Below, one piece after another: positions 1 through 64,000 of a stretch of DNA of 64,000 bases. The stretch's first letter is position 1. Every line of letters begins with the position of its first letter. Below the pieces are notes generated by a model. That model worked only from the letters and a program-made list of their open reading frames with translations, ran no database searches and was not told where the DNA came from. Both the position numbers and the translations under genes were made by a program. Source of the stretch: Bacteroidota bacterium (GTDB taxonomy: Bacteria; Bacteroidota; Bacteroidia; Bacteroidales; VadinHA17); the NCBI GenBank assembly GCA_022561875.1, contig JADFQJ010000006.1:1-64000 (forward strand), read 5' to 3'.

Positions 1-1
1 T

Positions 2-478
2 AAGGATAATCATATGACATCAGCAACTTATGAAGGAGAAAACACAAAAGATTTAACACTGATTGTAGATAGCTACTTGCAATTAAAAAATGCTTTGGTA
101 TCGGATAATAGCCAAGAAGCTTCAAAAGCCGGACAACAGATGCTCTATGCATTTAAAGGCTTTGATAAATCATCACTTACAGAAACTCAAAAGAAAAAGT
201 TTTTAGAAATCGAAGAAGATGCGGTTGAGCATGCCGAACATATTTTAGAAAATGCTGGAGTTATTGACCATCAACGAGAACACTTTGAAATTCTGAGCAT
301 TGATGTAGGTGATTTAATAACACTTATTGGTACAACTAAACACCTGTATCAAGATTTTTGCCCAATGTACAATGATGGCAAAGGAGCTATTTGGTTTAGC
401 GAAACAAAAGAAATAAAAAATCCTTTTTACGGCAGTAAAATGCTCTCTTGTGGTAAGATTCAAAAAGAAATAATGTAA
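2..478 (+). CDS. DUF3347 domain protein, probable lipoprotein, 5' end outside window
   Basis: This resembles DUF3347, a domain often found with CusB-type metal efflux proteins and presumed to bind metal in the periplasm. The C-terminal part has the family pattern CPMYNDGKGAIWFS followed by NPFYGSKMLSCG, with potential Cys/Met metal ligands. An ATG lies at 14, but the frame stays open to the window edge and reads K-D-N-H before that Met. Base 1 is T, which fits a preceding Cys codon, so I infer a lipoprotein of the form ...C-KDNH whose signal peptide lies outside the window. The stop codon directly abuts the next gene's ATG, so the two are probably cotranscribed. The DNA is AT-rich compared with the housekeeping genes further on, consistent with an acquired metal-resistance module. 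Function is inferred from the family only. Confidence 0.75.
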   Translation, partial: KDNHMTSATYEGENTKDLTLIVDSYLQLKNALVSDNSQEASKAGQQMLYAFKGFDKSSLTETQKKKFLEIEEDAVEHAEHILENAGVIDHQREHFEILSIDVGDLITLIGTTKHLYQDFCPMYNDGKGAIWFSETKEIKNPFYGSKMLSCGKIQKEIM

Positions 479-931
479 ATGAAGCTTTTTAAGAAAGTAT
501 TTATTGTTCTGTTGGTTGCTTTTGCAGGGATTCAATTTATCCCCACAAATCGTAATCAAAGCAATAAAGAATTGCTTTCCGATATATCATTAACTTATAA
601 TGTTCCTGAAAATATTCAATCTATCTTAAAGGCTTCTTGTTATAATTGCCATAGTAATAATACTGATTACCCATGGTACAATAAAGTTCAACCAGTTAGT
701 TGGTTTTTAGAAAGTCATATAGAACAAGGGAAAGCAGAATTAAATTTCAGTGAATTTGGTTCATATTCCCTTAGGAGACAAAAAAGCAAATTGAAATCTA
801 TGGCAAGCCAAATAAAAAATGATAAAATGCCATTATCTTCTTATACTTTAATATATAGGAATGCGAAAATTTCTAAAAATGAAAAATTACTGCTTATAAA
901 TTGGATAAATAATTTAGCGGATAGTCTTTAA
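479..931 (+). CDS. Haem-binding domain protein (CxxCH)
   Basis: This is a 150-residue exported protein. An N-terminal hydrophobic segment (about residues 4-20) looks like a signal peptide or anchor. It is followed by a single CYNCH motif (C-x-x-C-H, about residues 54-58) inside the pattern SCYNCHSNNTDYPWY, typical of the haem_bd family. A tail motif around DKMPLSSYTLIY is the usual place for an axial Met. Proteins of this family are c-type-cytochrome-like and periplasmic. Its start codon follows the DUF3347 stop with no gap, a pairing common in Bacteroidota metal-stress modules. The physiological electron partner cannot be told from the sequence. Confidence 0.85.
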   Translation: MKLFKKVFIVLLVAFAGIQFIPTNRNQSNKELLSDISLTYNVPENIQSILKASCYNCHSNNTDYPWYNKVQPVSWFLESHIEQGKAELNFSEFGSYSLRRQKSKLKSMASQIKNDKMPLSSYTLIYRNAKISKNEKLLLINWINNLADSL

Positions 932-1696
932 AACAGAAACAACCAAATGCTATTAATGTGTATAGTTAATGGCGGTTTTGTGCTAAATTTTATCCGTATT
1001 GCATTGAAAAAAGCAAGTGCAAAACTGAAAGTTTACAGCCTTGAAACCCGCTACTAACAATAGGTGTGCCGAGAAGCAGTAAACGGCAATATATTTACTG
1101 CATGCTGTAATTGAGATGGTGGAACCGACAACTGACGATAAATGTCAGGGTCTTTGACCCACCGAAATCGTCTTGCAGAGCCTGTCCCGGTGTATATCGG
1201 GAAGAGGACTTCAACCGAGCGATAGGAAGCTCATGAGCACCAATTTAAATATTTAAATATTTGCGAATAAACCACCAAATGGTGCTATAGTAAAGAGCTA
1301 TATTGAGCGATTTGGAAAAGGTTATACCACGTGAAATGCGAAGCATGTTTAACAGGACTTCTCACCATAACCAGCTCGTGCTTGATATCACCCTGCATAC
1401 CGGCTCCTCGCTTAAAAAGCCCACCGGATTTTTTTTTAAGCTTGACCCTCCTGGTACTGTAAATGTCCTTACGCCTGTGCTGAAGCTTCGGCGTAGACGT
1501 TCGGTTAATACCTTGCATCTACTTTTTAAACTGTAATATTTTTGTTTAAACCTATACTCATGGGCAAACCCATAGACATAATGTCCATGATGATTTTAAA
1601 AGCGTTGATACAATTGATGTAATTAATGATAATTTAAAAAATTACCACCTTTGAATTATAATTACAAAAACAGACACTTTAAATAAACTAAAAGAA
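932..1696. other. Gene-free, highly structured stretch; possible remnant group II intron or ncRNA
   Basis: No convincing protein is encoded here; the open frames on both strands lack recognisable domains. An imperfect inverted repeat flanks 961-979 and 1044-1062 (15 of 19 positions match). Immediately after it, GTGTGCC at 1064 begins a block full of local hairpins: GCAGTAAA (1076-1083)/TTTACTGC (1094-1101), CTGAC/GTCAG near 1131-1147, GGGTC-TTT-GACCC near 1148-1160, AGCACCA (about 1236)/TGGTGCT (about 1280), GGTTAT (1320-1325)/ATAACC (1366-1371) enclosing ATGC-GAA-GCAT. A 5' GUGYG-like start plus dense nested stems is reminiscent of a group II intron without its reverse transcriptase, but I cannot identify a domain V, so this stays a suggestion. 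Confidence 0.3.
961..1062. repeat. Imperfect inverted repeat beside the structured block
   Basis: The left arm is 961-979 (TATAGTTAATGGCGGTTTT). The right arm is 1044-1062, whose complement reads TATTGTTAGTAGCGGGTTT; 15 of 19 positions agree. The arms enclose about 64 bp that carries no gene. Such paired arms resemble intergenic repeat elements of Bacteroidota genomes. The structured block starts exactly after the right arm. Confidence 0.5.
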
Positions 1697-2263
1697 TCAA
1701 ACAAACAAAATATGGTCAACCAGGATATTTATACCAAGTCCGGCAAGTATAATCCCTCCGAATATTTCAAGTCCTGAATTGTAGCGGGTGCCTATTTTAT
1801 TTCCAAGCAAAAAACCTAATGCGGAAAACAGGAAAGTTAAACCACCAATTATTAAAACAGGAATAATAATCGAAACTTCAAGCAATCCAAAACCAATCCC
1901 CACTATTAAAGCGTCGATGCTTGTGGCCATTGCCATTCCGGTAAGCATCAGGTTATTTGAAAGGGGAAAACTTTTTTCTGCTTTATCCTTGTGCTTAACT
2001 CCTTCATAAATCATTTTACTCCCGATTGCCAGAAGCAATACAAAAGCAACCCAATGGTCGAAACTCTCAATATAACGCTGAAAACTACTTCCTGCCAGCC
2101 AGCCAATCAGTGGCATTAATGCCTGAAAAACCGCCATAAAGAGGGCAACCTTAAGTGCATTTTTTAATTTAACCTTAACCATGCAAACACCGGCTGTAAT
2201 GCTTACCACAAAACTATCAACCGATAATCCTATCCCTATCAAAAATATTGAAAGTAAACCCAT
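1697..2263 (-). CDS. mntP: Manganese efflux pump MntP
   Basis: MntP exports Mn2+ across the inner membrane and protects against manganese overload. The 188-residue protein has the family's length and two homologous halves of three membrane helices each. The first half starts with the GLSVDSFVVSITAG segment and the second with the GMAMATSIDALIVGIGFG segment; each contains the conserved Asp needed for transport. I choose the ATG at 2263; a TTG two codons upstream is possible but gives a non-family extension. It is transcribed towards the left edge. It may add to the metal-homeostasis theme of the neighbouring DUF3347/haem-binding pair. I see no manganese riboswitch upstream. Confidence 0.93.
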   Translation of the reverse strand: MGLLSIFLIGIGLSVDSFVVSITAGVCMVKVKLKNALKVALFMAVFQALMPLIGWLAGSSFQRYIESFDHWVAFVLLLAIGSKMIYEGVKHKDKAEKSFPLSNNLMLTGMAMATSIDALIVGIGFGLLEVSIIIPVLIIGGLTFLFSALGFLLGNKIGTRYNSGLEIFGGIILAGLGINILVDHILFV

Positions 2264-2373
2264 AATCAATTATAATAAATATCAAGGATATAGAAGTTGT
2301 AAAATAACTTTAATTTTGCACTAAATAATAACTCTCTGATATTTTCTCTTTTCTCAGCCCTTCCAGCTCTGCT

Positions 2374-3753
2374 TTGTTATTAAAAAAGCAGATGAATCAC
2401 TTCAATGTTTACCTGGTCACAGATCCCGGAAATATGGCTGCCTGGTATAACCGCCTTCAGAAGCTTGCAGAACGAACCCGTTTGGGAATACCTGTTACAA
2501 TCTCGTCCGACCCGCGACATGCTTTTTCTTCCGGCGCTGCTAACTTTGCCTCCGGCCATTTTTCAAAATGGTGCGAACCGGTCGGCTTTGGAGCTATCGG
2601 CGATTCGACATTCGTTGCGCAATTTGGTGATATTGCCAGGCAGGAGTACCTGGCAGTAGGGATCCGTACCGCACTGCATCCCATGGCTGACCTGGCGACC
2701 GAGCCCCGCTGGGCAAGGATCAGTGGGACATTTGCCGCAAATACCGGTCAGATTATGCCATACTATGGTGTTCCGGTGGGACAAACCAGCGAGAATGTTG
2801 CTTTTAGCTATAACAAACAGGTGATTACCGGTCTGCTTCGTGATAAATATGGTTTCGACGGTGTTGTTTGCACAGACTGGGGAATAGTAACTAAGCAGAA
2901 ATTATTAGGTGTTTTCAAGATGGAACCCAGAAGTTACGGGGTTTTCGATCTGACTGAAGAAGAAAGATTTATTAAAGCCCTTGATGCCGGGGTTGACCAG
3001 TTTGGTGGTGAGACGGAACCGGAAATGATCGCAAACCTGGTAAAGAATGGTAGAATTGAAGAAAGCCGTATCGATGTGTCGGTAAAACGTCTGCTCAGAG
3101 ATAAATTCCGCCTGGGATTGTTTGATAATCCTTATATCGATGAGGAAAAAGCAGAACAAATTGTTGGTAAAGAGGAATTCAAACAGCTTGGAGAATTATC
3201 CCAGCGAAAAGCTATTGTTATGCTGAAGAATGGCGATCCCTCAGCCCAAAAACCTCTGCCGCTTGGTAACAACATAAAATTATATGTTGAGAATATAGAT
3301 ATCGAAACAGCTGCAAAGTATGGCGCTGTCACAAATAACCCGGAAGAGGCTGATTTTGCAATTCTAAGACTGGCAACCCCATACACAGGAGGATTAGGCA
3401 AAGGTATTATCGAAAGGTTTTTCCACCAGGGTGACCTGGATTTTAAGGGAGAGGGAAAAGCACATATACTTGATATTGCCAAAAAAGTTCCGACAATTAT
3501 TGATATCTGTCTTGAGCGCCCGGCAGTGATCCCGGAAATAACAAAACAATGTAAAGCGCTGATAGCCAGTTTTGGAGCCAGTGATGAAGCAGTTCTGGAT
3601 GTGATCTTTGGAAAGTTTAATCCTGCCGGAAAGTTGCCGTTCGAATTACCTTCATCAATGGAGGCAGTAAAGAATCAGAATGAAGACGTTCCATATGATT
3701 CAGACAGTCCTTTATTCCCCTTTGGGTTTGGATTGCCGTTTGAAGATAAATAA
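2374..3753 (+). pseudogene. Glycoside hydrolase family 3 relic, N-terminally truncated with internal deletion
   Basis: The 459-residue frame aligns by eye with two-domain GH3 beta-glucosidases, which usually have 600-800 residues. It begins in mid-domain at NHFNVYLVTDP and has no signal peptide or usual N-terminus. Family motifs follow: LGIPVTISSDPRH, ADLATEPRWARISGTF, then directly AANTGQIMPYYGVPVG. Between RISGTF and this last motif the family normally carries roughly 80-90 residues including the conserved Lys-His (KHFPG-like) site; all of that is missing at about nt 2734. The nucleophile Asp168 in VCTDWG and a complete C-terminal domain remain. The frame is still open, so decay may be recent or tolerated. 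A functional hydrolase is unlikely because half the active-site barrel is gone. Confidence 0.75.
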
Positions 3754-3779
3754 GACTTTGGATTGCAGGCTTTTCTGCT

Positions 3780-5897
3780 CTAAAATTTATATCTGATCTG
3801 GAATTTTATTTCACTGAGCACGTTGCCCGGAACAATACTGGTAAAACCGGGTGGTATCCTGTTCGAGAACCGGGTACGTGATAATTTTAACCAGAAACTC
3901 ATGGCGTTGCCGGGCGAATACTTCATTAACAGATAACTGCGGGTTCCTTTTGAAAAGAGTGCAGGAACTGAAAAACTGTATAAAACATCATTTTCGTATG
4001 TGTAAATACGCGTATTGTACGAGTCGGTATCAAAAATAGCATATCTTGCTTTGAGGTCAACGGGTATTCGCCGGAATGTGAATAATATATCCTGGTATAA
4101 TATGTATCCCCATTCAGGCGAATGATCTCCAACCTTGTTTCTTGAAATTTCAACCCTGTTCCTGAATCTTAGATTGGGACTTGTAATGAATGACAGGTGA
4201 TAGCGTATGTTGAGACGATCAATTGTTTCCTGGTTTGCAATACCGGGGGTATTTTCATTATTATCGGCGAAATCCGATTCACCTTTTATCTTCCAGTACA
4301 TTTCTACCTGTGATGACGGTTGAAAATCTATTTTTAACAGGTAATCTGTGCCTGACGATGGGGAGGTTACCCGGTACCTTAGCCATGGGAACCTGTATGT
4401 ATCGAAATATGCGGACACTTTCCATCGGGGAATGGGACTGATCACTGCCCCAAGATAAAATCCCTCCTCGTTCCTGACCCCGGAACTTTCGGCAAAAGCA
4501 TTTCCATAAAGAGAAAAATACTCCTTTTGAAAATTCCTGTATAACATAGTTAGGCTGATTTCTGAACTTAAATTAAAAAGTGCACCATTCAAAACAGCCC
4601 AACCCCTCCCAAAGGAATATGCTGCCTCTCCATACAAGTTTATCCGGTTTATCAGAATCTGGTAATCTCCTGACAAATGTGTTAATTGATTTCCCCTGAA
4701 ATAGAATTGGTTATAATATCTGTCGGGAGGTTTTAACTCAGTATCCAGCCGTGTGTGTGCAAAAGTAAAACCGGTCTTTACATTGTTGAAATTAACGGTC
4801 AGATTGGTGCCAAATACCTGTTCAAACACGGCATCTTTGTCTGAGGCTAATCCTGTTACAGAATGATTACCGGAGGTTTGCAGGGTCGAAACAACAATTG
4901 CTTTATTTCTTGTTGAATCATATTCACTGATATTCCCGTCAATTCTTTTACCGGAATAGAAAAAAGAAAGGTCAATATTTTTGTGGTTTAGTGTTGTAGC
5001 TATGCCCCGGAAAAAACGATTTTCATCTGTTGACCGGTAAGCGGTGATTCCTGCAGCACGCTTTTTTACATCAAGAGGCATGGAAGTTTTTCCGAATGAA
5101 TACCCCGACCAAAGTACCAGGCCCTGACCGAACCGCAGGTGATAATCGCCAATCGACAGGTTTTTCACAAACCCAAGGTTATTTATCTGCAAGTGTGCTG
5201 AGTAAAAATCAAATCCATTTTTATTGATGCCTTTGAAAAATTCCTCACCCGCATCCTTTTCCGCTGTTATTCCCCATCTTATCTTTCTTTTGTATTGGTA
5301 ATCATATCTGATGTAGAGTTTTGCAGGATTGCCAAGAGTTGGAGTTGTTGATCCGTTACCGGATATTGAATCATTATCCGGAGAGTTTTGTGATTCTTTA
5401 TCAAATTTTCTGCTTGTCCGCAGAAAGATCCGGTGTCTGCCTGATGTCAGTACTTTATCTTCAGCAGAAATAGCATGTGTTTTATTTTGCAGATCAATGA
5501 ATGGTAATATCAACTTAACGAGCTCTGTATCAAAACCATACACAAACTGTAATTCATAAACGGAGAGTACCGTGCCATTTTCATGAATGTAATTTAGAAG
5601 GCTTTGGATCTGGAAATCTGTCAGCAATCTGATCCTGCTGAGCTCTTCAAAAGAAGCATGATTAATTTCAACGGGATTAGCTGCGAGCTGTATAAATTCT
5701 TCCTGCAGGATAGTAAGGTCGATATTCCCATCATGTTGTTCCCCCAACTCCTCGATTAAAAGCATGAAACGTTCTTCAGTGAAAAGCGAAGACTCTTGTC
5801 CTGTGACGGGTTGATTTATGCATATAATGAGGAAGATAAGCAGATATGTAACAAAAGAACAGGACTGCCTTGTCTCTACAGGGGGTTCCCGTATCAT
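3780..5897 (-). CDS. Helix-hairpin-helix / outer-membrane beta-barrel protein
   Basis: The 705-residue protein has an N-terminal signal peptide (hydrophobic stretch YLLIFLIICINQ). Residues about 45-135 resemble paired helix-hairpin-helix units (PVEINHASFEELSRIRLL and VLSVYELQFVYGFD). The remaining 500 or so residues alternate polar and aromatic residues and end in IKFQIRYKF, a typical outer-membrane beta-barrel terminus. Proteins of this shape are widespread in Bacteroidota and have no settled function. The HhH part need not bind DNA, since it would lie in the periplasm. Its start overlaps the stop of the upstream barrel gene by four bases (ATGA), so the two are almost certainly one operon. 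Confidence 0.75.
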   Translation of the reverse strand: MIREPPVETRQSCSFVTYLLIFLIICINQPVTGQESSLFTEERFMLLIEELGEQHDGNIDLTILQEEFIQLAANPVEINHASFEELSRIRLLTDFQIQSLLNYIHENGTVLSVYELQFVYGFDTELVKLILPFIDLQNKTHAISAEDKVLTSGRHRIFLRTSRKFDKESQNSPDNDSISGNGSTTPTLGNPAKLYIRYDYQYKRKIRWGITAEKDAGEEFFKGINKNGFDFYSAHLQINNLGFVKNLSIGDYHLRFGQGLVLWSGYSFGKTSMPLDVKKRAAGITAYRSTDENRFFRGIATTLNHKNIDLSFFYSGKRIDGNISEYDSTRNKAIVVSTLQTSGNHSVTGLASDKDAVFEQVFGTNLTVNFNNVKTGFTFAHTRLDTELKPPDRYYNQFYFRGNQLTHLSGDYQILINRINLYGEAAYSFGRGWAVLNGALFNLSSEISLTMLYRNFQKEYFSLYGNAFAESSGVRNEEGFYLGAVISPIPRWKVSAYFDTYRFPWLRYRVTSPSSGTDYLLKIDFQPSSQVEMYWKIKGESDFADNNENTPGIANQETIDRLNIRYHLSFITSPNLRFRNRVEISRNKVGDHSPEWGYILYQDILFTFRRIPVDLKARYAIFDTDSYNTRIYTYENDVLYSFSVPALFSKGTRSYLLMKYSPGNAMSFWLKLSRTRFSNRIPPGFTSIVPGNVLSEIKFQIRYKF

Positions 5898-6733
5898 AGA
5901 TTAAAGGTGTACAAAATTGAAAAATGGGGGGTGAATCCAAGTTGCTGATGGCGTGTGAATGCCAGATCGGCTTTAATTCTCTTGTAACTATAGCCGAGTC
6001 CGAATGTATATAAAGCTGGTTTTGTTGAAAACCCTGTTCTTAGTGTGAGGTTATCTGCCAATTCGAATTCAATGCCTGTTTTAAAGACAGCCGGGTTATT
6101 AAGATCTTTTTCGGTTTCAGCAGCAAGGAAAATTGTATTCGCGAAACGATACCCCATACCAAACCGGAATATTGTAGGGATATCTTCTTCAGTATCTAAT
6201 GAAACCTTCGCCCTGGTTGGGTTAAAAACGTGAACGCCAAGAAAAAGATTCTTAACGGGCTGAGCCATTATCCCCGCCTCGACAGTTAAATTTCCCTGGT
6301 TACCATATTGGTCTGCGATAAATACATTGAGGTAATTCAGCTGAATGCCGGCTGAAATATTTTTCCCAAGCATTCTGCCAAAAGCGACTCCTATCTTGTT
6401 TTCGTGATATTTTGAATAACCAAAATATGAATAGGTAATTCCCATTGTTCCCGGAGCAGTCGGTATTACAATTGCTACTGCCTGAAGGGCGTACTGCGGT
6501 ACAACAAATTTATTTTCATGATGAAAACCGAAAGAAAACTGATCCAGCCAGGCAAGCCCTGCCTGGTTGTGAAAAACCGACCACAAATGAGGCATCATCA
6601 CAGTAGCATTTGACATGCCTGCTGAACGTGCCCCGAGTGGGTAGTTATCGTTTGTGCCAAATGATATCTTCCCTGAACAAATTGTTATGAGAAGAAACAG
6701 GATTATTTTTTTCCCGGGGTATGTCATCAGCAT
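5894..6733 (-). CDS. PorV/FadL-like outer-membrane barrel protein
   Basis: This is a 279-residue exported protein with a hydrophobic N-terminal signal (IILFLLITICSG). After it comes LGARSAGMSNATVMM...HNQAGLAWL, the pattern seen at the start of PorV/PorQ/UPF0164-type barrels. Repeated amphipathic beta strands fill the rest, and the terminal FSILYTFNL matches a barrel C-terminus. PorV itself takes part in T9SS, but this protein is shorter and more divergent, so I give only a family-level call. It is the first gene of a two-gene operon with the HhH/barrel protein. Two Met codons lie near the start (6733, 6727); either may be used. Confidence 0.7.
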   Translation of the reverse strand: MLMTYPGKKIILFLLITICSGKISFGTNDNYPLGARSAGMSNATVMMPHLWSVFHNQAGLAWLDQFSFGFHHENKFVVPQYALQAVAIVIPTAPGTMGITYSYFGYSKYHENKIGVAFGRMLGKNISAGIQLNYLNVFIADQYGNQGNLTVEAGIMAQPVKNLFLGVHVFNPTRAKVSLDTEEDIPTIFRFGMGYRFANTIFLAAETEKDLNNPAVFKTGIEFELADNLTLRTGFSTKPALYTFGLGYSYKRIKADLAFTRHQQLGFTPHFSILYTFNL

Positions 6734-6786
6734 AAATAAATTAGGGCTTTTCGGTTAGATTCAAGACTCAGGTTTTTCTTGCAGGA

Positions 6787-7293
6787 TCAGTTGGTTTTAT
6801 ATTTGTATTCAACTTTCGCGAGCTCTTCATTTGCTTTAACAATTTTCTTTTTCAGTTCGGTTTTATTGATTTTAAACCTGTTTCGTAATTCAGGATCGCC
6901 GACAGATAATATTTGGGCAGCAAGAAGACCGGCATTTTTTGCAGCATTTAATCCAACTGTTGCGACAGGGATCCCGGGAGGCATCTGCAGGATCGAAAGA
7001 ATGGAATCCCATCCGTCGAGCGATGCTTTAATGGGTACTCCAATTACCGGAACAGGGGTCATGGCTGCAATAACACCCGGCAGGTGAGCTGCCATACCCG
7101 CAGCAGCAATGATCACTTCAATTCCATTCGATTCAGCCGACTTTGCAAATTTTTCCACCTCATCAGGCGTACGATGTGCCGATAAAGCATTCATCTCAAA
7201 TGGAATTTCAAGATTGTTCAGTATCTTTGCTGCTTCTTCCATTACAGGCAGATCGGAAGTGCTTCCCATAATGATGCTTACTTTTGGTTTCAT
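6787..7293 (-). CDS. purE: 5-(carboxyamino)imidazole ribonucleotide mutase, class I PurE
   Basis: PurE moves the carboxylate of N5-CAIR to form CAIR in de novo purine synthesis. The 168-residue length is that of class I enzymes. The diagnostic motifs are present: GSTSD near residue 10, SAHRTP with the catalytic His near residue 40, and AAGMAAHLPG near residues 64-73. Its partner purK is not in the window. It is divergently transcribed from hpt, and the shared intergenic region contains a 9-bp inverted repeat that could be an operator. Confidence 0.96.
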   Translation of the reverse strand: MKPKVSIIMGSTSDLPVMEEAAKILNNLEIPFEMNALSAHRTPDEVEKFAKSAESNGIEVIIAAAGMAAHLPGVIAAMTPVPVIGVPIKASLDGWDSILSILQMPPGIPVATVGLNAAKNAGLLAAQILSVGDPELRNRFKINKTELKKKIVKANEELAKVEYKYKTN

Positions 7294-7337
7294 ATGTTTA
7301 TTGTATCTAAGGATATGTGCTGGAGAATAAGATTAAA

Positions 7338-7411
7338 CCTGTTAACAAAGTTATATAAACAGAGTTTTCTGCTTATTGGATAAAGATAATGATTTTATTA
7401 AAGTTAACAGG
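7338..7411. promoter_or_regulatory. Inverted repeat between divergent purE and hpt, candidate operator
   Basis: CCTGTTAAC at 7338-7346 is repeated in perfect inversion as GTTAACAGG at 7403-7411, centred between purE (ATG at 7293) and hpt (ATG at 7462). Each arm contains GTTAAC, itself a palindrome. A shared purine operator is an inference from position only; no regulator is encoded nearby. Confidence 0.35.
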
Positions 7412-7461
7412 GTTATTCACTAATTTGTATTTTCGTAAGGTTAATATAAAAGTTTTGCCAA

Positions 7462-7998
7462 ATGGACAACATCAGGATCCTCGACAAAGAATTCAAATTA
7501 TTCATTACAGAAGAGCAGATACAGGAAACGGTTAGAGAAATGGCTCTCCGGATGAACCAAGAACTTAAAGGGAAAAAGGTTTTTTTGATCGGGATACTGA
7601 ATGGCTGTTTTATGTTCGTTTCCGATTTGGTAAGGAATCTTGATTTTGATTGCACAATTACATTCCTGAAACTTGCTTCTTACCAGGGAACTTCATCAAC
7701 CGGGAAAGTGAAACGGCTTATTGGATTGAATGAAGACATTAAAGACCAGACTGTTGTGATTCTTGAAGATATAGTTGATACCGGTACTACACTTGACTTT
7801 ATACAAAAGCAGTTAAAGGGGTATGAACCTGCTGAGATCAAAGTAGCAACCTTGTTGTACAAACCGGAAGCATGCCGGCAGGATGTTCCCCTTGACTATG
7901 TCGGGATGGAAATTCCTGATGATTTTGTTGTCGGATACGGACTCGACTATAATGGTTTCGGCAGGAATCTGAGACAAATCTATACTGTTATAGAGTGA
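7462..7998 (+). CDS. hpt: Hypoxanthine phosphoribosyltransferase
   Basis: The enzyme salvages hypoxanthine (and usually guanine) to the nucleoside monophosphate using PRPP. The 178-residue protein has the PRPP-binding signature VVILEDIVDTGTTL at about residues 95-108, preceded by the flexible-loop segment SYQGTSSTGKV. Near the C-terminus DFVVGYGLDYNGFGRNL carries the metal- and purine-contacting residues typical of HGPRTs. It leads the hpt-adk-obg cluster often seen in Bacteroidota, although nearly 300 bp separate it from adk. A purE gene diverges upstream, so synthesis and salvage may share control. Confidence 0.96.
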   Translation: MDNIRILDKEFKLFITEEQIQETVREMALRMNQELKGKKVFLIGILNGCFMFVSDLVRNLDFDCTITFLKLASYQGTSSTGKVKRLIGLNEDIKDQTVVILEDIVDTGTTLDFIQKQLKGYEPAEIKVATLLYKPEACRQDVPLDYVGMEIPDDFVVGYGLDYNGFGRNLRQIYTVIE

Positions 7999-8079
7999 TG
8001 GAATTATGCCTGCCCCGCAAGGAAGTTTACCCTGCCTGCCCTGTAAGGAGGAACGACTGTATCGGGGTGAAATTGATTG

Positions 8080-8116
8080 CCCGGTGAAATTTGAGGTACG
8101 AAAATATTTCACCGGG
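8080..8116. repeat. Inverted repeat of the TTTCAC-GGG family
   Basis: CCCGGTGAAAT at 8080-8090 pairs perfectly with ATTTCACCGGG at 8106-8116 across a 15-base loop. It lies between hpt and adk in a 294-bp gap without a credible gene. The arms differ by one base from those of the element at 43608-43659 (CCCTGTGAAAT/ATTTCACAGGG), so I group them as one dispersed family. Confidence 0.7.
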
Positions 8117-8224
8117 GGAAGGAGCTGTTTCTACAGGGGAATGCTGGAAGAATGGAGTATAGTATTAGGAAATAGTGTAAATTCTCACGAGATATTCATG
8201 ATAACAATTCAATTTTTCTTAATA

Positions 8225-8232
8225 TATCTTTG
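8225..8232 (+). promoter_or_regulatory. Candidate -7 element for adk
   Basis: TATCTTTG fits the Bacteroidota TAnnTTTG -7 consensus, 60 bp before the adk start. A second match, TATTTTTG, lies at 8266-8273. No clear -33 TTTG is found at the right distance from either, so which one is used is unknown. Confidence 0.35.
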
Positions 8233-8292
8233 TAATAAATTTTATATTCATAAATACGGCTTGGTTATTTTTGGTAAAGCAGACTAATTTCT

Positions 8293-8874
8293 ATGCTTAT
8301 GTTTAATATTGTAATATTCGGACCTCCCGGATCAGGGAAGGGAACACAATCTGTCAGATTGAAAAAAAAATACGGATTGGTTCATTTATCAACAGGAGAT
8401 ATCCTCAGGGATGCCCTGGCAAAGAAAACTGGTCTGGGTGTAAAAGCACAGGAATATATGGACAAAGGGGAACTTGTGCCTGATGAGGATGTTATTGGTA
8501 TGCTGATGAAAGTACTTGATGAAAATATGAATTCTAACGGTTTTATATTTGATGGATTCCCCAGGACCGGGAAGCAGGCTTTATTCCTTAAAGAGAACCT
8601 TGAGAAACGGGATACAATGATATATGCCCTACTGACGCTTGATGTAGAAAAAGAAGAATTGATAAAACGACTTATCGACCGGGGGAAAAAAACAGGACGT
8701 TCAGATGATAAACTGTCAGTAATCGAAAACAGGATAAAAGTTTACCATGATCAGACAGCTCCTGTAATCGAATTTTTTAGAAAAATGGATAAATACTATC
8801 CTGTAGATGGCATGGGTACTATCGATGAGATATTTGACCGGTTGTGTAGGGTTATTGAAGAGGTCATTAAGTAG
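8293..8874 (+). CDS. adk: Adenylate kinase (short form)
   Basis: Adenylate kinase interconverts ATP+AMP and 2 ADP. The 193-residue protein has the P-loop GPPGSGKGT at about residues 10-18, the AMP-binding segment STGDILRDAL, and FDGFPRT. The LID region is short (DRGKKTGRSDDK) and has no zinc Cys4 insert, so it is the short-LID form usual in Bacteroidota. The start could be the Met at 8293 or the second Met at 8299, which gives the more usual MFNIVIFG beginning. The gene lies between hpt and obg. Confidence 0.95.
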   Translation: MLMFNIVIFGPPGSGKGTQSVRLKKKYGLVHLSTGDILRDALAKKTGLGVKAQEYMDKGELVPDEDVIGMLMKVLDENMNSNGFIFDGFPRTGKQALFLKENLEKRDTMIYALLTLDVEKEELIKRLIDRGKKTGRSDDKLSVIENRIKVYHDQTAPVIEFFRKMDKYYPVDGMGTIDEIFDRLCRVIEEVIK

Positions 8875-8945
8875 TCATTAGGGAAAGATTTTGATCCATG
8901 GTAATGCTTTTTCCTGAAAGACAAAGTTTTAACCGGATTCTAAAG

Positions 8946-8984
8946 GTTGAAAAAGGATTTTGCGAGGAACGAAGTGACGAAGCA
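8946..8984. repeat. Dispersed repeat copy (adk-obg gap)
   Basis: The stretch starts GTTGAAAAAGGATTTTGCGA and continues GGAACGAAGTGACGAAGCAA. The reverse complement of 43528-43566 carries the same 20-base start and a very similar continuation (GGAGCGTTAGCGACGAAGC). The two copies are over 34 kb apart in opposite orientation, and no gene covers either. The GCGAGGAACGAAGTGACGAAGC core is a type of intergenic repeat met in many bacterial genomes. Confidence 0.65.
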
Positions 8985-9026
8985 AACTGTTAAATAATTA
9001 GGATGCCAAAATAAAAGAGGAAGAAT

Positions 9027-10016
9027 ATGGCCGAATCGAATTTTGTTGATTATGTAAAGATATTTTGCCGTTCCGGAAAAGGCGGTGCAGGATCGGTACA
9101 TCTTCATCGCGACAAACTTACACGGAAAGGCGGACCGGATGGTGGTAACGGGGGAAGAGGAGGCCATGTGATCGTGAAGGGGAACAGGCAATTCTGGACA
9201 CTGTTGCATCTTAAATACAAGAAACATGTTTTCGCTGTGAATGGAACAAATGGCTCAAAAGCATTAAAAACAGGGGCTGACGGAGATGATGTTTTTGTGG
9301 AAGTGCCCCTCGGCACCGTTGCAAAAAATGCTGAAACAGATGAAATCCTTTTTGAAATTACTGAAAATGATGATCAAAAAATCCTGATACGGGGAGGCAG
9401 AGGCGGATTAGGGAATGCAAATTTCAAATCATCTACAAATCGAACACCCAGATATGCCCAACCAGGAGAGAAAGGAGAGGAAAATTGGTTTATTTTCGAA
9501 TTGAAAATACTTGCAGATATCGGACTTGTCGGATTCCCCAATGCAGGTAAATCAACCCTTCTTTCAGTTGTATCTGCTGCGAAGCCCAGGATTGCCGACT
9601 ATCCATTTACAACCCTTGTTCCAAATCTCGGAATAGTTCAATACAGGGATAACAGATCATTTGTTATGGCAGATATTCCGGGGATCATTGAAGGGGCGCA
9701 TGAAGGCAAGGGTCTGGGAATAAGATTTTTAAGACATATTGAGAGAAATTCTGTGTTATTGTTTATGGTGCCGGCCGATAATCTGGAAATTCATAATGAA
9801 TATAAGATACTGCTTAATGAACTAAAACAATATAACCCTGAGTTATTGGATAAGAAACGGATTCTGGCAATATCTAAATCTGATCTTCTGGATGATGAAT
9901 TGAAGCAGGAACTCGAAAAAGATCTTCCGGATATTCCACATATTTTTATTTCTGCTGTTCAGAACCGGGGGATTAATAAATTGAAAGACCTGATCTGGAC
10001 AACTTTGAATGAATAA
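9027..10016 (+). CDS. obg: GTPase Obg/CgtA
   Basis: Obg is a ribosome-associated GTPase involved in 50S maturation and stress response. The 329-residue protein has the glycine-rich Obg fold at residues 1-158 ([28 protein letters not shown]). The G domain follows: G1 [11 protein letters not shown] near 169, G3 [14 protein letters not shown] near 216, G4 SKSD near 288 and G5 ISA. It lacks the C-terminal OCT domain found in some Firmicutes, as is normal here. Its end overlaps the PAP2 gene by eight bases, suggesting translational coupling. Confidence 0.97.
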
Positions 10017-10596
10017 TAAAACTATGTTTGAACTTCTTGAAAAATGGGACTTAAGCTTTTTCCTCTTTCTTAATGATCTCCATTCTCCCTTTTGGGATCA
10101 GGTAATGTGGTGGATCAGTGGTAAATATACGTGGATACCCCTGTATCTTTTTATGCTTGGCTGGATAATAATAAAAAAGAAGTGGAAAACCCTGGTTCTG
10201 CTTGTGGTCATTACCCTGCTGATCACATTGAGCGATCAGATCTCTGTACATTTTTTCAAGGAGGTGATAAAGAGACTCAGACCATGTCATAATCCTGATC
10301 TGGAAGGTTTGGTACATATTGTGAATGATAAATGTGGCGGCCAATACGGATTTATCTCTTCACACGCTTCTAACTCTTTCGCAATAGCAACTTTCACTTT
10401 ATTGCTTTTCAAAAACCACACCTATTCATATCTCATAGTTTTCTGGGCACTTCTTGTATCATACAGCCGGATATACCTGGGAGTGCATTACCCCGGTGAT
10501 GTGTTGGGAGGGATAACTCTGGGGTTGATACTTGGAAGGATTGTTTATGATTTTTATAAAAGAATAGAAACGTATTGGATAAAAAAAATTGTATAA
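10009..10596 (+). CDS. PAP2-family membrane phosphatase
   Basis: The 195-residue integral membrane protein has about five or six hydrophobic helices. The three PAP2 signatures appear in order: KEVIKRLRP (K-x6-RP), SSHASNSF (variant of PSGH with the catalytic His) and [16 protein letters not shown] (SR-x5-H-x3-D). Family members dephosphorylate undecaprenyl pyrophosphate or phosphatidylglycerophosphate/lipid A; which one cannot be told from this sequence. The [23 protein letters not shown] insert between the first two motifs is typical of Bacteroidota members. It overlaps obg by eight bases and is probably cotranscribed with it. Confidence 0.9.
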
Positions 10597-10713
10597 CCAT
10601 ACTTTTTCACACCCCAGCCTTAGCCTTTAAAACGAAAAAAATTACGTAAATAATTTAACTCATTATATATCAGTAGATAATTTTAAATTCCGGTATATTT
10701 AATTATCCTTTTA

Positions 10714-11694
10714 ATGCTTTGTATTGTAAATGAAAATAAAGATCCATTTTTCAATATTGCTTCGGAAGAGTATATTTTCAGGAATTTTAATGAGGATTGT
10801 TTTATGCTCTGGAGAAGCGAACCTTCTGTAATTGTTGGGAGACATCAAAACACACTCGCTGAGATAAATTGGGGTTTTATTAAAAGGCATAATATAAAAG
10901 TTGTCCGCCGGTTGTCTGGTGGAGGTGCAGTTTACCACGACCCCGGGAATCTGAACTTTACTTTTATTATGCGTGGACAGAAAGGGAAACCGGTAGATTT
11001 TAAAAAATTCACCGATCCTGTAATAAAAGCATTGGCCAGTCTTTCAGTTACCGCAAAATTTGAAGGGAAAAATGATCTGAGAGTAAATGGGTTGAAAATT
11101 TCAGGGAATGCAGAACATATTTTCAGGGATAAGATTTTGCATCACGGAACACTTCTTTTTGATTCAAACCTGGATAACCTGGAGAATGCCGTTAAAAAAG
11201 ATGAGGATCACTATTCCGATAAGGCTGTAAAATCGATCCGGAGCCAGGTAACCAATATTAGCTCATATCTTAAAGAGATTGCCTCGATATCAGAATTTAA
11301 GGAGTTGGTACAGTCGTTTATGTTTAATTATTTCCCAAACACTTCATTTTATCATTTTACAAATGAAGATATTAAAAAAATAAGCAAACTGGTGGAGGAA
11401 AAATATTTTAAATGGGAGTGGAACTATGGTTGCTCGCCCAGGTATATGATGAGGAAAATAATAACCGCCGGAAAGTATAGAATCACAGTAGAATTAATTG
11501 TTTCGAAAGGGATAATCGAAAAATTTTGTATGTGTGATTCAGGGCAATTTAGTGATGAACTTGAAAAGATTTCTGCCTCCTTAACCGGTTTGCAACATGA
11601 AGAAACATCTCTGGCAAAGAAATTGTCAGAGTTTCATAAATCATCCTTTTTTCAGAGTATAAGCATAATTGATTTTGTGCATGCGCTGTTTTAA
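10714..11694 (+). CDS. lplA: Lipoate-protein ligase A
   Basis: LplA activates lipoate with ATP and attaches it to a lysine of 2-oxoacid dehydrogenase or glycine-cleavage H proteins. The 326-residue protein has the signature VVRRLSGGGAVYHDPGNLNFTF at about residues 63-84. The lysine-bearing NDLRVNGLKISGNAEH segment follows near residues 119-134, then HHGTLLFDSNLD. The C-terminal accessory domain (from about 240) is present. It stands alone, with AT-rich gaps on both sides. Confidence 0.93.
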   Translation: MLCIVNENKDPFFNIASEEYIFRNFNEDCFMLWRSEPSVIVGRHQNTLAEINWGFIKRHNIKVVRRLSGGGAVYHDPGNLNFTFIMRGQKGKPVDFKKFTDPVIKALASLSVTAKFEGKNDLRVNGLKISGNAEHIFRDKILHHGTLLFDSNLDNLENAVKKDEDHYSDKAVKSIRSQVTNISSYLKEIASISEFKELVQSFMFNYFPNTSFYHFTNEDIKKISKLVEEKYFKWEWNYGCSPRYMMRKIITAGKYRITVELIVSKGIIEKFCMCDSGQFSDELEKISASLTGLQHEETSLAKKLSEFHKSSFFQSISIIDFVHALF

Positions 11695-12118
11695 TTTATA
11701 GCCAGCGGGAAGGATTCGGGACACTGACTGCAAACTCCGGCTATTAGTCTTTAATTATTGCATCTTTGTAACACATCTTATAATCAGTATTATACGCTTG
11801 AATGCAGTTTGTTAAAATACCTATTTAAATAGGTTGTTAATACAAATCTCAGAGATCTGTTTTTACATCATAATGGTATTTCATAAAAGTATAAAGATAA
11901 ATTTGACTAAAATGCTTATAAATACTGGTTATCCGGGATTTTTTCAACAATCTGAAAAGGCTCACCAATTATAGTCTAACAACCAGAATAATAGTGGAAT
12001 AGATTAGGTCGCCTGACATCTTATCAATCATTTGTCCGAAATATCTTTTCGCCTATTGTTAATAAATTGGTATATCTGCGGTGCTCCTTTTGTTTATATT
12101 TGCAGAAATAAAGAAAAA
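11695..12118. other. AT-rich intergenic stretch before parE
   Basis: I see no gene in these 424 bp. It holds one perfect 16-bp palindrome, ACCTATTTAAATAGGT at 11819-11834, and a -7-like TATATTTG at 12095-12102 just upstream of parE. The open frame upstream of the parE ATG adds an unconserved 29-residue extension, which I treat as untranslated. Confidence 0.6.
12095..12102 (+). promoter_or_regulatory. Candidate -7 element for parE
   Basis: TATATTTG fits TAnnTTTG and lies 16 bp before the parE ATG. A TTG at 12067-12069 is 25 bp upstream, further than the usual 19-21. The transcript would have a very short leader, which supports the ATG at 12119 over the longer frame. Confidence 0.4.
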
Positions 12119-13960
12119 ATGGAAGCCAAATATTCTGAAGATACAATAAAAACGCTGGATTGGAAGGAACATATCCGTCGCAGACCAGGTATGTATATAG
12201 GGAAATTAGGTGAAGGTTCGTCTCAGGATGATGGAATATATGTTCTTTTGAAAGAGGTATTTGACAACTCGGTGGATGAACATATGATGGGGTATGGGAG
12301 CTTGATCGATGTAACCATTAAGGAAAAATCTGTTAAAGTCCGTGATTTCGGTAGAGGTATCCCGTTAGGTAAACTGATTGACGTTGCCTCTAAAATGAAT
12401 ACCGGCGCTAAATATGATTCAAAAGTGTTTAAAAAATCGGTTGGTTTGAATGGCATAGGTATAAAGACAGTTAACGCTTTGTCGGATAAATTTGTAATTC
12501 AATCGATCAGGGATGGTAAACTCAAAGAAGCGGAATTTGCGAAAGGCGAACTGATAAGAGACGAAGATCTTAAATCCACTAAAGAAACTAACGGGGTGAT
12601 AGTGACATTCATTCCTGATAGTGGCATGTTTGGGAAGTTCCATTATACTTCAGAATATGTTGAGAATATGATGTGGAATTATGTTTACCTGAATACCGGA
12701 CTTACAATAAATTTCAACGGTGAAAAAATCCGTTCTAAAAATGGCCTGCTTGATTTGTTGAATAATAAAATGAGTTCTTCCGGTATTTATCCTGTTATTC
12801 ATTTGAAAAACAGCGATATAGAAATTGCATTTACTCATGGGAATCAATATGGTGAGGAATATTATGCTTTTGTTAACGGACAGCATACAACACAAGGGGG
12901 GACACACCTTTCGGCTTTCAAGGAGACATTTGTAAAAACTATCAGGGAATTTTACAAGAAAGATTTCGAACCGTCAGATATTCGTGCCAGTATAATTGCA
13001 GCATTCAGTGTAAAAATTGAAGAGCCGATTTTTGAATCGCAAACCAAAACCAAGCTGGGATCCAAAAACATGTCTCCTGATGGGACTACAGTCAGGAATT
13101 TTATTAATGACTTTATTAAAACTTATCTTGACAATTATCTTCATAAACATCCTGAGACAGCAGACCTTCTTTTGAAAAAGATACTCGAGTCGGAACAAGA
13201 AAGGAAAGCGATCTCAAATGTGAAGAAACTGGCACGCGAACGCGCTAAGAAAGCCAACCTGCACAATAAAAAGCTCAGAGATTGCAGGATCCATTATAAT
13301 TCAAAAGCTGACGGCAGGTTAAATACCACGATTTTTATTACCGAGGGAAACTCAGCAAGCGGTTCTATTACAAAATCGAGAAATGTTGAAATACAGGCTG
13401 TTTTTAGTCTGAAGGGGAAGCCACTCAATACGTATGGATTATCGAAAAAGATTGTGTATGAGAACGAGGAATTTAACTTGTTACAAGCAGCGCTTAATAT
13501 TGAGGATGGTCTTGAAAACCTTCGCTATAATAATATTGTAATTGCTACTGATGCTGATGTGGATGGCATGCACATCAGGTTGTTACTTATTACATTCTTC
13601 CTTCAATTTTTCCCCGACCTGGTGAAACACGGTCACCTGTACATTTTACAAACTCCGCTGTTCAGGGTAAGAAATAAAAAGGAAACAATTTATACATACA
13701 ATGAGAGTGAAAAGGAAAACGCAATAAAAAAACTTGACGGGAAGGTGGAGTTAACCAGGTTTAAAGGATTAGGAGAGATATCTCCGGATGAGTTTAAACA
13801 TTTTATCGGAAAAAATATGCAACTCGATCCTGTCCGGTTGAAGAAGGAAGATATTGTTCCCGAATTCCTTTCATTTTATATGGGAAAAAACACTCCCGAG
13901 AGGCAGGATTTTATTATCGAAAACTTGAGGGTGGAGAAGACCCTGGAAAAGAGCCTGTAG
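12119..13960 (+). CDS. parE: DNA topoisomerase IV subunit B
   Basis: ParE is the ATPase subunit of topoisomerase IV, which decatenates daughter chromosomes. It begins [20 protein letters not shown], then RRPGMYIG, the usual GHKL start. The ATPase domain has EVFDNSVDE, the DFGRGIPLG glycine motif and the [12 protein letters not shown] loop near residue 310. The TOPRIM domain has ITEGNSASG (catalytic Glu) and [12 protein letters not shown] (Asp triad). The chosen start gives 613 residues, the family length. parC follows after 49 bp. ParE rather than GyrB is inferred from the short length and the pairing with parC. Confidence 0.94.
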
Positions 13961-14009
13961 AGATATCCGGATAAAAAAAAGCCTGATCACATTTTTTTGA
14001 GGTGAATTT

Positions 14010-16649
14010 ATGAAAGAAAGTGATAAGAAGAATAGTGTGAGTGAAAAAAGCCGGTCAAACGGCGAACTGCCCGGCTGGATACAGACCAATGGAGACCTTC
14101 ATAAAATGGCAAACTTGTCAGGGATGTACCAGGACTGGTTTCTTGACTATGCCTCCTATGTAATACTCGAAAGAGCCGTGCCTTATATTTCTGACGGGTT
14201 AAAGCCTGTTCAGAGGCGAATACTGCATGCGATGAAAAGGATGGATGATGGCAGGTATAATAAAGTGGCAAATATAATTGGTCATACCATGCAGTTCCAT
14301 CCTCATGGAGACGCCTCTATCGGAGATGCTCTCGTTCAGCTGGGGCAGAAAGATCTTTTAATTGACACTCAGGGAAACTGGGGTAACCTCCTGACAGGTG
14401 ACAGCGCCGCCGCACCCAGATATATCGAAGCAAGGTTGTCTGAATTTGCATTGGATGTTGTTTTCAGTCCGAAAATAACAGAATGGAAGCCTTCATACGA
14501 CGGAAGAAACAAAGAGCCGTTAACACTGCCGGTGAAGTTTCCACTGCTTCTAACTCAGGGTGTTGAAGGTATTGCTGTTGGATTAGCTTCAAAAATTCTG
14601 CCACACAATTTCAATGAGCTGATAGATGCCGTCGTAAAGCACCTTCAGGGAAAATCGTTTGAAATATATCCTGATTTTCCAACAGGCGGATTGGCTGATT
14701 TTTCTAAATATAATGATGGCTTGAGGGGAGGAGTAGTCCGGTTGAGGAACAGGATCACCAAACGTGATAATAAAACCCTGGTTATTGCTGATCTGCCTTA
14801 CGGAAGAACCACTTCAGCGCTGATTGATTCTATTCTGAAAGCAAATGAAAAGGGTAAAATAAAAATCAAAAAGATAGATGATAATACATCTGATGAGGTA
14901 GAAATCATTATTTATTTAGCGGCTGGTACTTCGATAGATAAAACCATAGATGCCCTGTATGCTTTCACTGACTGTGAGATTTCAATTTCTCCAAATGCCT
15001 GTGTGATTAAGGATGACAAACCGGTTTTTATCGGGGTTAGCGAAATGCTGAAATTTTCTGCCGTTAATACTGTTAACCTGCTGACAAAAGAACTTGAAAT
15101 AAGAAAACAGGAACTTGAAGACGCCCGGCATCTCTCTTCACTTGAGAAGATATTTATTGAAAACAGGATATATATCGATATTGAGGATTGTGAAAGCTGG
15201 GAGTCTATTATCGAGACAATTGACAAAGGACTGGAACCTTTTAAAAAATATCTTGTCAGGGAAGTTACCAGGGACGATATTATTCATCTTACAGAGATCA
15301 GAATCAAAAGAATTTCAAAATATGATTCGAAAAAGGCAGATGAATATATTAAAGGGATTGAAGCAGAAATTGATGAAGTAAAAAACCATCTTGCTAACAT
15401 TGTTCCGTTTACCATCAATTATTTCAAACAGATAGAGAAAAAATATGGCAAGGGAAAAGAGAGAAAAACAGAGATCCGGAATTTTGATACAATTGTTGCT
15501 GCGAAAGTTGCAGCATCCAATGCCAAATTATATGTTAACCGTAAAGAAGGGTTTATTGGTACAGGGATAAAAAAGGATGAATTTGTTTGCGATTGCTCTG
15601 ATATTGACGATATCATTATTTTCCGCAGGGATGGAACATACATTGTAACAAAGGTTGAGGATAAACAATTCGTGGGGAAGGATATTATTCATATTGCAAT
15701 TTTTAAGAAGAATGATAAACGCAGGATTTTTAATGTGGTATACAGAGACGGAAGGACAGGGAAAACTATGATAAAACGATGTGCCATAACATCCGTTACC
15801 CGTGATAAGGAGTATCATATTACCAAAGGAACACCTAACTCGAAAATACTTTATTTCAGTTCAAACGCTAACGGAGAAGCAGAGGTTATTAAGACTTACC
15901 TTAAACCCAAGCCCCGTCTGAAAAAAACTGTTATTGAATTTGATTTTAGCGAACTGGCTATTAAAGGAAAGGGCTCAATCGGAAATATTCTTACAAAACA
16001 TCCGGTTAATAAGATTTCAATGAAAGAAGAAGGAGAATCTACCCTTGGTGGCCGTAAAATCTGGTATGATGAGGAAGTGAACCGTTTGAATGCTGAAGGT
16101 TATGGTAGATCTCTGGGAGAATTCAACAGTGATGATAAAATATTGATAATGACCAGGAGTGGAATGTTTCGCCTGGCTTCCTTTGATCTGAACAATCATT
16201 TTGAAGACGATGTTCTTGTACTCGAAAAATTCAAACCGGACAAAGTCTTTTCTGTTATTTACTGGGATGCCGGACAGGATCTTTACTATGTTAAAAGGTT
16301 TATTATTGACCCGGTTACCAGGGCGGTTAATTTCCTCAATGAGAATCATGAAACTAAGCTGATAAGTATTACCGAAGTTGAATACCCGCGGTTCGAAATT
16401 GTGTTTGGAGGGAAGAATAAAAGCAGGGACAACGAGATTATTGAAGTGGCTGAATTTATTGGTATAAAAAGCTACAAAGCTAAGGGGAAAAGAGTGACCA
16501 ATTATCATGTTGAAAACATCAATGAGATTGAGCCTGTTGTTAAAAAGGAAGGTGCCGTGGAACCCGATGAGCAAATTGATGAAGAAAATAAAACTATACC
16601 TGCCGGGAATAAGTATGATGATTCGGGACAAATGCGATTTGAAATGTAA
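14010..16649 (+). CDS. parC: DNA topoisomerase IV subunit A
   Basis: ParC cuts and rejoins DNA in topoisomerase IV. The 879-residue protein has the winged-helix region with LKPVQRRILHAM, IGHTMQFHPHGDASIGDALV and AAAPRYIEARLSEF, where the Tyr is the catalytic residue (about residue 134). A long tower/coiled-coil region follows, then a C-terminal beta-pinwheel-like domain from about residue 510. It has an acidic, charged tail. It is downstream of parE in the same direction and surely the same operon. The HPHGD-A-S-I-G-D segment has Ala where E. coli ParC has Ser80, which is normal in this phylum and no evidence of acquired drug resistance. Confidence 0.95.
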   Translation: MKESDKKNSVSEKSRSNGELPGWIQTNGDLHKMANLSGMYQDWFLDYASYVILERAVPYISDGLKPVQRRILHAMKRMDDGRYNKVANIIGHTMQFHPHGDASIGDALVQLGQKDLLIDTQGNWGNLLTGDSAAAPRYIEARLSEFALDVVFSPKITEWKPSYDGRNKEPLTLPVKFPLLLTQGVEGIAVGLASKILPHNFNELIDAVVKHLQGKSFEIYPDFPTGGLADFSKYNDGLRGGVVRLRNRITKRDNKTLVIADLPYGRTTSALIDSILKANEKGKIKIKKIDDNTSDEVEIIIYLAAGTSIDKTIDALYAFTDCEISISPNACVIKDDKPVFIGVSEMLKFSAVNTVNLLTKELEIRKQELEDARHLSSLEKIFIENRIYIDIEDCESWESIIETIDKGLEPFKKYLVREVTRDDIIHLTEIRIKRISKYDSKKADEYIKGIEAEIDEVKNHLANIVPFTINYFKQIEKKYGKGKERKTEIRNFDTIVAAKVAASNAKLYVNRKEGFIGTGIKKDEFVCDCSDIDDIIIFRRDGTYIVTKVEDKQFVGKDIIHIAIFKKNDKRRIFNVVYRDGRTGKTMIKRCAITSVTRDKEYHITKGTPNSKILYFSSNANGEAEVIKTYLKPKPRLKKTVIEFDFSELAIKGKGSIGNILTKHPVNKISMKEEGESTLGGRKIWYDEEVNRLNAEGYGRSLGEFNSDDKILIMTRSGMFRLASFDLNNHFEDDVLVLEKFKPDKVFSVIYWDAGQDLYYVKRFIIDPVTRAVNFLNENHETKLISITEVEYPRFEIVFGGKNKSRDNEIIEVAEFIGIKSYKAKGKRVTNYHVENINEIEPVVKKEGAVEPDEQIDEENKTIPAGNKYDDSGQMRFEM

Positions 16650-16660
16650 TTCTGTTTGAT

Positions 16661-17158
16661 TTGAGAGTTTTTTTGATAGGTTTTATGGGAAGTGGAAAAT
16701 CTACTGTTGGGAGCAAGCTCTCTTCAGAAACAGGACTGCCTTTTATCGATCTGGATAAATACATCCAAACGAAAGAGGGCAGGACAATTGATGATATCTT
16801 CAATGAAAAGGGGGAAGATTATTTTCGCGAAACAGAGCGCCGCTTGTTAAAGGAGATTATTAAGAAAGATAATATTATATTAAGTTGTGGCGGTGGCACA
16901 CCATGCTTTTTCAACAATATGTCGCTGATGAATGAAAATGGGATTACCATTTATCTGCGAATGCCGGTTGCAGCATTACACTCACGACTTCTCAATTCAA
17001 AATATGATCGCCCTCTCGTTAAGAAAATGTACGGACAGGAGCTTAGAAATTATATTTCAGTTACCCTGGAAGAAAGAGAAAAATACTACAGAATGGCACA
17101 CCATACTGTTGAAGCAATAAACCTTGAAATATCTTCAGTTGTTAAACTACTCCGTTAG
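16661..17158 (+). CDS. aroK: Shikimate kinase
   Basis: This phosphorylates shikimate with ATP in aromatic amino acid synthesis. The 165-residue protein has the P-loop GFMGSGKSTVG at about residues 7-17, DLDKYI with the shikimate-binding Asp, the FRETERRLL segment and the CGGGTP motif near residue 75. The start is a TTG at 16661, 11 bases after parC; the next Met (in GFMGSG) would remove the first strand and cut into the P-loop, so TTG is required. Its 3' end overlaps the convergent transporter fragment by 12 bp. Confidence 0.94.
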   Translation: MRVFLIGFMGSGKSTVGSKLSSETGLPFIDLDKYIQTKEGRTIDDIFNEKGEDYFRETERRLLKEIIKKDNIILSCGGGTPCFFNNMSLMNENGITIYLRMPVAALHSRLLNSKYDRPLVKKMYGQELRNYISVTLEEREKYYRMAHHTVEAINLEISSVVKLLR

Positions 17159-17431
17159 TTTTTCCCTTTTCTTGAATTCTTTGGTAGGATCAAGTTTCAA
17201 ATATTTTGAGAGCCATCTTGTTCCAATAATAAATGGGATTGTATCGAGCAGGGCAGAAACCATTTTAAACATATAGTTGGAGAGAATGAGAATTATTAAC
17301 CCGTGTACAACACTTTCTCCCATCTTAATCATTATTGCATCACTAGCCCAAAGGTAAGTAATAGTAATTACAGCGACTGAATCAACCATCTGGCTGGTAA
17401 GTGTCGATCCGTTATTTCTTAACCATAACAT
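17147..17431 (-). pseudogene. VUT/YhhQ-type queuosine precursor transporter, C-terminal fragment
   Basis: The 94-residue frame matches the C-terminal third of VUT (YhhQ) transporters, which normally have about 200-230 residues. The WLRNNGSTLTSQMVDSVAVITITY segment is a hallmark of the family, and two more hydrophobic segments and the KYLKLDP tail follow. The frame reads ...S-I-G-K-M-L-W-L-R-N-N upstream of the nominal ATG and then meets a TGA at 17444-17446. The N-terminal two thirds are absent. The break coincides with the break in the plus-strand gene at 17429-17443. A working transporter is very unlikely. Confidence 0.85.
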
Positions 17432-18364
17432 TTTACCAATGCTTCAGATAATGCATCCGATATTGCCAATGGAATTTTTAATCCGATTGTTAATAATAAT
17501 CCACTTGATGCAGTCGATATTCAATACCATACAAGTTACCCTCAAAGCGATCCTATGAATCTTGATAATCCGTCAGATCCCAGTGCCAGAACTTTATATT
17601 ATGGAATACCAGGTGTGTCTTATACAATTATTGATGGTAACATAACAAATCCATATGACTATACAAATTCTATCTTTAAAGAAGACAGTCTTAACCTGCG
17701 ATCACTTGTTGATCCTGATTTCAATATCACTCTTGAAACTGAAATTACAGGCAGTACCATAAATATCAATACTGATATTACAGCTATTAACTCAATTCCT
17801 GAAAAAGACGTTACAGTTCAGATTGCAGTAATTGAAAAGCTAATTACACTGGAAGGTAATGAAGTGGTGTATGAAAGTGTTCTTAAAAAATTGCTTCCTG
17901 ATGCCGGAGGTACTAACTTTTCACATGAATGGGCACCCGGAGAAACAGAGAGTATTAATATCTCGTGGAATATGGAGAATATTTATGACCAGGAACAGGT
18001 TAAAGTAGTTGTTTTTGTTCAGGATGAAACTACGAAAGAAATACTTCAGGCTTCAACCGATGATACATCTTCTGTTTCAACTGGAATATTTCCTCAGGAT
18101 TATGATAATATGGAATTATCCACTAAACTCTATCCTAATCCCAGTTCGGGAAAAACTTATTTATTATTTTCCAAATCATTGCAAGAAGATTATTCTCTTA
18201 AGATCTTCAGTAGTCTGGGTACCCTGATTGAAGACAAGATTTTGAGGAGTGGAGTGCAATACAGTATTCTTGATACGGAGAATTATAAAAACGGAATATA
18301 TTTCATCCGGATAATGAAAGGTAATAAAACAATTGGAATAAAACGACTTTCAGTGGTACATTAG
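17429..18364 (+). pseudogene. T9SS-sorted (Omp28-like) secreted protein, 5'-truncated
   Basis: The frame opens after a TAA at 17426-17428 and reads TNASDNASDIANGIFNPIV, clearly interior sequence with no signal peptide. The pattern DAVDIQYHTSYP...DPSARTLYYGIPGVSYTIIDG resembles Omp28-related thioredoxin-like proteins, whose Cys-bearing N-terminal half is missing here. The last 80 or so residues (TKLYPNPSSGKTYLLF ... YFIRIMKGNKTIGIKRLSV) form a type A T9SS sorting domain, which marks export through the type IX system to the surface. An ATG exists at 17555, but nothing suggests it is a real start. The break point is shared with the transporter fragment on the other strand. Confidence 0.8.
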
Positions 18365-18521
18365 ATAGGTACTAATTCATTTTTCTTCTTTGCGTTCTTT
18401 TACGCATCCTTGAAATACTTTGAGGTTATTTTTGATATCTTATCCTGCAATAGGTGAATTATTGCCGGCAGATTCTGTTTGTAATTTCTAATGAGATTTT
18501 TTTCTTCCTGTAATAAAAAGA

Positions 18522-18529
18522 TACTTTTG
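18522..18529 (+). promoter_or_regulatory. Candidate -7 element upstream of gpmI
   Basis: TACTTTTG fits TAnnTTTG; a T-run at 18497-18503 lies 18 bp upstream at the -33 position. The transcript would carry a leader of about 110 bases that contains CCCGG and CCGGG arms (about 18580-18630). Confidence 0.45.
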
Positions 18530-18645
18530 TACTTTGTTTGAAAACTGCTGACCGGATATGAGAAATGCTGTATAACGTCCCGGCACGCAGTCGGAGACAG
18601 GGAAGTTCTGTGAGTTTTCCGGGTTGAATTAATAAACTTGTATTT

Positions 18646-20169
18646 ATGGAAAAAAAGAAAACACTGCTAATGATATTAGACGGATGGGGAATTGGCAACA
18701 AATCAAAAGCTGATGTAATTTGGCATGCTGAAACACCCAATATGGATAGATTCCATAATAAATACCCTCATTCGCAATTACATGCCTCAGGAAAGAATGT
18801 TGGCCTTCCCGATGGACAAATGGGTAATTCTGAAGTAGGGCATATGAATATTGGTGCAGGCAGGATTATTTATCAGGATTTTGTACGTATAAATAAAGCT
18901 GTTCAGGATGATTCAATTATGCAGAATCCACACCTGAATGAAGCTTTTACTTATGCGAAAGAAAAGAAAAAGAAAGTTCATCTGCTTGGACTTGTCGGTT
19001 ATGGAGGGGTTCATTCATCACAAAAACATTTATATAAGCTATGCGATATGGCCGGGTCTTTCGGACTTAAGGATGTATATATTCATGCTCTTACCGACGG
19101 CAGGGACACTGATCCCCGAAGCGGAAAAGGATTTATCAAAGAATTGCTCGAATATCTTGAAGGATCATCTGTGAAAATTGCCAGTCTGGTGGGAAGGTAC
19201 TACACTATGGACCGTGATAACCGTTGGGAAAGGATCAGGGAAGGATATGACTTAATGGTGAAAGGGAAAGGCAAACCGGCACATGACATTATTCAGGCTA
19301 TTCAGGAATCATACGATAATGGTGTTACAGATGAATTTATAAAACCGGTAATCTGTGCAGATGAAAACGATAAACCTGTTGCACTGATCGAGGAGGGTGA
19401 TGTGATTGTATGTTTTAACTTCAGGACCGACCGCCTCCGGCAAATAACAATTGCTCTTACACAGAAAGAAATACCAGAGTATGGAATGTCAGTAATGGAT
19501 TTAAGGTACTATACCCTTACACAATATGATGATAATTTCAAGGGGGTTAAAGTTGTTTTTGATAAACAGGATATTACAAATACCCTTGGGGAAATACTCG
19601 CGAAGAATGGAAAAAAACAGATACGGATTGCTGAAACCGAAAAATATGCGCATGTTACTTTTTTCTTTTCAGGAGGAAGGGAAGATGAATTCGGGAATGA
19701 GAAACGCATAATGATCCCGTCTCCAAAAGTTGCTACATACGATCTGCAACCTGAGATGAATGCCTGTAAAGTGAAAAATGCTATTGTGAATGAACTGAAT
19801 AAAAATGAAGTTGATTTTGTATGTCTCAATTTTGCTAACGGCGATATGGTGGGACATACCGGTGTTTATGAAGCTATCAAAAAGGCTATTGAAACAGTGG
19901 ACCAATGCGTTGGGGAGGTTGTTGATGCTGCCCGGTCGAATGGATATGAAGTTATGATAATTGCCGATCATGGGAATGCTGATAATGCCCTTAATCCCGA
20001 TGGATCGCCAAATACTGCTCATTCTCTGAATCCCGTTCCATGTATTATTGTGAGCGACCGGTATGGATCGGTGGAAGATGGAATACTCGCAGATGTTGCT
20101 CCGACAATTCTATCTATGATGGATTTGGAAATTCCTGAAGAAATGAATGGGAAAGTGCTTATTAAATAA
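18646..20169 (+). CDS. gpmI: 2,3-bisphosphoglycerate-independent phosphoglycerate mutase
   Basis: GpmI interconverts 3- and 2-phosphoglycerate in glycolysis using two Mn2+ ions and a phosphoserine intermediate. The 507-residue length is standard. LMILDGWGIG near residue 8 holds the first metal Asp; MGNSEVGHMNIGAGR near 62-76 contains the catalytic Ser. ALTDGRDTDPRSG and GRYYTMDRDNRWER form the substrate site, and the C-terminal VGHTG, IIADHGNAD and NTAHSLNPVP carry the remaining metal ligands. No cofactor-dependent GpmA is visible in the window. Confidence 0.97.
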   Translation: MEKKKTLLMILDGWGIGNKSKADVIWHAETPNMDRFHNKYPHSQLHASGKNVGLPDGQMGNSEVGHMNIGAGRIIYQDFVRINKAVQDDSIMQNPHLNEAFTYAKEKKKKVHLLGLVGYGGVHSSQKHLYKLCDMAGSFGLKDVYIHALTDGRDTDPRSGKGFIKELLEYLEGSSVKIASLVGRYYTMDRDNRWERIREGYDLMVKGKGKPAHDIIQAIQESYDNGVTDEFIKPVICADENDKPVALIEEGDVIVCFNFRTDRLRQITIALTQKEIPEYGMSVMDLRYYTLTQYDDNFKGVKVVFDKQDITNTLGEILAKNGKKQIRIAETEKYAHVTFFFSGGREDEFGNEKRIMIPSPKVATYDLQPEMNACKVKNAIVNELNKNEVDFVCLNFANGDMVGHTGVYEAIKKAIETVDQCVGEVVDAARSNGYEVMIIADHGNADNALNPDGSPNTAHSLNPVPCIIVSDRYGSVEDGILADVAPTILSMMDLEIPEEMNGKVLIK

Positions 20170-20189
20170 AATTTTCAATTGACAGGAAT

Positions 20190-20786
20190 TTGTTACAAAT
20201 AGATCATACAATTATATGCCTTGACCTGCTGGAACAAAAATTTGTTTGCGATGTTGCAAAATGTAAAGGGGCTTGTTGCAGGTATGGCGACTCAGGAGCG
20301 CCACTGGAAGAGGATGAAGGGGAGAAACTTAAAAAAGACTTTCAGAAAATTAAGCCTTTCCTCAGGAAAGAGGGAATACTTGCTATTGAGGAACAGGGAA
20401 CCAGTATCAAGGATGATGATGGCGATCTTGTAACACCACTGATAAACAGGAAAGAATGTGTATATACTTATCTGGAGAATTGTATTTATAAATGTGGGAT
20501 TGAAAAAGCCTGGATTGAGAAGAAAATTAAATTCAGAAAACCTGAATCATGCCATCTGTTCCCTGTACGAAGGAAGAAATATCCTGATTTTGAAGCTGTT
20601 AATTATGAGAAATGGGCTATATGCCGGTCTGCAAGAACTCTTGGAATAAAAAAAAACATACCTGTATACAAGTTTCTTAATGAAGCACTGGTAAGAGTGT
20701 ATGGAAAAATATGGTACATGAAGCTGGAAAAAGCGGCAAACCTATTGGATAAAAAACAAACAATAAACAATAACCCTAACCTTTAA
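20190..20786 (+). CDS. DUF3109 family Cys-rich protein
   Basis: The 198-residue protein belongs to DUF3109, a Bacteroidota family of unknown function. The conserved cysteines are visible: FVCDVAKCKGACCRYGDSG near residues 18-36, KECVYT, NCIYKCGIE, ESCHLFPVR and WAICRSAR. The pattern is reminiscent of CxxCxxCC-type zinc or iron-sulfur cluster proteins, but the metal is not known to me. The start is a TTG at 20190 preceded by the fair ribosome binding site CAGGAA. It follows gpmI by 20 bp and precedes the M20 peptidase by 9 bp, so the three are likely cotranscribed. Confidence 0.85.
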   Translation: MLQIDHTIICLDLLEQKFVCDVAKCKGACCRYGDSGAPLEEDEGEKLKKDFQKIKPFLRKEGILAIEEQGTSIKDDDGDLVTPLINRKECVYTYLENCIYKCGIEKAWIEKKIKFRKPESCHLFPVRRKKYPDFEAVNYEKWAICRSARTLGIKKNIPVYKFLNEALVRVYGKIWYMKLEKAANLLDKKQTINNNPNL

Positions 20787-20795
20787 TATCAACTT

Positions 20796-22163
20796 ATGGA
20801 AACTATAAAGAATTACATTGAAGAAAACAGGGAGAGATTCCTTGAAGAACTCTTTGATCTGATAAGGATCCCATCTGTCAGTTCAAAAGCTGAAAACAAA
20901 AATGATATGTTCAGAGCTGCAGAATTTATCAGGGATCAGCTTCTCAAAGCAGGTGCTGATAAAGCTGAAGTATATAAAACCGACGGGCATCCGGTGATCT
21001 ATGGTGAGAAAATAATCGGTGATGACAAACCAACTGTCCTTGTGTATGGTCATTATGATGTCCAGCCTGCTGAACCACTTGAAAAATGGGACTCTGATCC
21101 TTTTGAGCCGGAGATACGTGAGGGGAAAATTTATGCCAGGGGTGCTGATGATGATAAAGGACAACTGTTCATGCATCTGAAAGCTTTTGAATTCATGATG
21201 AGAACGGAAACGCTGCCTTGCAATATCAAATTTATGATAGAAGGAGAGGAAGAAATAGGTTCTCCTAACCTGAAAATATTTTGTCAAAAATATAAAAATA
21301 TGCTGGCATCTGATGTGATCCTTGTTTCCGATACTACTATGATTGCACGGGATATTCCTTCAATCACTGTAGGGTTACGGGGTTTGAGCTATATGGAGGT
21401 TGAGGTTACCGGCCCTGACAGGGACCTTCATTCAGGACTGTACGGGGGAGCAGTGGTAAACCCGGTTAATGTTTTGAGTAAAATGATCGCATCTCTCACG
21501 GATGAGAATAACAGGGTGACAATTAAGGGATTTTATGATGATGTTCTTGAAGCAACTGACGAAGAGAGAAAAGAGTTGGCTAAAAGACCTTTCAATATTG
21601 ATGAATATAAAAAATCAATCAATGTTGACGAAGTAACCGGCGAGGTAGGATATACCACTATCGAGAGACTTGGTATCAGACCTTCTCTTGATGTGAATGG
21701 AATATGGGGTGGATATACCGGGGAAGGTGCGAAGACCATTCTGCCTTCAAAGGCCTCGGCAAAAATATCAATGAGACTGGTGCCCAATCAGAAATCAAAA
21801 AAAATAGATAAATTATTCGAGGAGCATTTTAAATCAATTGCCCCTGAAGGTGTGAAGGTTAAGGTACGTAGCCTGCATAGTGGAGAAGGATATGTCGCGC
21901 CTGTTGATTCACCTGCCTATCTGGCTGCCAGCAAGGCTTGTGAAGATACTTTCGGTAAAAAACCGATACCCGTGCGAAGTGGAGGTAGTATACCTGTTGT
22001 TGCTGATTTCGAGGAGGTACTGGGAGTGAAATCTATCCTCCTGGGATTCGGACTCGATTCGGATGCAATTCATTCGCCAAACGAGAATTATCCATTGTAT
22101 AATTTCTTTAAAGGAATTGAGACAATTCCGTTATTTTTCAAATATTTTGCTGAAATGAAGTAA
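20796..22163 (+). CDS. M20 family metallopeptidase (dipeptidase)
   Basis: The 455-residue protein is a zinc dipeptidase or carnosinase-like enzyme of family M20. Metal ligands and catalytic residues are in place: GHYDVQPA (His and Asp) near residues 86-93, GADDDKGQ near 115, EGEEEIGS near 149-156 and a late His in DAIHSPNENY near 427. It keeps the lid domain with GLYGGAVVNPVN. No signal peptide is present, so it acts in the cytoplasm on peptides. The exact substrate is not predictable. Confidence 0.93.
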   Translation: METIKNYIEENRERFLEELFDLIRIPSVSSKAENKNDMFRAAEFIRDQLLKAGADKAEVYKTDGHPVIYGEKIIGDDKPTVLVYGHYDVQPAEPLEKWDSDPFEPEIREGKIYARGADDDKGQLFMHLKAFEFMMRTETLPCNIKFMIEGEEEIGSPNLKIFCQKYKNMLASDVILVSDTTMIARDIPSITVGLRGLSYMEVEVTGPDRDLHSGLYGGAVVNPVNVLSKMIASLTDENNRVTIKGFYDDVLEATDEERKELAKRPFNIDEYKKSINVDEVTGEVGYTTIERLGIRPSLDVNGIWGGYTGEGAKTILPSKASAKISMRLVPNQKSKKIDKLFEEHFKSIAPEGVKVKVRSLHSGEGYVAPVDSPAYLAASKACEDTFGKKPIPVRSGGSIPVVADFEEVLGVKSILLGFGLDSDAIHSPNENYPLYNFFKGIETIPLFFKYFAEMK

Positions 22164-22282
22164 AATACGTTTTTGTTTAACCAAACCGACCTTAGTGTAT
22201 TTTTTTTGGGGTAAAGCAAAAAAAAGATATTAAAAAATTATCAACACCCCTTGAATATTGGGGGTAGTTTATCAAAATGTTG

Positions 22283-22290
22283 TATATTTG
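22283..22290 (+). promoter_or_regulatory. Promoter and operator-like region of glnN
   Basis: TATATTTG fits TAnnTTTG, with TTG at 22258-22260 22 bp upstream. Around it are G/C-run inverted repeats: TTTTTGGGG (22203-22211) with CCCCAAAAA (22301-22309), and ACCCC (22246-22250) with GGGGT (22261-22265). Nitrogen control at this site is plausible but unproven. Confidence 0.4.
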
Positions 22291-22320
22291 TCCCATTAAC
22301 CCCCAAAAATTATATTATAA

Positions 22321-24510
22321 ATGGCAAAATTAAGATTTCAGGCATTGCAGGAAGTGATATCCAGGCAGCCGAAAGAAGTAAAATTTCCTTCAAACAAAAT
22401 TTCCGATTATTATGGGCAGTTAGTATTTAATCAGTCAAAGATGGAGCGTTATCTGTCACACGGGGCGTATAAGAGTGTAATAACCGCAATTGAGGAAAGC
22501 AAATCGATTGACAGGAAAGTGGCTGATCAGGTAGCGCTTGGAATGAAAGCCTGGGCGATAGAAATGGGTGTTACGCATTATTGCCACTGGTTTCATCCGC
22601 TTACGGATACTACTGCTGAAAAACACGATGCTTTCATTGAGTTTGGCAATTATGGAGGAGTGGTTGAGAATTTTTCCGGCGAACTGCTTGCACAACAGGA
22701 ACCTGATGCTTCCAGTTTCCCCAGCGGAGGGATCCGGAATACTTTCGAAGCCAGGGGGTATACAGCCTGGGATGTCTCTTCTCCGGCATTTATTCTTGGT
22801 AATACACTTTGTATTCCAACAGTTTTTGTCTCCTATACAGGCGAAGCCCTTGATTACAAAACGCCTCTTTTAAAAGCGCTCTCTGCAGTTGATAAAGCAT
22901 CAGTTGAGGTATGTAAATATTTTGACAAAAATATTACTAAGGTTACTGCAAATCTCGGGTGTGAGCAGGAATATTTCCTGATTGATGAAGCTCTGTATCA
23001 GGCCCGCCCCGATCTGATACTCACTGAACGAACACTAATGGGACATAGATCATCAAAGGACCAGCAATTGGGTGATCATTATCTTACATCTATCCCTGAG
23101 AGGGTAAAAGCTTTCATGAAAGCTTTTGAGATTGAAGCATACAAGCTTGGGATACCGGTTAAAACACGTCATAATGAAGTAGCTCCTAACCAGTACGAAT
23201 GTACTCCGATTTTCGAAGAGGTTAATCTTGCTAATGACCATAATCAATTGTTAATGGACCTGATGAAAAGGGTTGGCCGTCAACATAATTTAAGGGTACT
23301 GTTCCATGAAAAACCTTTTGCCGGGATCAATGGCTCGGGAAAACATAATAACTGGTCACTGATGACTAATACAGGTATCAACCTTTTCTCCCCGGGAAAA
23401 AACCCAAAGGGTAATTTGCAGTTCCTTACATTTTTAGTTTGTGTGCTGAAAGCTGTTTATAAAAACCAGGATCTCATCAGAGCAAGTATCCTCACAGCCG
23501 GTAATTCTGAACGCCTGGGTGCTAATGAGGCGCCTCCTGCAATCATTTCTGTTTTTCTTGGGAAAAAAATAGCCGAAACCCTTGATGAAATTGTGGAAAA
23601 AGTAAGTGACAGGAAAATGACCCCTGATGAAAAAACAGAACTTAAACTGGGAATTGGTAAAATTCCTGAAATACTTCTGGATAATACGGACAGGAACAGG
23701 ACTTCCCCTTTTGCTTTTACCGGCAACAGGTTTGAATTCCGGGCGGTAGGTTCTTCTGCTAACTGTGCCACATCCATGATAATTCTTAATGTTGCAGTTG
23801 CGGATCAGCTTAATAAGTTTAAAAAGCTTGTGGATAAGCTTATTAGCGATGGGATAAAGAAGGACGAAGCTATATTCCAGATATTGAAGAAATATATCGT
23901 GGAAACTAAAAAGATCCGGTTTGAAGGGGACAACTACAGTGAGGAGTGGAAAAAAGAAGCTTTAAAAAGAGGATTAACAAATATTACTTCTGTTCCCGAA
24001 TCTTTGTCAAATTATCTTAAACCGGAGAGCAAAGACCTGTTAATACGAAATGGCATTTTTAATGAAAGGGAACTGATTGGAAGGGTTGAAGTTGAATATG
24101 AAAAATATGTAATGAAAATCCAGATTGAAGCACGTGTTCTTGGAGATATTGCCATGAACCATATAATTCCAACAGCAGTTAAATACTTAAATACACTTAT
24201 TGATAATGTAAAAGGTTTGAATGAAATATTCGAAAATAAAGAATTTGAAGAATTGGCCGGCGCCAGGAAAGAATTGATTAAAGAAGTATCGCACCATATT
24301 TCTTCTATTAAACAAAAAGTTCATGAAATGATTGAGGAAAGAAAAGTAGCCAATAAAATAGATGATATTACAGAAAAAGCTACTGTATATCACAAAAATG
24401 TCAGCCCATTTCTTAATGTCATCAGGTACCATATCGATAAGCTCGAACTTACCGTAGATGATGAAATATGGCCTCTGCCAAAGTACAGAGAACTTTTATT
24501 TACCCGGTGA
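22321..24510 (+). CDS. glnN: Glutamine synthetase type III
   Basis: This makes glutamine from glutamate, ammonia and ATP. At 729 residues it is the large GSIII form common in Bacteroidota. The N-terminal domain includes THYCHWFHPLT, typical of GSIII. The catalytic core has CEQEYFLID with metal Glu residues, KTRHNEVAPNQYE, NGSGKHNNWSL with the ATP-site His, and GNRFEFRAVGSSAN. The GSIII-specific C-terminal helical extension follows. A gap of 157 bp upstream carries a good -7 element and symmetrical G/C runs. Gene symbol glnN is used for this type. Confidence 0.96.
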   Translation: MAKLRFQALQEVISRQPKEVKFPSNKISDYYGQLVFNQSKMERYLSHGAYKSVITAIEESKSIDRKVADQVALGMKAWAIEMGVTHYCHWFHPLTDTTAEKHDAFIEFGNYGGVVENFSGELLAQQEPDASSFPSGGIRNTFEARGYTAWDVSSPAFILGNTLCIPTVFVSYTGEALDYKTPLLKALSAVDKASVEVCKYFDKNITKVTANLGCEQEYFLIDEALYQARPDLILTERTLMGHRSSKDQQLGDHYLTSIPERVKAFMKAFEIEAYKLGIPVKTRHNEVAPNQYECTPIFEEVNLANDHNQLLMDLMKRVGRQHNLRVLFHEKPFAGINGSGKHNNWSLMTNTGINLFSPGKNPKGNLQFLTFLVCVLKAVYKNQDLIRASILTAGNSERLGANEAPPAIISVFLGKKIAETLDEIVEKVSDRKMTPDEKTELKLGIGKIPEILLDNTDRNRTSPFAFTGNRFEFRAVGSSANCATSMIILNVAVADQLNKFKKLVDKLISDGIKKDEAIFQILKKYIVETKKIRFEGDNYSEEWKKEALKRGLTNITSVPESLSNYLKPESKDLLIRNGIFNERELIGRVEVEYEKYVMKIQIEARVLGDIAMNHIIPTAVKYLNTLIDNVKGLNEIFENKEFEELAGARKELIKEVSHHISSIKQKVHEMIEERKVANKIDDITEKATVYHKNVSPFLNVIRYHIDKLELTVDDEIWPLPKYRELLFTR

Positions 24511-24596
24511 TTAGACCGGTTACAGAAACTTGCACCTTGTTCTTATTGATTAAAAAAATACTTACTTTTACTGATAATTAAGTAATAGTTTATTAA

Positions 24597-26576
24597 ATGG
24601 GTAAATGTAAATTTCTCCTTTTATTGTTTTTGGCAGTGATGTTGTGTTTTTCCAATCTGCTTGCTCAAAAAAGAAAAGTTGAGAAAGCTGATGAAGCCTT
24701 TTACGCCGGTGAGTATTTTGATGCAGTTGACCTGTATAAAGATGCATATTCCCGCATACATGACCGTACGGAACGAACGCGTATAGCATTTCAAATTGGA
24801 GAATGTTATTACAAAATGAACGAGTCAAAGTATGCAAAAACCTGGTTCAAAAAAGCTGTGACAAAAGAATACCACAATCCTGTTGCAATTCTCCGGTATG
24901 CTGAAGTATTAAAAATGGAAGGGAAATATGAAGATGCCATAAATGAATACAACCATTATAAACAACTTGTTCCTGACGACTTTCATGCAAGTGATGGTAT
25001 ACTTTCATGCGAGTTGGCGCTTCAATGGATAGATAATCCTACCGGATACAAAGTAGAGGGAATGAAATATATAAACTCAAGAAATAGTGATTTTAGTCCC
25101 GCTTTTGCCAGGGATGACTACCGGATCATAATTTTTACGTCTGCACGCGATGAATCTTCAGGCAATGACATCCATGGAGGAACCGGTCAGAATTTTACCG
25201 ATCTGTATGAGACTAAAATGGACAGGAAAGGAAAGTGGAGTACACCTGTTCCTATCGAAGAGCTAAATACTGAGTATGAGGAAGGCACTCCTGCATTTAC
25301 AAGTGATTATAATACTATGTATTTTACAAGGTGTGTAGTTAGCAAAAGAAAAAAACTGGGATGTACTATTTTTAAAACTGTCAGAACCGGCTCTTCATGG
25401 AGTAACCCCGAACCTGTTAAGATTGCAGATGACAGCCTGATTGTTGCTCATCCTTCCGTGAGTGATGATGGAATGACAATGTACTTTGTATCCGATATGC
25501 CGGACGGATTTGGGGGTAAAGATTTATGGATGGTAACCAGGACTGCTGAAGGGGCAGATTGGAGTAATCCTGAAAATCTCGGAGAGGATATTAATACGGA
25601 AGGAGATGAAATGTTCCCGTTTATTCATCCGGACGGTACTTTGTATTTTTCATCAGACTATCATCTGGGAATGGGCGGATTGGATATTTTCCAGGCTACA
25701 CGGACAATAGATGGGGGTTGGAAGGTGGGAAATATGAAATATCCGGTAAATTCATCAGCAGATGATTTCGGAATAGTAATAGAAAGAGATTCGGAAAAAG
25801 GATTTTTCAGTTCTACAAGGAGAGGAAGAGGGAATGATGAGATTTATTCTTTTATTCTTCCTCCCCTTAAGTTTAACCTGATCGGTGTGGTAAGGGATGA
25901 GGAATCAGAAGAACCTCTCGCTAAAGCAACAGTAAAGCTTATTGGAAGTGACGGGATGAATATTGAAACAGAAACAGTCGAGGATGGTTCTTTTAAATTT
26001 ATGCTTAAATCAAATACCGATTACATATTTATTGGTTCAAAAAGAGGATACCTGAACAATAAAGGAAGAGAAACCACTAAAGGACAAAATGAAAGTAAAG
26101 ATTTTCAGACAACAATCCTGTTATCTTCTATTGATAACCCAATTGAAATTCCGAATATCTTTTACGATTTTGCCAAATGGGATCTGCGGCCTGAGTCGAT
26201 GGTATCACTTGATAAACTTGTAGAGACATTGCTGGATAATCCCAATGTGACTATTGAATTAATATCTCACACTGACTCACGGGATACTGAAGAATTTAAC
26301 CAGGATCTGTCACAAAAAAGAGCCCAATCTGTTGTTGATTACCTTATTGAAAAGGGAATTGTTCCGGACAGACTTTCAGCAAAAGGATATGGTGAGTCTC
26401 GTCCAAAAGTAATTGATGCAAAACTGGCAAAAGATCATACTTTCATTAAGGAGGGAGATATTCTTGATGAAGCTTATATTAATAAATTAACAACTTCCCA
26501 ACAAAAAGAGATAACTCACCAGATAAACCGGCGGACAGAATTCCAGGTCCTGCGGACCGACTACGAATCCGATTAG
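24597..26576 (+). CDS. porE: PorE-like OmpA family protein (T9SS-associated)
   Basis: The 659-residue exported protein has the domain order of PorE: signal peptide (residues 1-23, ending LLAQ), TPR-like helices (about 25-150), a six-bladed PD40/WD40-like propeller (about 165-425, repeated DFSPAF, EGTPAF, AHPSVS, MFPFIHPDG), a carboxypeptidase-regulatory domain (430-510) and a C-terminal OmpA-like peptidoglycan-binding domain (FYDFAKWDLRP, ISHTDSRDTEEFNQDLSQKRAQSVV, RRTEF). PorE links the T9SS trans-envelope complex to peptidoglycan. Many paralogous OmpA/PD40 proteins share this order, so orthology to porE is likely but not certain. It is monocistronic between glnN and purM. Confidence 0.75.
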   Translation: MGKCKFLLLLFLAVMLCFSNLLAQKRKVEKADEAFYAGEYFDAVDLYKDAYSRIHDRTERTRIAFQIGECYYKMNESKYAKTWFKKAVTKEYHNPVAILRYAEVLKMEGKYEDAINEYNHYKQLVPDDFHASDGILSCELALQWIDNPTGYKVEGMKYINSRNSDFSPAFARDDYRIIIFTSARDESSGNDIHGGTGQNFTDLYETKMDRKGKWSTPVPIEELNTEYEEGTPAFTSDYNTMYFTRCVVSKRKKLGCTIFKTVRTGSSWSNPEPVKIADDSLIVAHPSVSDDGMTMYFVSDMPDGFGGKDLWMVTRTAEGADWSNPENLGEDINTEGDEMFPFIHPDGTLYFSSDYHLGMGGLDIFQATRTIDGGWKVGNMKYPVNSSADDFGIVIERDSEKGFFSSTRRGRGNDEIYSFILPPLKFNLIGVVRDEESEEPLAKATVKLIGSDGMNIETETVEDGSFKFMLKSNTDYIFIGSKRGYLNNKGRETTKGQNESKDFQTTILLSSIDNPIEIPNIFYDFAKWDLRPESMVSLDKLVETLLDNPNVTIELISHTDSRDTEEFNQDLSQKRAQSVVDYLIEKGIVPDRLSAKGYGESRPKVIDAKLAKDHTFIKEGDILDEAYINKLTTSQQKEITHQINRRTEFQVLRTDYESD

Positions 26577-26654
26577 TTGTTGTATGCTGTTGCAGCAGGC
26601 AAAAGCCCAAAAGAATTATTACCTTTGCAGAGCTGAAATAAATACTCCGGATGT

Positions 26655-27821
26655 ATGATAAATGAGGCAAGATATGATCGCAGAGGCGTCTCGGCATCTA
26701 AAGAAGACATTCATATGGCTCTTAAAGATATAGATAAGGGCTTATATCCTGAGGCATTTTGCAAAGTGATCCCGGATATTCTGGGTGACGACCCGGCATA
26801 TTGCAATATAATGCATGCCGATGGGGCGGGGACAAAATCATCCCTTGCATATGTTTACTGGAAAGAAACCGGAGATATCTCTGTCTGGAAAGGTATTGCC
26901 CGGGATGCTGTTGTTATGAATCTGGACGACTTGCTTTGTGTTGGTGCAACAGGGAATATTGTCCTTTCATCTACACTGGGGAGAAATAGAAATCTTATAT
27001 CCGGTGAAGTTATTTCTGCAATTATTAATGGGACCGAAGAGGTGCTGAAGGAATTGAGAGAGCTGGGAATATCAATTTTTTCCTCCGGTGGTGAAACAGC
27101 TGATCTGGGTGATCTCGTCAGGACAATCGTTGTTGATTCTACCGTAATCACCAGGATGAAGAGATCTGATGTCATTATTAATGATATCAGGCATGGAGAT
27201 GTGATCGTAGGATTGTCTTCCAGCGGAAAAGCATCGTATGAAAATGAATATAACGGCGGTATGGGAAGTAACGGCCTGACATCAGCAAGGCATGATGTGT
27301 TCAATCATTACCTGGCTTCAAAATATCCCGAAAGTTTTGATCCGCATGTGCCTGATGAATTGATATATACCGGTGATTACCGGTTGACCGATGATATTGA
27401 GGGACTGGGAGTGGATGCCGGTAAGCTTGTTCTCTCGCCTACCCGTACATATGCCCCTGTGATCATGGAAGTGTTGAAGCAATACAGGAAGAAGATACAT
27501 GGAATGATACATTGCAGCGGAGGAGCTCAAACAAAAGTTCTTAATTTTATCTCCTGCCTGCATGTGGTAAAAGACCGTATGTTCCCTATACCGCCTCTTT
27601 TCAGAATTATCCGGGAGCAATCCGGAACATCGTGGAAAGAAATGTACAAAGTATTTAATATGGGACACCGGTTTGAAATATACGTTGATCAGAATATCGC
27701 ACAAGATATTATTTCCATTTCAAAAGGATTTAATATTGATGCCGGGATTATTGGACATTGTATTGACTTCAAAGGAAAAAAACTTACAATTTCAGGAGAG
27801 ATGGGGACATTTTCTTATTAA
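26655..27821 (+). CDS. purM: Phosphoribosylformylglycinamidine cyclo-ligase
   Basis: PurM closes the imidazole ring to form AIR in purine synthesis. The 388-residue protein is the longer Bacteroidota variant of the enzyme. It contains HADGAGTKSSLAY, the RDAVVMNLDDLLCVGA substrate/ATP segment, FSSGGETADLGD and GDVIVGLSSSGKASYENEYNGGMGSNGLT. The family's D-G-V-G-T-K motif is here D-G-A-G-T-K. The gene starts with ATG at 26655, 78 bp after the PorE-like gene. It lies 36 bp before prfA, so the two may form an operon with pyrF. Confidence 0.93.
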   Translation: MINEARYDRRGVSASKEDIHMALKDIDKGLYPEAFCKVIPDILGDDPAYCNIMHADGAGTKSSLAYVYWKETGDISVWKGIARDAVVMNLDDLLCVGATGNIVLSSTLGRNRNLISGEVISAIINGTEEVLKELRELGISIFSSGGETADLGDLVRTIVVDSTVITRMKRSDVIINDIRHGDVIVGLSSSGKASYENEYNGGMGSNGLTSARHDVFNHYLASKYPESFDPHVPDELIYTGDYRLTDDIEGLGVDAGKLVLSPTRTYAPVIMEVLKQYRKKIHGMIHCSGGAQTKVLNFISCLHVVKDRMFPIPPLFRIIREQSGTSWKEMYKVFNMGHRFEIYVDQNIAQDIISISKGFNIDAGIIGHCIDFKGKKLTISGEMGTFSY

Positions 27822-27857
27822 TTAATTTCAAAGAATCATTGTTATAAACTACAAATT

Positions 27858-28952
27858 ATGAGCAAGGAAGGCAACCTGATACTTGAAAAACTGGAAGGAG
27901 TAAAAGCCAGGTTTGAAGAAGTTCAGAAACTGATTGCAGAACCGGAGATCATCTCGGATATGAAGCGGTATATTCAATTGAAAAAAGAATACAAAAATCT
28001 GGAACCGATCAAAGATGCATTTGAAGAGTACAAGAATATTATTAGCAATATTGAATCGTCCCGTGAAATGCTTGAAAAAGAGAAAGACGAAGAGATGCGG
28101 GAAATGGCAAAGCTGGAACTGGAGGAGTTGAATGAAAGACTTCCCGGTTTGGAGGAAAATATCAAATTGTTACTTATACCGGAAGATGCTGAGGATGAAA
28201 AAAACGCCGTGGTTGAAATCAGGGCTGGTACCGGAGGTGATGAAGCCGGTATTTTTGCGGGCGATCTGTACCGTATGTATACAAAATTTTGTGAGGCTAA
28301 AAGATGGAAAATTGAAATTAACAGAATATCGGAAGGCACTGCCGGTGGGTTTAAAGAAATTGTTTTTTCCGTTTCCGGTAAAGGAGTTTATGGAGTTCTA
28401 AAATATGAGGCGGGAGTACATCGCGTTCAGCGTGTACCAAAGACAGAAACTCAGGGAAGAGTCCATACTTCTGCAGCTACTGTAGCAGTTCTCCCTGAGG
28501 CAGAGGAATTTGATGTCGAGATAAAGCAGGATGATATCAGGAAAGATACTTATTGTTCCTCAGGTCCCGGGGGGCAATCTGTAAATACTACCTACTCAGC
28601 AGTCAGACTTACACATATTCCCACCGGTATCGTTGTTACTTGCCAGGATCAGAAATCACAGCTAAAAAACCTGGATAAAGCCATGGCTGAATTGCGTACC
28701 AGGTTATATAATCTTGAGTATCAGAAGTATCTTGATGAAATCTCCTCAAAAAGGAAAACTATGATTTCTTCAGGCGACAGGTCGGCAAAAATCCGGACAT
28801 ATAACTACCCCCAGGGTAGGATGACCGACCACCGGATAAACCTGACAATGTATAACCTTGAGTCAATTATGAATGGTGATATTGAAGATATCATTGATAA
28901 ACTCAAGATAGCTGAAAATGCCGAACGCCTCAAAGAAAACGGACTGGACTAA
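27858..28952 (+). CDS. prfA: Peptide chain release factor 1
   Basis: RF1 reads UAA and UAG stop codons and triggers peptide release. The 364-residue length and the absence of a frameshift site indicate RF1, not RF2. The GGQ motif lies in [21 protein letters not shown] (about residue 238). The [19 protein letters not shown] segment is present, as is the C-terminal [15 protein letters not shown] segment. It is followed, after a 75-bp gap, by pyrF. The organism therefore uses conventional stop codons. Confidence 0.97.
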
Positions 28953-29027
28953 AATCATGGTTCATACGGAAAATGGATATTCCAAGATAACTACGTATTA
29001 TCCTGAAGAACCAAAATATTAACTAAT

Positions 29028-29861
29028 ATGGACTCCAACACACTTTTCAATAAAATAAAAAAAAAGAAATCATTCCTCTGTGTAGGACTGGATTCCGATA
29101 TTGAAAAAATCCCTGATCTGCTTCACCGGGAAAAAGATCCTGTTTTCAGGTTTAACAAAGAAATTGTCGATGCCACAAATGAATATGTCGTAGCTTATAA
29201 ACCAAATATCGCTTTTTATGAGTCACGTGGAGCTGAAGGGTGGAGATCCCTTGAAAACACAGTTGATTACATCAGATCTCAATACCCTGAAATATTCCTG
29301 ATTGCTGATGCAAAGTGTGGTGATATCGGCAACACATCGAGGATGTATGCCAAAACATTTTTCGAGCACCTTGATTTTGATGCTGTAACCGTGGCGCCTT
29401 ATATGGGAGAGGATTCTGTGTCACCATTTCTGGAATATACTGATAAATGGGTGATACTTCTTGCTCTTACATCAAACTACGGAGCGGAGGATTTTCAGTT
29501 TACTATAGACCGTGAGGATCATAGCCGGTTATTTGAAAAAGTAATACGGAGATCTTCAGAATGGGGAACGGATAATAACATGATGTATGTAGTGGGTGCT
29601 ACCAAAGCAGAAATGCTAAGTGACATCCGGAAAATAATTCCTGACCATTTTCTTCTTATTCCCGGTATTGGAGCCCAGGGAGGAAGCTTGCAGGAGGTGG
29701 CTGAATATGGAATTAATAATAAATGCGGACTGATCGTAAACTCCTCCCGGAGAATAATATTTGCTGACAAATCACGGAAATTTGCTCAAAAGGCCGGCGA
29801 GAAAGCAAAAATTGTTAAGGATGAAATGTCCAACATTCTGTTCCAAAATCATCTGCTGTAA
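29028..29861 (+). CDS. pyrF: Orotidine 5'-phosphate decarboxylase, type 2
   Basis: PyrF makes UMP from OMP in the last step of pyrimidine synthesis. The 277-residue length is that of the type 2 (longer) family. FLCVGLDSD (17-24) binds substrate; the catalytic tetrad lies in [10 protein letters not shown] (94-103) with Lys96, and YKPNIAFYE precedes it. [10 protein letters not shown] and IVNSSRRI close the phosphate site. The stop overlaps the DUF2851 start by one base (TAATG), a strong sign of translational coupling. Confidence 0.95.
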
Positions 29862-31138
29862 TGAAAGAAGAATTCCTCCATTTTGTGTGGATGTATGAGT
29901 TGTTTAATAAAAGCGATCTTCGTTCAACATCAGGAGAGGATATTGAAATAGTATATCCGGGTCAGCATAATTCGGACGCAGGCCCCGATTTTATTAATGC
30001 TAAGGTAAAAATTGACGGAACTTTGTGGGTGGGGAATGTGGAAATACATATCTGTTCCTCCGATTGGGAAAAACATGGGCATAATAACGATAAAGCATAC
30101 GATAATGTAATTTTACATGCCGTGTTCAAAGATGACAGGGTTGTGACCAGAAGTAACGGGGATCCTATCCCGGCAATGGAATTGACATTCAGGGATAAAC
30201 TATATGAAAACTATGAAACCTTATTATTGAACAGGCAATGGATCCCGTGCCATGACCAGATATTCAAAGTAGATCCGTTTTTCATAAAACAATGGTTATA
30301 TAAATTGCTGGTGGAAAGGCTGGAAAGTAAAACCGGTGATTTACAGCAGATATTATTGAAAAATAACCAAAGCTGGGAAGAATCATTTTACCAGGCACTT
30401 GCAGGAAGCTTCGGTTTTAAAAAGAATAGTGAACCATTCAGGCTTCTTGCCAGTTTATTACCCCTGAAATACCTTGGAAAACATAAAGATAATCTGTTGC
30501 AAATTGAGGCAATGCTTTTCGGACAGGCAGGTTTTCTTCAAACAGCCTTTCCGGTGGATGAGTATCAGACCAAGTTAAAAAAGGAGTATGAATTCCTACA
30601 GAAAAAGTTCTCTTTGAAACCATTTGGTGAGCACCTTTGGAAGTTTATGCGGCTGAGACCTTCTAATTTCCCTACAATCCGGATTGCACAGTTTTCAATG
30701 CTTATTCACCATTCATCTCATCTGTTTTCAAAAATCATCCAGACAAAAGAGGCGGGCATAATTAAAGATTTTTTTAGAATTGGGGCATCCGAATACTGGG
30801 ATGAACATTATCGTTTTGGTAAAAAATCAACTAAAAAAGAAAAAAGGATCGGTGAAGCAGGCATTAATAACATTTTGATCAACACGGTGGTTCCATTTGT
30901 TTTCCTGTATGGTAAATCTAAAGCAATCCCCGATCTGAGTGAACGGGCAATTGATATTCTCGAGAGCCTGCCTCCCGAGGACAATTCAATCATCAGGAAG
31001 TGGAAAAAGTTGAATGTCGAAGCCGGAAATGCTTCCGACTCTCAGGCATTATTACAGCTTAAAAATGTATATTGTAATATGAAAAAATGTATAAATTGTC
31101 AAATTGGTAGTCGGTTAATACTTCATGAAATCAAATGA
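29861..31138 (+). CDS. DUF2851 family protein
   Basis: The 425-residue cytoplasmic protein belongs to DUF2851, a Bacteroidota family of unknown function. Hallmarks are VYPGQHNSDAGPDFINAKVKIDGTLWVGNVEIH and SDWEKHGHNNDKAYDNVILHAVF near residues 30-90, where the acidic and His residues recall a nuclease-like core; that comparison is my own impression. The C-terminus ends in a small Cys cluster, CNMKKCINCQIG. It is coupled to pyrF upstream (1-base overlap) and to the potassium channel gene downstream (4-base ATGA overlap). Confidence 0.88.
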   Translation: MKEEFLHFVWMYELFNKSDLRSTSGEDIEIVYPGQHNSDAGPDFINAKVKIDGTLWVGNVEIHICSSDWEKHGHNNDKAYDNVILHAVFKDDRVVTRSNGDPIPAMELTFRDKLYENYETLLLNRQWIPCHDQIFKVDPFFIKQWLYKLLVERLESKTGDLQQILLKNNQSWEESFYQALAGSFGFKKNSEPFRLLASLLPLKYLGKHKDNLLQIEAMLFGQAGFLQTAFPVDEYQTKLKKEYEFLQKKFSLKPFGEHLWKFMRLRPSNFPTIRIAQFSMLIHHSSHLFSKIIQTKEAGIIKDFFRIGASEYWDEHYRFGKKSTKKEKRIGEAGINNILINTVVPFVFLYGKSKAIPDLSERAIDILESLPPEDNSIIRKWKKLNVEAGNASDSQALLQLKNVYCNMKKCINCQIGSRLILHEIK

Positions 31139-32148
31139 AAAGTGAATTCAAACCGGCTGTTTACGCTTTTGTACTGCTGATTGGCATTGTTAGTATTGGC
31201 ATTTTAGGGTATATGATAATTGAAGGATTTTCATTCATCGAATCCTTCTTTATGACCATTATAACTGTGGCAACAGTTGGATTTCAGGAGGTTCATCCTT
31301 TATCAGATGTTGGCAGGATTTTTACTGCCTTTTTGATAATTTTTAGTTTTGGTATTTTTGCATATGCTGTTACAACTTTTACACGATATATTATTGATGG
31401 AATTTTCAGGAATTATTTTAAAGATAACAAAGTGAAAAAACGAATCAGGAAATTAAGTAACCATGTAATCATTTGCGGTTACGGAAGAAATGGGAAACAG
31501 GCTGCTTTTAGTCTTCACGATCATAAAGAGGGTTTTGTTATTATTGAAAAAAATGAATCATTAATTCAAAAAATTCGTGAAGATGAATCGTTGCTTTATA
31601 TTGAAGGCGATGCTACAAATGATGAAATTCTGGAAGCTGCAAAGCTGGAAAGTGCAAGAGCACTGATTGTCGCATTACCCAATGATGCAGATAATCTGTA
31701 TATAGTCCTTACTGCCAGGCAATTAAATCCGGATTTGCTGATTATCAGCAGAGCATCGCATGATCACTCTGTAGAGAAACTAAAGAGAGCCGGCGCTTCA
31801 AATGTTCTTATGCCTGATAAAATAGGGGGACAGCAGATGGCGAAACTGGTTGCTGAACCCGACCTGGTTGAGTTTATTGAATACCTGATGCTTCAGAGCC
31901 ATAAAGATGTGAGCCTTGAGGAAATCTCATGTGAGAACCTTGCAGTCTGTTTCAAAAACAAGTCAATAAAAGAACTCGATATTCGCAATGCATCGGGAAC
32001 TAATATCATCGGAATAAAAAGACCGGATAAAAGTTTTATTATTAACCCCTCACCAGATATAAAATTATTCCCTGGAGATCAACTTTTTGTGCTTGGCAAA
32101 CAAGAGCAAATAGAAAGTCTTAAATCCCTTATTGAGAAAGGAAAGTAA
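31135..32148 (+). CDS. Two-TM potassium channel with RCK (TrkA-N/TrkA-C) domains
   Basis: The 337-residue protein has two membrane helices (about residues 7-28 and 62-84) flanking a pore loop with the filter TVATVGFQE. The canonical TVGYGD is replaced by TVGFQE, a known variant in prokaryotic channels. A Rossmann-type RCK domain follows with the nucleotide loop IICGYGRNGKQ near residue 114, then a TrkA-C domain in the last 80 residues. It resembles MthK-like channels gated by ligands. It begins inside the DUF2851 stop codon region, so its expression is coupled to that gene. Ion specificity for K+ is inferred from the filter. Confidence 0.9.
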   Translation: MKSEFKPAVYAFVLLIGIVSIGILGYMIIEGFSFIESFFMTIITVATVGFQEVHPLSDVGRIFTAFLIIFSFGIFAYAVTTFTRYIIDGIFRNYFKDNKVKKRIRKLSNHVIICGYGRNGKQAAFSLHDHKEGFVIIEKNESLIQKIREDESLLYIEGDATNDEILEAAKLESARALIVALPNDADNLYIVLTARQLNPDLLIISRASHDHSVEKLKRAGASNVLMPDKIGGQQMAKLVAEPDLVEFIEYLMLQSHKDVSLEEISCENLAVCFKNKSIKELDIRNASGTNIIGIKRPDKSFIINPSPDIKLFPGDQLFVLGKQEQIESLKSLIEKGK

Positions 32149-32216
32149 AAATATATTATGTCATTTTATATATATTTCATTACACATGGCTGAAATAGAA
32201 TTGTAATTTCAAAAAA

Positions 32217-33119
32217 ATGAAAAAGATCCTTGTAACAGGAAGTAATGGTCTTCTGGGGCAAAAAATCGTTGAAATATTAGCAGGTGCAAAAACAGTCCGG
32301 ATAATTGCAACATCTAAAAATACGGATAAGATAGCAGGGGTACAAGGATATGATTTCGAACTTCTGGACCTTACCAACTATGTTGAAACAGAGTATATTA
32401 TCCGGGTTCACAATCCTGATACAATTATCCATACTGCTGCCATGACACAGGTTGATAAATGTGAGGAGCAAAAAGCTGATTGCTGGGAAATAAATGTGGA
32501 GGCGGTAAAAACCCTTGTGAAATGTTCCAATAATGTAAATGCCCATTTGATCCATTTATCTTCTGACTTTGTTTTTGACGGGATAAAAGGTCCTTATAGT
32601 GAGACAGATACAACTAACCCATTGAGTTATTACGGACTTTCAAAATTGGAAGGAGAAAAAATATTAATGTCCATGGCTTATAAATGGACTGTTGTTCGTA
32701 CTATTCTTGTTTATGGAGTTAACCGCTCATTGACAAGATCGAATATTGTATTATGGGTGAAAAATTCACTTGAAGCAGGAAACCCCATTCGGGTAGTGAA
32801 CGACCAGTTTCGTGCACCAACCCTGGTGGACGACCTGGCTAATGCATGTATAGAAATGGCGGTCAGGGAAAAAGAAGGTCTCTTTCATATCTCAGGCCCT
32901 GAAATGATGAGCATTCTGGATATTGCTTATAAAGTGGCTGATTATTATAAATTAGACAAGTCGCTTATTACACCAGTATCATCTGCCGAACTGAATGAAA
33001 TAGCACAACGGCCCCGGTCAACAGGGTTTGTGCTTGAAAAGGCCGGGAGGGAGTTAGACTATCACCCGCGGTCATTCGAAGAAGGTCTGCAGATAGTTGA
33101 TAATTATTTGGCTTCTTAA
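32217..33119 (+). CDS. RmlD-like dTDP-4-dehydrorhamnose reductase / SDR sugar reductase
   Basis: The 300-residue protein is an extended SDR. It has the nucleotide motif GSNGLLGQ near residue 8, DKCEEQ, SSDFVFDGIKGPY and the catalytic YYGLSKLEGE (Tyr-x3-Lys, about residues 140-144). RmlD enzymes end dTDP-rhamnose synthesis, but no rmlA, B or C is near. Stand-alone RmlD-like reductases are common in Bacteroidota and may act on other substrates, so I leave the symbol empty. A 68-bp gap separates it from the channel gene. Confidence 0.85.
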   Translation: MKKILVTGSNGLLGQKIVEILAGAKTVRIIATSKNTDKIAGVQGYDFELLDLTNYVETEYIIRVHNPDTIIHTAAMTQVDKCEEQKADCWEINVEAVKTLVKCSNNVNAHLIHLSSDFVFDGIKGPYSETDTTNPLSYYGLSKLEGEKILMSMAYKWTVVRTILVYGVNRSLTRSNIVLWVKNSLEAGNPIRVVNDQFRAPTLVDDLANACIEMAVREKEGLFHISGPEMMSILDIAYKVADYYKLDKSLITPVSSAELNEIAQRPRSTGFVLEKAGRELDYHPRSFEEGLQIVDNYLAS

Positions 33120-33175
33120 ATAAATGCTATGTTCTATTTTTTTAACTCTATGCTAAATATTTTTGCAGGAGTTTA

Positions 33176-33205
33176 TTGAATAATGAAAAAAAATAAATAC
33201 TTTTG
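33176..33205 (+). promoter_or_regulatory. Promoter for rpsO
   Basis: TTG at 33176-33178 and TACTTTTG at 33198-33205 are separated by 19 bp, matching the Bacteroidota -33/-7 consensus. The gene starts 46 bp downstream. Confidence 0.6.
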
Positions 33206-33251
33206 CACTTCTTATTGAGTAAAATATAATTAGTTAAAAACCAAGAAAATA

Positions 33252-33521
33252 ATGCATTTAACTGCAGAAAAGAAAAAGGAACTCTTCAAGAAGTATGGTA
33301 GTAACGAGAAGGATACCGGGTCAACAGAGGCTCAGATAGCATTGTTCTCACAACGCATATCCCACCTGACAAGTCATCTTAAAACCAAGAAAAATGATTA
33401 TCATACACGGCGGTCATTATTGAAATTAGTAGGTAAAAGAAGACGGTTGCTTGACTACCTTAAAGGGAAAGATATTGAAAGATACCGTGCAATTATTAAA
33501 GCACTGAAATTACGGAAGTAG
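33252..33521 (+). CDS. rpsO: 30S ribosomal protein S15
   Basis: S15 binds the 16S rRNA central domain early in assembly. The 89-residue protein has the S15 signature from [22 protein letters not shown] to [18 protein letters not shown]. It has its own promoter and is followed by a stem-loop terminator before pnp. The rpsO-pnp order is widely conserved in bacteria. Confidence 0.98.
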
Positions 33522-33526
33522 CGAAA

Positions 33527-33555
33527 AAGGCAATTTCAACATTGCCTTCTTTCTT
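33527..33555 (+). terminator. Rho-independent terminator after rpsO
   Basis: AAGGCAAT (33527-33534) pairs with ATTGCCTT (33541-33548) around the loop TTCAAC, followed by the pyrimidine run CTTTCTT. It may attenuate rather than fully separate rpsO and pnp. Confidence 0.7.
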
Positions 33556-33599
33556 ATTAACCTGAGAGTAATTCTGTTGCGGTAACAAAAGAAACAAAT

Positions 33600-35735
33600 A
33601 TGTATAAATTAATTGAGAAAACAATTGATCTGGGTGATGGCCGGACAATTTCTATTGAGACAGGCAAACTGGCCAAACAAGCCGATGGTTCTGTTGTTGT
33701 TAAAATGGGCAGGACTATGCTTCTTGCCACTGTGGTATCAGCTAAAGAGCTGAGGGAGGATGTGGATTTCATGCCACTTTCCGTTGATTATAAAGAGAAA
33801 TACGCTTCATTGGGAAGATTTCCTGGTGGGTTCCTGAAAAGAGAAGCCAGACCTTCTGATTATGAGGTGCTTATTGCCAGATTAGTGGACAGGGTGTTAC
33901 GACCGTTATTCCCCGAAGACTATCATGCCGATACATTTGTAACAATAAGCCTTATTTCTGCTGATAAAGATATTTTACCCGATTCACTGGCAGGGCTTGC
34001 AGCTTCTGCAGCTCTTAGTGTTTCTGATATCCCTTTTGGTGGTCCGATCTCCGAAGTCAGGGTAGGTAGAATTGATGGGAAATTTAAGATCAATCCTGGT
34101 TTTTCAGAACTTGAAAATGCTGACATTAACTTAATCGTTGGCGCTACCAAAGAAAATATTCTTATGGTAGAGGGTGAAATGAAAGAGATTCCTGAAGCTG
34201 ATATGATAGAGGCAATTAAGTTTGCTCATGAAGCTATAAAGGATCAATGTAAGGTTCAGGAAGAACTGGCTGAAATGGTTGGTGCTACTCAAAAAAGAGA
34301 GTACGAACATGAAGAGAATGATGAAAAATTAAAGGAGAAGATTTGGAAGGAAACATACGATAAAGTACTTAAGGTTGCTGAAAAAGCAATTACCAGCAAA
34401 CATGAACGAAGTGAAGCTTTTGAAGCTGTTATGGATAAGTTTCTCGAACAGTTTACTGAAGAAGATGAGGTAGATAAAGCCCTGGTGGGGAAATACTTCC
34501 ATGATGTTGAGAAAGAGGTTGTACGTAATCTTATTCTGGATAAAGGAATACGCCTGGATGGAAGAAAAACTGACGAAATACGTCCTATCTGGTGCGAAAT
34601 AGATCCATTACCGGCGGCTCATGGTTCCGCTGTTTTTACCAGGGGGGAAACTCAATCGCTTACAACAGTTACGCTGGGTACAAAACTTGACGAGAAAGTA
34701 ATTGATGAAGTCCTTATCCGGGGTACTAATAAATTTGTATTGCATTATAACTTCCCCCCGTTTTCAACAGGAGATGCAAGACCTGCAAGAGGTACAAGCA
34801 GAAGGGAAATCGGACATGGGAACCTGGCACATAGGGCGCTGAAAAACCTGATTCCTGATGATAATGAGAATCCTTATGCAATAAGAGTTGTATCGGATAT
34901 TCTTGAATCCAACGGATCTTCATCGATGGCAACGGTTTGTGCAAGCACACTGGCTCTTATGGATGCAGGTATTAAATTGAAAAAACCTGTTTCAGGAATC
35001 GCGATGGGTCTTATTTCTGATATTAAAAACAAGAAATTTGCAATTCTTTCAGATATTCTTGGAGATGAAGATCATCTGGGTGATATGGATTTTAAAGTTA
35101 CCGGTACTAAGGATGGTATTACTGCAACTCAAATGGATATCAAGATTGATGGCCTTCCATATGAGGTACTGGCAAAAGCACTTGAACAAGCCAGGAAAGG
35201 AAGATTGCATATCCTTGATAGAATGGCGGAAACAATTGCTGAACCAAGAGAAAACCTTAAACCTCATGCACCGCAAATTGTCCAGATTACTATTCAGAAA
35301 GATATGATCGGCGCTCTTATAGGGCCAGGAGGCAAGGTGATACAGGAGATACAAAGTGAAACAGGGACAACCATTATAATTGAAGAAATCGATGATAAAG
35401 GAATTGTTGATGTATTTGCCGATAATGAACAGTCAATCAAAGAAGCGCTTAAGCAGATAAATAACATTGTTGCTGTACCTGAGATTGGTACGGTGTATAC
35501 AGGAAAAGTTAAAACTATTGTGCCTTTTGGAGCCTTTGTTGAAATAATGCCGGGCAAGGATGGTCTTCTTCATATTTCGGAAATTGAGTGGAGAAGATTG
35601 AGAACAGTAGATGAAGTGCTTTCTGAAGGTGATGAGATTGAAGTGAAATTGTTAGATATTGATAAAAGGACAGGGAAATTCAAACTGTCGCGGAAAGCGT
35701 TACTCCCAAAACCTGACCGAAATAATCAGAGATAA
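33600..35735 (+). CDS. pnp: Polyribonucleotide nucleotidyltransferase
   Basis: PNPase degrades RNA phosphorolytically from the 3' end. The 711-residue protein has two RNase PH domains (about residues 10-225 and 310-540) joined by a helical linker. The active core domain holds [26 protein letters not shown], and [20 protein letters not shown] carries the metal Asp residues. A KH domain ([19 protein letters not shown], about 565) and an S1 domain ([20 protein letters not shown], about 625) follow. A strong terminator ends the transcript. Confidence 0.97.
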
Positions 35736-35766
35736 AGAAAATAATTAATAAATAATTTGTATAAGA

Positions 35767-35793
35767 AAAGGTCGGTTTTTCCCGGCCTTTTTT
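35767..35793 (+). terminator. Rho-independent terminator after pnp
   Basis: GGTCGG (35770-35775) pairs with CCGGCC (35782-35787), with one G-U pair, followed by a T6 run. Confidence 0.8.
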
Positions 35794-35834
35794 GTTATAT
35801 TTAACCCACTTAATTGCTGAAGATTATTTCAATA

Positions 35835-36347
35835 ATGACAAATTCTTCGGAATGGCTGACAGATTTTAATGATAAACTGAAGATAAGCACAAACGATCTT
35901 TCAGGGAGAAACTACAGGTTTTTGCAGATTAGAAGATTAGCAAAAATGGCAGAAAAAGCGGATGAATTTTCAACTACCTGCAGAGATTGTTTTTTTTTCA
36001 AAAATGATCTGTCCCGGATAGTTGCAAATCCGGAAAATTTCCCGGATAACCCGGCATCAGGCAATAAAGAGTATGAAAAAACCTTTGCTCTCATATTCCA
36101 GCATCTGAAAAAAACACATAAACTCTGTCCGAAATCTTACTTTGCTTCTCTTTATTCATTATTGGGGATGGTATTTGGAATTCTGGCAGGCCTTCTTATT
36201 GCGTATATGATCTACTATATTCAGGAAGAAAGTACGGATATTTTCAAAACGGGGATTTTGCTGGGCTGGGTAATAGGATTGATTGTTGGACAGATCCTGG
36301 GAAAAAGGAGGGATAATGAAATCAAAAAGCAGGACCGGCAACTATGA
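35835..36347 (+). CDS. Hypothetical two-TM protein with N-terminal Cys-rich soluble part
   Basis: I do not recognise the family. From the ATG at 35835 (a TTG at 35814 is possible) it gives 170 residues. The soluble N-terminal half contains Cys residues in TCRDCFFFKND and THKLCPKSYF. Two hydrophobic segments follow (LYSLLGMVFGILAGLLIAYM and ILLGWVIGLIVGQILG), both glycine-rich, and then a lysine-rich tail. The topology suggests both ends face the cytoplasm. It lies between the pnp terminator and a lipoprotein peptidase, with no informative operon context. Confidence 0.7.
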   Translation: MTNSSEWLTDFNDKLKISTNDLSGRNYRFLQIRRLAKMAEKADEFSTTCRDCFFFKNDLSRIVANPENFPDNPASGNKEYEKTFALIFQHLKKTHKLCPKSYFASLYSLLGMVFGILAGLLIAYMIYYIQEESTDIFKTGILLGWVIGLIVGQILGKRRDNEIKKQDRQL

Positions 36348-36454
36348 TTGCTGATATTGCTACACGTTTCGGTTTACGAGATAATCTACTATACGACTTA
36401 TTGCAGTGGTATTACAAATTTTTCATATTATTTAACAAAAAAAAATCTAAATAG

Positions 36455-38575
36455 ATGAAAAAACTTACATTTTTCCTAAGTGCTCTTGTATTCATGCTCT
36501 TGTTTTCCTGTAGCCAATCAGGAATTGATTATCCCGAAACCCGTATGAGTGATCAGGCAGATGACTACTTTGAGACAACCGTTGCTGATCCGTACCGCTG
36601 GCTTGAAGATGATAACTCTGAAGAGACGGCTGAATGGGTGAAAGCTCAGAATATGGTGACATTTAGTTATCTTGAAAATATCCCTTTCCGTGAAAAAGTG
36701 AAGGAAAGACTCACTGAAATCTGGAATTACCCCCGGATATCGGCACCCTGGAAAGAAGGCGGGTACTATTTCTTTACAAAGAATGATGGTTTGCAGAACC
36801 AAAGTGTCTATTATATGCAGAAAGATCTGGAGAGTGACCCCGAACTTTTTATCGATCCGAATACAATGTCTGAAGACGGGACAGTTGCATTGACAAATTT
36901 CACATTGTCAAAAGACGGGAAATATTTTGGTTATGGCATTTCACGGGGCGGATCCGACTGGCGTGAATTATACGTCAGAGATATGGAAACAGGCAAAGAT
37001 CTTGATGATCATATTATGTGGGCTAAATTCTCAGGCATTTCATGGTTTAAGAATGGCTTCTTTTATAGCCGCTATCCCGAACCAAAGGAAGGAGATGTAC
37101 TGAAAGGTGAAAATAAAAACAATAAGGTGTATTATCATTTGGTTGGCACAAACCAGGAAGAGGATAAATTGATTTATGAAGAAACGGATCACCCCGGATG
37201 GGGTTTTAATGTTTCAGTTACTGAGGATCAAAAATATCTCGTGCTCTCAACTATAGAATCAACAAGCGGGAATGCCCTGGCATTTAAAAATCTTGAAAAC
37301 GAAGACGAAAAATTCACAACCATTGTTTCAACTTTTGATCATAATTACTGGGTTCTGGATCACATCGATGGCAGCCTTCTTGTTATTACAAACTATAAAG
37401 CATCGAATTACAGACTTATTGCAATAGATGTAAATAACCCGGCTGGAGAAAACTGGAAAGATATTATTCCCGAGAAAGCTGATATGGTTCTTCAAAGTGT
37501 GACCATTGGAGGGGACAAGTTAATTGCAACTTATCTGAAGGATGCACGTAGTCTGGTTGAGATATATGATATGAATGGAGAGTTCCTTTATGAACTGGAA
37601 CTGCCTGCTTTGGGATCGCTTCGTGGTTTTAGTGCAAAGAGGGGAGAAAATACGGCTTTCTATACTTTTGCCTCTTTTACTTATCCTCCTGTCGTTTTTA
37701 AATATGATCTCCGGAATAATACATCTGAAGTGTATCATACCACTAAACTTGATTTTACACCTGAGGATTATGTGACTAAACAGGTATTTTATGAAAGTAA
37801 GGACGGAACGAAAATCCCGATGTTCATTGTTCATAAGAAGGGCATTGAATTGGATGGGAATAATCCGGTGCTTCTGTACGGATATGGAGGGTTCAATATT
37901 AGTATAACCCCTGGTTTCAGTACAAGCCGCGTCATCTGGCTTGAGAATGGTGGTGTTTATGCTATTGCAAACATCCGCGGTGGAGGGGAATATGGAGAGA
38001 AATGGCATTTGGCGGGAACCAAAATGAACAAACAGAATGTATTTGATGATTTTATTTTTGCAGCGAAATACCTTGTTAATGAGAATTATACAAATCCCGG
38101 TAAACTTGCAATTCAGGGAAGATCGAATGGCGGACTTCTGGTAGGTGCTGTGATCAACCAGGCACCTGAATTATTCAGGGTTGCACTGCCGGCAGTTGGT
38201 GTCATGGATATGCTCCGCTACCATAAGTTCACTATTGGCCGCTATTGGGCAACCGATTATGGTACAAGTGAGGATAGTGATGAAATGTTTAAATACCTTT
38301 ACACATATTCTCCTCTGCATAGTATAAAAGAAGGGGTGGAGTATCCGGCTGTTATGGCAACTACTGCTGATCATGATGACAGGGTAGTGCCGGCTCATTC
38401 TTTCAAATATATTTCAACTCTGCAGGGAAAATATAATGGAAAAAATCCCGTGTTGATCAGGATCGAGACCAAAGCAGGTCATGGAGGTGGAAAACCTACA
38501 AAAAAGAGGATCGAGGAGGCAGCCGATCTCTGGTCGTTTACATTCTATAATATGGGAATTACACCAGGATATTAG
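36455..38575 (+). CDS. Prolyl oligopeptidase (S9A), lipoprotein
   Basis: The 706-residue serine peptidase cleaves short peptides after proline. A lipobox (MLLFSC, Cys19) makes it a membrane-anchored lipoprotein, unlike the cytoplasmic enzyme of many bacteria. The N-terminal region (DPYRWLEDDNSEETAEWV) opens the family; a seven-bladed propeller covers about residues 75-425. The catalytic domain has PVLLYGYGGFNIS, GRSNGGLLVGA with Ser557, ADHDDRVVPAHSFK with the Asp, and AGHGGGKPT with the His. It is probably involved in periplasmic peptide turnover. Confidence 0.95.
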   Translation: MKKLTFFLSALVFMLLFSCSQSGIDYPETRMSDQADDYFETTVADPYRWLEDDNSEETAEWVKAQNMVTFSYLENIPFREKVKERLTEIWNYPRISAPWKEGGYYFFTKNDGLQNQSVYYMQKDLESDPELFIDPNTMSEDGTVALTNFTLSKDGKYFGYGISRGGSDWRELYVRDMETGKDLDDHIMWAKFSGISWFKNGFFYSRYPEPKEGDVLKGENKNNKVYYHLVGTNQEEDKLIYEETDHPGWGFNVSVTEDQKYLVLSTIESTSGNALAFKNLENEDEKFTTIVSTFDHNYWVLDHIDGSLLVITNYKASNYRLIAIDVNNPAGENWKDIIPEKADMVLQSVTIGGDKLIATYLKDARSLVEIYDMNGEFLYELELPALGSLRGFSAKRGENTAFYTFASFTYPPVVFKYDLRNNTSEVYHTTKLDFTPEDYVTKQVFYESKDGTKIPMFIVHKKGIELDGNNPVLLYGYGGFNISITPGFSTSRVIWLENGGVYAIANIRGGGEYGEKWHLAGTKMNKQNVFDDFIFAAKYLVNENYTNPGKLAIQGRSNGGLLVGAVINQAPELFRVALPAVGVMDMLRYHKFTIGRYWATDYGTSEDSDEMFKYLYTYSPLHSIKEGVEYPAVMATTADHDDRVVPAHSFKYISTLQGKYNGKNPVLIRIETKAGHGGGKPTKKRIEEAADLWSFTFYNMGITPGY

Positions 38576-38618
38576 TCGTAAGTTGTTGCAATAGGAAGTC
38601 ATAATTTGTAATAATATA

Positions 38619-39254
38619 ATGGAATATAGCTATATTATTATAGAGGGGAATATCGGCGCAGGAAAGACTTCCCTGGTGAAAATGATATCACAACAATACA
38701 ACGCCAGGATGATACTGGAACGATTTGCTGATAACCCATTCCTGCCTAAATTTTATGACGATCCGGAAAGATACTCCTTTCCCCTCGAACTCTCTTTTCT
38801 CACTGACAGGTATCACCAACTGAAGAAAAAACTTGGCGATCAGGACCTCTTTTCAAATTTTACCATTTCTGATTATTATTTTATGAAAAGCCTGATTTTT
38901 GCAAAATCAACACTCCCCGACGATGAATTCCGGCTTTACAGACAAATCTTTTATATTATCTACCAATCACTTCCCAAACCTGGCTTGTATGTATATCTGC
39001 ATCTAGATGCTGATATATTGTTATCCAATATAAAAAACCGCGGAAGGGATTATGAGCAATCAATAACCGCCGGATACCTCAGGAAAATCCAACAGGGATA
39101 TTTTGATTTCTTTAAACAGGAAACAGTGCTGAGAATCCTGGTTATTGATACTGGTAATATCGATTTTGTCAACAATAAAGATGATTATGAAAATCTGATA
39201 AGCACGATCTTTGACAAACAATATCAAAAAGGAATTAATAGAATTGTATTATAG
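38619..39254 (+). CDS. Deoxynucleoside kinase (dNK/dCK family)
   Basis: The 211-residue enzyme phosphorylates deoxynucleosides in salvage. The P-loop IIEGNIGAGKTSL is at residues 7-19, followed by ERFADNPFLPKFY with the Glu that contacts the base site, SDYYFMKSLIFAK (the ERS/D-like region) and RGRDYEQSI in the lid. Substrate preference (dA/dG or dC) cannot be told here. It lies 43 bp after the peptidase. Confidence 0.88.
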   Translation: MEYSYIIIEGNIGAGKTSLVKMISQQYNARMILERFADNPFLPKFYDDPERYSFPLELSFLTDRYHQLKKKLGDQDLFSNFTISDYYFMKSLIFAKSTLPDDEFRLYRQIFYIIYQSLPKPGLYVYLHLDADILLSNIKNRGRDYEQSITAGYLRKIQQGYFDFFKQETVLRILVIDTGNIDFVNNKDDYENLISTIFDKQYQKGINRIVL

Positions 39255-39272
39255 CAGATAAAACTAAATTAA

Positions 39273-39305
39273 TTTGGTTTAATTGTTATTATTTTATTAG
39301 ATTTG
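39273..39305 (+). promoter_or_regulatory. Promoter for the TPR lipoprotein gene
   Basis: TTTG at 39273-39276 and TAGATTTG at 39298-39305 are separated by 21 bp and fit the Bacteroidota -33/-7 pattern, about 50 bp before the ATG. Confidence 0.6.
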
Positions 39306-39357
39306 CATTCATAACAAATCATGTTTAAACTATTGTATAACAAATAAAAAAGTGATT

Positions 39358-41070
39358 ATGAAAAAAGTTAGTTATTTTGTTTCTCTGGTTCTTACAGTTG
39401 CATTGCTCAGTGGTTGTGGTGGAATAAATAAAATGTTGAAGGAAGCTGGAAGTGTAAATTATCAGGTTGAACCTGAGATACTTGAAACTCATGGTGGCGA
39501 AATAGCCGTAACCATTAAAGGTTCTTTCCCTAAAAGCTATTTTAATAAAAAAGCTACACTGAAAGCTGTTCCGGTACTTGTTTATGAAGGTGGAGAGACT
39601 GAATTCGAACCTGTAACCCTGCAGGGCGAAGATATTGAAGCAAACAATGAAGTGATTAAATTTAGTGGTGACAACTTCACTTATTCAGCAAAGATTGCTT
39701 TCAAAGAGGAAATGAAAGTATCTGAACTGATACTTAAATCTACCGCTTCAATGAAAGGTAAATCAGTAGTGCTGCCTGATGTAAAACTTGCTGATGGCGT
39801 TATAGCAACCTCCACTCTGACCGAGAAACATGGTCACCCAATACTGATAGGAGATGCGTTTAAAAGGGTAATTCCTGAGTCAAAAGAAGCTGATATCCAT
39901 TATGTGATAAATCGTGCGAATGTTAGAGGTTCGGAACTTAAAGCTGAAGATATTGCTGCTCTTAAAGCTTACCTTAAAGAAGCTAAAGAAAAAGTAAACT
40001 ACGAATTTGCCGGCACGGAAATTTTTGCTTATGCTTCTCCTGATGGTCCTCTCGATTTGAATGAGGAATTATCAGGTAAACGAGCTGAAACAGCAAAGAA
40101 ATTCTTTAGCCGTGAACTTAAGAAGGCAAAAGTTGATGCAGCTGCAGAAGAAGATTTTCTTAAGATAGTTACCATTGCTGAAGACTGGGATGGCTTTAAA
40201 GAATTAATGGAGAAATCGGATATTCAGGATAAAGACCTCATTCTTCGTGTTCTTTCAATGTATTCTGATCCTGTTGTCAGAGAAAAAGAGATAAAAAATA
40301 TGTCAGAAGCTTTTGAAGTATTGAAAGATGATATACTTCCCAAACTTCGCAGATCAAAACTTATTGTGAACGTAAATGTGATTGGCTTCTCTGATGAGGA
40401 AATACTAAATTATATTGAAAGTAACCCTGATACACTCGGTCTTGAAGAGATGCTTTATGCAGCTACACTTACCAAAGATGCCGAGACGCAACTTAAGTAT
40501 TACGAAATGGCATCTATTGAGGCGCCTAATGGTTTCCGTGCTGTTAACGGAATAGGTTATACCCTGATGAAAATGGGTAAAATCGAGGAATCAAAAGCAG
40601 CATTTGAAAAAGCTCAGGAACTTCATGGAGGCGATTATGCAAAGAATAATCTGGGCTTCGTTGCACTGGTTGAAGGCGATCTTGATAAAGCTCAGGAATA
40701 TTTCACCTCAATGGAAAAGGCAACCGATGAGTCAAATTTCGGACTTGGAACTATTAGCCTGTTTCATAGCAACTATCAGGATGCTGTGAATTACTTCGGT
40801 ACAACTCCTTCATTCAATGCAGCATTAGCTAAATTGCTCAATGGAAATACAACAGGCGCTAAGAACACACTGGAAGCTATTGACCACGATTGTGAGTGGA
40901 AAGATTACCTTTTAGCTGTTATTGGTGCCAGAACAGATAATGAACAGGATGTTTTTGATCATTTGAAATCTGCAGTTGCTGCAAATGAGGAAATTAAAGG
41001 TCTTGCTAAAACCGATGTGGAATTTGGTAAGTATTTCGAAAATGCAACTTTTAAGTCAATAGTAGAATAA
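39358..41070 (+). CDS. TPR lipoprotein with OmpA-like segment
   Basis: From the ATG at 39358 the protein has 570 residues; a GTG two codons earlier is less likely. A lipobox (ALLSGC, Cys20) is followed by a beta-rich region (30-165), then a segment EIFAYASPDGPLDLNEELSGKRAETAKKFF (about 222-252) that resembles the OmpA-like peptidoglycan-binding motif. TPR-like helices cover about 375-475 (PNGFRAVNGIGYTLMKMGKIEESKAAFEKA). This order is common in Bacteroidales cell-surface or periplasmic lipoproteins of unknown role. It is isolated by its own promoter and a bidirectional terminator, and its many charged Lys/Glu codons suggest high expression. Confidence 0.85.
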   Translation: MKKVSYFVSLVLTVALLSGCGGINKMLKEAGSVNYQVEPEILETHGGEIAVTIKGSFPKSYFNKKATLKAVPVLVYEGGETEFEPVTLQGEDIEANNEVIKFSGDNFTYSAKIAFKEEMKVSELILKSTASMKGKSVVLPDVKLADGVIATSTLTEKHGHPILIGDAFKRVIPESKEADIHYVINRANVRGSELKAEDIAALKAYLKEAKEKVNYEFAGTEIFAYASPDGPLDLNEELSGKRAETAKKFFSRELKKAKVDAAAEEDFLKIVTIAEDWDGFKELMEKSDIQDKDLILRVLSMYSDPVVREKEIKNMSEAFEVLKDDILPKLRRSKLIVNVNVIGFSDEEILNYIESNPDTLGLEEMLYAATLTKDAETQLKYYEMASIEAPNGFRAVNGIGYTLMKMGKIEESKAAFEKAQELHGGDYAKNNLGFVALVEGDLDKAQEYFTSMEKATDESNFGLGTISLFHSNYQDAVNYFGTTPSFNAALAKLLNGNTTGAKNTLEAIDHDCEWKDYLLAVIGARTDNEQDVFDHLKSAVAANEEIKGLAKTDVEFGKYFENATFKSIVE

Positions 41071-41085
41071 TAAGAAATTTAAAGA

Positions 41086-41117
41086 AAAAAAGGAGCGGAA
41101 AACCGCTCCTTTTTTTT
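41086..41117. terminator. Bidirectional terminator
   Basis: AAGGAGCGG (41090-41098) pairs with CCGCTCCTT (41103-41111) around AAAA, with a T-run on the right and an A-run on the left. It serves the plus-strand TPR gene and the convergent methyltransferase gene. Confidence 0.9.
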
Positions 41118-41120
41118 GCA

Positions 41121-41657
41121 TTATTTATTAAAATCCAATCGGTTAAATAATTCCCAGAGTACAATTCCGGCGCTTACCGATATGTTAAATGAATGTTTTG
41201 TGCCGAACTGTGGTATTTCAACGCAATAGTCACTCAGATCAACGACTTCCTGGGATACACCACGTACTTCATGCCCGAATATAACTGCATATTTCCCGGT
41301 TTTTTTCACGGTGAAATTTTCAAGCGAAACCGCTTCTTCAGCTTGTTCAACAGAAATGATATCATAACCATCCGCTTTTAATTCATGAATGGCTTCCACT
41401 GTTGACTCATAATATTTCCATGAAACCGATTCAGTAGCGCCCAGGGCGGTTTTTTGAATACCTTTATTAGGAGGTTTTGCTGTAATTCCACACAGGTAAA
41501 CCGCGTTAACAAGGAAAGCATCTGAAGTCCTGAAAACTGAACCTATGTTGTTCAAACTCCGTACATTATCTAATACCACGATAATAGGAAATTTGTCTGC
41601 TTTCTTGTACTCTTTTACCGACTTTCTTCCAAGCTCGCTGTTTTTTAGTTTTCTCAT
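41121..41657 (-). CDS. TrmH/SpoU-family RNA 2'-O-methyltransferase
   Basis: The 178-residue protein is a SPOUT methyltransferase. Motif 1 is LDNVRSLNNIGSVFRTSDAF, motif 2 is IFGHEVRGVSQEVVDL and motif 3 is FNISVSAGIVLWELF; these form the knotted SAM site. It lacks the extra N-terminal substrate domain of RlmB, so a tRNA or rRNA target is open. I choose the ATG at 41657 (MRKLKNSELG); a TTG 19 codons upstream would add an unconserved extension. It ends at the bidirectional terminator. Confidence 0.9.
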   Translation of the reverse strand: MRKLKNSELGRKSVKEYKKADKFPIIVVLDNVRSLNNIGSVFRTSDAFLVNAVYLCGITAKPPNKGIQKTALGATESVSWKYYESTVEAIHELKADGYDIISVEQAEEAVSLENFTVKKTGKYAVIFGHEVRGVSQEVVDLSDYCVEIPQFGTKHSFNISVSAGIVLWELFNRLDFNK

Positions 41658-41856
41658 TTGATTATAATCCGGGTTCAGGCAAAGATAAGGACTTTGAAGA
41701 ACATAGCTTCGCAAAGTAATTATAGGTTAATACAATTCAAATGAAACTATTACGGAATAAGGCTGAGGAAAAAAAGAAAATAAAGATGAATTATGTTTTA
41801 AATTCAAAAAATAAACACAAAAGTAAAGGAACAAGTTCAAAATGAAGACATAAAAA

Positions 41857-41893
41857 CCTTAGCCTTAACCCTTAGCCTCAGCCTCAGCCTCAG
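41857..41893. repeat. Short tandem repeat (CCTCAG)n
   Basis: Six-base units CCTTAG, CCTTAA and CCTTAG are followed by three perfect CCTCAG copies at 41876-41893. Similar units appear in the intergenic regions at 10614-10627 and, in reverse, at 60211-60240. Confidence 0.7.
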
Positions 41894-41968
41894 TTTTTAA
41901 TTTCGATACGTGCAGTTTTTGCCTTCAGTGCTTCACTATATGTTTTTAAAACTTAATATATTTATCCT

Positions 41969-41999
41969 TTTGAGATATCTTCCAAAAAGATTATTTTTG
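41969..41999 (+). promoter_or_regulatory. Promoter for sucC
   Basis: TTTG at 41969-41972, a 19-bp spacer and TATTTTTG at 41992-41999 form a perfect match to the Bacteroidota consensus, 26 bp before the ATG. Confidence 0.7.
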
Positions 42000-42024
42000 G
42001 ATACTTAATTTAAAATCCCCAATA

Positions 42025-43215
42025 ATGAATTTACACGAATACCAGGGAAAATCAATTTTGAAGAGTTTTGGAGTGAATGTACCAGTTGAAATAGTTGCTG
42101 ATACTCCTGAAAAAGCCGTTGAGGCTGCCAGGGAAATAAAATCAGAAACCGGAATGGCGGGTTGGGTAATAAAAGCCCAGATACATGCAGGGGGCAGAGG
42201 TAAAGGAGGTGGTGTAAAGCTGGCTAAAACTCTGAATGAAGTTCTGGAAATATCAAAAGAAATGATAGGTATGCAGCTGGTTACACACCAAACCGGTCCT
42301 GAAGGTAAAAAGGTAAAGAAAATTCTTGTTGGACAGAATGTGTATTATCCGGGCGAATCTGAAACGGAAGAGTATTATATGAGTGTGTTGCTGGACAGGG
42401 ATACAGGCAGGAACATCATTATGTATTCTACTGAGGGTGGAGTTGATATCGAAAGTGTAGCTGAAAAAACACCACATTTGATATACAAAGAAGAAATTGA
42501 CCCGAAGGTGGGCATTCAACCCTTTCAGGCGCGGAAAATTGCATTCAGACTGGGGCTCAGTGGTAGTGCATTAAAAGAAATGGTTAAGTTTGCTATGGCT
42601 CTTTATAACACTTACGAAAGCAGCGACTCATCACTTTTGGAGATTAATCCTGTTATGAAGACCTCTGATAACAATATTCTCGCAGTGGATTGTAAAATAA
42701 ACATTGATGACAGCGCCCTTTTCCGTCATAAAGATTATGCTGAAATGCGGGATCTGTCAGAGGAAGATCCGGCTGAAGTCGAAGCAGGCAAGTATGATCT
42801 TAATTTTGTTAAACTGGATGGAAATGTTGGTTGCATGGTGAATGGGGCAGGGCTTGCCATGGCTACTATGGATATTATAAAACTTTCCGGCGGTGATCCG
42901 GCAAACTTTCTTGATGTCGGTGGTACCGCCAACGCTGAAACAGTTGAAGCAGGATTCCGTATTATCCTGAAAGATCCTAACGTAAAAGTAATCCTGATCA
43001 ATATTTTTGGTGGGATTGTTCGCTGCGACCTGGTGGCCCAGGGTGTGGTTGATGCCTATCATTCAGTGGGAGATATACCGGTACCTGTGATTGTTCGTCT
43101 GCAAGGAACCAATGCAGAAGAGGGCAAGAAACTAATTGATGATTCCGGGTTGAAAGTGTTTTCAGCAATCACATTGCAGGAAGCCGCTGACCAGGTTAAA
43201 AAACTGGTAATCTAA
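42025..43215 (+). CDS. sucC: Succinate-CoA ligase, beta subunit
   Basis: The beta subunit of succinyl-CoA synthetase couples succinyl-CoA to substrate-level NTP formation in the TCA cycle. The 396-residue protein starts with MNLHEYQGKSILKSFGV and has the ATP-grasp domain (KAQIHAGGRGKGGGV near 52) and the C-terminal CoA-ligase domain (GNVGCMVNGAGLAMATMDIIKLSGG near 270, NIFGGIVRCDLVAQG near 330). The alpha subunit sucD is not next to it; unlinked sucC/sucD genes occur in this phylum. It has its own promoter, and I see no terminator before the repeat-rich gap. Confidence 0.96.
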   Translation: MNLHEYQGKSILKSFGVNVPVEIVADTPEKAVEAAREIKSETGMAGWVIKAQIHAGGRGKGGGVKLAKTLNEVLEISKEMIGMQLVTHQTGPEGKKVKKILVGQNVYYPGESETEEYYMSVLLDRDTGRNIIMYSTEGGVDIESVAEKTPHLIYKEEIDPKVGIQPFQARKIAFRLGLSGSALKEMVKFAMALYNTYESSDSSLLEINPVMKTSDNNILAVDCKINIDDSALFRHKDYAEMRDLSEEDPAEVEAGKYDLNFVKLDGNVGCMVNGAGLAMATMDIIKLSGGDPANFLDVGGTANAETVEAGFRIILKDPNVKVILINIFGGIVRCDLVAQGVVDAYHSVGDIPVPVIVRLQGTNAEEGKKLIDDSGLKVFSAITLQEAADQVKKLVI

Positions 43216-43437
43216 CCATACAGCAATTCACTAACTTCTCAGCTTATAAACTTTTCAACACCGCATCACAACTCTTTTGTTTCTGTTATCCGGTTTTGTT
43301 TCCAATAACGCCGGATGCAACGTTTGTAGTTCTATTTGGAGCCGGTAGTTCCGGCGCTTTTACTATACTTGCCCGTACCCCGGGTGGCGCTGTAAATGAC
43401 GATTCACATACCTTTTAAGCATAATAAATAACTCTGA

Positions 43438-43567
43438 TTTTGCGAACGCAGTGAGGCAATCTTTCATGACTTTTCATAAAGCCCATGTAGGTTTATTATT
43501 TGGCTTACCGGTTATTTTGGGGAGATTGCTTCGTCGCTAACGCTCCTCGCAAAATCCTTTTTCAACC
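43438..43567. repeat. Dispersed repeat arranged as inverted pair
   Basis: TTTTGCGAACGCAGTGAGGC (43438 onward) and GGAGATTGCTTCGTCGCTAA (43520 onward), which continues CGCTCCTCGCAAAATCC, are related as inverted arms about 55 bp apart. The right arm is the reverse complement of the copy at 8946-8984. Confidence 0.6.
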
Positions 43568-43607
43568 ATTTAAACCACTTTCGGGGTGTAAACCATTTCG
43601 CGAACTT

Positions 43608-43659
43608 GCCCTGTGAAATGCTGCTTCGCAGCAGTGGCTCCGCCACTATTTCACAGGGC
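43608..43659. repeat. Palindromic element folding as a three-way junction
   Basis: The outer stem is GCCCTGTGAAAT (43608-43619) with ATTTCACAGGGC (43648-43659). Inside are two hairpins back to back: GCTGCT-TCGC-AGCAG (43620-43634) and AGTGGC-TCC-GCCACT (43633-43647). The same layout recurs at 48931-48968. Confidence 0.8.
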
Positions 43660-43931
43660 GAGTGAGTGAAATGTCTCATGAGCAGGTTAGGGCGATGGAA
43701 TGTGGGAGCGAGTAAACCACCGAAAGGGTTAACGATTCTAAAACCCCGTCAGCGGTTACAAACCCTGACGGTGGTTTGGTAGAATTAATGATAATGACAC
43801 ACTTCTTTGAACACTCCCGGAAAAGAACCAGTAAAGCATCAAACCTGTGTTCTTTTTCATTTTGATTTATTTGTGTTTTTTTATGGTTGGTTTTTCAAAC
43901 CGTTCAGACCGGGTATTATCGGGAAAAAAAC

Positions 43932-44765
43932 CTACGGTTTCCAGAAATCGTCAGGTTCAAGCCCGCATTTTTCGATTATCTGCAGACTGTATTCGAGGTA
44001 ACCCAGATCATCTGCTCCGTTGTTTGTCCCCAAAGTGAATTTCACACCATGCTCTTTTGCTTTCTTTATGAATTCAGCAGAAGGAATTTTATACCTCGCA
44101 TTTATCTCTAAAGCAACATCGTTTCCGGTCAATGCATCGATAACCTTCTGCATCCGGTTCTCTGTCCATAATTCATCATACCTTTCTCTTATTATCTCAG
44201 GCAGAAAGGTCGGGTTAACATAAATATCGATAGATTCATTATTCAGTATCTCAACAATCTGGTTGACATAGTAATTCATAAATGAATCTGCATCTTCAAC
44301 AAATACTTCATTTTTCATCCATAATCTTGTTCTTCGCCCTTTGTGATCATAATATGTAAGTGCATCGGTAAATACATAGTCGAACAGAGCTATTGTATCG
44401 GGCGAAAATGTATTAACCCATTCCCTGCCTTCGGCTTGCATACCATGGTAAACCGGGTAATCTTTAACCGAATGATAATATTCACTCAGATCAGAATCGT
44501 TTTGAATTGGAAATCCAACGCCACAGTTAACAGCAACTCCATATTTGATCCCTGTTTTTTGAGAATGTTCAAGGAGTTGCTCCATAGTAAGACCACCCTT
44601 CAGATGTGCATGCAGATCAATTATCTCGTACCCTGCCTTTGTCAAAGAATCGATTTTTAAAATTCCTGTGTCACCCGGATTTTTCGGTGCCGGGTTATTA
44701 CAACCAGTAAATAGAATCACGAGGAAGAGCAGTGAAAACAGTTTGTTAATAATGTAATGTGTCAT
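43932..44765 (-). CDS. Lipoprotein with PHP-like metal-dependent hydrolase domain
   Basis: The 277-residue protein has a lipobox (ILFTGC, Cys22). The domain opens with YEIIDLHAHLKGG, a classical metal-binding HxH entry; IYVNPTFLP, ALEINARYKIPS and KFTLGTNNG follow, in the positions of PHP or amidohydrolase motifs. The last motif, normally GSDAH in PHP enzymes, reads GTNNG, so at least one usual ligand is missing. The exact substrate is unknown. It is the third gene of a run of three lipoproteins, 38 bp after the sulfatase, suggesting cooperation in degrading one substrate. Confidence 0.7.
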   Translation of the reverse strand: MTHYIINKLFSLLFLVILFTGCNNPAPKNPGDTGILKIDSLTKAGYEIIDLHAHLKGGLTMEQLLEHSQKTGIKYGVAVNCGVGFPIQNDSDLSEYYHSVKDYPVYHGMQAEGREWVNTFSPDTIALFDYVFTDALTYYDHKGRRTRLWMKNEVFVEDADSFMNYYVNQIVEILNNESIDIYVNPTFLPEIIRERYDELWTENRMQKVIDALTGNDVALEINARYKIPSAEFIKKAKEHGVKFTLGTNNGADDLGYLEYSLQIIEKCGLEPDDFWKP

Positions 44766-44803
44766 AATATTATTTTTTTAACCTGTTACGGATTTCTAAT
44801 CTA

Positions 44804-46639
44804 TTAATCCTGAATCTTGAAGTAGTTTATTGTTTGGGTAATATAGTAGTTCGCTACATATTTCTTCTTTACTGTTTCAATCTCTTTGTCAAGTGCATTA
44901 ACCACATCATTACCAAGTTCCTGTATTACATTAAGTGCATGCAGAACCACGTATAGATTATCATTTTGCAAAATCTCACCTAAAGTATTTATAGCTTTTT
45001 GCTTCCCTCCAATTTGATACAACGATTCTGCTGCAGCTATCCTGACATCCGGAGATTCATCGGTTAAACATGATTCCAGTTCCTTTGTTGCTTTTTTCGC
45101 ATCTTCACCCAGGATAGCACATCCCGTTGCTGCCCAGTACCTGATATATGAATTTGGACTTTTTAAACTTTCAATCAAAAAGTCAAGATTTTGTTTATCT
45201 CCTTTTGCTGCTGTCAATGCAGCATTAAGGATATCATCTAACGGATAATTGTCTGAACGGAAGTAGTTATAGAGAGAAGTACTATCAATATTTTCATATT
45301 CTCCTTCCGGAATAAAACCTCCGTCGTGAAACTCAAGGATGCGGTTTTTCATTTCCTGCCGCATTTTATTCAGTACATCAGCATACTTTTGATCACCGGC
45401 AAGGTTATTGACTTCCCACGGATCAGATTCAGTATCATATAGTTCTTCAAATGGTTTTGTGCCAAAGAATCTGCTCTGAATATCATTACACTGACCATCA
45501 AGATAAGCTTTTTCCCAAACCTGCATCGAAGAGGCTTTCCATAAATAATTGAGATGTTGTGCATAAGGGCGGTGTGGCATAAAGTTGATAATATACCTGT
45601 AATGACCATCGGTAATTCCCCTCATCATATCATACCTTTCGTCCATTCTTCCCCTAAAAAAATAAACATAGTCGGGCTTATCCTCTATATACTCTCCCAG
45701 GAAGGCATGTCCCTGCATATTTCCTGGTTTGGGTATTCCGGCAATGCTTAACAGTGTAGGGGCAAGATCGACAAAGCTCACCAGCCTTTCGTTTTTGCTT
45801 CCGGGGGCGCCTGGTGAAAGATCTTTGTATAATTCCGGGATCCTTATGATAAATGGTACCTGGGTGCCTGTGTTAAAAATGAATCTTTTACTTCTGGGCA
45901 GCACTCCGCCATGGTCGCCGTAGAAAAACACGATGGTACTCTTTTTTAATCCTGATTGCTCCAATTCCTTTAATAAATCACCTGCCTGCTTATCCATAGT
46001 GGTTATATTGTCATACAAGCGCGCCCAGTCGTTCCTGACTTCGGGCAGATCAGGATGATAGGGAGGGAGTTCCATTTTATCAGGATTATGATACAAACTA
46101 TCGGAATTATATTGAAAGATATTACTTTCATGGGTAACTGTAATATTAAATATTGCGAAAAATGGCTGGCCGGGTTTCCTGTTCTTATAATGTGCTGTCC
46201 GGGAAGATTCATCCCAAAGTTCCCCGTATCCGGTGCAGTTATAATCTGTTTTTGCATTATTGGTACAATAGTAACCGGCTTCGCGTAAATATTCAGGATA
46301 GAACCTGATATTTTCCGGTATTTTATTTGTACTTCTCATGTGATGTGTTCCTGCACTGGATGCGTACATTCCTGAAATAATTGTAAACCGTGCGGGAGCA
46401 CATACAGGGGCATTGGCATGTGCATTTGAATATATAATTCCTTCACTGGACAGTTTATCAAGATTTGGTGTGTTGGCATTTTTGTCTCCGTAACACCCTA
46501 AATAAGGACTTATATCTTCGCAGGTAATCCAGAGGATATTAGGCAATGGCAGGTTTTGTTCGTTTTTGGGTTTATGTTTCAGGTTGGATGCACATGCTAT
46601 TACTGAGATTAAAACCAGGAAAAATACTTTTTTTTTCAT
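44804..46639 (-). CDS. Sulfatase (type I, Cys-type) lipoprotein with HEAT repeats
   Basis: The 611-residue enzyme hydrolyses a sulfate ester. The signature CAPAR lies at residues 80-84 in APVCAPARFTIISG, where Cys80 becomes formylglycine; metal Asp42 is in TCEDISPYLG. FFYGDHGGVLPRSKRF gives the other metal ligands. A lipobox (SVIAC, Cys16) anchors it. From about residue 490, HEAT-like repeats (SYIRYWAATGCAILG, PDVRIAAAESLYQIGG) form an unusual C-terminal extension. No maturase gene is in the window. It overlaps the upstream hydrolase by four bases. Confidence 0.92.
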   Translation of the reverse strand: MKKKVFFLVLISVIACASNLKHKPKNEQNLPLPNILWITCEDISPYLGCYGDKNANTPNLDKLSSEGIIYSNAHANAPVCAPARFTIISGMYASSAGTHHMRSTNKIPENIRFYPEYLREAGYYCTNNAKTDYNCTGYGELWDESSRTAHYKNRKPGQPFFAIFNITVTHESNIFQYNSDSLYHNPDKMELPPYHPDLPEVRNDWARLYDNITTMDKQAGDLLKELEQSGLKKSTIVFFYGDHGGVLPRSKRFIFNTGTQVPFIIRIPELYKDLSPGAPGSKNERLVSFVDLAPTLLSIAGIPKPGNMQGHAFLGEYIEDKPDYVYFFRGRMDERYDMMRGITDGHYRYIINFMPHRPYAQHLNYLWKASSMQVWEKAYLDGQCNDIQSRFFGTKPFEELYDTESDPWEVNNLAGDQKYADVLNKMRQEMKNRILEFHDGGFIPEGEYENIDSTSLYNYFRSDNYPLDDILNAALTAAKGDKQNLDFLIESLKSPNSYIRYWAATGCAILGEDAKKATKELESCLTDESPDVRIAAAESLYQIGGKQKAINTLGEILQNDNLYVVLHALNVIQELGNDVVNALDKEIETVKKKYVANYYITQTINYFKIQD

Positions 46640-47925
46640 TTTATTTCAGTTATTGCCTGGTAAACCAGATTCTGGAATTTAGGGGCTATTTCACCGTGAA
46701 TAACCGGGTACATTTGTAGCATCAGCACTGCCACCATATCTTCTTTCGGATCGATCCAGAAATGGGTATGAAAATAGCCACCCCACCAGTAATTGCCTAC
46801 GGAAGATAAATTCTCATGCACTGTTTTATCTGTAGTGATACCGAAGCCCAGTCCAAAATGATTATCACCAAAAAGATCTCCAACGTGGTTCATGCTGATC
46901 AGTTCAACGGTTTTGGGAGATAATAGTTGATATTCTCCATATGAACCGTCATTAACTAGCATCTGCAGGAATTTTGCATAATCAAGAGCAGTTGAGCATA
47001 AACCGGCGCCCCCCGCAAAAAATGATTTGGCCCCTTTAACCGGGTATTGATACTCTTCATCGTCTGAAGGTGAAATGCCATCTTCATTTTCAGCATAGAT
47101 GGTTGCCAGTCTCGGAAAATCCTTTTCAGGAAGATAAAAGTATGTATCCTCCATTCCGAGGGGCTTGAAAATTCTTTCTTTCAGAAATTCATCGAATGAG
47201 ATACCGGACAAGACCTCAACAAAATACCCGAGAACATCCATATTCAGGCCATAGGTATATTTCTCCCCCGGCTCATGCAACAGTGGTAAACCTGCAAGTG
47301 TTCTGATCTTATCACCTAAAACGGCATCTGTCAGAACGAATCCGCCAGGAATACCTGCCTTGTCGTAAATTGGTTTTAATTCCGAATGAATAAATCCGTA
47401 ACCAATACCCGAGGTATGGGTAAGCAGGTGCCGGACGGTGATCTCATGTTCAGCCGGTTTGCTTTCGTATGTTCCATCCGGATTTGATTTTACCAGTATC
47501 TCCGGATCTTTAAACTCAGGGATATATTTCGAAACAGGATCATCCAGTAAAAATCCCCCGTCTTCATACAACATCATAACTGCCACACTGGTAATTGCTT
47601 TGGACATAGAAGCGATCCGGAAAATATTATCTTTTTTCATGGGATCATTCTCCTCAATATCACGCATTCCAAAAGCTTTGTGGTACACTATTTTACCATC
47701 GCGAGCAACAAGTCCGACTGCACCGGGGATCAATCCATTATCAATGTATTCCTGTAACAGGCCATCAATTTTACTGATCCTGTTTGTGGACATCCCTGCT
47801 TCTTCTGGAAATCCATCTACCAAAAAGGAAGAAAGTATATTATCAGACTTTTGTATTGGCTGGCAGGAAATGGTTAATACTACTAACGAAAGAACTACTG
47901 TTTTAAATAAAATGTGAGGTTTCAT
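46636..47925 (-). CDS. Serine hydrolase of the beta-lactamase/esterase (class C) superfamily, lipoprotein
   Basis: The 429-residue protein has a lipobox (LTISC, Cys21). The catalytic SxxK motif is S106-M-S-K109. Further family motifs are HLLTHTSGIGYG, YGLNMDVLG (the Tyr motif) and FAGGAGLCSTALDYAKF; the last part has GYFHTHFWIDP. Such proteins act as esterases or D-peptidases; family membership does not by itself imply antibiotic resistance. It is the promoter-proximal gene of the three-lipoprotein run and overlaps the sulfatase start by four bases. Confidence 0.9.
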   Translation of the reverse strand: MKPHILFKTVVLSLVVLTISCQPIQKSDNILSSFLVDGFPEEAGMSTNRISKIDGLLQEYIDNGLIPGAVGLVARDGKIVYHKAFGMRDIEENDPMKKDNIFRIASMSKAITSVAVMMLYEDGGFLLDDPVSKYIPEFKDPEILVKSNPDGTYESKPAEHEITVRHLLTHTSGIGYGFIHSELKPIYDKAGIPGGFVLTDAVLGDKIRTLAGLPLLHEPGEKYTYGLNMDVLGYFVEVLSGISFDEFLKERIFKPLGMEDTYFYLPEKDFPRLATIYAENEDGISPSDDEEYQYPVKGAKSFFAGGAGLCSTALDYAKFLQMLVNDGSYGEYQLLSPKTVELISMNHVGDLFGDNHFGLGFGITTDKTVHENLSSVGNYWWGGYFHTHFWIDPKEDMVAVLMLQMYPVIHGEIAPKFQNLVYQAITEIK

Positions 47926-48041
47926 TTTGATAAATGTTAATTAGTTTTAGTTCATTTTTATATCTGTTTGCCCATCGCATTACTTCATTACTGCATCACA
48001 ATCACTGCACAAATAAACCTTTTATCTTCCTTAGCTTAGAT

Positions 48042-48884
48042 TTATATATTGTTTCTTTTAATTGTGTCACTCCATTCTTCCAGTTTGGAAGAAATAAACT
48101 CAATAATCTTTTTGTGTTCTTCTTTACCTGTACCTTGAATGTGCATTGGTTTTTCAAAAGTCATATAAATTGTTTTCTCAGGATAGATAGGCCCAAGTTC
48201 TTTAATGAATTTACCATTTCCCCAAAAGTCGGTTTTAATTGCAACAGGAATTAACTTAACACCTGCTCTGCCAGCCAATTTTACTCCCATTGAATTAAAT
48301 TCATCCGGGATAAAATCAACTTTCCTTGTTTTTTGGGGGAAGATAACAATTGAGGTTCCTTCTTCAAGAAACTTTTTTCCCTGATTCATAACTATAGTAA
48401 GATCTTCTCTTGAATTTGACCTGCTCACCACTATAGGATTTCGTGCACGCATAACCGCACCAAAAACAGGAAAGTTAACAAGACTGTCTTTCACAACAAA
48501 AGTCACTTCCATTTCAGAAGCAATAATACACGGGAATACCATTGTTTCAAGCGTGCTCATGTGGTTGCTGACAAAAACAACAGGGCCGTCACTCTGACGT
48601 ATATTATCTAATCCTTCGATATGAAACCTGCCACTGAACCTTTCGATCAGCTTCAAAACACTATGTGATGAGATTGCCCACGCCTGCCTGTCTAATTTCC
48701 CTTTTACGGCTAATCGGCGGGTTTTAAACACCAGAGATAAAAACCTGATAATAAAAAACAAACTTGAATTCTTAATTAGTCTGTTCGGGAATTTCCCCCG
48801 GGTGCCGGAAGGTGTTAAATATGTATCGGATGGGAAAAGACTTTTCATATAAATGGATGATTGAAAACGTATCACAAGATACAT
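48042..48884 (-). CDS. Lysophospholipid acyltransferase family protein (PlsC-like)
   Basis: The 280-residue protein acylates lysophosphatidic acid or a related acceptor at the inner membrane. The conserved blocks are VFVSNHMSTLET (motif I, NHx4E rather than the common NHx4D), RARNPIVVSRSN (motif II), IVIFPQKTRK (motif III, PQKTR rather than PEGTR) and KLIPVAIKT (motif IV). The altered residues point to a divergent subfamily. A start at the Met at 48848 is equally possible. It stands alone, with a three-way-junction repeat upstream. Confidence 0.85.
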   Translation of the reverse strand: MYLVIRFQSSIYMKSLFPSDTYLTPSGTRGKFPNRLIKNSSLFFIIRFLSLVFKTRRLAVKGKLDRQAWAISSHSVLKLIERFSGRFHIEGLDNIRQSDGPVVFVSNHMSTLETMVFPCIIASEMEVTFVVKDSLVNFPVFGAVMRARNPIVVSRSNSREDLTIVMNQGKKFLEEGTSIVIFPQKTRKVDFIPDEFNSMGVKLAGRAGVKLIPVAIKTDFWGNGKFIKELGPIYPEKTIYMTFEKPMHIQGTGKEEHKKIIEFISSKLEEWSDTIKRNNI

Positions 48885-48930
48885 ATTACAATTAATTAAA
48901 ATAAAAATGTTTAATCTGATATTAGACTAA

Positions 48931-48968
48931 TGAAATATTGCTTCGCAATAAATTTTCGATTTATTTCA
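48931..48968. repeat. Second palindromic three-way-junction element
   Basis: The outer arms TGAAAT (48931-48936) and ATTTCA (48963-48968, continuing CACAGGG to 48973) enclose ATTGC-TTC-GCAAT (48937-48949) and AAAT-TTTTCG-ATTT (48950-48962, counted with overlap). The layout copies the 43608-43659 element with different stems, so pairing appears conserved rather than sequence. It lies between the acyltransferase and DUF2490 genes. Confidence 0.7.
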
Positions 48969-49010
48969 CAGGGTGAATTAAAAAACATAATTATCATTTT
49001 TTCTGAAAAG

Positions 49011-49670
49011 TTACAGTTTAAGCTGATACTTAACTCCGATTATATGATGTAACTCATCTTTGTTATAATAATCTTGCAAAAAATAGAATATTTCCAGCTC
49101 ATTCTTCTTCTTAAATCCGTACTCTATACCAACTTCGTACCTGCCTTTATAAAATGATTTCTCGTTGCTTTTCTGGAATATTTCCCATGAAATATGTGGA
49201 TTAAATTTAAAGTTCTTAATATCGTATTTAGCCTGAAGACGGTACCGGTAGTACGATCTGTTCTCCCTTGTTTCTCCGGAAAAGTCAGTATAATTTGTAT
49301 ATCTTAAACGAAGTTCCAGTTCCAGGCGGTTGATCTCATATTTTGGCTCAGCATCGAATGCAAACCTGTGAAGATATTCGGGTTCATCATTAGTATAATC
49401 TGCGATAAAGCGGTAATATCCACTTAGTTTCAGGAACTTAAAAGGTTTATAATTTAGTCCGCCTTGCAGGATAAGTTCGCTGAATTCCATGAAGTTACTG
49501 AATCTAATCTCAGGATTGATCTCGAGATCCAGATCAGGCAACAGATCAATTTGGAGTTCGAATTCAAATCTTTCATAAGTTTTAGGCTGCTGAGCATGAA
49601 GCAATGTACCTAAAGATAAAAACAAAAAGAATACACCTGTTTGTGCAGTGATACGGAAAAACTCATTCAT
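49011..49670 (-). CDS. DUF2490 family outer-membrane beta-barrel protein
   Basis: The 219-residue exported protein starts with a signal peptide ending near LLHAQ (residue 26). It shows the alternating strands and aromatic residues of a small barrel, including EINPEIRFSNFMEF, RYRLQAKYDI and FNPHISWEIF, and ends in HHIIGVKYQLKL. This matches DUF2490, whose function is unknown. It is transcribed away from the antiporter gene with a 129-bp gap. Confidence 0.85.
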   Translation of the reverse strand: MNEFFRITAQTGVFFLFLSLGTLLHAQQPKTYERFEFELQIDLLPDLDLEINPEIRFSNFMEFSELILQGGLNYKPFKFLKLSGYYRFIADYTNDEPEYLHRFAFDAEPKYEINRLELELRLRYTNYTDFSGETRENRSYYRYRLQAKYDIKNFKFNPHISWEIFQKSNEKSFYKGRYEVGIEYGFKKKNELEIFYFLQDYYNKDELHHIIGVKYQLKL

Positions 49671-49799
49671 TTTATTCCAATTTGAAGCTTCATTAAGAAA
49701 AGTGCAATTTAATTAAAATCTACTTTTTGTGTGCAATCCTTAATTATTGAACTGAAATTCCAATCAATTTGCTATTTTGTCGAAAAATTTTGACAGGCC

Positions 49800-52736
49800 A
49801 TGAAAATAAAACATTACTTTTTGCAAAAAGTTCTTTTCCTGGGTACAATTTTTATCTGTTGGTTTGGGGTATATTCTGTCCTTGGGCAGCCACAAAACGA
49901 ATCTCATCAGGACAAAATAGAAGTAATCCGGCATGAAAACGAACAAGCGCCGGAGCAAGAGCATGCTGAAGAGCACGGAAGCAATATGTCACCCCTGTTT
50001 TTTGTGATCCTTGCGTTGATAATCGGCGCTGCTACGCGGCATGGATTAAGAAAAAGCCCATTACCTTTTACTGTTAGCTTACTTCTTATTGGCTTAGGGC
50101 TTGGCGTTGCAGCACGCGTTGGCTGGTTTGATACATGGTCTTTCGGATCGGTTCATATTAATATTAGGTTTCTAAACAACGCGGTGGAATGGGCGGGTAA
50201 CATTGATCCGCATGTCATCCTATTCGTTTTTTTGCCTACCCTGATCTTTGAAGCCGCGTTTGCAATGGATGTTCATACATTCAAAAAATCAGTTGGTAAC
50301 GCGTCGATACTTGCTATACCGGGCATTCTAGTTGCCATGGTTCTTACCGCTGCGCTTGCAATAGGACTTGATTTGGCGGGAATAGGGTTATCAGGATGGG
50401 GTTGGCCAATAGCTCTGATGTTCGGCGCTGTTATAAGCGCTACAGATCCGATAGCAGTGGTATCTCTTCTGAAAGATTTGGGAGCAAGCAAGAAACTCGG
50501 GACCCTTATTGAGAGTGAATCATTGCTTAATGATGGTACAGCCATCGTTTTGTTCATGGTTTTTTTAGCAGGTATAACAGGTGAAGCTACCGGAACTTCA
50601 CCCATCGTTGAATTCTTTAGAGTAGCGTTGGGAGGCATCCTGGTTGGGATTTTGATCGGGAGTATTACTATTAGCTGGGTAAGAAGAGTATTCAATGATG
50701 CCCTGGTTGAAATAAGTGTGATCATTGCAGCTGCATATCTGACTTTTTATGTCTGTGAACGTTTTTTCCATGTTTCCGGTGTACTTGGTTTGGTAACACT
50801 AGGCCTGGCAATGGCAAGTATAGGCAGGACAAGAATAAGCCCGGAAGTAGAACATTTCCTTCATGAATTCTGGGAACTGGCGGCTTTTATTGCAAATACC
50901 CTCATTTTCCTGATTGTTGGTGTAGTTATTTCCCTTAGAGTGGTTTTTTCCGGTAAAGATTTTCTGATCCTTGGAATAATTTATGTTGGGATACACATCA
51001 TACGGGCTATTGTAATAGCTATGTTCTTCCCGGTGATGAAACGAACGGGGTACGGATTATCCAGAAAAGATTCTTATGTATTATGGTGGGGCGCACTGCG
51101 CGGCGCCATAGGGTTGGCGCTTGCACTTATTGTTGCAAACGAGAAAGCTATCCCGGAAGAGATCAGGAATCAGTTCCTTTTTCTAACAGCCGGAATTGTT
51201 ACTCTTACTTTGCTGGTAAATGCAACAACTATAGGATTTCTTGTTGACAAACTGGGTTTAACGAAAATATCTCCTGCAAAAGCGCTAATGCTGTCAAATG
51301 CTAACCAGTACCTGCGACAGAGCACGGAAAATACAATTGCAAAGTTGAAAGAGGACAGGTTTATGGGCAGGGCAAACTGGAAAGCGGTAAAGGATTATCT
51401 GCCAATAGAGGAAGAGAGGTTTGATGAACAGGACCTGGAAATTGAGACAATTGCAGAAATCCGCAGACGGGTATTGGAAAAAGAGAAAAGTGCTTACTGG
51501 CACCAGTTCAGGGACGGGTTACTGGGACCTGTTTCTGTCAGAAGACTATCAGATGGCATCAGTGATATACTGGATGCCGGTGGAATGATTTCGCTTTCAG
51601 AAAGAAAGGACCTGGAGGAGTCCTGGAAAACCCCCAAATTGCTTAACAAAATGCAATCTCTGCCTGTCATCGGGAAACTTGCAAAACGGGAATTCTTTGA
51701 AAGACTGGCTATTAGTTATGACAGTGCCAGGGGATTTGTTGAAGCACAGGAAGAAGCATTGAAACTGATCGAAAGTATGGGAAGACAATTGAAAGCAGAT
51801 ACTTTAAATAAAAACAAGAAGGAAGAAGAAGAAACTCTCGAAATTATCGAAGAGGAAATCAATGAGAACAAGATACATGGACAAACATTCCTTCGAAACC
51901 TGAGAAAAGGTTTCCCGGAAATATACACAGCCGTAGCTACCCGTCAGGCAATACGGTCTATGCTGAACTATGAAAGGAGGACAGTTGAACGACTGCAGAA
52001 AAATGGCAGGCTCGAAAGTGATGAGGCAAAAAAAATGATTTCTAAAATTGAAGAAAGGATGAAAAGATTAATGGATTCACCTCCATCAGTTGATTTACCC
52101 GATGCAATTGAATTATTGAAAGATGTATCCTGGCTGCAGGGTATTGAGCAAAAGACTATGGATATGGTTGTCAGGCTTTTCCAAACAAGGGTTTTTTCTG
52201 TTGGAGATAAAATAATCAGGGAAAGCGGACATAGTGACGGGTTTTTCTTTATAGCACGTGGTACGGTAAAGGTAACTCATAAGAAAAAAGTATTGGATGT
52301 TCTCAGTCAGGGAAGTTTTATCGGTGAAATGGCAGGTTTAACAGGTTTGCCCAGAACAGCAGAAGTAAGTGCAGAATCTCCTGTAACTGTACTCTGGATG
52401 TCTTCCTCTCAAATGAAAGATATAATAAAGGAGTCATCGACACTGGAGAAACGACTTTGGAGGATTGGTGGATTCCGGCTGGCTGAAAACCTGCTACGTG
52501 AGATTGAACCATATAGTTACTGGCGGCAATCTCAATTAAGAGAGCTTCTGGAAAAGGGGAAAGTAGTCAATCCTGGGGAAGAAAAGGATGTCATATTAAA
52601 AGATAAGCTGGTAATACTTTTGACAGGGAAAGCAATACCTCTTGAACAGGAGAAAAAAACATATATAGCACCGGCACTTGTTGAGAATGCCGACCAGGTA
52701 GAATTTGGAAAAAATTGCAGGATATTTGTCTGTTAA
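49800..52736 (+). CDS. CPA1-type Na+/H+ antiporter fused to a cyclic-nucleotide-binding-like domain
   Basis: The 978-residue protein exchanges cations for protons across the inner membrane. After a hydrophobic N-terminus (residues 1-29), about twelve helices span residues 60-470. The ATDP motif (GAVISATDPIAVVSLL) and ND motif (ESLLNDGTAIVLF) are the transport-site residues of the NHE/NhaP family. A large cytoplasmic part follows, with a coiled region (about 600-760) and a cyclic-nucleotide-binding-like fold (about 775-890; GSFIGEMAGLTGLPRTAEV). Plant SOS1-type antiporters and a few bacterial ones share this layout. Regulation by a cyclic nucleotide is inferred from the fold alone; the pocket has Gly-Glu and Arg. 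Confidence 0.93.
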   Translation: MKIKHYFLQKVLFLGTIFICWFGVYSVLGQPQNESHQDKIEVIRHENEQAPEQEHAEEHGSNMSPLFFVILALIIGAATRHGLRKSPLPFTVSLLLIGLGLGVAARVGWFDTWSFGSVHINIRFLNNAVEWAGNIDPHVILFVFLPTLIFEAAFAMDVHTFKKSVGNASILAIPGILVAMVLTAALAIGLDLAGIGLSGWGWPIALMFGAVISATDPIAVVSLLKDLGASKKLGTLIESESLLNDGTAIVLFMVFLAGITGEATGTSPIVEFFRVALGGILVGILIGSITISWVRRVFNDALVEISVIIAAAYLTFYVCERFFHVSGVLGLVTLGLAMASIGRTRISPEVEHFLHEFWELAAFIANTLIFLIVGVVISLRVVFSGKDFLILGIIYVGIHIIRAIVIAMFFPVMKRTGYGLSRKDSYVLWWGALRGAIGLALALIVANEKAIPEEIRNQFLFLTAGIVTLTLLVNATTIGFLVDKLGLTKISPAKALMLSNANQYLRQSTENTIAKLKEDRFMGRANWKAVKDYLPIEEERFDEQDLEIETIAEIRRRVLEKEKSAYWHQFRDGLLGPVSVRRLSDGISDILDAGGMISLSERKDLEESWKTPKLLNKMQSLPVIGKLAKREFFERLAISYDSARGFVEAQEEALKLIESMGRQLKADTLNKNKKEEEETLEIIEEEINENKIHGQTFLRNLRKGFPEIYTAVATRQAIRSMLNYERRTVERLQKNGRLESDEAKKMISKIEERMKRLMDSPPSVDLPDAIELLKDVSWLQGIEQKTMDMVVRLFQTRVFSVGDKIIRESGHSDGFFFIARGTVKVTHKKKVLDVLSQGSFIGEMAGLTGLPRTAEVSAESPVTVLWMSSSQMKDIIKESSTLEKRLWRIGGFRLAENLLREIEPYSYWRQSQLRELLEKGKVVNPGEEKDVILKDKLVILLTGKAIPLEQEKKTYIAPALVENADQVEFGKNCRIFVC

Positions 52737-52784
52737 CCCGGTTTTCTCCTCCTCACAGGCATGGTCGTACACCTCGCGCCATTA

Positions 52785-52817
52785 ACTCGTAACCCGACTC
52801 CGAGTCGGGTTACGAGT
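52785..52817. repeat. Perfect 33-bp palindrome
   Basis: ACTCGTAACCCGACTC (52785-52800), one central C, then its exact reverse complement (52802-52817). It lies between the antiporter and the convergent RDD gene, so it may act as a terminator-like hairpin, but there is no T-run. Related words (AACCCGTAACTCGTA) occur at 58662-58676. Confidence 0.9.
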
Positions 52818-52866
52818 ATAAAGCAATAAGAAATGGGATCAGTAAGCTTCCCTTGTATGACAGCAA

Positions 52867-53364
52867 TTAAGTCCTGATCACCAGGCAGCCTGCTATCATA
52901 TCATGCAGAGCCTGTTTTTTCTCGGTGAGCCCGGCCAGAATATAACCGATCATAAATATCATTCCGGATATGATCTTTCCAAAATAGCGGCCAGTTGCTC
53001 TCCCGAACGATATCCTGTTTCCCTCCATGTCAGTGACTTTCAGACCAAGCGCCATCTTACCCAGAGTTGCCTGTTGCCTGGATGATTCCATCAGGGCAAA
53101 GTAAAGCCAGCTGACAGCTGTTAATGTAATGATAAGTAATAACACTATTCCTGCAATGCCTGCTATACCCATGAAAGTTGATTCTTCGCATTTATCCAGA
53201 TCGGAAAGGGCGATACCGGAGAAAATGATTGTACCGATAAACGGTAGTGCGATAACAAAACTTATTACGCTAAGGAGTATATCATCAATGAGATAGGCGA
53301 CGAAGCGTAACCAGAAACCGGCATATCTTACCTGACCGGTGTTTTCAGATTCGAGTACTTCCAT
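52867..53364 (-). CDS. RDD family membrane protein
   Basis: The 165-residue protein belongs to the RDD family. It starts with RYAGFWLRFVAYLIDDILLSV (Arg and Asp pair of the name), has three hydrophobic segments (about 25-48, 70-92, 132-148) and the QQATLGKMALGLKVTD and KKQALHDMIAGCLVI motifs. The family is linked in some bacteria to sodium/proton transport, which would suit its place next to the antiporter; this is inference from position. It is convergent to that gene, so not in the same operon. Confidence 0.9.
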   Translation of the reverse strand: MEVLESENTGQVRYAGFWLRFVAYLIDDILLSVISFVIALPFIGTIIFSGIALSDLDKCEESTFMGIAGIAGIVLLLIITLTAVSWLYFALMESSRQQATLGKMALGLKVTDMEGNRISFGRATGRYFGKIISGMIFMIGYILAGLTEKKQALHDMIAGCLVIRT

Positions 53365-53428
53365 AATAGTTTTATATTGTTTGGACTAAAATTACAAAAA
53401 ATATTCGATTTATGTTTTTCAACCAGTA

Positions 53429-55825
53429 CTAAAAGTATATCTTATATTGTATCACCGGGAAAAAACCAAGCTGATATACAAGTTCTACTGTCTGGGTCTC
53501 AGAATCATAAAACTGCATAAGTGGATTCTTATGATTAGTAACATTTTCAATATATAACAGCCATTCCTGCGCTACTTTTTTTGAGTTTTTTCTGTAACCG
53601 AGTTTAATATCGGTTTTTAAATAGTTTGAAAATTTTTTGCCGAACGCTTCGTTTTCTTTGTAAATCATATCATAGTAAGAATTACTATTTTTGGCTATTG
53701 TCGCTTCTAAATCTACAGGAGTATAACGTCTTCCTCCTGCCCAGGTAATTGTCAGATCAAAAAACAATACCGACCGGCTGTTCAGATTGAATTCTTTTCC
53801 GACCAGGGAATTGAATACAAAATTTCCGTTAAATGCAGTATTTCTTTCAATTCCATCACTACCCGTGTACTTTGACTCAAACACTGAAAGGGTGAACAAA
53901 TAATAATAATTATTACTGAAAAATTTCTCCAGGGTAAACTCAAGGCCATAGTTTTTCCCTGTTCCATTATTCACAAGGCTGTCTAACGTTTCAACTCCAA
54001 ACGAGGCGCCGGTGTTTAGCATACTGTATGTGCTTTCTTTCACTTCAACAGGAACATCAAACAATTTTTGGTAATACGTTTCGGCTTTCAGTCTTAAGTT
54101 TTCATTAATGATATAATCATACCCAAGAACAACATGATGCGCTTTTGTAGAGGCAAGTTCAGAATTTGTTTGAATATATGAATTGTCTGATAGTCGGGTT
54201 TCCAGGAAAATGGAAGATAGTTGCTGTATTCTATTGTGAAAACCGTACCCGGCATTAAGTTTCATAGCATCATTAAGTTTCCATTGCATGCCAAACCTGG
54301 GCTCAACAGATACCTGTCCATTATGATCAAAGTACATTAAATGAACTCCCGGAATTATATGAAATCTTTCATTGAATTTAAATAACCATTGATTATACAG
54401 CCTGTATAAAAACACTCCATCGGAAAGAGTCTTCTTGATATTTGTAATATATCTGTAGTCATCAATTGAAGAAGAAAACACTTTAGAGTTTAGATCAAAC
54501 CCCATACGGTCAATTATCGCGCCTGTTATGAAGGATAATCGTGGGTCGATCTTCCTGTTAAGCATAAAAATATACGACAGCTTTATTACTGAAGACTGAT
54601 CGCTGTAAAACTTAAATGGGTTATTGTCAATATCCAGTGTATCAAGCTGTGTCCACCCTTTCTCATATAATAAAGATATTGTGTGCTTTGAATAGGTTTT
54701 CGGATTATGTACCTGTGAATATGATATAGCGCTAAAACCCAGATCAGATCCGTTATATATATCCTGATCGCCAGGTGAATAGATATTATCACCTTCCTCG
54801 TTGGATGCTTTAATTGCAATATGGCTGGTCCCTCCCAATCCAAAAAATGAAATTTTCCCTTTTTTCAGAGGAAATACGAGTTTATATGCAATATCCTGGT
54901 AGTAGGGGATACCACCTCCTGTACCGATGTCTAATCCAAGTTCTTTCATTAATCCTAAGGTGGAGTACCGGTAGTTGGCAATAAACGAACTTCTGTTCTT
55001 TTTACTGAATGGACCTTCAGTGCCAAGTTCAAATCCGTTAAAACCAATTTGTCCGAGGAACTCATATTTTTCATTATTACCTGATTTCAATTTCAGGTCA
55101 AACACACCTGACAAGGCATTTCCATATTGTGCGGGAAAGGCTCCTGTAAAAAAATCGGAGTTTCTGAGGTTGTGATTATTGAGCATCCCGACAGGACCTC
55201 CGGTTGTTCCCTGTTGGGCAAAATGATTCGGGTTTCCTATATCAACCCCTTCAAGTTTCCATAACAGCCCGGCAGGACTATTTCCCCTGATAATTATATC
55301 ATTTCTCTGATCATTGGCGCCTGATACACCGGCATAGTTCATTGCCATTCTTGCCACATCGCCACGACTGCCGGCATATTTTTCGGTTTCCTCTATTGTA
55401 AAAGCGCGGGCACTTATGGCTGCCATTTTATTTATAGGTTGTTCCTTCGACTTGTGAGCAACCACAACAACTTCTTCGGCAGTGAAAGCTTTTTCCTCCA
55501 TCTCGAGATAGAGATTTATTTCTTTCGCGGAAGTTACAATCAGGTTATTTATGGTGATGGGGTTATAACCGAGGAATCTAATCTGTATGGTTCTCCGCCC
55601 GATTGGTACTTCTTCGAGTCTGAAATTTCCATTAGCATCTGAAGATGTACCGGTTAGTGTTTCTGCGTCAAGCAAGACAACTGAAGCCCCGGGCAGGGGG
55701 CTTTTCGAATGTTTATCTACCACCACACCCCTGATTGTTTGAGTAAGCTGCTCCTGGGAAAAGAGGTTTCCGGGAATTAAAATGTAAAAAAGCAGTGAGG
55801 AAAATAATAATCTGCGAATAATCAT
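53429..55825 (-). CDS. TonB-dependent outer-membrane receptor with carboxypeptidase-regulatory domain
   Basis: The 798-residue receptor imports an unknown ligand using TonB. A signal peptide (1-23, LFSQ) precedes a carboxypeptidase D-like domain (IRGVVVDKHSKSPLPGASV, residues 32-110). The plug follows (RMAMNYAGVSGANDQRNDIIIRGNSPAGLLWKLEGVDIGNPNHF, about 155-200) and then the barrel. The TonB box region lies just before the plug (EEVVVVAHK). It is not next to a SusD gene, so it is a stand-alone receptor, perhaps for a metal chelate or peptide. The last residues VIQYKIYF fit a barrel terminus. Confidence 0.93.
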   Translation of the reverse strand: MIIRRLLFSSLLFYILIPGNLFSQEQLTQTIRGVVVDKHSKSPLPGASVVLLDAETLTGTSSDANGNFRLEEVPIGRRTIQIRFLGYNPITINNLIVTSAKEINLYLEMEEKAFTAEEVVVVAHKSKEQPINKMAAISARAFTIEETEKYAGSRGDVARMAMNYAGVSGANDQRNDIIIRGNSPAGLLWKLEGVDIGNPNHFAQQGTTGGPVGMLNNHNLRNSDFFTGAFPAQYGNALSGVFDLKLKSGNNEKYEFLGQIGFNGFELGTEGPFSKKNRSSFIANYRYSTLGLMKELGLDIGTGGGIPYYQDIAYKLVFPLKKGKISFFGLGGTSHIAIKASNEEGDNIYSPGDQDIYNGSDLGFSAISYSQVHNPKTYSKHTISLLYEKGWTQLDTLDIDNNPFKFYSDQSSVIKLSYIFMLNRKIDPRLSFITGAIIDRMGFDLNSKVFSSSIDDYRYITNIKKTLSDGVFLYRLYNQWLFKFNERFHIIPGVHLMYFDHNGQVSVEPRFGMQWKLNDAMKLNAGYGFHNRIQQLSSIFLETRLSDNSYIQTNSELASTKAHHVVLGYDYIINENLRLKAETYYQKLFDVPVEVKESTYSMLNTGASFGVETLDSLVNNGTGKNYGLEFTLEKFFSNNYYYLFTLSVFESKYTGSDGIERNTAFNGNFVFNSLVGKEFNLNSRSVLFFDLTITWAGGRRYTPVDLEATIAKNSNSYYDMIYKENEAFGKKFSNYLKTDIKLGYRKNSKKVAQEWLLYIENVTNHKNPLMQFYDSETQTVELVYQLGFFPVIQYKIYF

Positions 55826-56185
55826 AATAATGAAATGATTATCAAAAGTGTTTAGTTTCCTGTTATTATAAAAATTGCATTTACAAAAGCAAATATAATA
55901 TGAATATAGCGTTTACAAATAATGAATATAATAGTATCTGATTTTGTTTATGAAGAATAATGATAAACTAAAGAGAAATCTCTATTGATTTTTCTCTGCT
56001 TATAGAATGATTGGAAAGACACCCATTCATCCAATATTCCAATATTCCATTCTTCCCGTTTTTTATAATAAAGTATGCATCATCCGGAAAAAACAGGATT
56101 ACCATAAAATATTACCTGCAAAAACCTGTTTATTATACAATATTTTTTTAGATTTGATCTATATCATTTTTTTGTGTATGCGTGT
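55826..56185. other. AT-rich divergent intergenic stretch
   Basis: These 360 bp separate the receptor (minus) and the helicase (plus). I see no gene and no clear promoter match; the DNA is very AT-rich. The GTG frame upstream of the helicase ATG is ignored. Confidence 0.6.
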
Positions 56186-58486
56186 ATGACAACAAGGGAC
56201 AAAGATTCAGCAGCAGCCATTGCATCAAAGTTAATTAACCACACGAACCGCCACCTGTTTTTAACCGGAAAAGCCGGAACAGGAAAAACAACTTTTTTGA
56301 AGTATATTTCTGAATATACTCATAAGAATTCAATTGTTGCTGCTCCCACAGGTATTGCAGCAATAAATGCCGGCGGAGTTACCCTCCATTCCCTTTTCCA
56401 GTTACCTTTCGGATCGTTTATTCCTTCCAATGACCGGATAAAAGAAGACAATATCACAACACAGATTAATACACCACAATCTCTTATCAAGGGCCTTCAA
56501 ATGAACAGTTCGAAGCGAAATATGCTGAAAGAGCTGGAGCTTCTGATTATTGATGAAGTGAGCATGGTGCGTGCCGATTTGCTTGATGCCGTTGATATTG
56601 TGTTGCGCCATATAAAGAGACAAAAAAACAGATCTTTTGGTGGTGTCCAGTTGTTACTGATAGGAGATTTGTTTCAACTGCCACCAGTGGTCAAAGAAGA
56701 CGAATGGAAATATCTTAACCCCTATTATCCCGGGATTTATTTTTTTAATGCGAAAGCTTTACAGCAGAATAAACCTTTGCATATTGAGTTGAAAGAAATC
56801 TACCGGCAATCGGACCAACTCTTTATTTCTTTACTTAACAACCTGCGGGATAATTCTCTTACAAAAGAAGATATTGAGGTGTTAAACAGCCATTATAAAC
56901 CCTTGTTCAAACCAAAAAAAAATGATGGCTATATTTACTTAACCACTCATAATCGTAAAGCTGATGAAATAAACAGACAATCTTTAAAAGAGTTGCCGGG
57001 GAAAACTTATTATTATGATGCGGAAATTGATGGAGATTTCAGTGAATACCTCTTTCCCGTTGAGAACAGATTGGAACTTAAAAAGGAGGCACAGGTTATG
57101 TTTATCAAGAATGACTATTCCGGGGAGCAACGTTATTTTAACGGGAAAATCGGTATAGTTAGCGACCTGTCTCCTGACTGGATAGAAGTCAGCTTTAATG
57201 ACGGGACACCATCTGCCATAGTTGAACATTATGTTTGGGAAAATAAAAAATACAAACTCAATAAAGAGACAAACGAGATAGAAGAGAATATAAAAGGTAC
57301 GTTTTCACATTACCCTATAAAACTGGCATGGGCAATAACTGTTCACAAAAGCCAGGGATTAACGTTTGAAAAAGCTATTATTGATGTTTCCAGAGCCTTT
57401 GCCCCCGGGCAGATATACGTCGCCCTTTCACGCCTGGTTTCACTTGATGGATTAGTTCTTACCGGACGAATCCCATTATCCGTACTGGAACAGGATAGAG
57501 CTCTTACCGGGTTTTTGAAAAGCAAAGAAAGTCCGGATGTTTTGAAGAAAGTATTAAAAGAAGGAACAGATAATTTTATTGCAGACACTGTATTAAAAGC
57601 CTTTAATTTCAACTCGCTGTGTAACTCATTTTCCTACCATGTTGAAAACTACAAAAAAGATGATAAAAGATCGATGAAACATCAATATAAAAACTGGGCA
57701 GGGGAACTACAGACAGATTTAATACCTGTAAAAGAAGTAGCCGACAATTTTTCAGGTCAACTCAGCCAGATAATAGGAACGCGTTATCCCGGTTATCTGT
57801 CAGTTTTAAATAACAGGGTGAAAGCTGCCAAGGATTATTTTGAGCCATTACTAAAAGGTTTTTCAGAACGTATTTTCAACCAGATAAACAGATTAAGAAA
57901 GCAAAAAAGAATAAAAACCTACCTGAATGAATTACGGGATATTGAACTGCTCTTTTTTAAACAACTTCAATCGATATATAAATCGGAAGCCCTTATCAAT
58001 TCAGCCATTCATGACACCGAACTTTTAAAGGAAAATCTGCTGAATTCCTCTCTTTATAAAGAGCGGAAAAGTTTGATTCAGGGAAAAAGTATTTCAACAT
58101 TGAAAAAAAATAATACTAAGAATTTTAGAAGAGCACAAAAAATGAATAAAAAAGAAAAAGGGCCTGATACAAAAGAGATAAGTTATAATCTGTTTCAGAA
58201 AGGAAAAACAATTAAAGAAATTGCTGCAGAACGATCATTCGCGGTAACTACCATTGAAGGACATCTGGCTCATTATGTAGCAAAAGGGCTTATTGATATT
58301 TCCCTGTTTGTTGATGAGGGTAAGGTGAAACGGGTTATTGAAGCATCCGAAAAACTGGAAACGACAAATTTCAGACCGATAAAAGAATATCTCGGGAATG
58401 AATTTACATACGGCGATCTTCGTTTTGCTATGGCAAGCTATGCCTGGCAGCAGTCAATAAGAAGTGAAGAGAGCGGTGAGCGGTGA
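56186..58486 (+). CDS. PIF1-type superfamily 1 helicase with C-terminal helix-turn-helix domain
   Basis: The 766-residue protein starts at the ATG at 56186 (a GTG four codons upstream is less likely). Walker A is LTGKAGTGKTTFL near residue 30; PTGIAAINAGGVTLHSLF is the PIF1 Q/motif Ia region; Walker B is LLIIDEVSMVRADLLD near 115; AITVHKSQGLTFEKAIIDVSRAF is motif VI. The C-terminal 110 residues (NLFQKGKTIKEIAAERSFAVTTIEGHLAHY) form a helicase-associated HTH (HTH_40-like). PIF1 helicases unwind 5'-3' and resolve G4 or stalled structures. It has no obvious operon partner. Confidence 0.9.
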   Translation: MTTRDKDSAAAIASKLINHTNRHLFLTGKAGTGKTTFLKYISEYTHKNSIVAAPTGIAAINAGGVTLHSLFQLPFGSFIPSNDRIKEDNITTQINTPQSLIKGLQMNSSKRNMLKELELLIIDEVSMVRADLLDAVDIVLRHIKRQKNRSFGGVQLLLIGDLFQLPPVVKEDEWKYLNPYYPGIYFFNAKALQQNKPLHIELKEIYRQSDQLFISLLNNLRDNSLTKEDIEVLNSHYKPLFKPKKNDGYIYLTTHNRKADEINRQSLKELPGKTYYYDAEIDGDFSEYLFPVENRLELKKEAQVMFIKNDYSGEQRYFNGKIGIVSDLSPDWIEVSFNDGTPSAIVEHYVWENKKYKLNKETNEIEENIKGTFSHYPIKLAWAITVHKSQGLTFEKAIIDVSRAFAPGQIYVALSRLVSLDGLVLTGRIPLSVLEQDRALTGFLKSKESPDVLKKVLKEGTDNFIADTVLKAFNFNSLCNSFSYHVENYKKDDKRSMKHQYKNWAGELQTDLIPVKEVADNFSGQLSQIIGTRYPGYLSVLNNRVKAAKDYFEPLLKGFSERIFNQINRLRKQKRIKTYLNELRDIELLFFKQLQSIYKSEALINSAIHDTELLKENLLNSSLYKERKSLIQGKSISTLKKNNTKNFRRAQKMNKKEKGPDTKEISYNLFQKGKTIKEIAAERSFAVTTIEGHLAHYVAKGLIDISLFVDEGKVKRVIEASEKLETTNFRPIKEYLGNEFTYGDLRFAMASYAWQQSIRSEESGER

Positions 58487-58729
58487 GATGGCGAGGGAAC
58501 GAGGGGGCGAAGAGGCGAAATAGCGAATGAGAAAGAAGTAAATAGTAAGTAGTCGGAAGTGAAGAGTTTAAGTTATTGACTGAGAACTAAATGATGTCAA
58601 ATGTGAAGATGCGAAGAGGAGATTGCTTTGCTTTGTTAACAATGCCCCGGCATATTTCTTAACCCGTAACTCGTATCGCGTAACGTAATAAAACGAACGC
58701 CCTTTTTTCGTTTACTAATACTTTTAGAA

Positions 58730-60013
58730 TCACCTGCGAAAGAAATTTCTTCCGCCTCCAAACCTTGGGTTTACAGTATTACTATATATTGATCCAAAGG
58801 TATATGTAATCCCAACGCCTCCATCAACACTGTATTCTGTAGCAAGTTCGGTTATCTGAAGTAAAATATCAGCTTCCGATATTTCACCTTTTACCAGGGA
58901 TAACTGGTCGAGGATTCGTCCTACACTCCCGAAAATACTAAATGAAAGACCTTTTACTATCCTGATACTGATATATCCCTCGAGTTCAATCTTGTTCTTA
59001 GTAAAATCATGAAAATAGTTTGATCCTTCAAGAGAAATATTAACAGAACCCCATTTTTCCTGGACCTGATAGGCTACTCCAAGCTTCTGTCCAAATAAAT
59101 TTTCTTCAACCTTATTATAAATTGTTGTATCGATATATTTATTGTATGAATAGCCAATTCCATATAATAATCTTAATTGACGACGTGTTGATTGGGAATA
59201 TGGAAAAATGTTATATTCGATTGATGGATAAAAATCATAATTTAATTTGGTATTACGGAACGTTGAAGCAGAAATATCAAACGTGGCTCCAATCGACCAG
59301 TGTTCACCTAAGCTTTTTACAATAAGATTATCCAGAGATTTGGAATTTGTATCTTCTGTATATGTTGTATCCTCAAAGTTATATTTCGTTCTGGTGAATC
59401 GTTGATAAAAATTCATTTCTATTTTCCACTCGGGTGTAATTTTCACTGCTGATACAGAGTTCCGGAAAGTTATCTCCTTCAGTGATTCCTCTAACTCAAA
59501 ACGCGGTCTTGTTTCAAGTTTAAAAACCCAGTCATTCCATTTGTCAATAACTTCCTCTGGTACTGAGCGACCTGTATGTCTGATTTGCACCTCCTCAAAA
59601 ATAGGGGTCTTTGCAACATACCTCATCAATCCCATTTTTAACATTTGGGTACGGCCCTCACGGGTATGATCTCTGGTGTCATCAGGTCTGCTTGCATAAA
59701 CAAGGGTGTCATTCATTCCTTTAAATTTATTCTGGCCTAAAAAAGTAAAAGTATATTCCCTACCTCCACTACCGGTACTCTGTCGTGTTTCCAATACATA
59801 TACCTGGGCATCCTCAGTGTCCCTTACATAATTAACATATGGGATCTCACGCCTGATGTAATCCATATCACAAAACCGGCAATCAATAAATAGACGGACA
59901 GCATTTTTACGCATACTGTCAGGTTCAGTATTTGATTCCTGTGCTTTTGTATTTTCTGTAATAAAACAGATAAGAAGCAAAACAAATAATTGAAAAATTA
60001 TAGATCGATTCAT
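58730..60013 (-). CDS. Exported outer-membrane barrel protein of unknown family
   Basis: The 427-residue protein has a signal peptide (1-24, ENTKA cut region). Near the mature N-terminus is a conserved-looking segment VRLFIDCRFCDMDYIRREIPYVNYVRD with a Cys pair (C-x-x-C, DCRFCD), followed by VLETRQSTGSGGREYTFTFLG. From about residue 190 alternating strands suggest a beta-barrel, though the last residues FGGGRNFFRR do not end in the typical aromatic. I do not recognise a named family. The upstream 467-bp gap precedes a tRNA gene. Confidence 0.6.
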   Translation of the reverse strand: MNRSIIFQLFVLLLICFITENTKAQESNTEPDSMRKNAVRLFIDCRFCDMDYIRREIPYVNYVRDTEDAQVYVLETRQSTGSGGREYTFTFLGQNKFKGMNDTLVYASRPDDTRDHTREGRTQMLKMGLMRYVAKTPIFEEVQIRHTGRSVPEEVIDKWNDWVFKLETRPRFELEESLKEITFRNSVSAVKITPEWKIEMNFYQRFTRTKYNFEDTTYTEDTNSKSLDNLIVKSLGEHWSIGATFDISASTFRNTKLNYDFYPSIEYNIFPYSQSTRRQLRLLYGIGYSYNKYIDTTIYNKVEENLFGQKLGVAYQVQEKWGSVNISLEGSNYFHDFTKNKIELEGYISIRIVKGLSFSIFGSVGRILDQLSLVKGEISEADILLQITELATEYSVDGGVGITYTFGSIYSNTVNPRFGGGRNFFRR

Positions 60014-60480
60014 TTTATGTCGTTTGGTTTTAAGTAAAGGTTATTCATTCTCTAACTAGTGATATTTATTTAGACAGCGGAAAGTACAATTTTATTCCTA
60101 TTACTTTAAAATTTATTTGGGGAGGATTAATTTATGTCTTCAAATAAGAATTGAAATTGATCGGTCTCAAAAACCATTTTCCGTTTAATTAATATTTAAT
60201 GTTCTAAACCAGGTTAAGAATGAGGCTGAGGTTAACCTTCTGCCCCATTTTGAAACAGGTCAGGCAATATTTGCCGGAGTGACACACTGCCTACAGTAGG
60301 CAACCGCATCAAAAAAACTATGTAGGAATAGGATTTATTCAGATTCTTAATTTTGTATATACATAGCAATAATACCCTCAGCTTGCTATACTAAATAAAT
60401 CATATGAAGATTTTAGAAGAAATCATAATATTTTCTACTTTCGCAGTATAAAAGAATGTTATAAATAGTTGACTTGATTA
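60014..60480. other. Intergenic stretch upstream of tRNA-Pro
   Basis: No protein is evident. It contains a perfect palindrome TGCCTAC-A-GTAGGCA (60288-60302), a CCTCAG-family unit in reverse (60211-60240) and the -7-like TACTTTCG at 60436-60443, which may start the tRNA transcript. Confidence 0.55.
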
Positions 60481-60554
60481 CGGGGTGTAGCGCAGCCCGG
60501 TAGCGCGCGTCGTTCGGGACGACGAGGTCGTGGGTTCAAGTCCCGCCACCCCGA
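60481..60554 (+). tRNA. tRNA-Pro (anticodon CGG)
   Basis: A 74-nt cloverleaf: acceptor CGGGGTG (60481-60487) pairs with CACCCCG (60547-60553), and the anticodon stem CGTCG/CGACG encloses the loop TTCGGGA with anticodon CGG at 60515-60517. The T-arm GTGGG-TTCAAGT-CCCGC is standard. The 3' end reads ACA, so CCA is not encoded and must be added after transcription. Confidence 0.97.
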
Positions 60555-60570
60555 CAAACATAAATAAAGA

Positions 60571-60599
60571 CCGGCACGGGAGTGCCGGCTTTTATTTTT
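60571..60599 (+). terminator. Rho-independent terminator after tRNA-Pro
   Basis: CCGGCAC (60571-60577) pairs with GTGCCGG (60582-60588) around GGGA, followed by CTTTTATTTTT. Confidence 0.85.
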
Positions 60600-60655
60600 G
60601 GAAAATCCTTCAGCTAATTTCGAATATTTCAATAATTTCAGATATAATAAACCTG

Positions 60656-61660
60656 CTATTCATCGTTTTCCAATCTTATCAGCATCTCCTCCATCAGGTC
60701 GTCCCGGTTTACCGGAACAACTCCCGATTTTTCACATACCAGTCCGCCTGCCAGGTTAGAGATACTGGCAATATCGAATGGTGTTAATCCTGCCGCACAG
60801 CACAGACTTGCAGTGGCGATCAGTGTATCACCGGCACCGGAAACATCCGTGATCTCCCTTACCTCTGCGGGAATGGTTGAATATGATTCGCCGTCACTGA
60901 TGAACACTCCAGCCTCGGAAAGGGTGATCAATAAAAGGTCAATATTTCTTGTCTTATGTAGTTTTTTTGCTAACGTAAAGAGTTTTTTGTGATCTGACTT
61001 GACCACGTCGGTCTTTGATCCTTCAACCAGCTCCCTGAAGTTTGGTTTGAAGAGGGTTATGTTTTTGTATTGATGGTAATTCCTTTTTTTCGGATCAACC
61101 ACGACAGGTATATTATATTCGTTGGCAAGTTCGGTAGTGTGCTCAATAATGGCCGGTGTAATAACTCCCTTATCATAGTCTTCAAAGATCACAGCATCGA
61201 TCGATTGAGAGAGTGTTTTGTAAATTAATTCTAACAGTCTTTTTTCCAATGATGCTGATAAGAGAGTGTCATCCTCCTCGTCAACCCTGAGCAGGTGCTG
61301 ATGCTGACTGATAATCCTTGTTTTTACAGTTGTTTTTCTTTTTGTAGTCTGTACCAGTCCCTCCGGGGAAATACCCTGAACATTCAGCCTTTCCATTAAC
61401 ACATCAGATTTTTCATCTTTCCCGATCACTGAACATAAGAGAGGAGTGGCGCCAAGCGATTTTATATTCAGTGCAACATTTGCCGCTCCGCCAAGCCGGT
61501 TTTCTTTATGTGTACTTGTTACAATGGGAATTGGAGCTTCGGGTGATATCCTTTCCACTTTTCCAAACATGTAGGAGTCTATCATCACATCACCTATAAT
61601 AAGCACCCTGCTCGATGTGAACTTATCAAAAAGCTTCCTGACCTGTGAACTATTTACCAT
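60656..61660 (-). CDS. rfaE1: D-glycero-beta-D-manno-heptose-7-phosphate kinase (PfkB family)
   Basis: The kinase phosphorylates heptose-7-phosphate for ADP-heptose and LPS core synthesis. The 334-residue protein has GDVMIDSYMFGKVERISPEAPIP (residues 23-45), NRLGGAANVALNIKSLG, VDPKKRNYHQYKNITLFKPN and the PfkB signature DVSGAGDTLIATAS with the catalytic Asp near residue 275. It lacks the nucleotidyltransferase half found in bifunctional HldE, so it is the kinase-only form. The partner genes are not in the window. It lies upstream of priA in the same direction, 195 bp before the priA stop. Confidence 0.9.
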   Translation of the reverse strand: MVNSSQVRKLFDKFTSSRVLIIGDVMIDSYMFGKVERISPEAPIPIVTSTHKENRLGGAANVALNIKSLGATPLLCSVIGKDEKSDVLMERLNVQGISPEGLVQTTKRKTTVKTRIISQHQHLLRVDEEDDTLLSASLEKRLLELIYKTLSQSIDAVIFEDYDKGVITPAIIEHTTELANEYNIPVVVDPKKRNYHQYKNITLFKPNFRELVEGSKTDVVKSDHKKLFTLAKKLHKTRNIDLLLITLSEAGVFISDGESYSTIPAEVREITDVSGAGDTLIATASLCCAAGLTPFDIASISNLAGGLVCEKSGVVPVNRDDLMEEMLIRLENDE

Positions 61661-61855
61661 GAATATTGTTTCTTAATTAACAATTATCAAAGATAAGTTT
61701 TTATGATTTATTCACAATTAAAGATACTCGCTGTCGCAAGTGTCATACAATTGTATAGTACAACCGTATGACCATTGTATCGTATGACTTCTTCTCTTCT
61801 TTCTTCCTTACTCACCCACTCACCTACTCACCTCTTCTTCAATGACTTCTTCACA

Positions 61856-64000
61856 TCACATAGGATCTACATCAATGATAACCTGGAACGCACGATATGT
61901 ATCTTTCTTCCTGAATTTTTCCAATATCTCTTGTAATAGTTGTTTGGCACGTCCGATCGACCGGTCTTTCTCAATTTTAAGGATTATGGTTTTGAGATAC
62001 CATTTTTGTATTTTCCCTACCAGGGGAAATTCCGGTCCCAGCACTCTTGCTCCAAAAGCTTCACGAAGCTTAACACCCAGATGTTTCGCCTGCCTGTTCA
62101 GCTCCTCCCTGTTCCTGTGTTTCAGTGTTATTTTTATAATACGGCAGAAGGGTGGGTAATTAAATGTTTTCCTCTCTTCCATCTGGGAATTATACATATG
62201 GATAAAGTTATAATTAAGAACATCTTTAATTACCGGATGATTTGGTTCGGAAGTTTGAATAATAACTTTTCCTTGTTTATTTCTTCTTCCGGCGCGACCA
62301 CTTACCTGAGCCAAAAGCTGAAAACTTCTTTCAAAAGCCCTGAAATCGGGGAAATTGAACAGGTTATCTGCATTCAGTACACCGACAATACTGACATTAC
62401 TAAAATCAAGTCCTTTAGAAACCATCTGGGTACCCACAAGAATATTAACTTCATTATTTTCAAACCGGTTGATTATGGTTTCGAATGATCTTTTGCGTCG
62501 TGTAGTATCCATATCCATCCTTACAACACGTGCTTCAGGGAACAATATAGCCAGTTCATCTTCAATTTTTTCTGTACCGAACCCGCGGGTGCTCAGTGTG
62601 GCGTTTTTGCATGAAGGACATTCAGTGGGTATCGTTTGAGAGTGACCGCAGTAGTGGCATACAAGCTTACTAATGCCCTTATGGTATGTAAGACTTACGG
62701 CGCAATTTAGACATTGTGGTATCCAGGAGCATGACAAGCATTCGAGATACGGTGAGAACCCGCGCCTGTTTTGGAACAGGATGATCTGTTCGTTTGCATT
62801 CAGCGCTTTTTCTATTGCTTCCATGAGTTGGGGAGTGAAATGGGAACGCATTTTTTTCTTCCGGTAAGCTTCTTTTATATTAGCAATGATAATTTCCGGG
62901 GGTTTTATTTTCTGGTATCTTTCGGGAAGGTCGACCAGTGCATATTTGCCGGTCTGCACATTATTATATGACTCAACAGACGGGGTTGCCGTTCCAAGAA
63001 GAACATTTGAGTGATGCAGGCCGGCAAGTATAATGGCTGCATCGCGGGCATGATACCTTGGGGCAGGATCGAATTGTTTGTAAGAATTCTCATGTTCCTC
63101 ATCAATGATGATCAGTCCGAGGTTCTTGTAAGGCAGGAATATAGCTGATCTGGCACCAAGAATTATCCTGCAAATTTCAGAGTTGGCTGAGACATTCCTC
63201 CATATCTCTACACGTTCCGCATCACCATAACGGGAGTGATATACAGCCACTTTATGTCCGAAAACTTTCCTGAGCCGGTTTATGATCTGTGCAGTAAGGG
63301 CGATTTCCGGTAAAAGGTAAAGCACCTGCTTTCCCTTTTTGATGTGCTGGTCAATAAGATGAATATAAACCTCTGTTTTACCGCTTCCGGTAGCTCCATG
63401 CAAAAGTGTTACTTTGTTATGTGAAAAGAAGACTTCAATATTTTTAAGGACTTTCTGTTGGTCAGCGCTCAGGTTTTTCACTTTCTCAGCGTCAAAAGCA
63501 GGAGAGGGAAGCCTGGATATTGTTTTTTCATATGTCTGCAATATGCCCTTTTCAATCAGGCTGTTAAGTGATTGTGCGCCTGCTTTATGCAAAATATCCT
63601 GCCTGGATACCTCTTTTTCTTCATTGTCGCTAAAAACGCCGGATTTCCGGATATATTCCTCAATAATCTCAAGCTGTTTGGGCGCTTTCCCAAGTTGAGA
63701 CAGAGTTTCATTCAGCTCCTTTTCATTTATCCCCGAAGCTAATTTCAGATATGTCTCTTTCCTGGGTTTGTAACTTTCAGTGAGCGCCTCCTCGACCTGA
63801 ATTACATTTTTACCGAAGAGACTGTTAATTATTGGAATAATTTTTATTTTCCCTGAATTTTTTTCAAGTTCCCTGATTGTAACAGATTTTTTACCCTTCA
63901 CCAGTTGAAGAATTAATTCTTCATGATCTGTTAATGTTTCCGGTGACTTAAATCCGGGATCATAAATGATGCGTGTTTCGCTTTCGAGCTTTAGTCCCGA
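61856..64000 (-). CDS. priA: Primosomal replication protein N' (PriA helicase), 5' end outside window
   Basis: PriA restarts stalled forks by loading the primosome. The frame is open to the window edge; a GTG at 63901 is internal, since in-frame sequence continues upstream. About 715 residues are present. HGATGSGKTEVYIHLI is Walker A, IIIDEEHENSYKQ is the DEEH box, LLGTATPSVESY and QNRRGFSPYLEC follow, and zinc-binding cysteines appear in CLSCSWIPQCLNC and CHYCG...CPSCK. VGTQMVSKGLDFSNVSIVG and QVSGRAGR complete the helicase. The N-terminal DNA-binding domain start lies outside the window. Confidence 0.95.
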   Translation of the reverse strand, partial: SGLKLESETRIIYDPGFKSPETLTDHEELILQLVKGKKSVTIRELEKNSGKIKIIPIINSLFGKNVIQVEEALTESYKPRKETYLKLASGINEKELNETLSQLGKAPKQLEIIEEYIRKSGVFSDNEEKEVSRQDILHKAGAQSLNSLIEKGILQTYEKTISRLPSPAFDAEKVKNLSADQQKVLKNIEVFFSHNKVTLLHGATGSGKTEVYIHLIDQHIKKGKQVLYLLPEIALTAQIINRLRKVFGHKVAVYHSRYGDAERVEIWRNVSANSEICRIILGARSAIFLPYKNLGLIIIDEEHENSYKQFDPAPRYHARDAAIILAGLHHSNVLLGTATPSVESYNNVQTGKYALVDLPERYQKIKPPEIIIANIKEAYRKKKMRSHFTPQLMEAIEKALNANEQIILFQNRRGFSPYLECLSCSWIPQCLNCAVSLTYHKGISKLVCHYCGHSQTIPTECPSCKNATLSTRGFGTEKIEDELAILFPEARVVRMDMDTTRRKRSFETIINRFENNEVNILVGTQMVSKGLDFSNVSIVGVLNADNLFNFPDFRAFERSFQLLAQVSGRAGRRNKQGKVIIQTSEPNHPVIKDVLNYNFIHMYNSQMEERKTFNYPPFCRIIKITLKHRNREELNRQAKHLGVKLREAFGARVLGPEFPLVGKIQKWYLKTIILKIEKDRSIGRAKQLLQEILEKFRKKDTYRAFQVIIDVDPM

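Follow-up and report, generated by a model that had tools for sequence, protein, structure and literature searches.

The window, by which we mean the whole analysed stretch of 64,000 nucleotides, contains three palindromic elements. The features to which we refer throughout are as follows.

8009 to 8139, forward strand: a 131-bp nested composite with B-type outer arms (right end GAAGGAGCTGTTTCTACAGGGG), one or more D-like modules on the left and an A module inside.
8077 to 8117, forward strand: the A module within this composite, with the core TGAAATTTGAGGTACGAAAATATTTCA; the genome has 31 copies of this module in all.
43216 to 43931, no strand assigned: a gap of 716 bp that separates convergent genes and consists at least partly of repeats, among them the element at 43605.
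43411 to 43575, no strand assigned: a second, unrelated repeat, which is a long inverted repeat adjoining the element at 43605.
43605 to 43662, no strand assigned: the three-way-junction element, with limits that lie within a few bases of the match ends of 16 other loci.
43605 to 43619 and 43648 to 43662: the outer stem of this element, CTTGCCCTGTGAAAT and ATTTCACAGGGCGAG; its two arms occupy 43620 to 43632 and 43633 to 43647.
48921 to 48978, no strand assigned: a decayed three-way-junction element, with its core at 48931-48968 and the right foot CAGGGTGAA; the left foot is lost.

As had been noted in the sequence-only reading, all three elements lie between long open reading frames, although two short frames (93 and 99 aa) overlap the element at 8080. 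The stretch at 43608-43659 indeed consists of an outer stem with two adjacent hairpins, and as DNA it folds into a three-way junction (-22.6 kcal/mol, z -7.8; none of 200 shuffles folded as well). Once the feet are included, the paired unit extends over 43605-43662 with one wobble, and it scores 85.5 bits against the junction model described below, of which the element is itself a row. The element at 48931-48968 has the same architecture, as stated, but folds weakly. Its arms, ATTGCTTCGCAAT and AAATTTTCGATTT within TGAAAT/ATTTCA, have very similar counterparts with both feet present in other genomes, and it matches the junction model at 55 bits, being again among the rows that built the model. 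Decay of the left foot accounts for the weak folding (-4.9 kcal/mol, z -1.7, equalled by 13 of 200 shuffles). At 8080-8116, the 11-bp arms were confirmed (fold z -4.9), but what had been taken for a simple relative is rather the innermost hairpin, and thus one module, of the nested composite at 8009-8139.

Within the window, the pattern TGAAATN{5,35}ATTTCA occurs six times against 1.4 expected, and none of 100 shuffles reached six; two of these matches, at 32191 and 33505, may be chance. The motif ATTTCACMGGG, which was picked after the elements had been seen, occurs five times against 0.07 expected. Throughout the genome that carries the window (the host), TGAAATN{5,35}ATTTCA was found 157 times, compared with 16 times for the backward-read pattern. 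The core of A, taken from the copy at 8085, has 31 copies in the host (up to 3 mismatches) and the right end of B has 57 (up to 2 mismatches), with none of either when read backward, which excludes chance as the origin of the three palindromes. Of 60 genomes searched, counting the host, 12 have the right end of B; these 12 belong to a single family, and none of 24 genomes from the other families of the order has it.

When 30 of the 31 A-core copies were compared by their flanks, a nested build appeared, in which B is the outer module and A mostly lies inside it; L034 was off-centre in this comparison, as its match is elsewhere in the locus. The outer module B has the form CTTGCCACGTGAAATGCGAC...GAAGGAGCATATTTCACTGTGG and measures 42 bp when empty; C, D, E and F are further modules, placed at fixed points of the composites. 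Identical composite types recur at many sites, with lengths mostly of 42, 84, 117-118 and 151 bp (74 rows). The idea that element length is a multiple of 7 (42, 84) fails for C (34) and D (33). A module carries a 5' foot of the type YYYRCC and a stem that is mostly TGAAAT/ATTTCA (D, E and F have other stems), and it encloses a loop of 15 nt, a short one, a pair of mini-hairpins or a further module. Comparison by eye of empty and filled forms placed the insertion point of A at GCGACG|AAGGAGC, that of C at CCACG|TGAAAT and that of D and E at CCCTG|TGAAAT, and no target duplication was visible at these nested insertions. A single unpaired base can be placed in the 3' arm of B and of most A copies, with overlapping loci included in these counts; the A copy of the window lacks this base, its stem being perfect. 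A stood alone, outside B, in 3 of 22 copies, within arrays in L056 and L089 and next to weaker repeats in L060; two other candidates, L054 and L131, were read as diverged B contexts. Both kinds of element favour intergenic positions: long stop-free frames contain 20 of 74 B copies and 3 of 25 junctions, compared with 79% and 62% of random points, respectively.

Across genomes, the three-way junctions were traced by the pattern TTGCCNNNTGAAATN{5,30}ATTTCA, which 14 of 60 (host included) contain; read backward, it matched once in each of two genomes that lack the forward pattern. The insides of the junctions differ widely, for example GCTGC..GCAGC with AGTGG..CCACT, AAATC..GATTT with AATGC..GCATT, and CCGCT..AGCGG with AATGAC..GTCATT. 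With the foot and outer arms as the sole criteria, 40 of 68 matches in the collected loci contained two perfect adjacent hairpins, compared with 0.6% of shuffled insides; this set has insides of 22-34 nt, excludes those with a nested TGAAAT or A core, and counts some palindromic copies on both strands. In total, 33 junction rows were collected, from which three were removed as chance (L005, L059 and L146), and the remaining 30 comprised 25 distinct junctions. Alignment A1 consists of these 25 minus L241:405 and L250:976, which have other arm lengths, plus the window element at 48931; alignment A2 additionally omits L002 and L229.

Among 24 aligned junctions, 90% of cells were paired, a percentage that is biased upward in that the script selecting the A1 rows, 48931 excepted, demanded two hairpins; slid-register controls gave 34-44%. 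Double changes occurred at 14 of the 26 pairs. The number of double-changed cells was 70, compared with 27.2 in shuffled alignments, and none of 500 shuffles reached it; leaving out two rows of other arm lengths gave the same picture (61 cells against 24). Further pair types showed no excess in the 24 junctions (27 versus 26.5 shuffled). At an E-value of 1e-4, a covariance model built from 22 copies picked out eight places in the host, and 20 of the order's 295 genomes (14 families), the host among them, gave matches; 18 candidates were scored per genome, the E-values are rough, and the matches of the host, G108, G225 and G309 were viewed by eye. The expectation that a structural family would have further copies and covarying stems was therefore borne out on both counts.

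In a search without any demand on the foot, the junction feet were mostly of the TTGCC, TTACC, TCACC or CTGCC types. Of 50 junction arms, each read on the strand that was selected for its purine loops, 34 have a GNA triloop; the GCGAAGC type of DNA mini-hairpin is described as extraordinarily stable. Wobbles had no overall strand bias in the 25 junctions (27 G.T versus 25 A.C), and we dropped them as a pointer to the active strand. In the arms and inner stem there were 17 G.T against 8 A.C, and the three outermost pairs were reversed (10 against 17). In GTDB contigs, the core pattern was found in at least 99 stretches. Among the matches listed, about 86 were judged real, and all of these were titled Bacteroidota or a subgroup of it except one Neomarinimicrobiota; about 13 of the matches listed (Geobacteraceae, SAR324, Acidobacteria, Dehalococcoidia, Siphonobacter and others) have no hairpin foot and look like chance. 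Viral contigs, plasmids and phages gave no match to the queries used, namely one 241-base composite or the core pattern only.

We compared the three sites of the window with those of congeners. Both neighbour genes of the 43605 element were found together in G001 and G004, and the element is absent from both informative congeners, where the aligned coding ends are separated by 38 bp (G001) and 18 bp (G004), compared with 722 in the window; G002, G003 and G006 (only one side aligns) and G005 (the contig ends) are uninformative. The element at 48931 is absent from all four congeners having the gene (G001, G002, G003 and G005). The composite at 8009-8139 is absent from three of three informative congeners: G001 aligned on both flanks without the whole unit, and G004 and G005, more diverged, also lack it; the contig of G002 ends there, and G003 gave no match. 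The empty site of G001 holds a short tandem array. Absence from all informative congeners points tentatively to gain in the host.

These absences also bear on the idea that selection acts on the RNA, with the elements serving as terminators or as processing sites, the latter of which the sequence-only reading had put forward. The strong folds and the covariation would fit such a role, as would the finding that two of four copies in G108 (L321) begin at the stop codon of an ORF, of 663 and 666 aa. However, no Rfam family was matched at gathering score (the lone match, at E 0.99, is chance), nothing is conserved at the orthologous positions, and the nested composites and the heptamer targeting described next would be left unexplained. 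We regard a structured RNA as highly improbable.

The flanks of B follow a site rule. B is directly preceded by G in 73 of 74 copies, and the seven bases before and after B match at five or more positions in 58 of 74, whereas 200 shuffled pairings averaged 14.6 and never exceeded 25; when the comparison was shifted by 1-6 bases, between 0 and 4 of 74 still matched. The left flanks have period 7 in 49 of 74 copies (1 to 6 for periods 5, 6, 8, 9 and 10) and the right flanks in 35 of 74 (0 to 3 for the same periods), and the match is strongest at the element and falls outward. The right flank starts with T in 55, G in 13 and A in 6 of the 74 copies. Integron attC sites were considered for the G|TT boundary and rejected, as right flanks often begin with other bases. 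Heptamer arrays are rare in the window, with one period-7 run in 64 kb by our own criterion and three short rows reported by Tandem Repeats Finder. The arrays may be either the target or the product of B, and the short array at the empty 8009 site of G001 fits a prior target or a scar equally. Together with the absence at orthologous sites, this site rule upholds the insert-like character of the palindromes, in keeping with the earlier proposal of REP-like elements or small mobile sequences.

The matching heptamers could also be seen as the 7- to 8-bp target duplications of classical MITEs, that is, relics of a DDE transposon with the TGAAAT arms as terminal inverted repeats. The 7-mers at both ends of B are exactly alike in 18 of 74 copies, compared with 12 exact adjacent units on the left and 3 on the right, and a 7-bp target duplication at B may be masked, the target itself being a 7-bp tandem array. 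Several observations speak against MITEs: the nested insertions have no visible duplication, the CTTG at the 5' end has no counterpart at the 3' end, and the left flanks are already heptamer arrays in 49 of 74 copies, as is the empty site of G001 in short form. Moreover, no pair of ends was observed to enclose a gene in about 1.17 Mb of loci (overlaps included; loci rather than whole genomes), where most half-ends belong to diverged or nested copies and a few are truly one-sided (e.g. L083 and L155). We consider a MITE origin unlikely. It is highly improbable that the elements are by-products of replication slippage or template switching in repeat-rich DNA that arose with no transposition: the association with tandem heptamers would be natural, but units of 42, 84 and 118 bp with fixed ends occur at many sites in several genera, and heptamer arrays are rare in the window.

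A linked REP-associated tyrosine transposase (RAYT) had been proposed as well. PF01797 was searched in the host and 34 relatives and then in 12 further genomes, the resulting loci were scanned for TGAAAT hairpins, and these searches revealed no clear RAYT link. The host has three Y1 matches, with other hairpins at their loci as judged by eye. TGAAAT hairpins occurred in 2 of 62 Y1 loci, both from one genus (g28) and ambiguous there. In two more of 19 Y1 stretches (L206 and L212), a junction lies within 0.2 kb, 96 and 147 bp from the Y1 genes; these genes have their own, different repeats, like the other Y1 genes read, and neither they nor any other Y1 gene was accepted as cognate. A GT[AG]G foot at the hairpin was not seen among the junction feet, and the B feet are partly fixed by the search pattern. 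At L193 (G048), a unit with two neighbouring TGAAAT hairpins is repeated at spacings of 564 and 856 bp, and two copies flank a Y1 transposase gene with the third outside.

One form of a REP-like origin would be that the elements are REPs of a RAYT known in Bacteroidetes (subclass 2.6, or Bertels group 5, with atypical flanking structures that have copies elsewhere), with the gene lost or located elsewhere. Atypical structures of this sort are reported in Bacteroidetes (PMC6006769), and the Y1 gene of genus g28 sits between two such hairpins; these hairpins are, however, part of larger repeated units with a third copy outside the pair that encloses the gene. In family f1 (21 genomes, host included), all ten genomes with junction-pattern matches have a Y1 match (two weak) and the four genomes without Y1 have no element, whereas seven have Y1 but no junction-pattern match. 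Different hairpins accompany the other Y1 genes read, and the co-occurrence is broken by G024, which has 12 B ends but gave no match to PF01797, although this genome is 89% complete and a gene may have been missed. On balance, this sub-case is conceivable but doubtful.

Taken together, we lean towards the explanation that the palindromes are a multi-copy family of small mobile elements which are non-autonomous, act in the manner of REP sequences and are moved as a folded single strand by a nuclease acting in trans. We call the family REP-like, a variant on a known kind and no proven REP, and its mobility is inferred from sequence comparison. Movement or copying would act on a unit folded as a single strand, which replication exposes, the mover would be a strand-specific nuclease of the HUH/Y1 type supplied in trans, and the paired shape would be kept rather than the sequence. 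Such retention of shape would explain the stem covariation, and also why a stem that receives an insertion keeps its old pairing and gains just a branch. Nested insertion without duplication, the one-sided foot of B, the unpaired base in the 3' arm and the structure kept despite sequence change resemble single-strand elements (IS200/IS605 and REP; PMC6006769 and PMC8266576), and by this analogy the elements may be handled as folded single-stranded DNA. A stem bulge is reported to be required for REP activity in E. coli (PMC8266576). Against the REP-like explanation stand the Y1 loci scans, in which the cognate enzyme was not found, the lack of a GT[AG]G foot and of a wobble strand bias, the window A copy without an unpaired base, and the count of pair types, which is no higher than in shuffles.

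As for established classes, the elements are short, multi-copy, intergenic palindromes like canonical REPs, and the GT[AG]G foot and flanking tnpA-REP gene of the latter were not found (junction feet; 62 Y1 loci). In a REPIN, two REPs of opposite orientation form the unit; the elements are not built in this way, since their arms differ in sequence. The nearest known structure is nevertheless the clover form of the REPIN, a REP doublet of Pseudomonas with pairing ends that is reported as miniature mobile DNA (PMC3116915): both have two hairpins inside an outer stem, are multi-copy and are non-autonomous. The elements differ in having two arms of unlike sequence, usually both with purine-rich loops on one strand, and in having no GTAG-type foot and no clear adjoining RAYT, and membership is not claimed. 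The CGTC REPs are likewise multi-copy palindromes, also reported from Bacteroidetes, without a dedicated transposase, but their stems are 8-9 bp with a CGTC tag, and they are not reported to form three-way junctions or to nest (PMC3733652). The structures of subclass 2.6 RAYTs share the phylum, genome-dispersed copies and non-canonical hairpins (PMC6006769, compared here by description rather than by sequence), whereas our elements flank a Y1 gene in one genus only, and ambiguously. Intergenic heptamer repeats with no evident mechanism, of the TAACTGA type, are reported from Beggiatoaceae, Cyanobacteria and Bacteroidetes (PMC4679880); the arrays described here differ in holding a palindromic insert exactly at the unit boundary. 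The titles and abstract openings covered by the literature search contain no description of such elements. The present family is a further REP-like system, from uncultured Bacteroidota, whose arms are unequal, whose modules nest combinatorially and whose address is a heptamer array; with these arrays and its fixed ends, target choice and the enzyme become directly testable.

More speculatively, and in our view with rather little probability, the folded element may itself be the preferred target. New modules would be grafted onto a hairpin at fixed points, either in the B loop or next to the unpaired base of a stem, so that older stems keep their pairing and growth is tree-like, and repeated insertion and loss after G at 7-base steps would build the heptamer arrays. 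If true, branched palindromes and bacterial heptamer arrays would be tied to one single-strand DNA enzyme.

Some further loci deserve mention. In the host, heptamer-like arrays (e.g. TTTTGCCAACTGCC) are also present at L017, close to a Y1 gene, and no TGAAAT element was seen at that locus. The inverted repeat at 43411-43575 has the form TTTTGCGA...AGGCAATCT / AGATTGCTTCGTCGCTAACGCTCCTCGCAAAA, with similar copies at about 15 other places, the half copy at 8942-8971 among them, and positions 43275-43382 of the window resemble loci L082 and L115. Six near-identical junction copies of G309 (L315-L320) lie in a common low-complexity flank of the AAATCTCAATGACCG type. Locus L321 of G108 contains four three-way junctions in one 7.5-kb stretch, near 1088, 3233, 5384 and 6028, and the flanks of these copies are similar, as if they had been duplicated along with genes.
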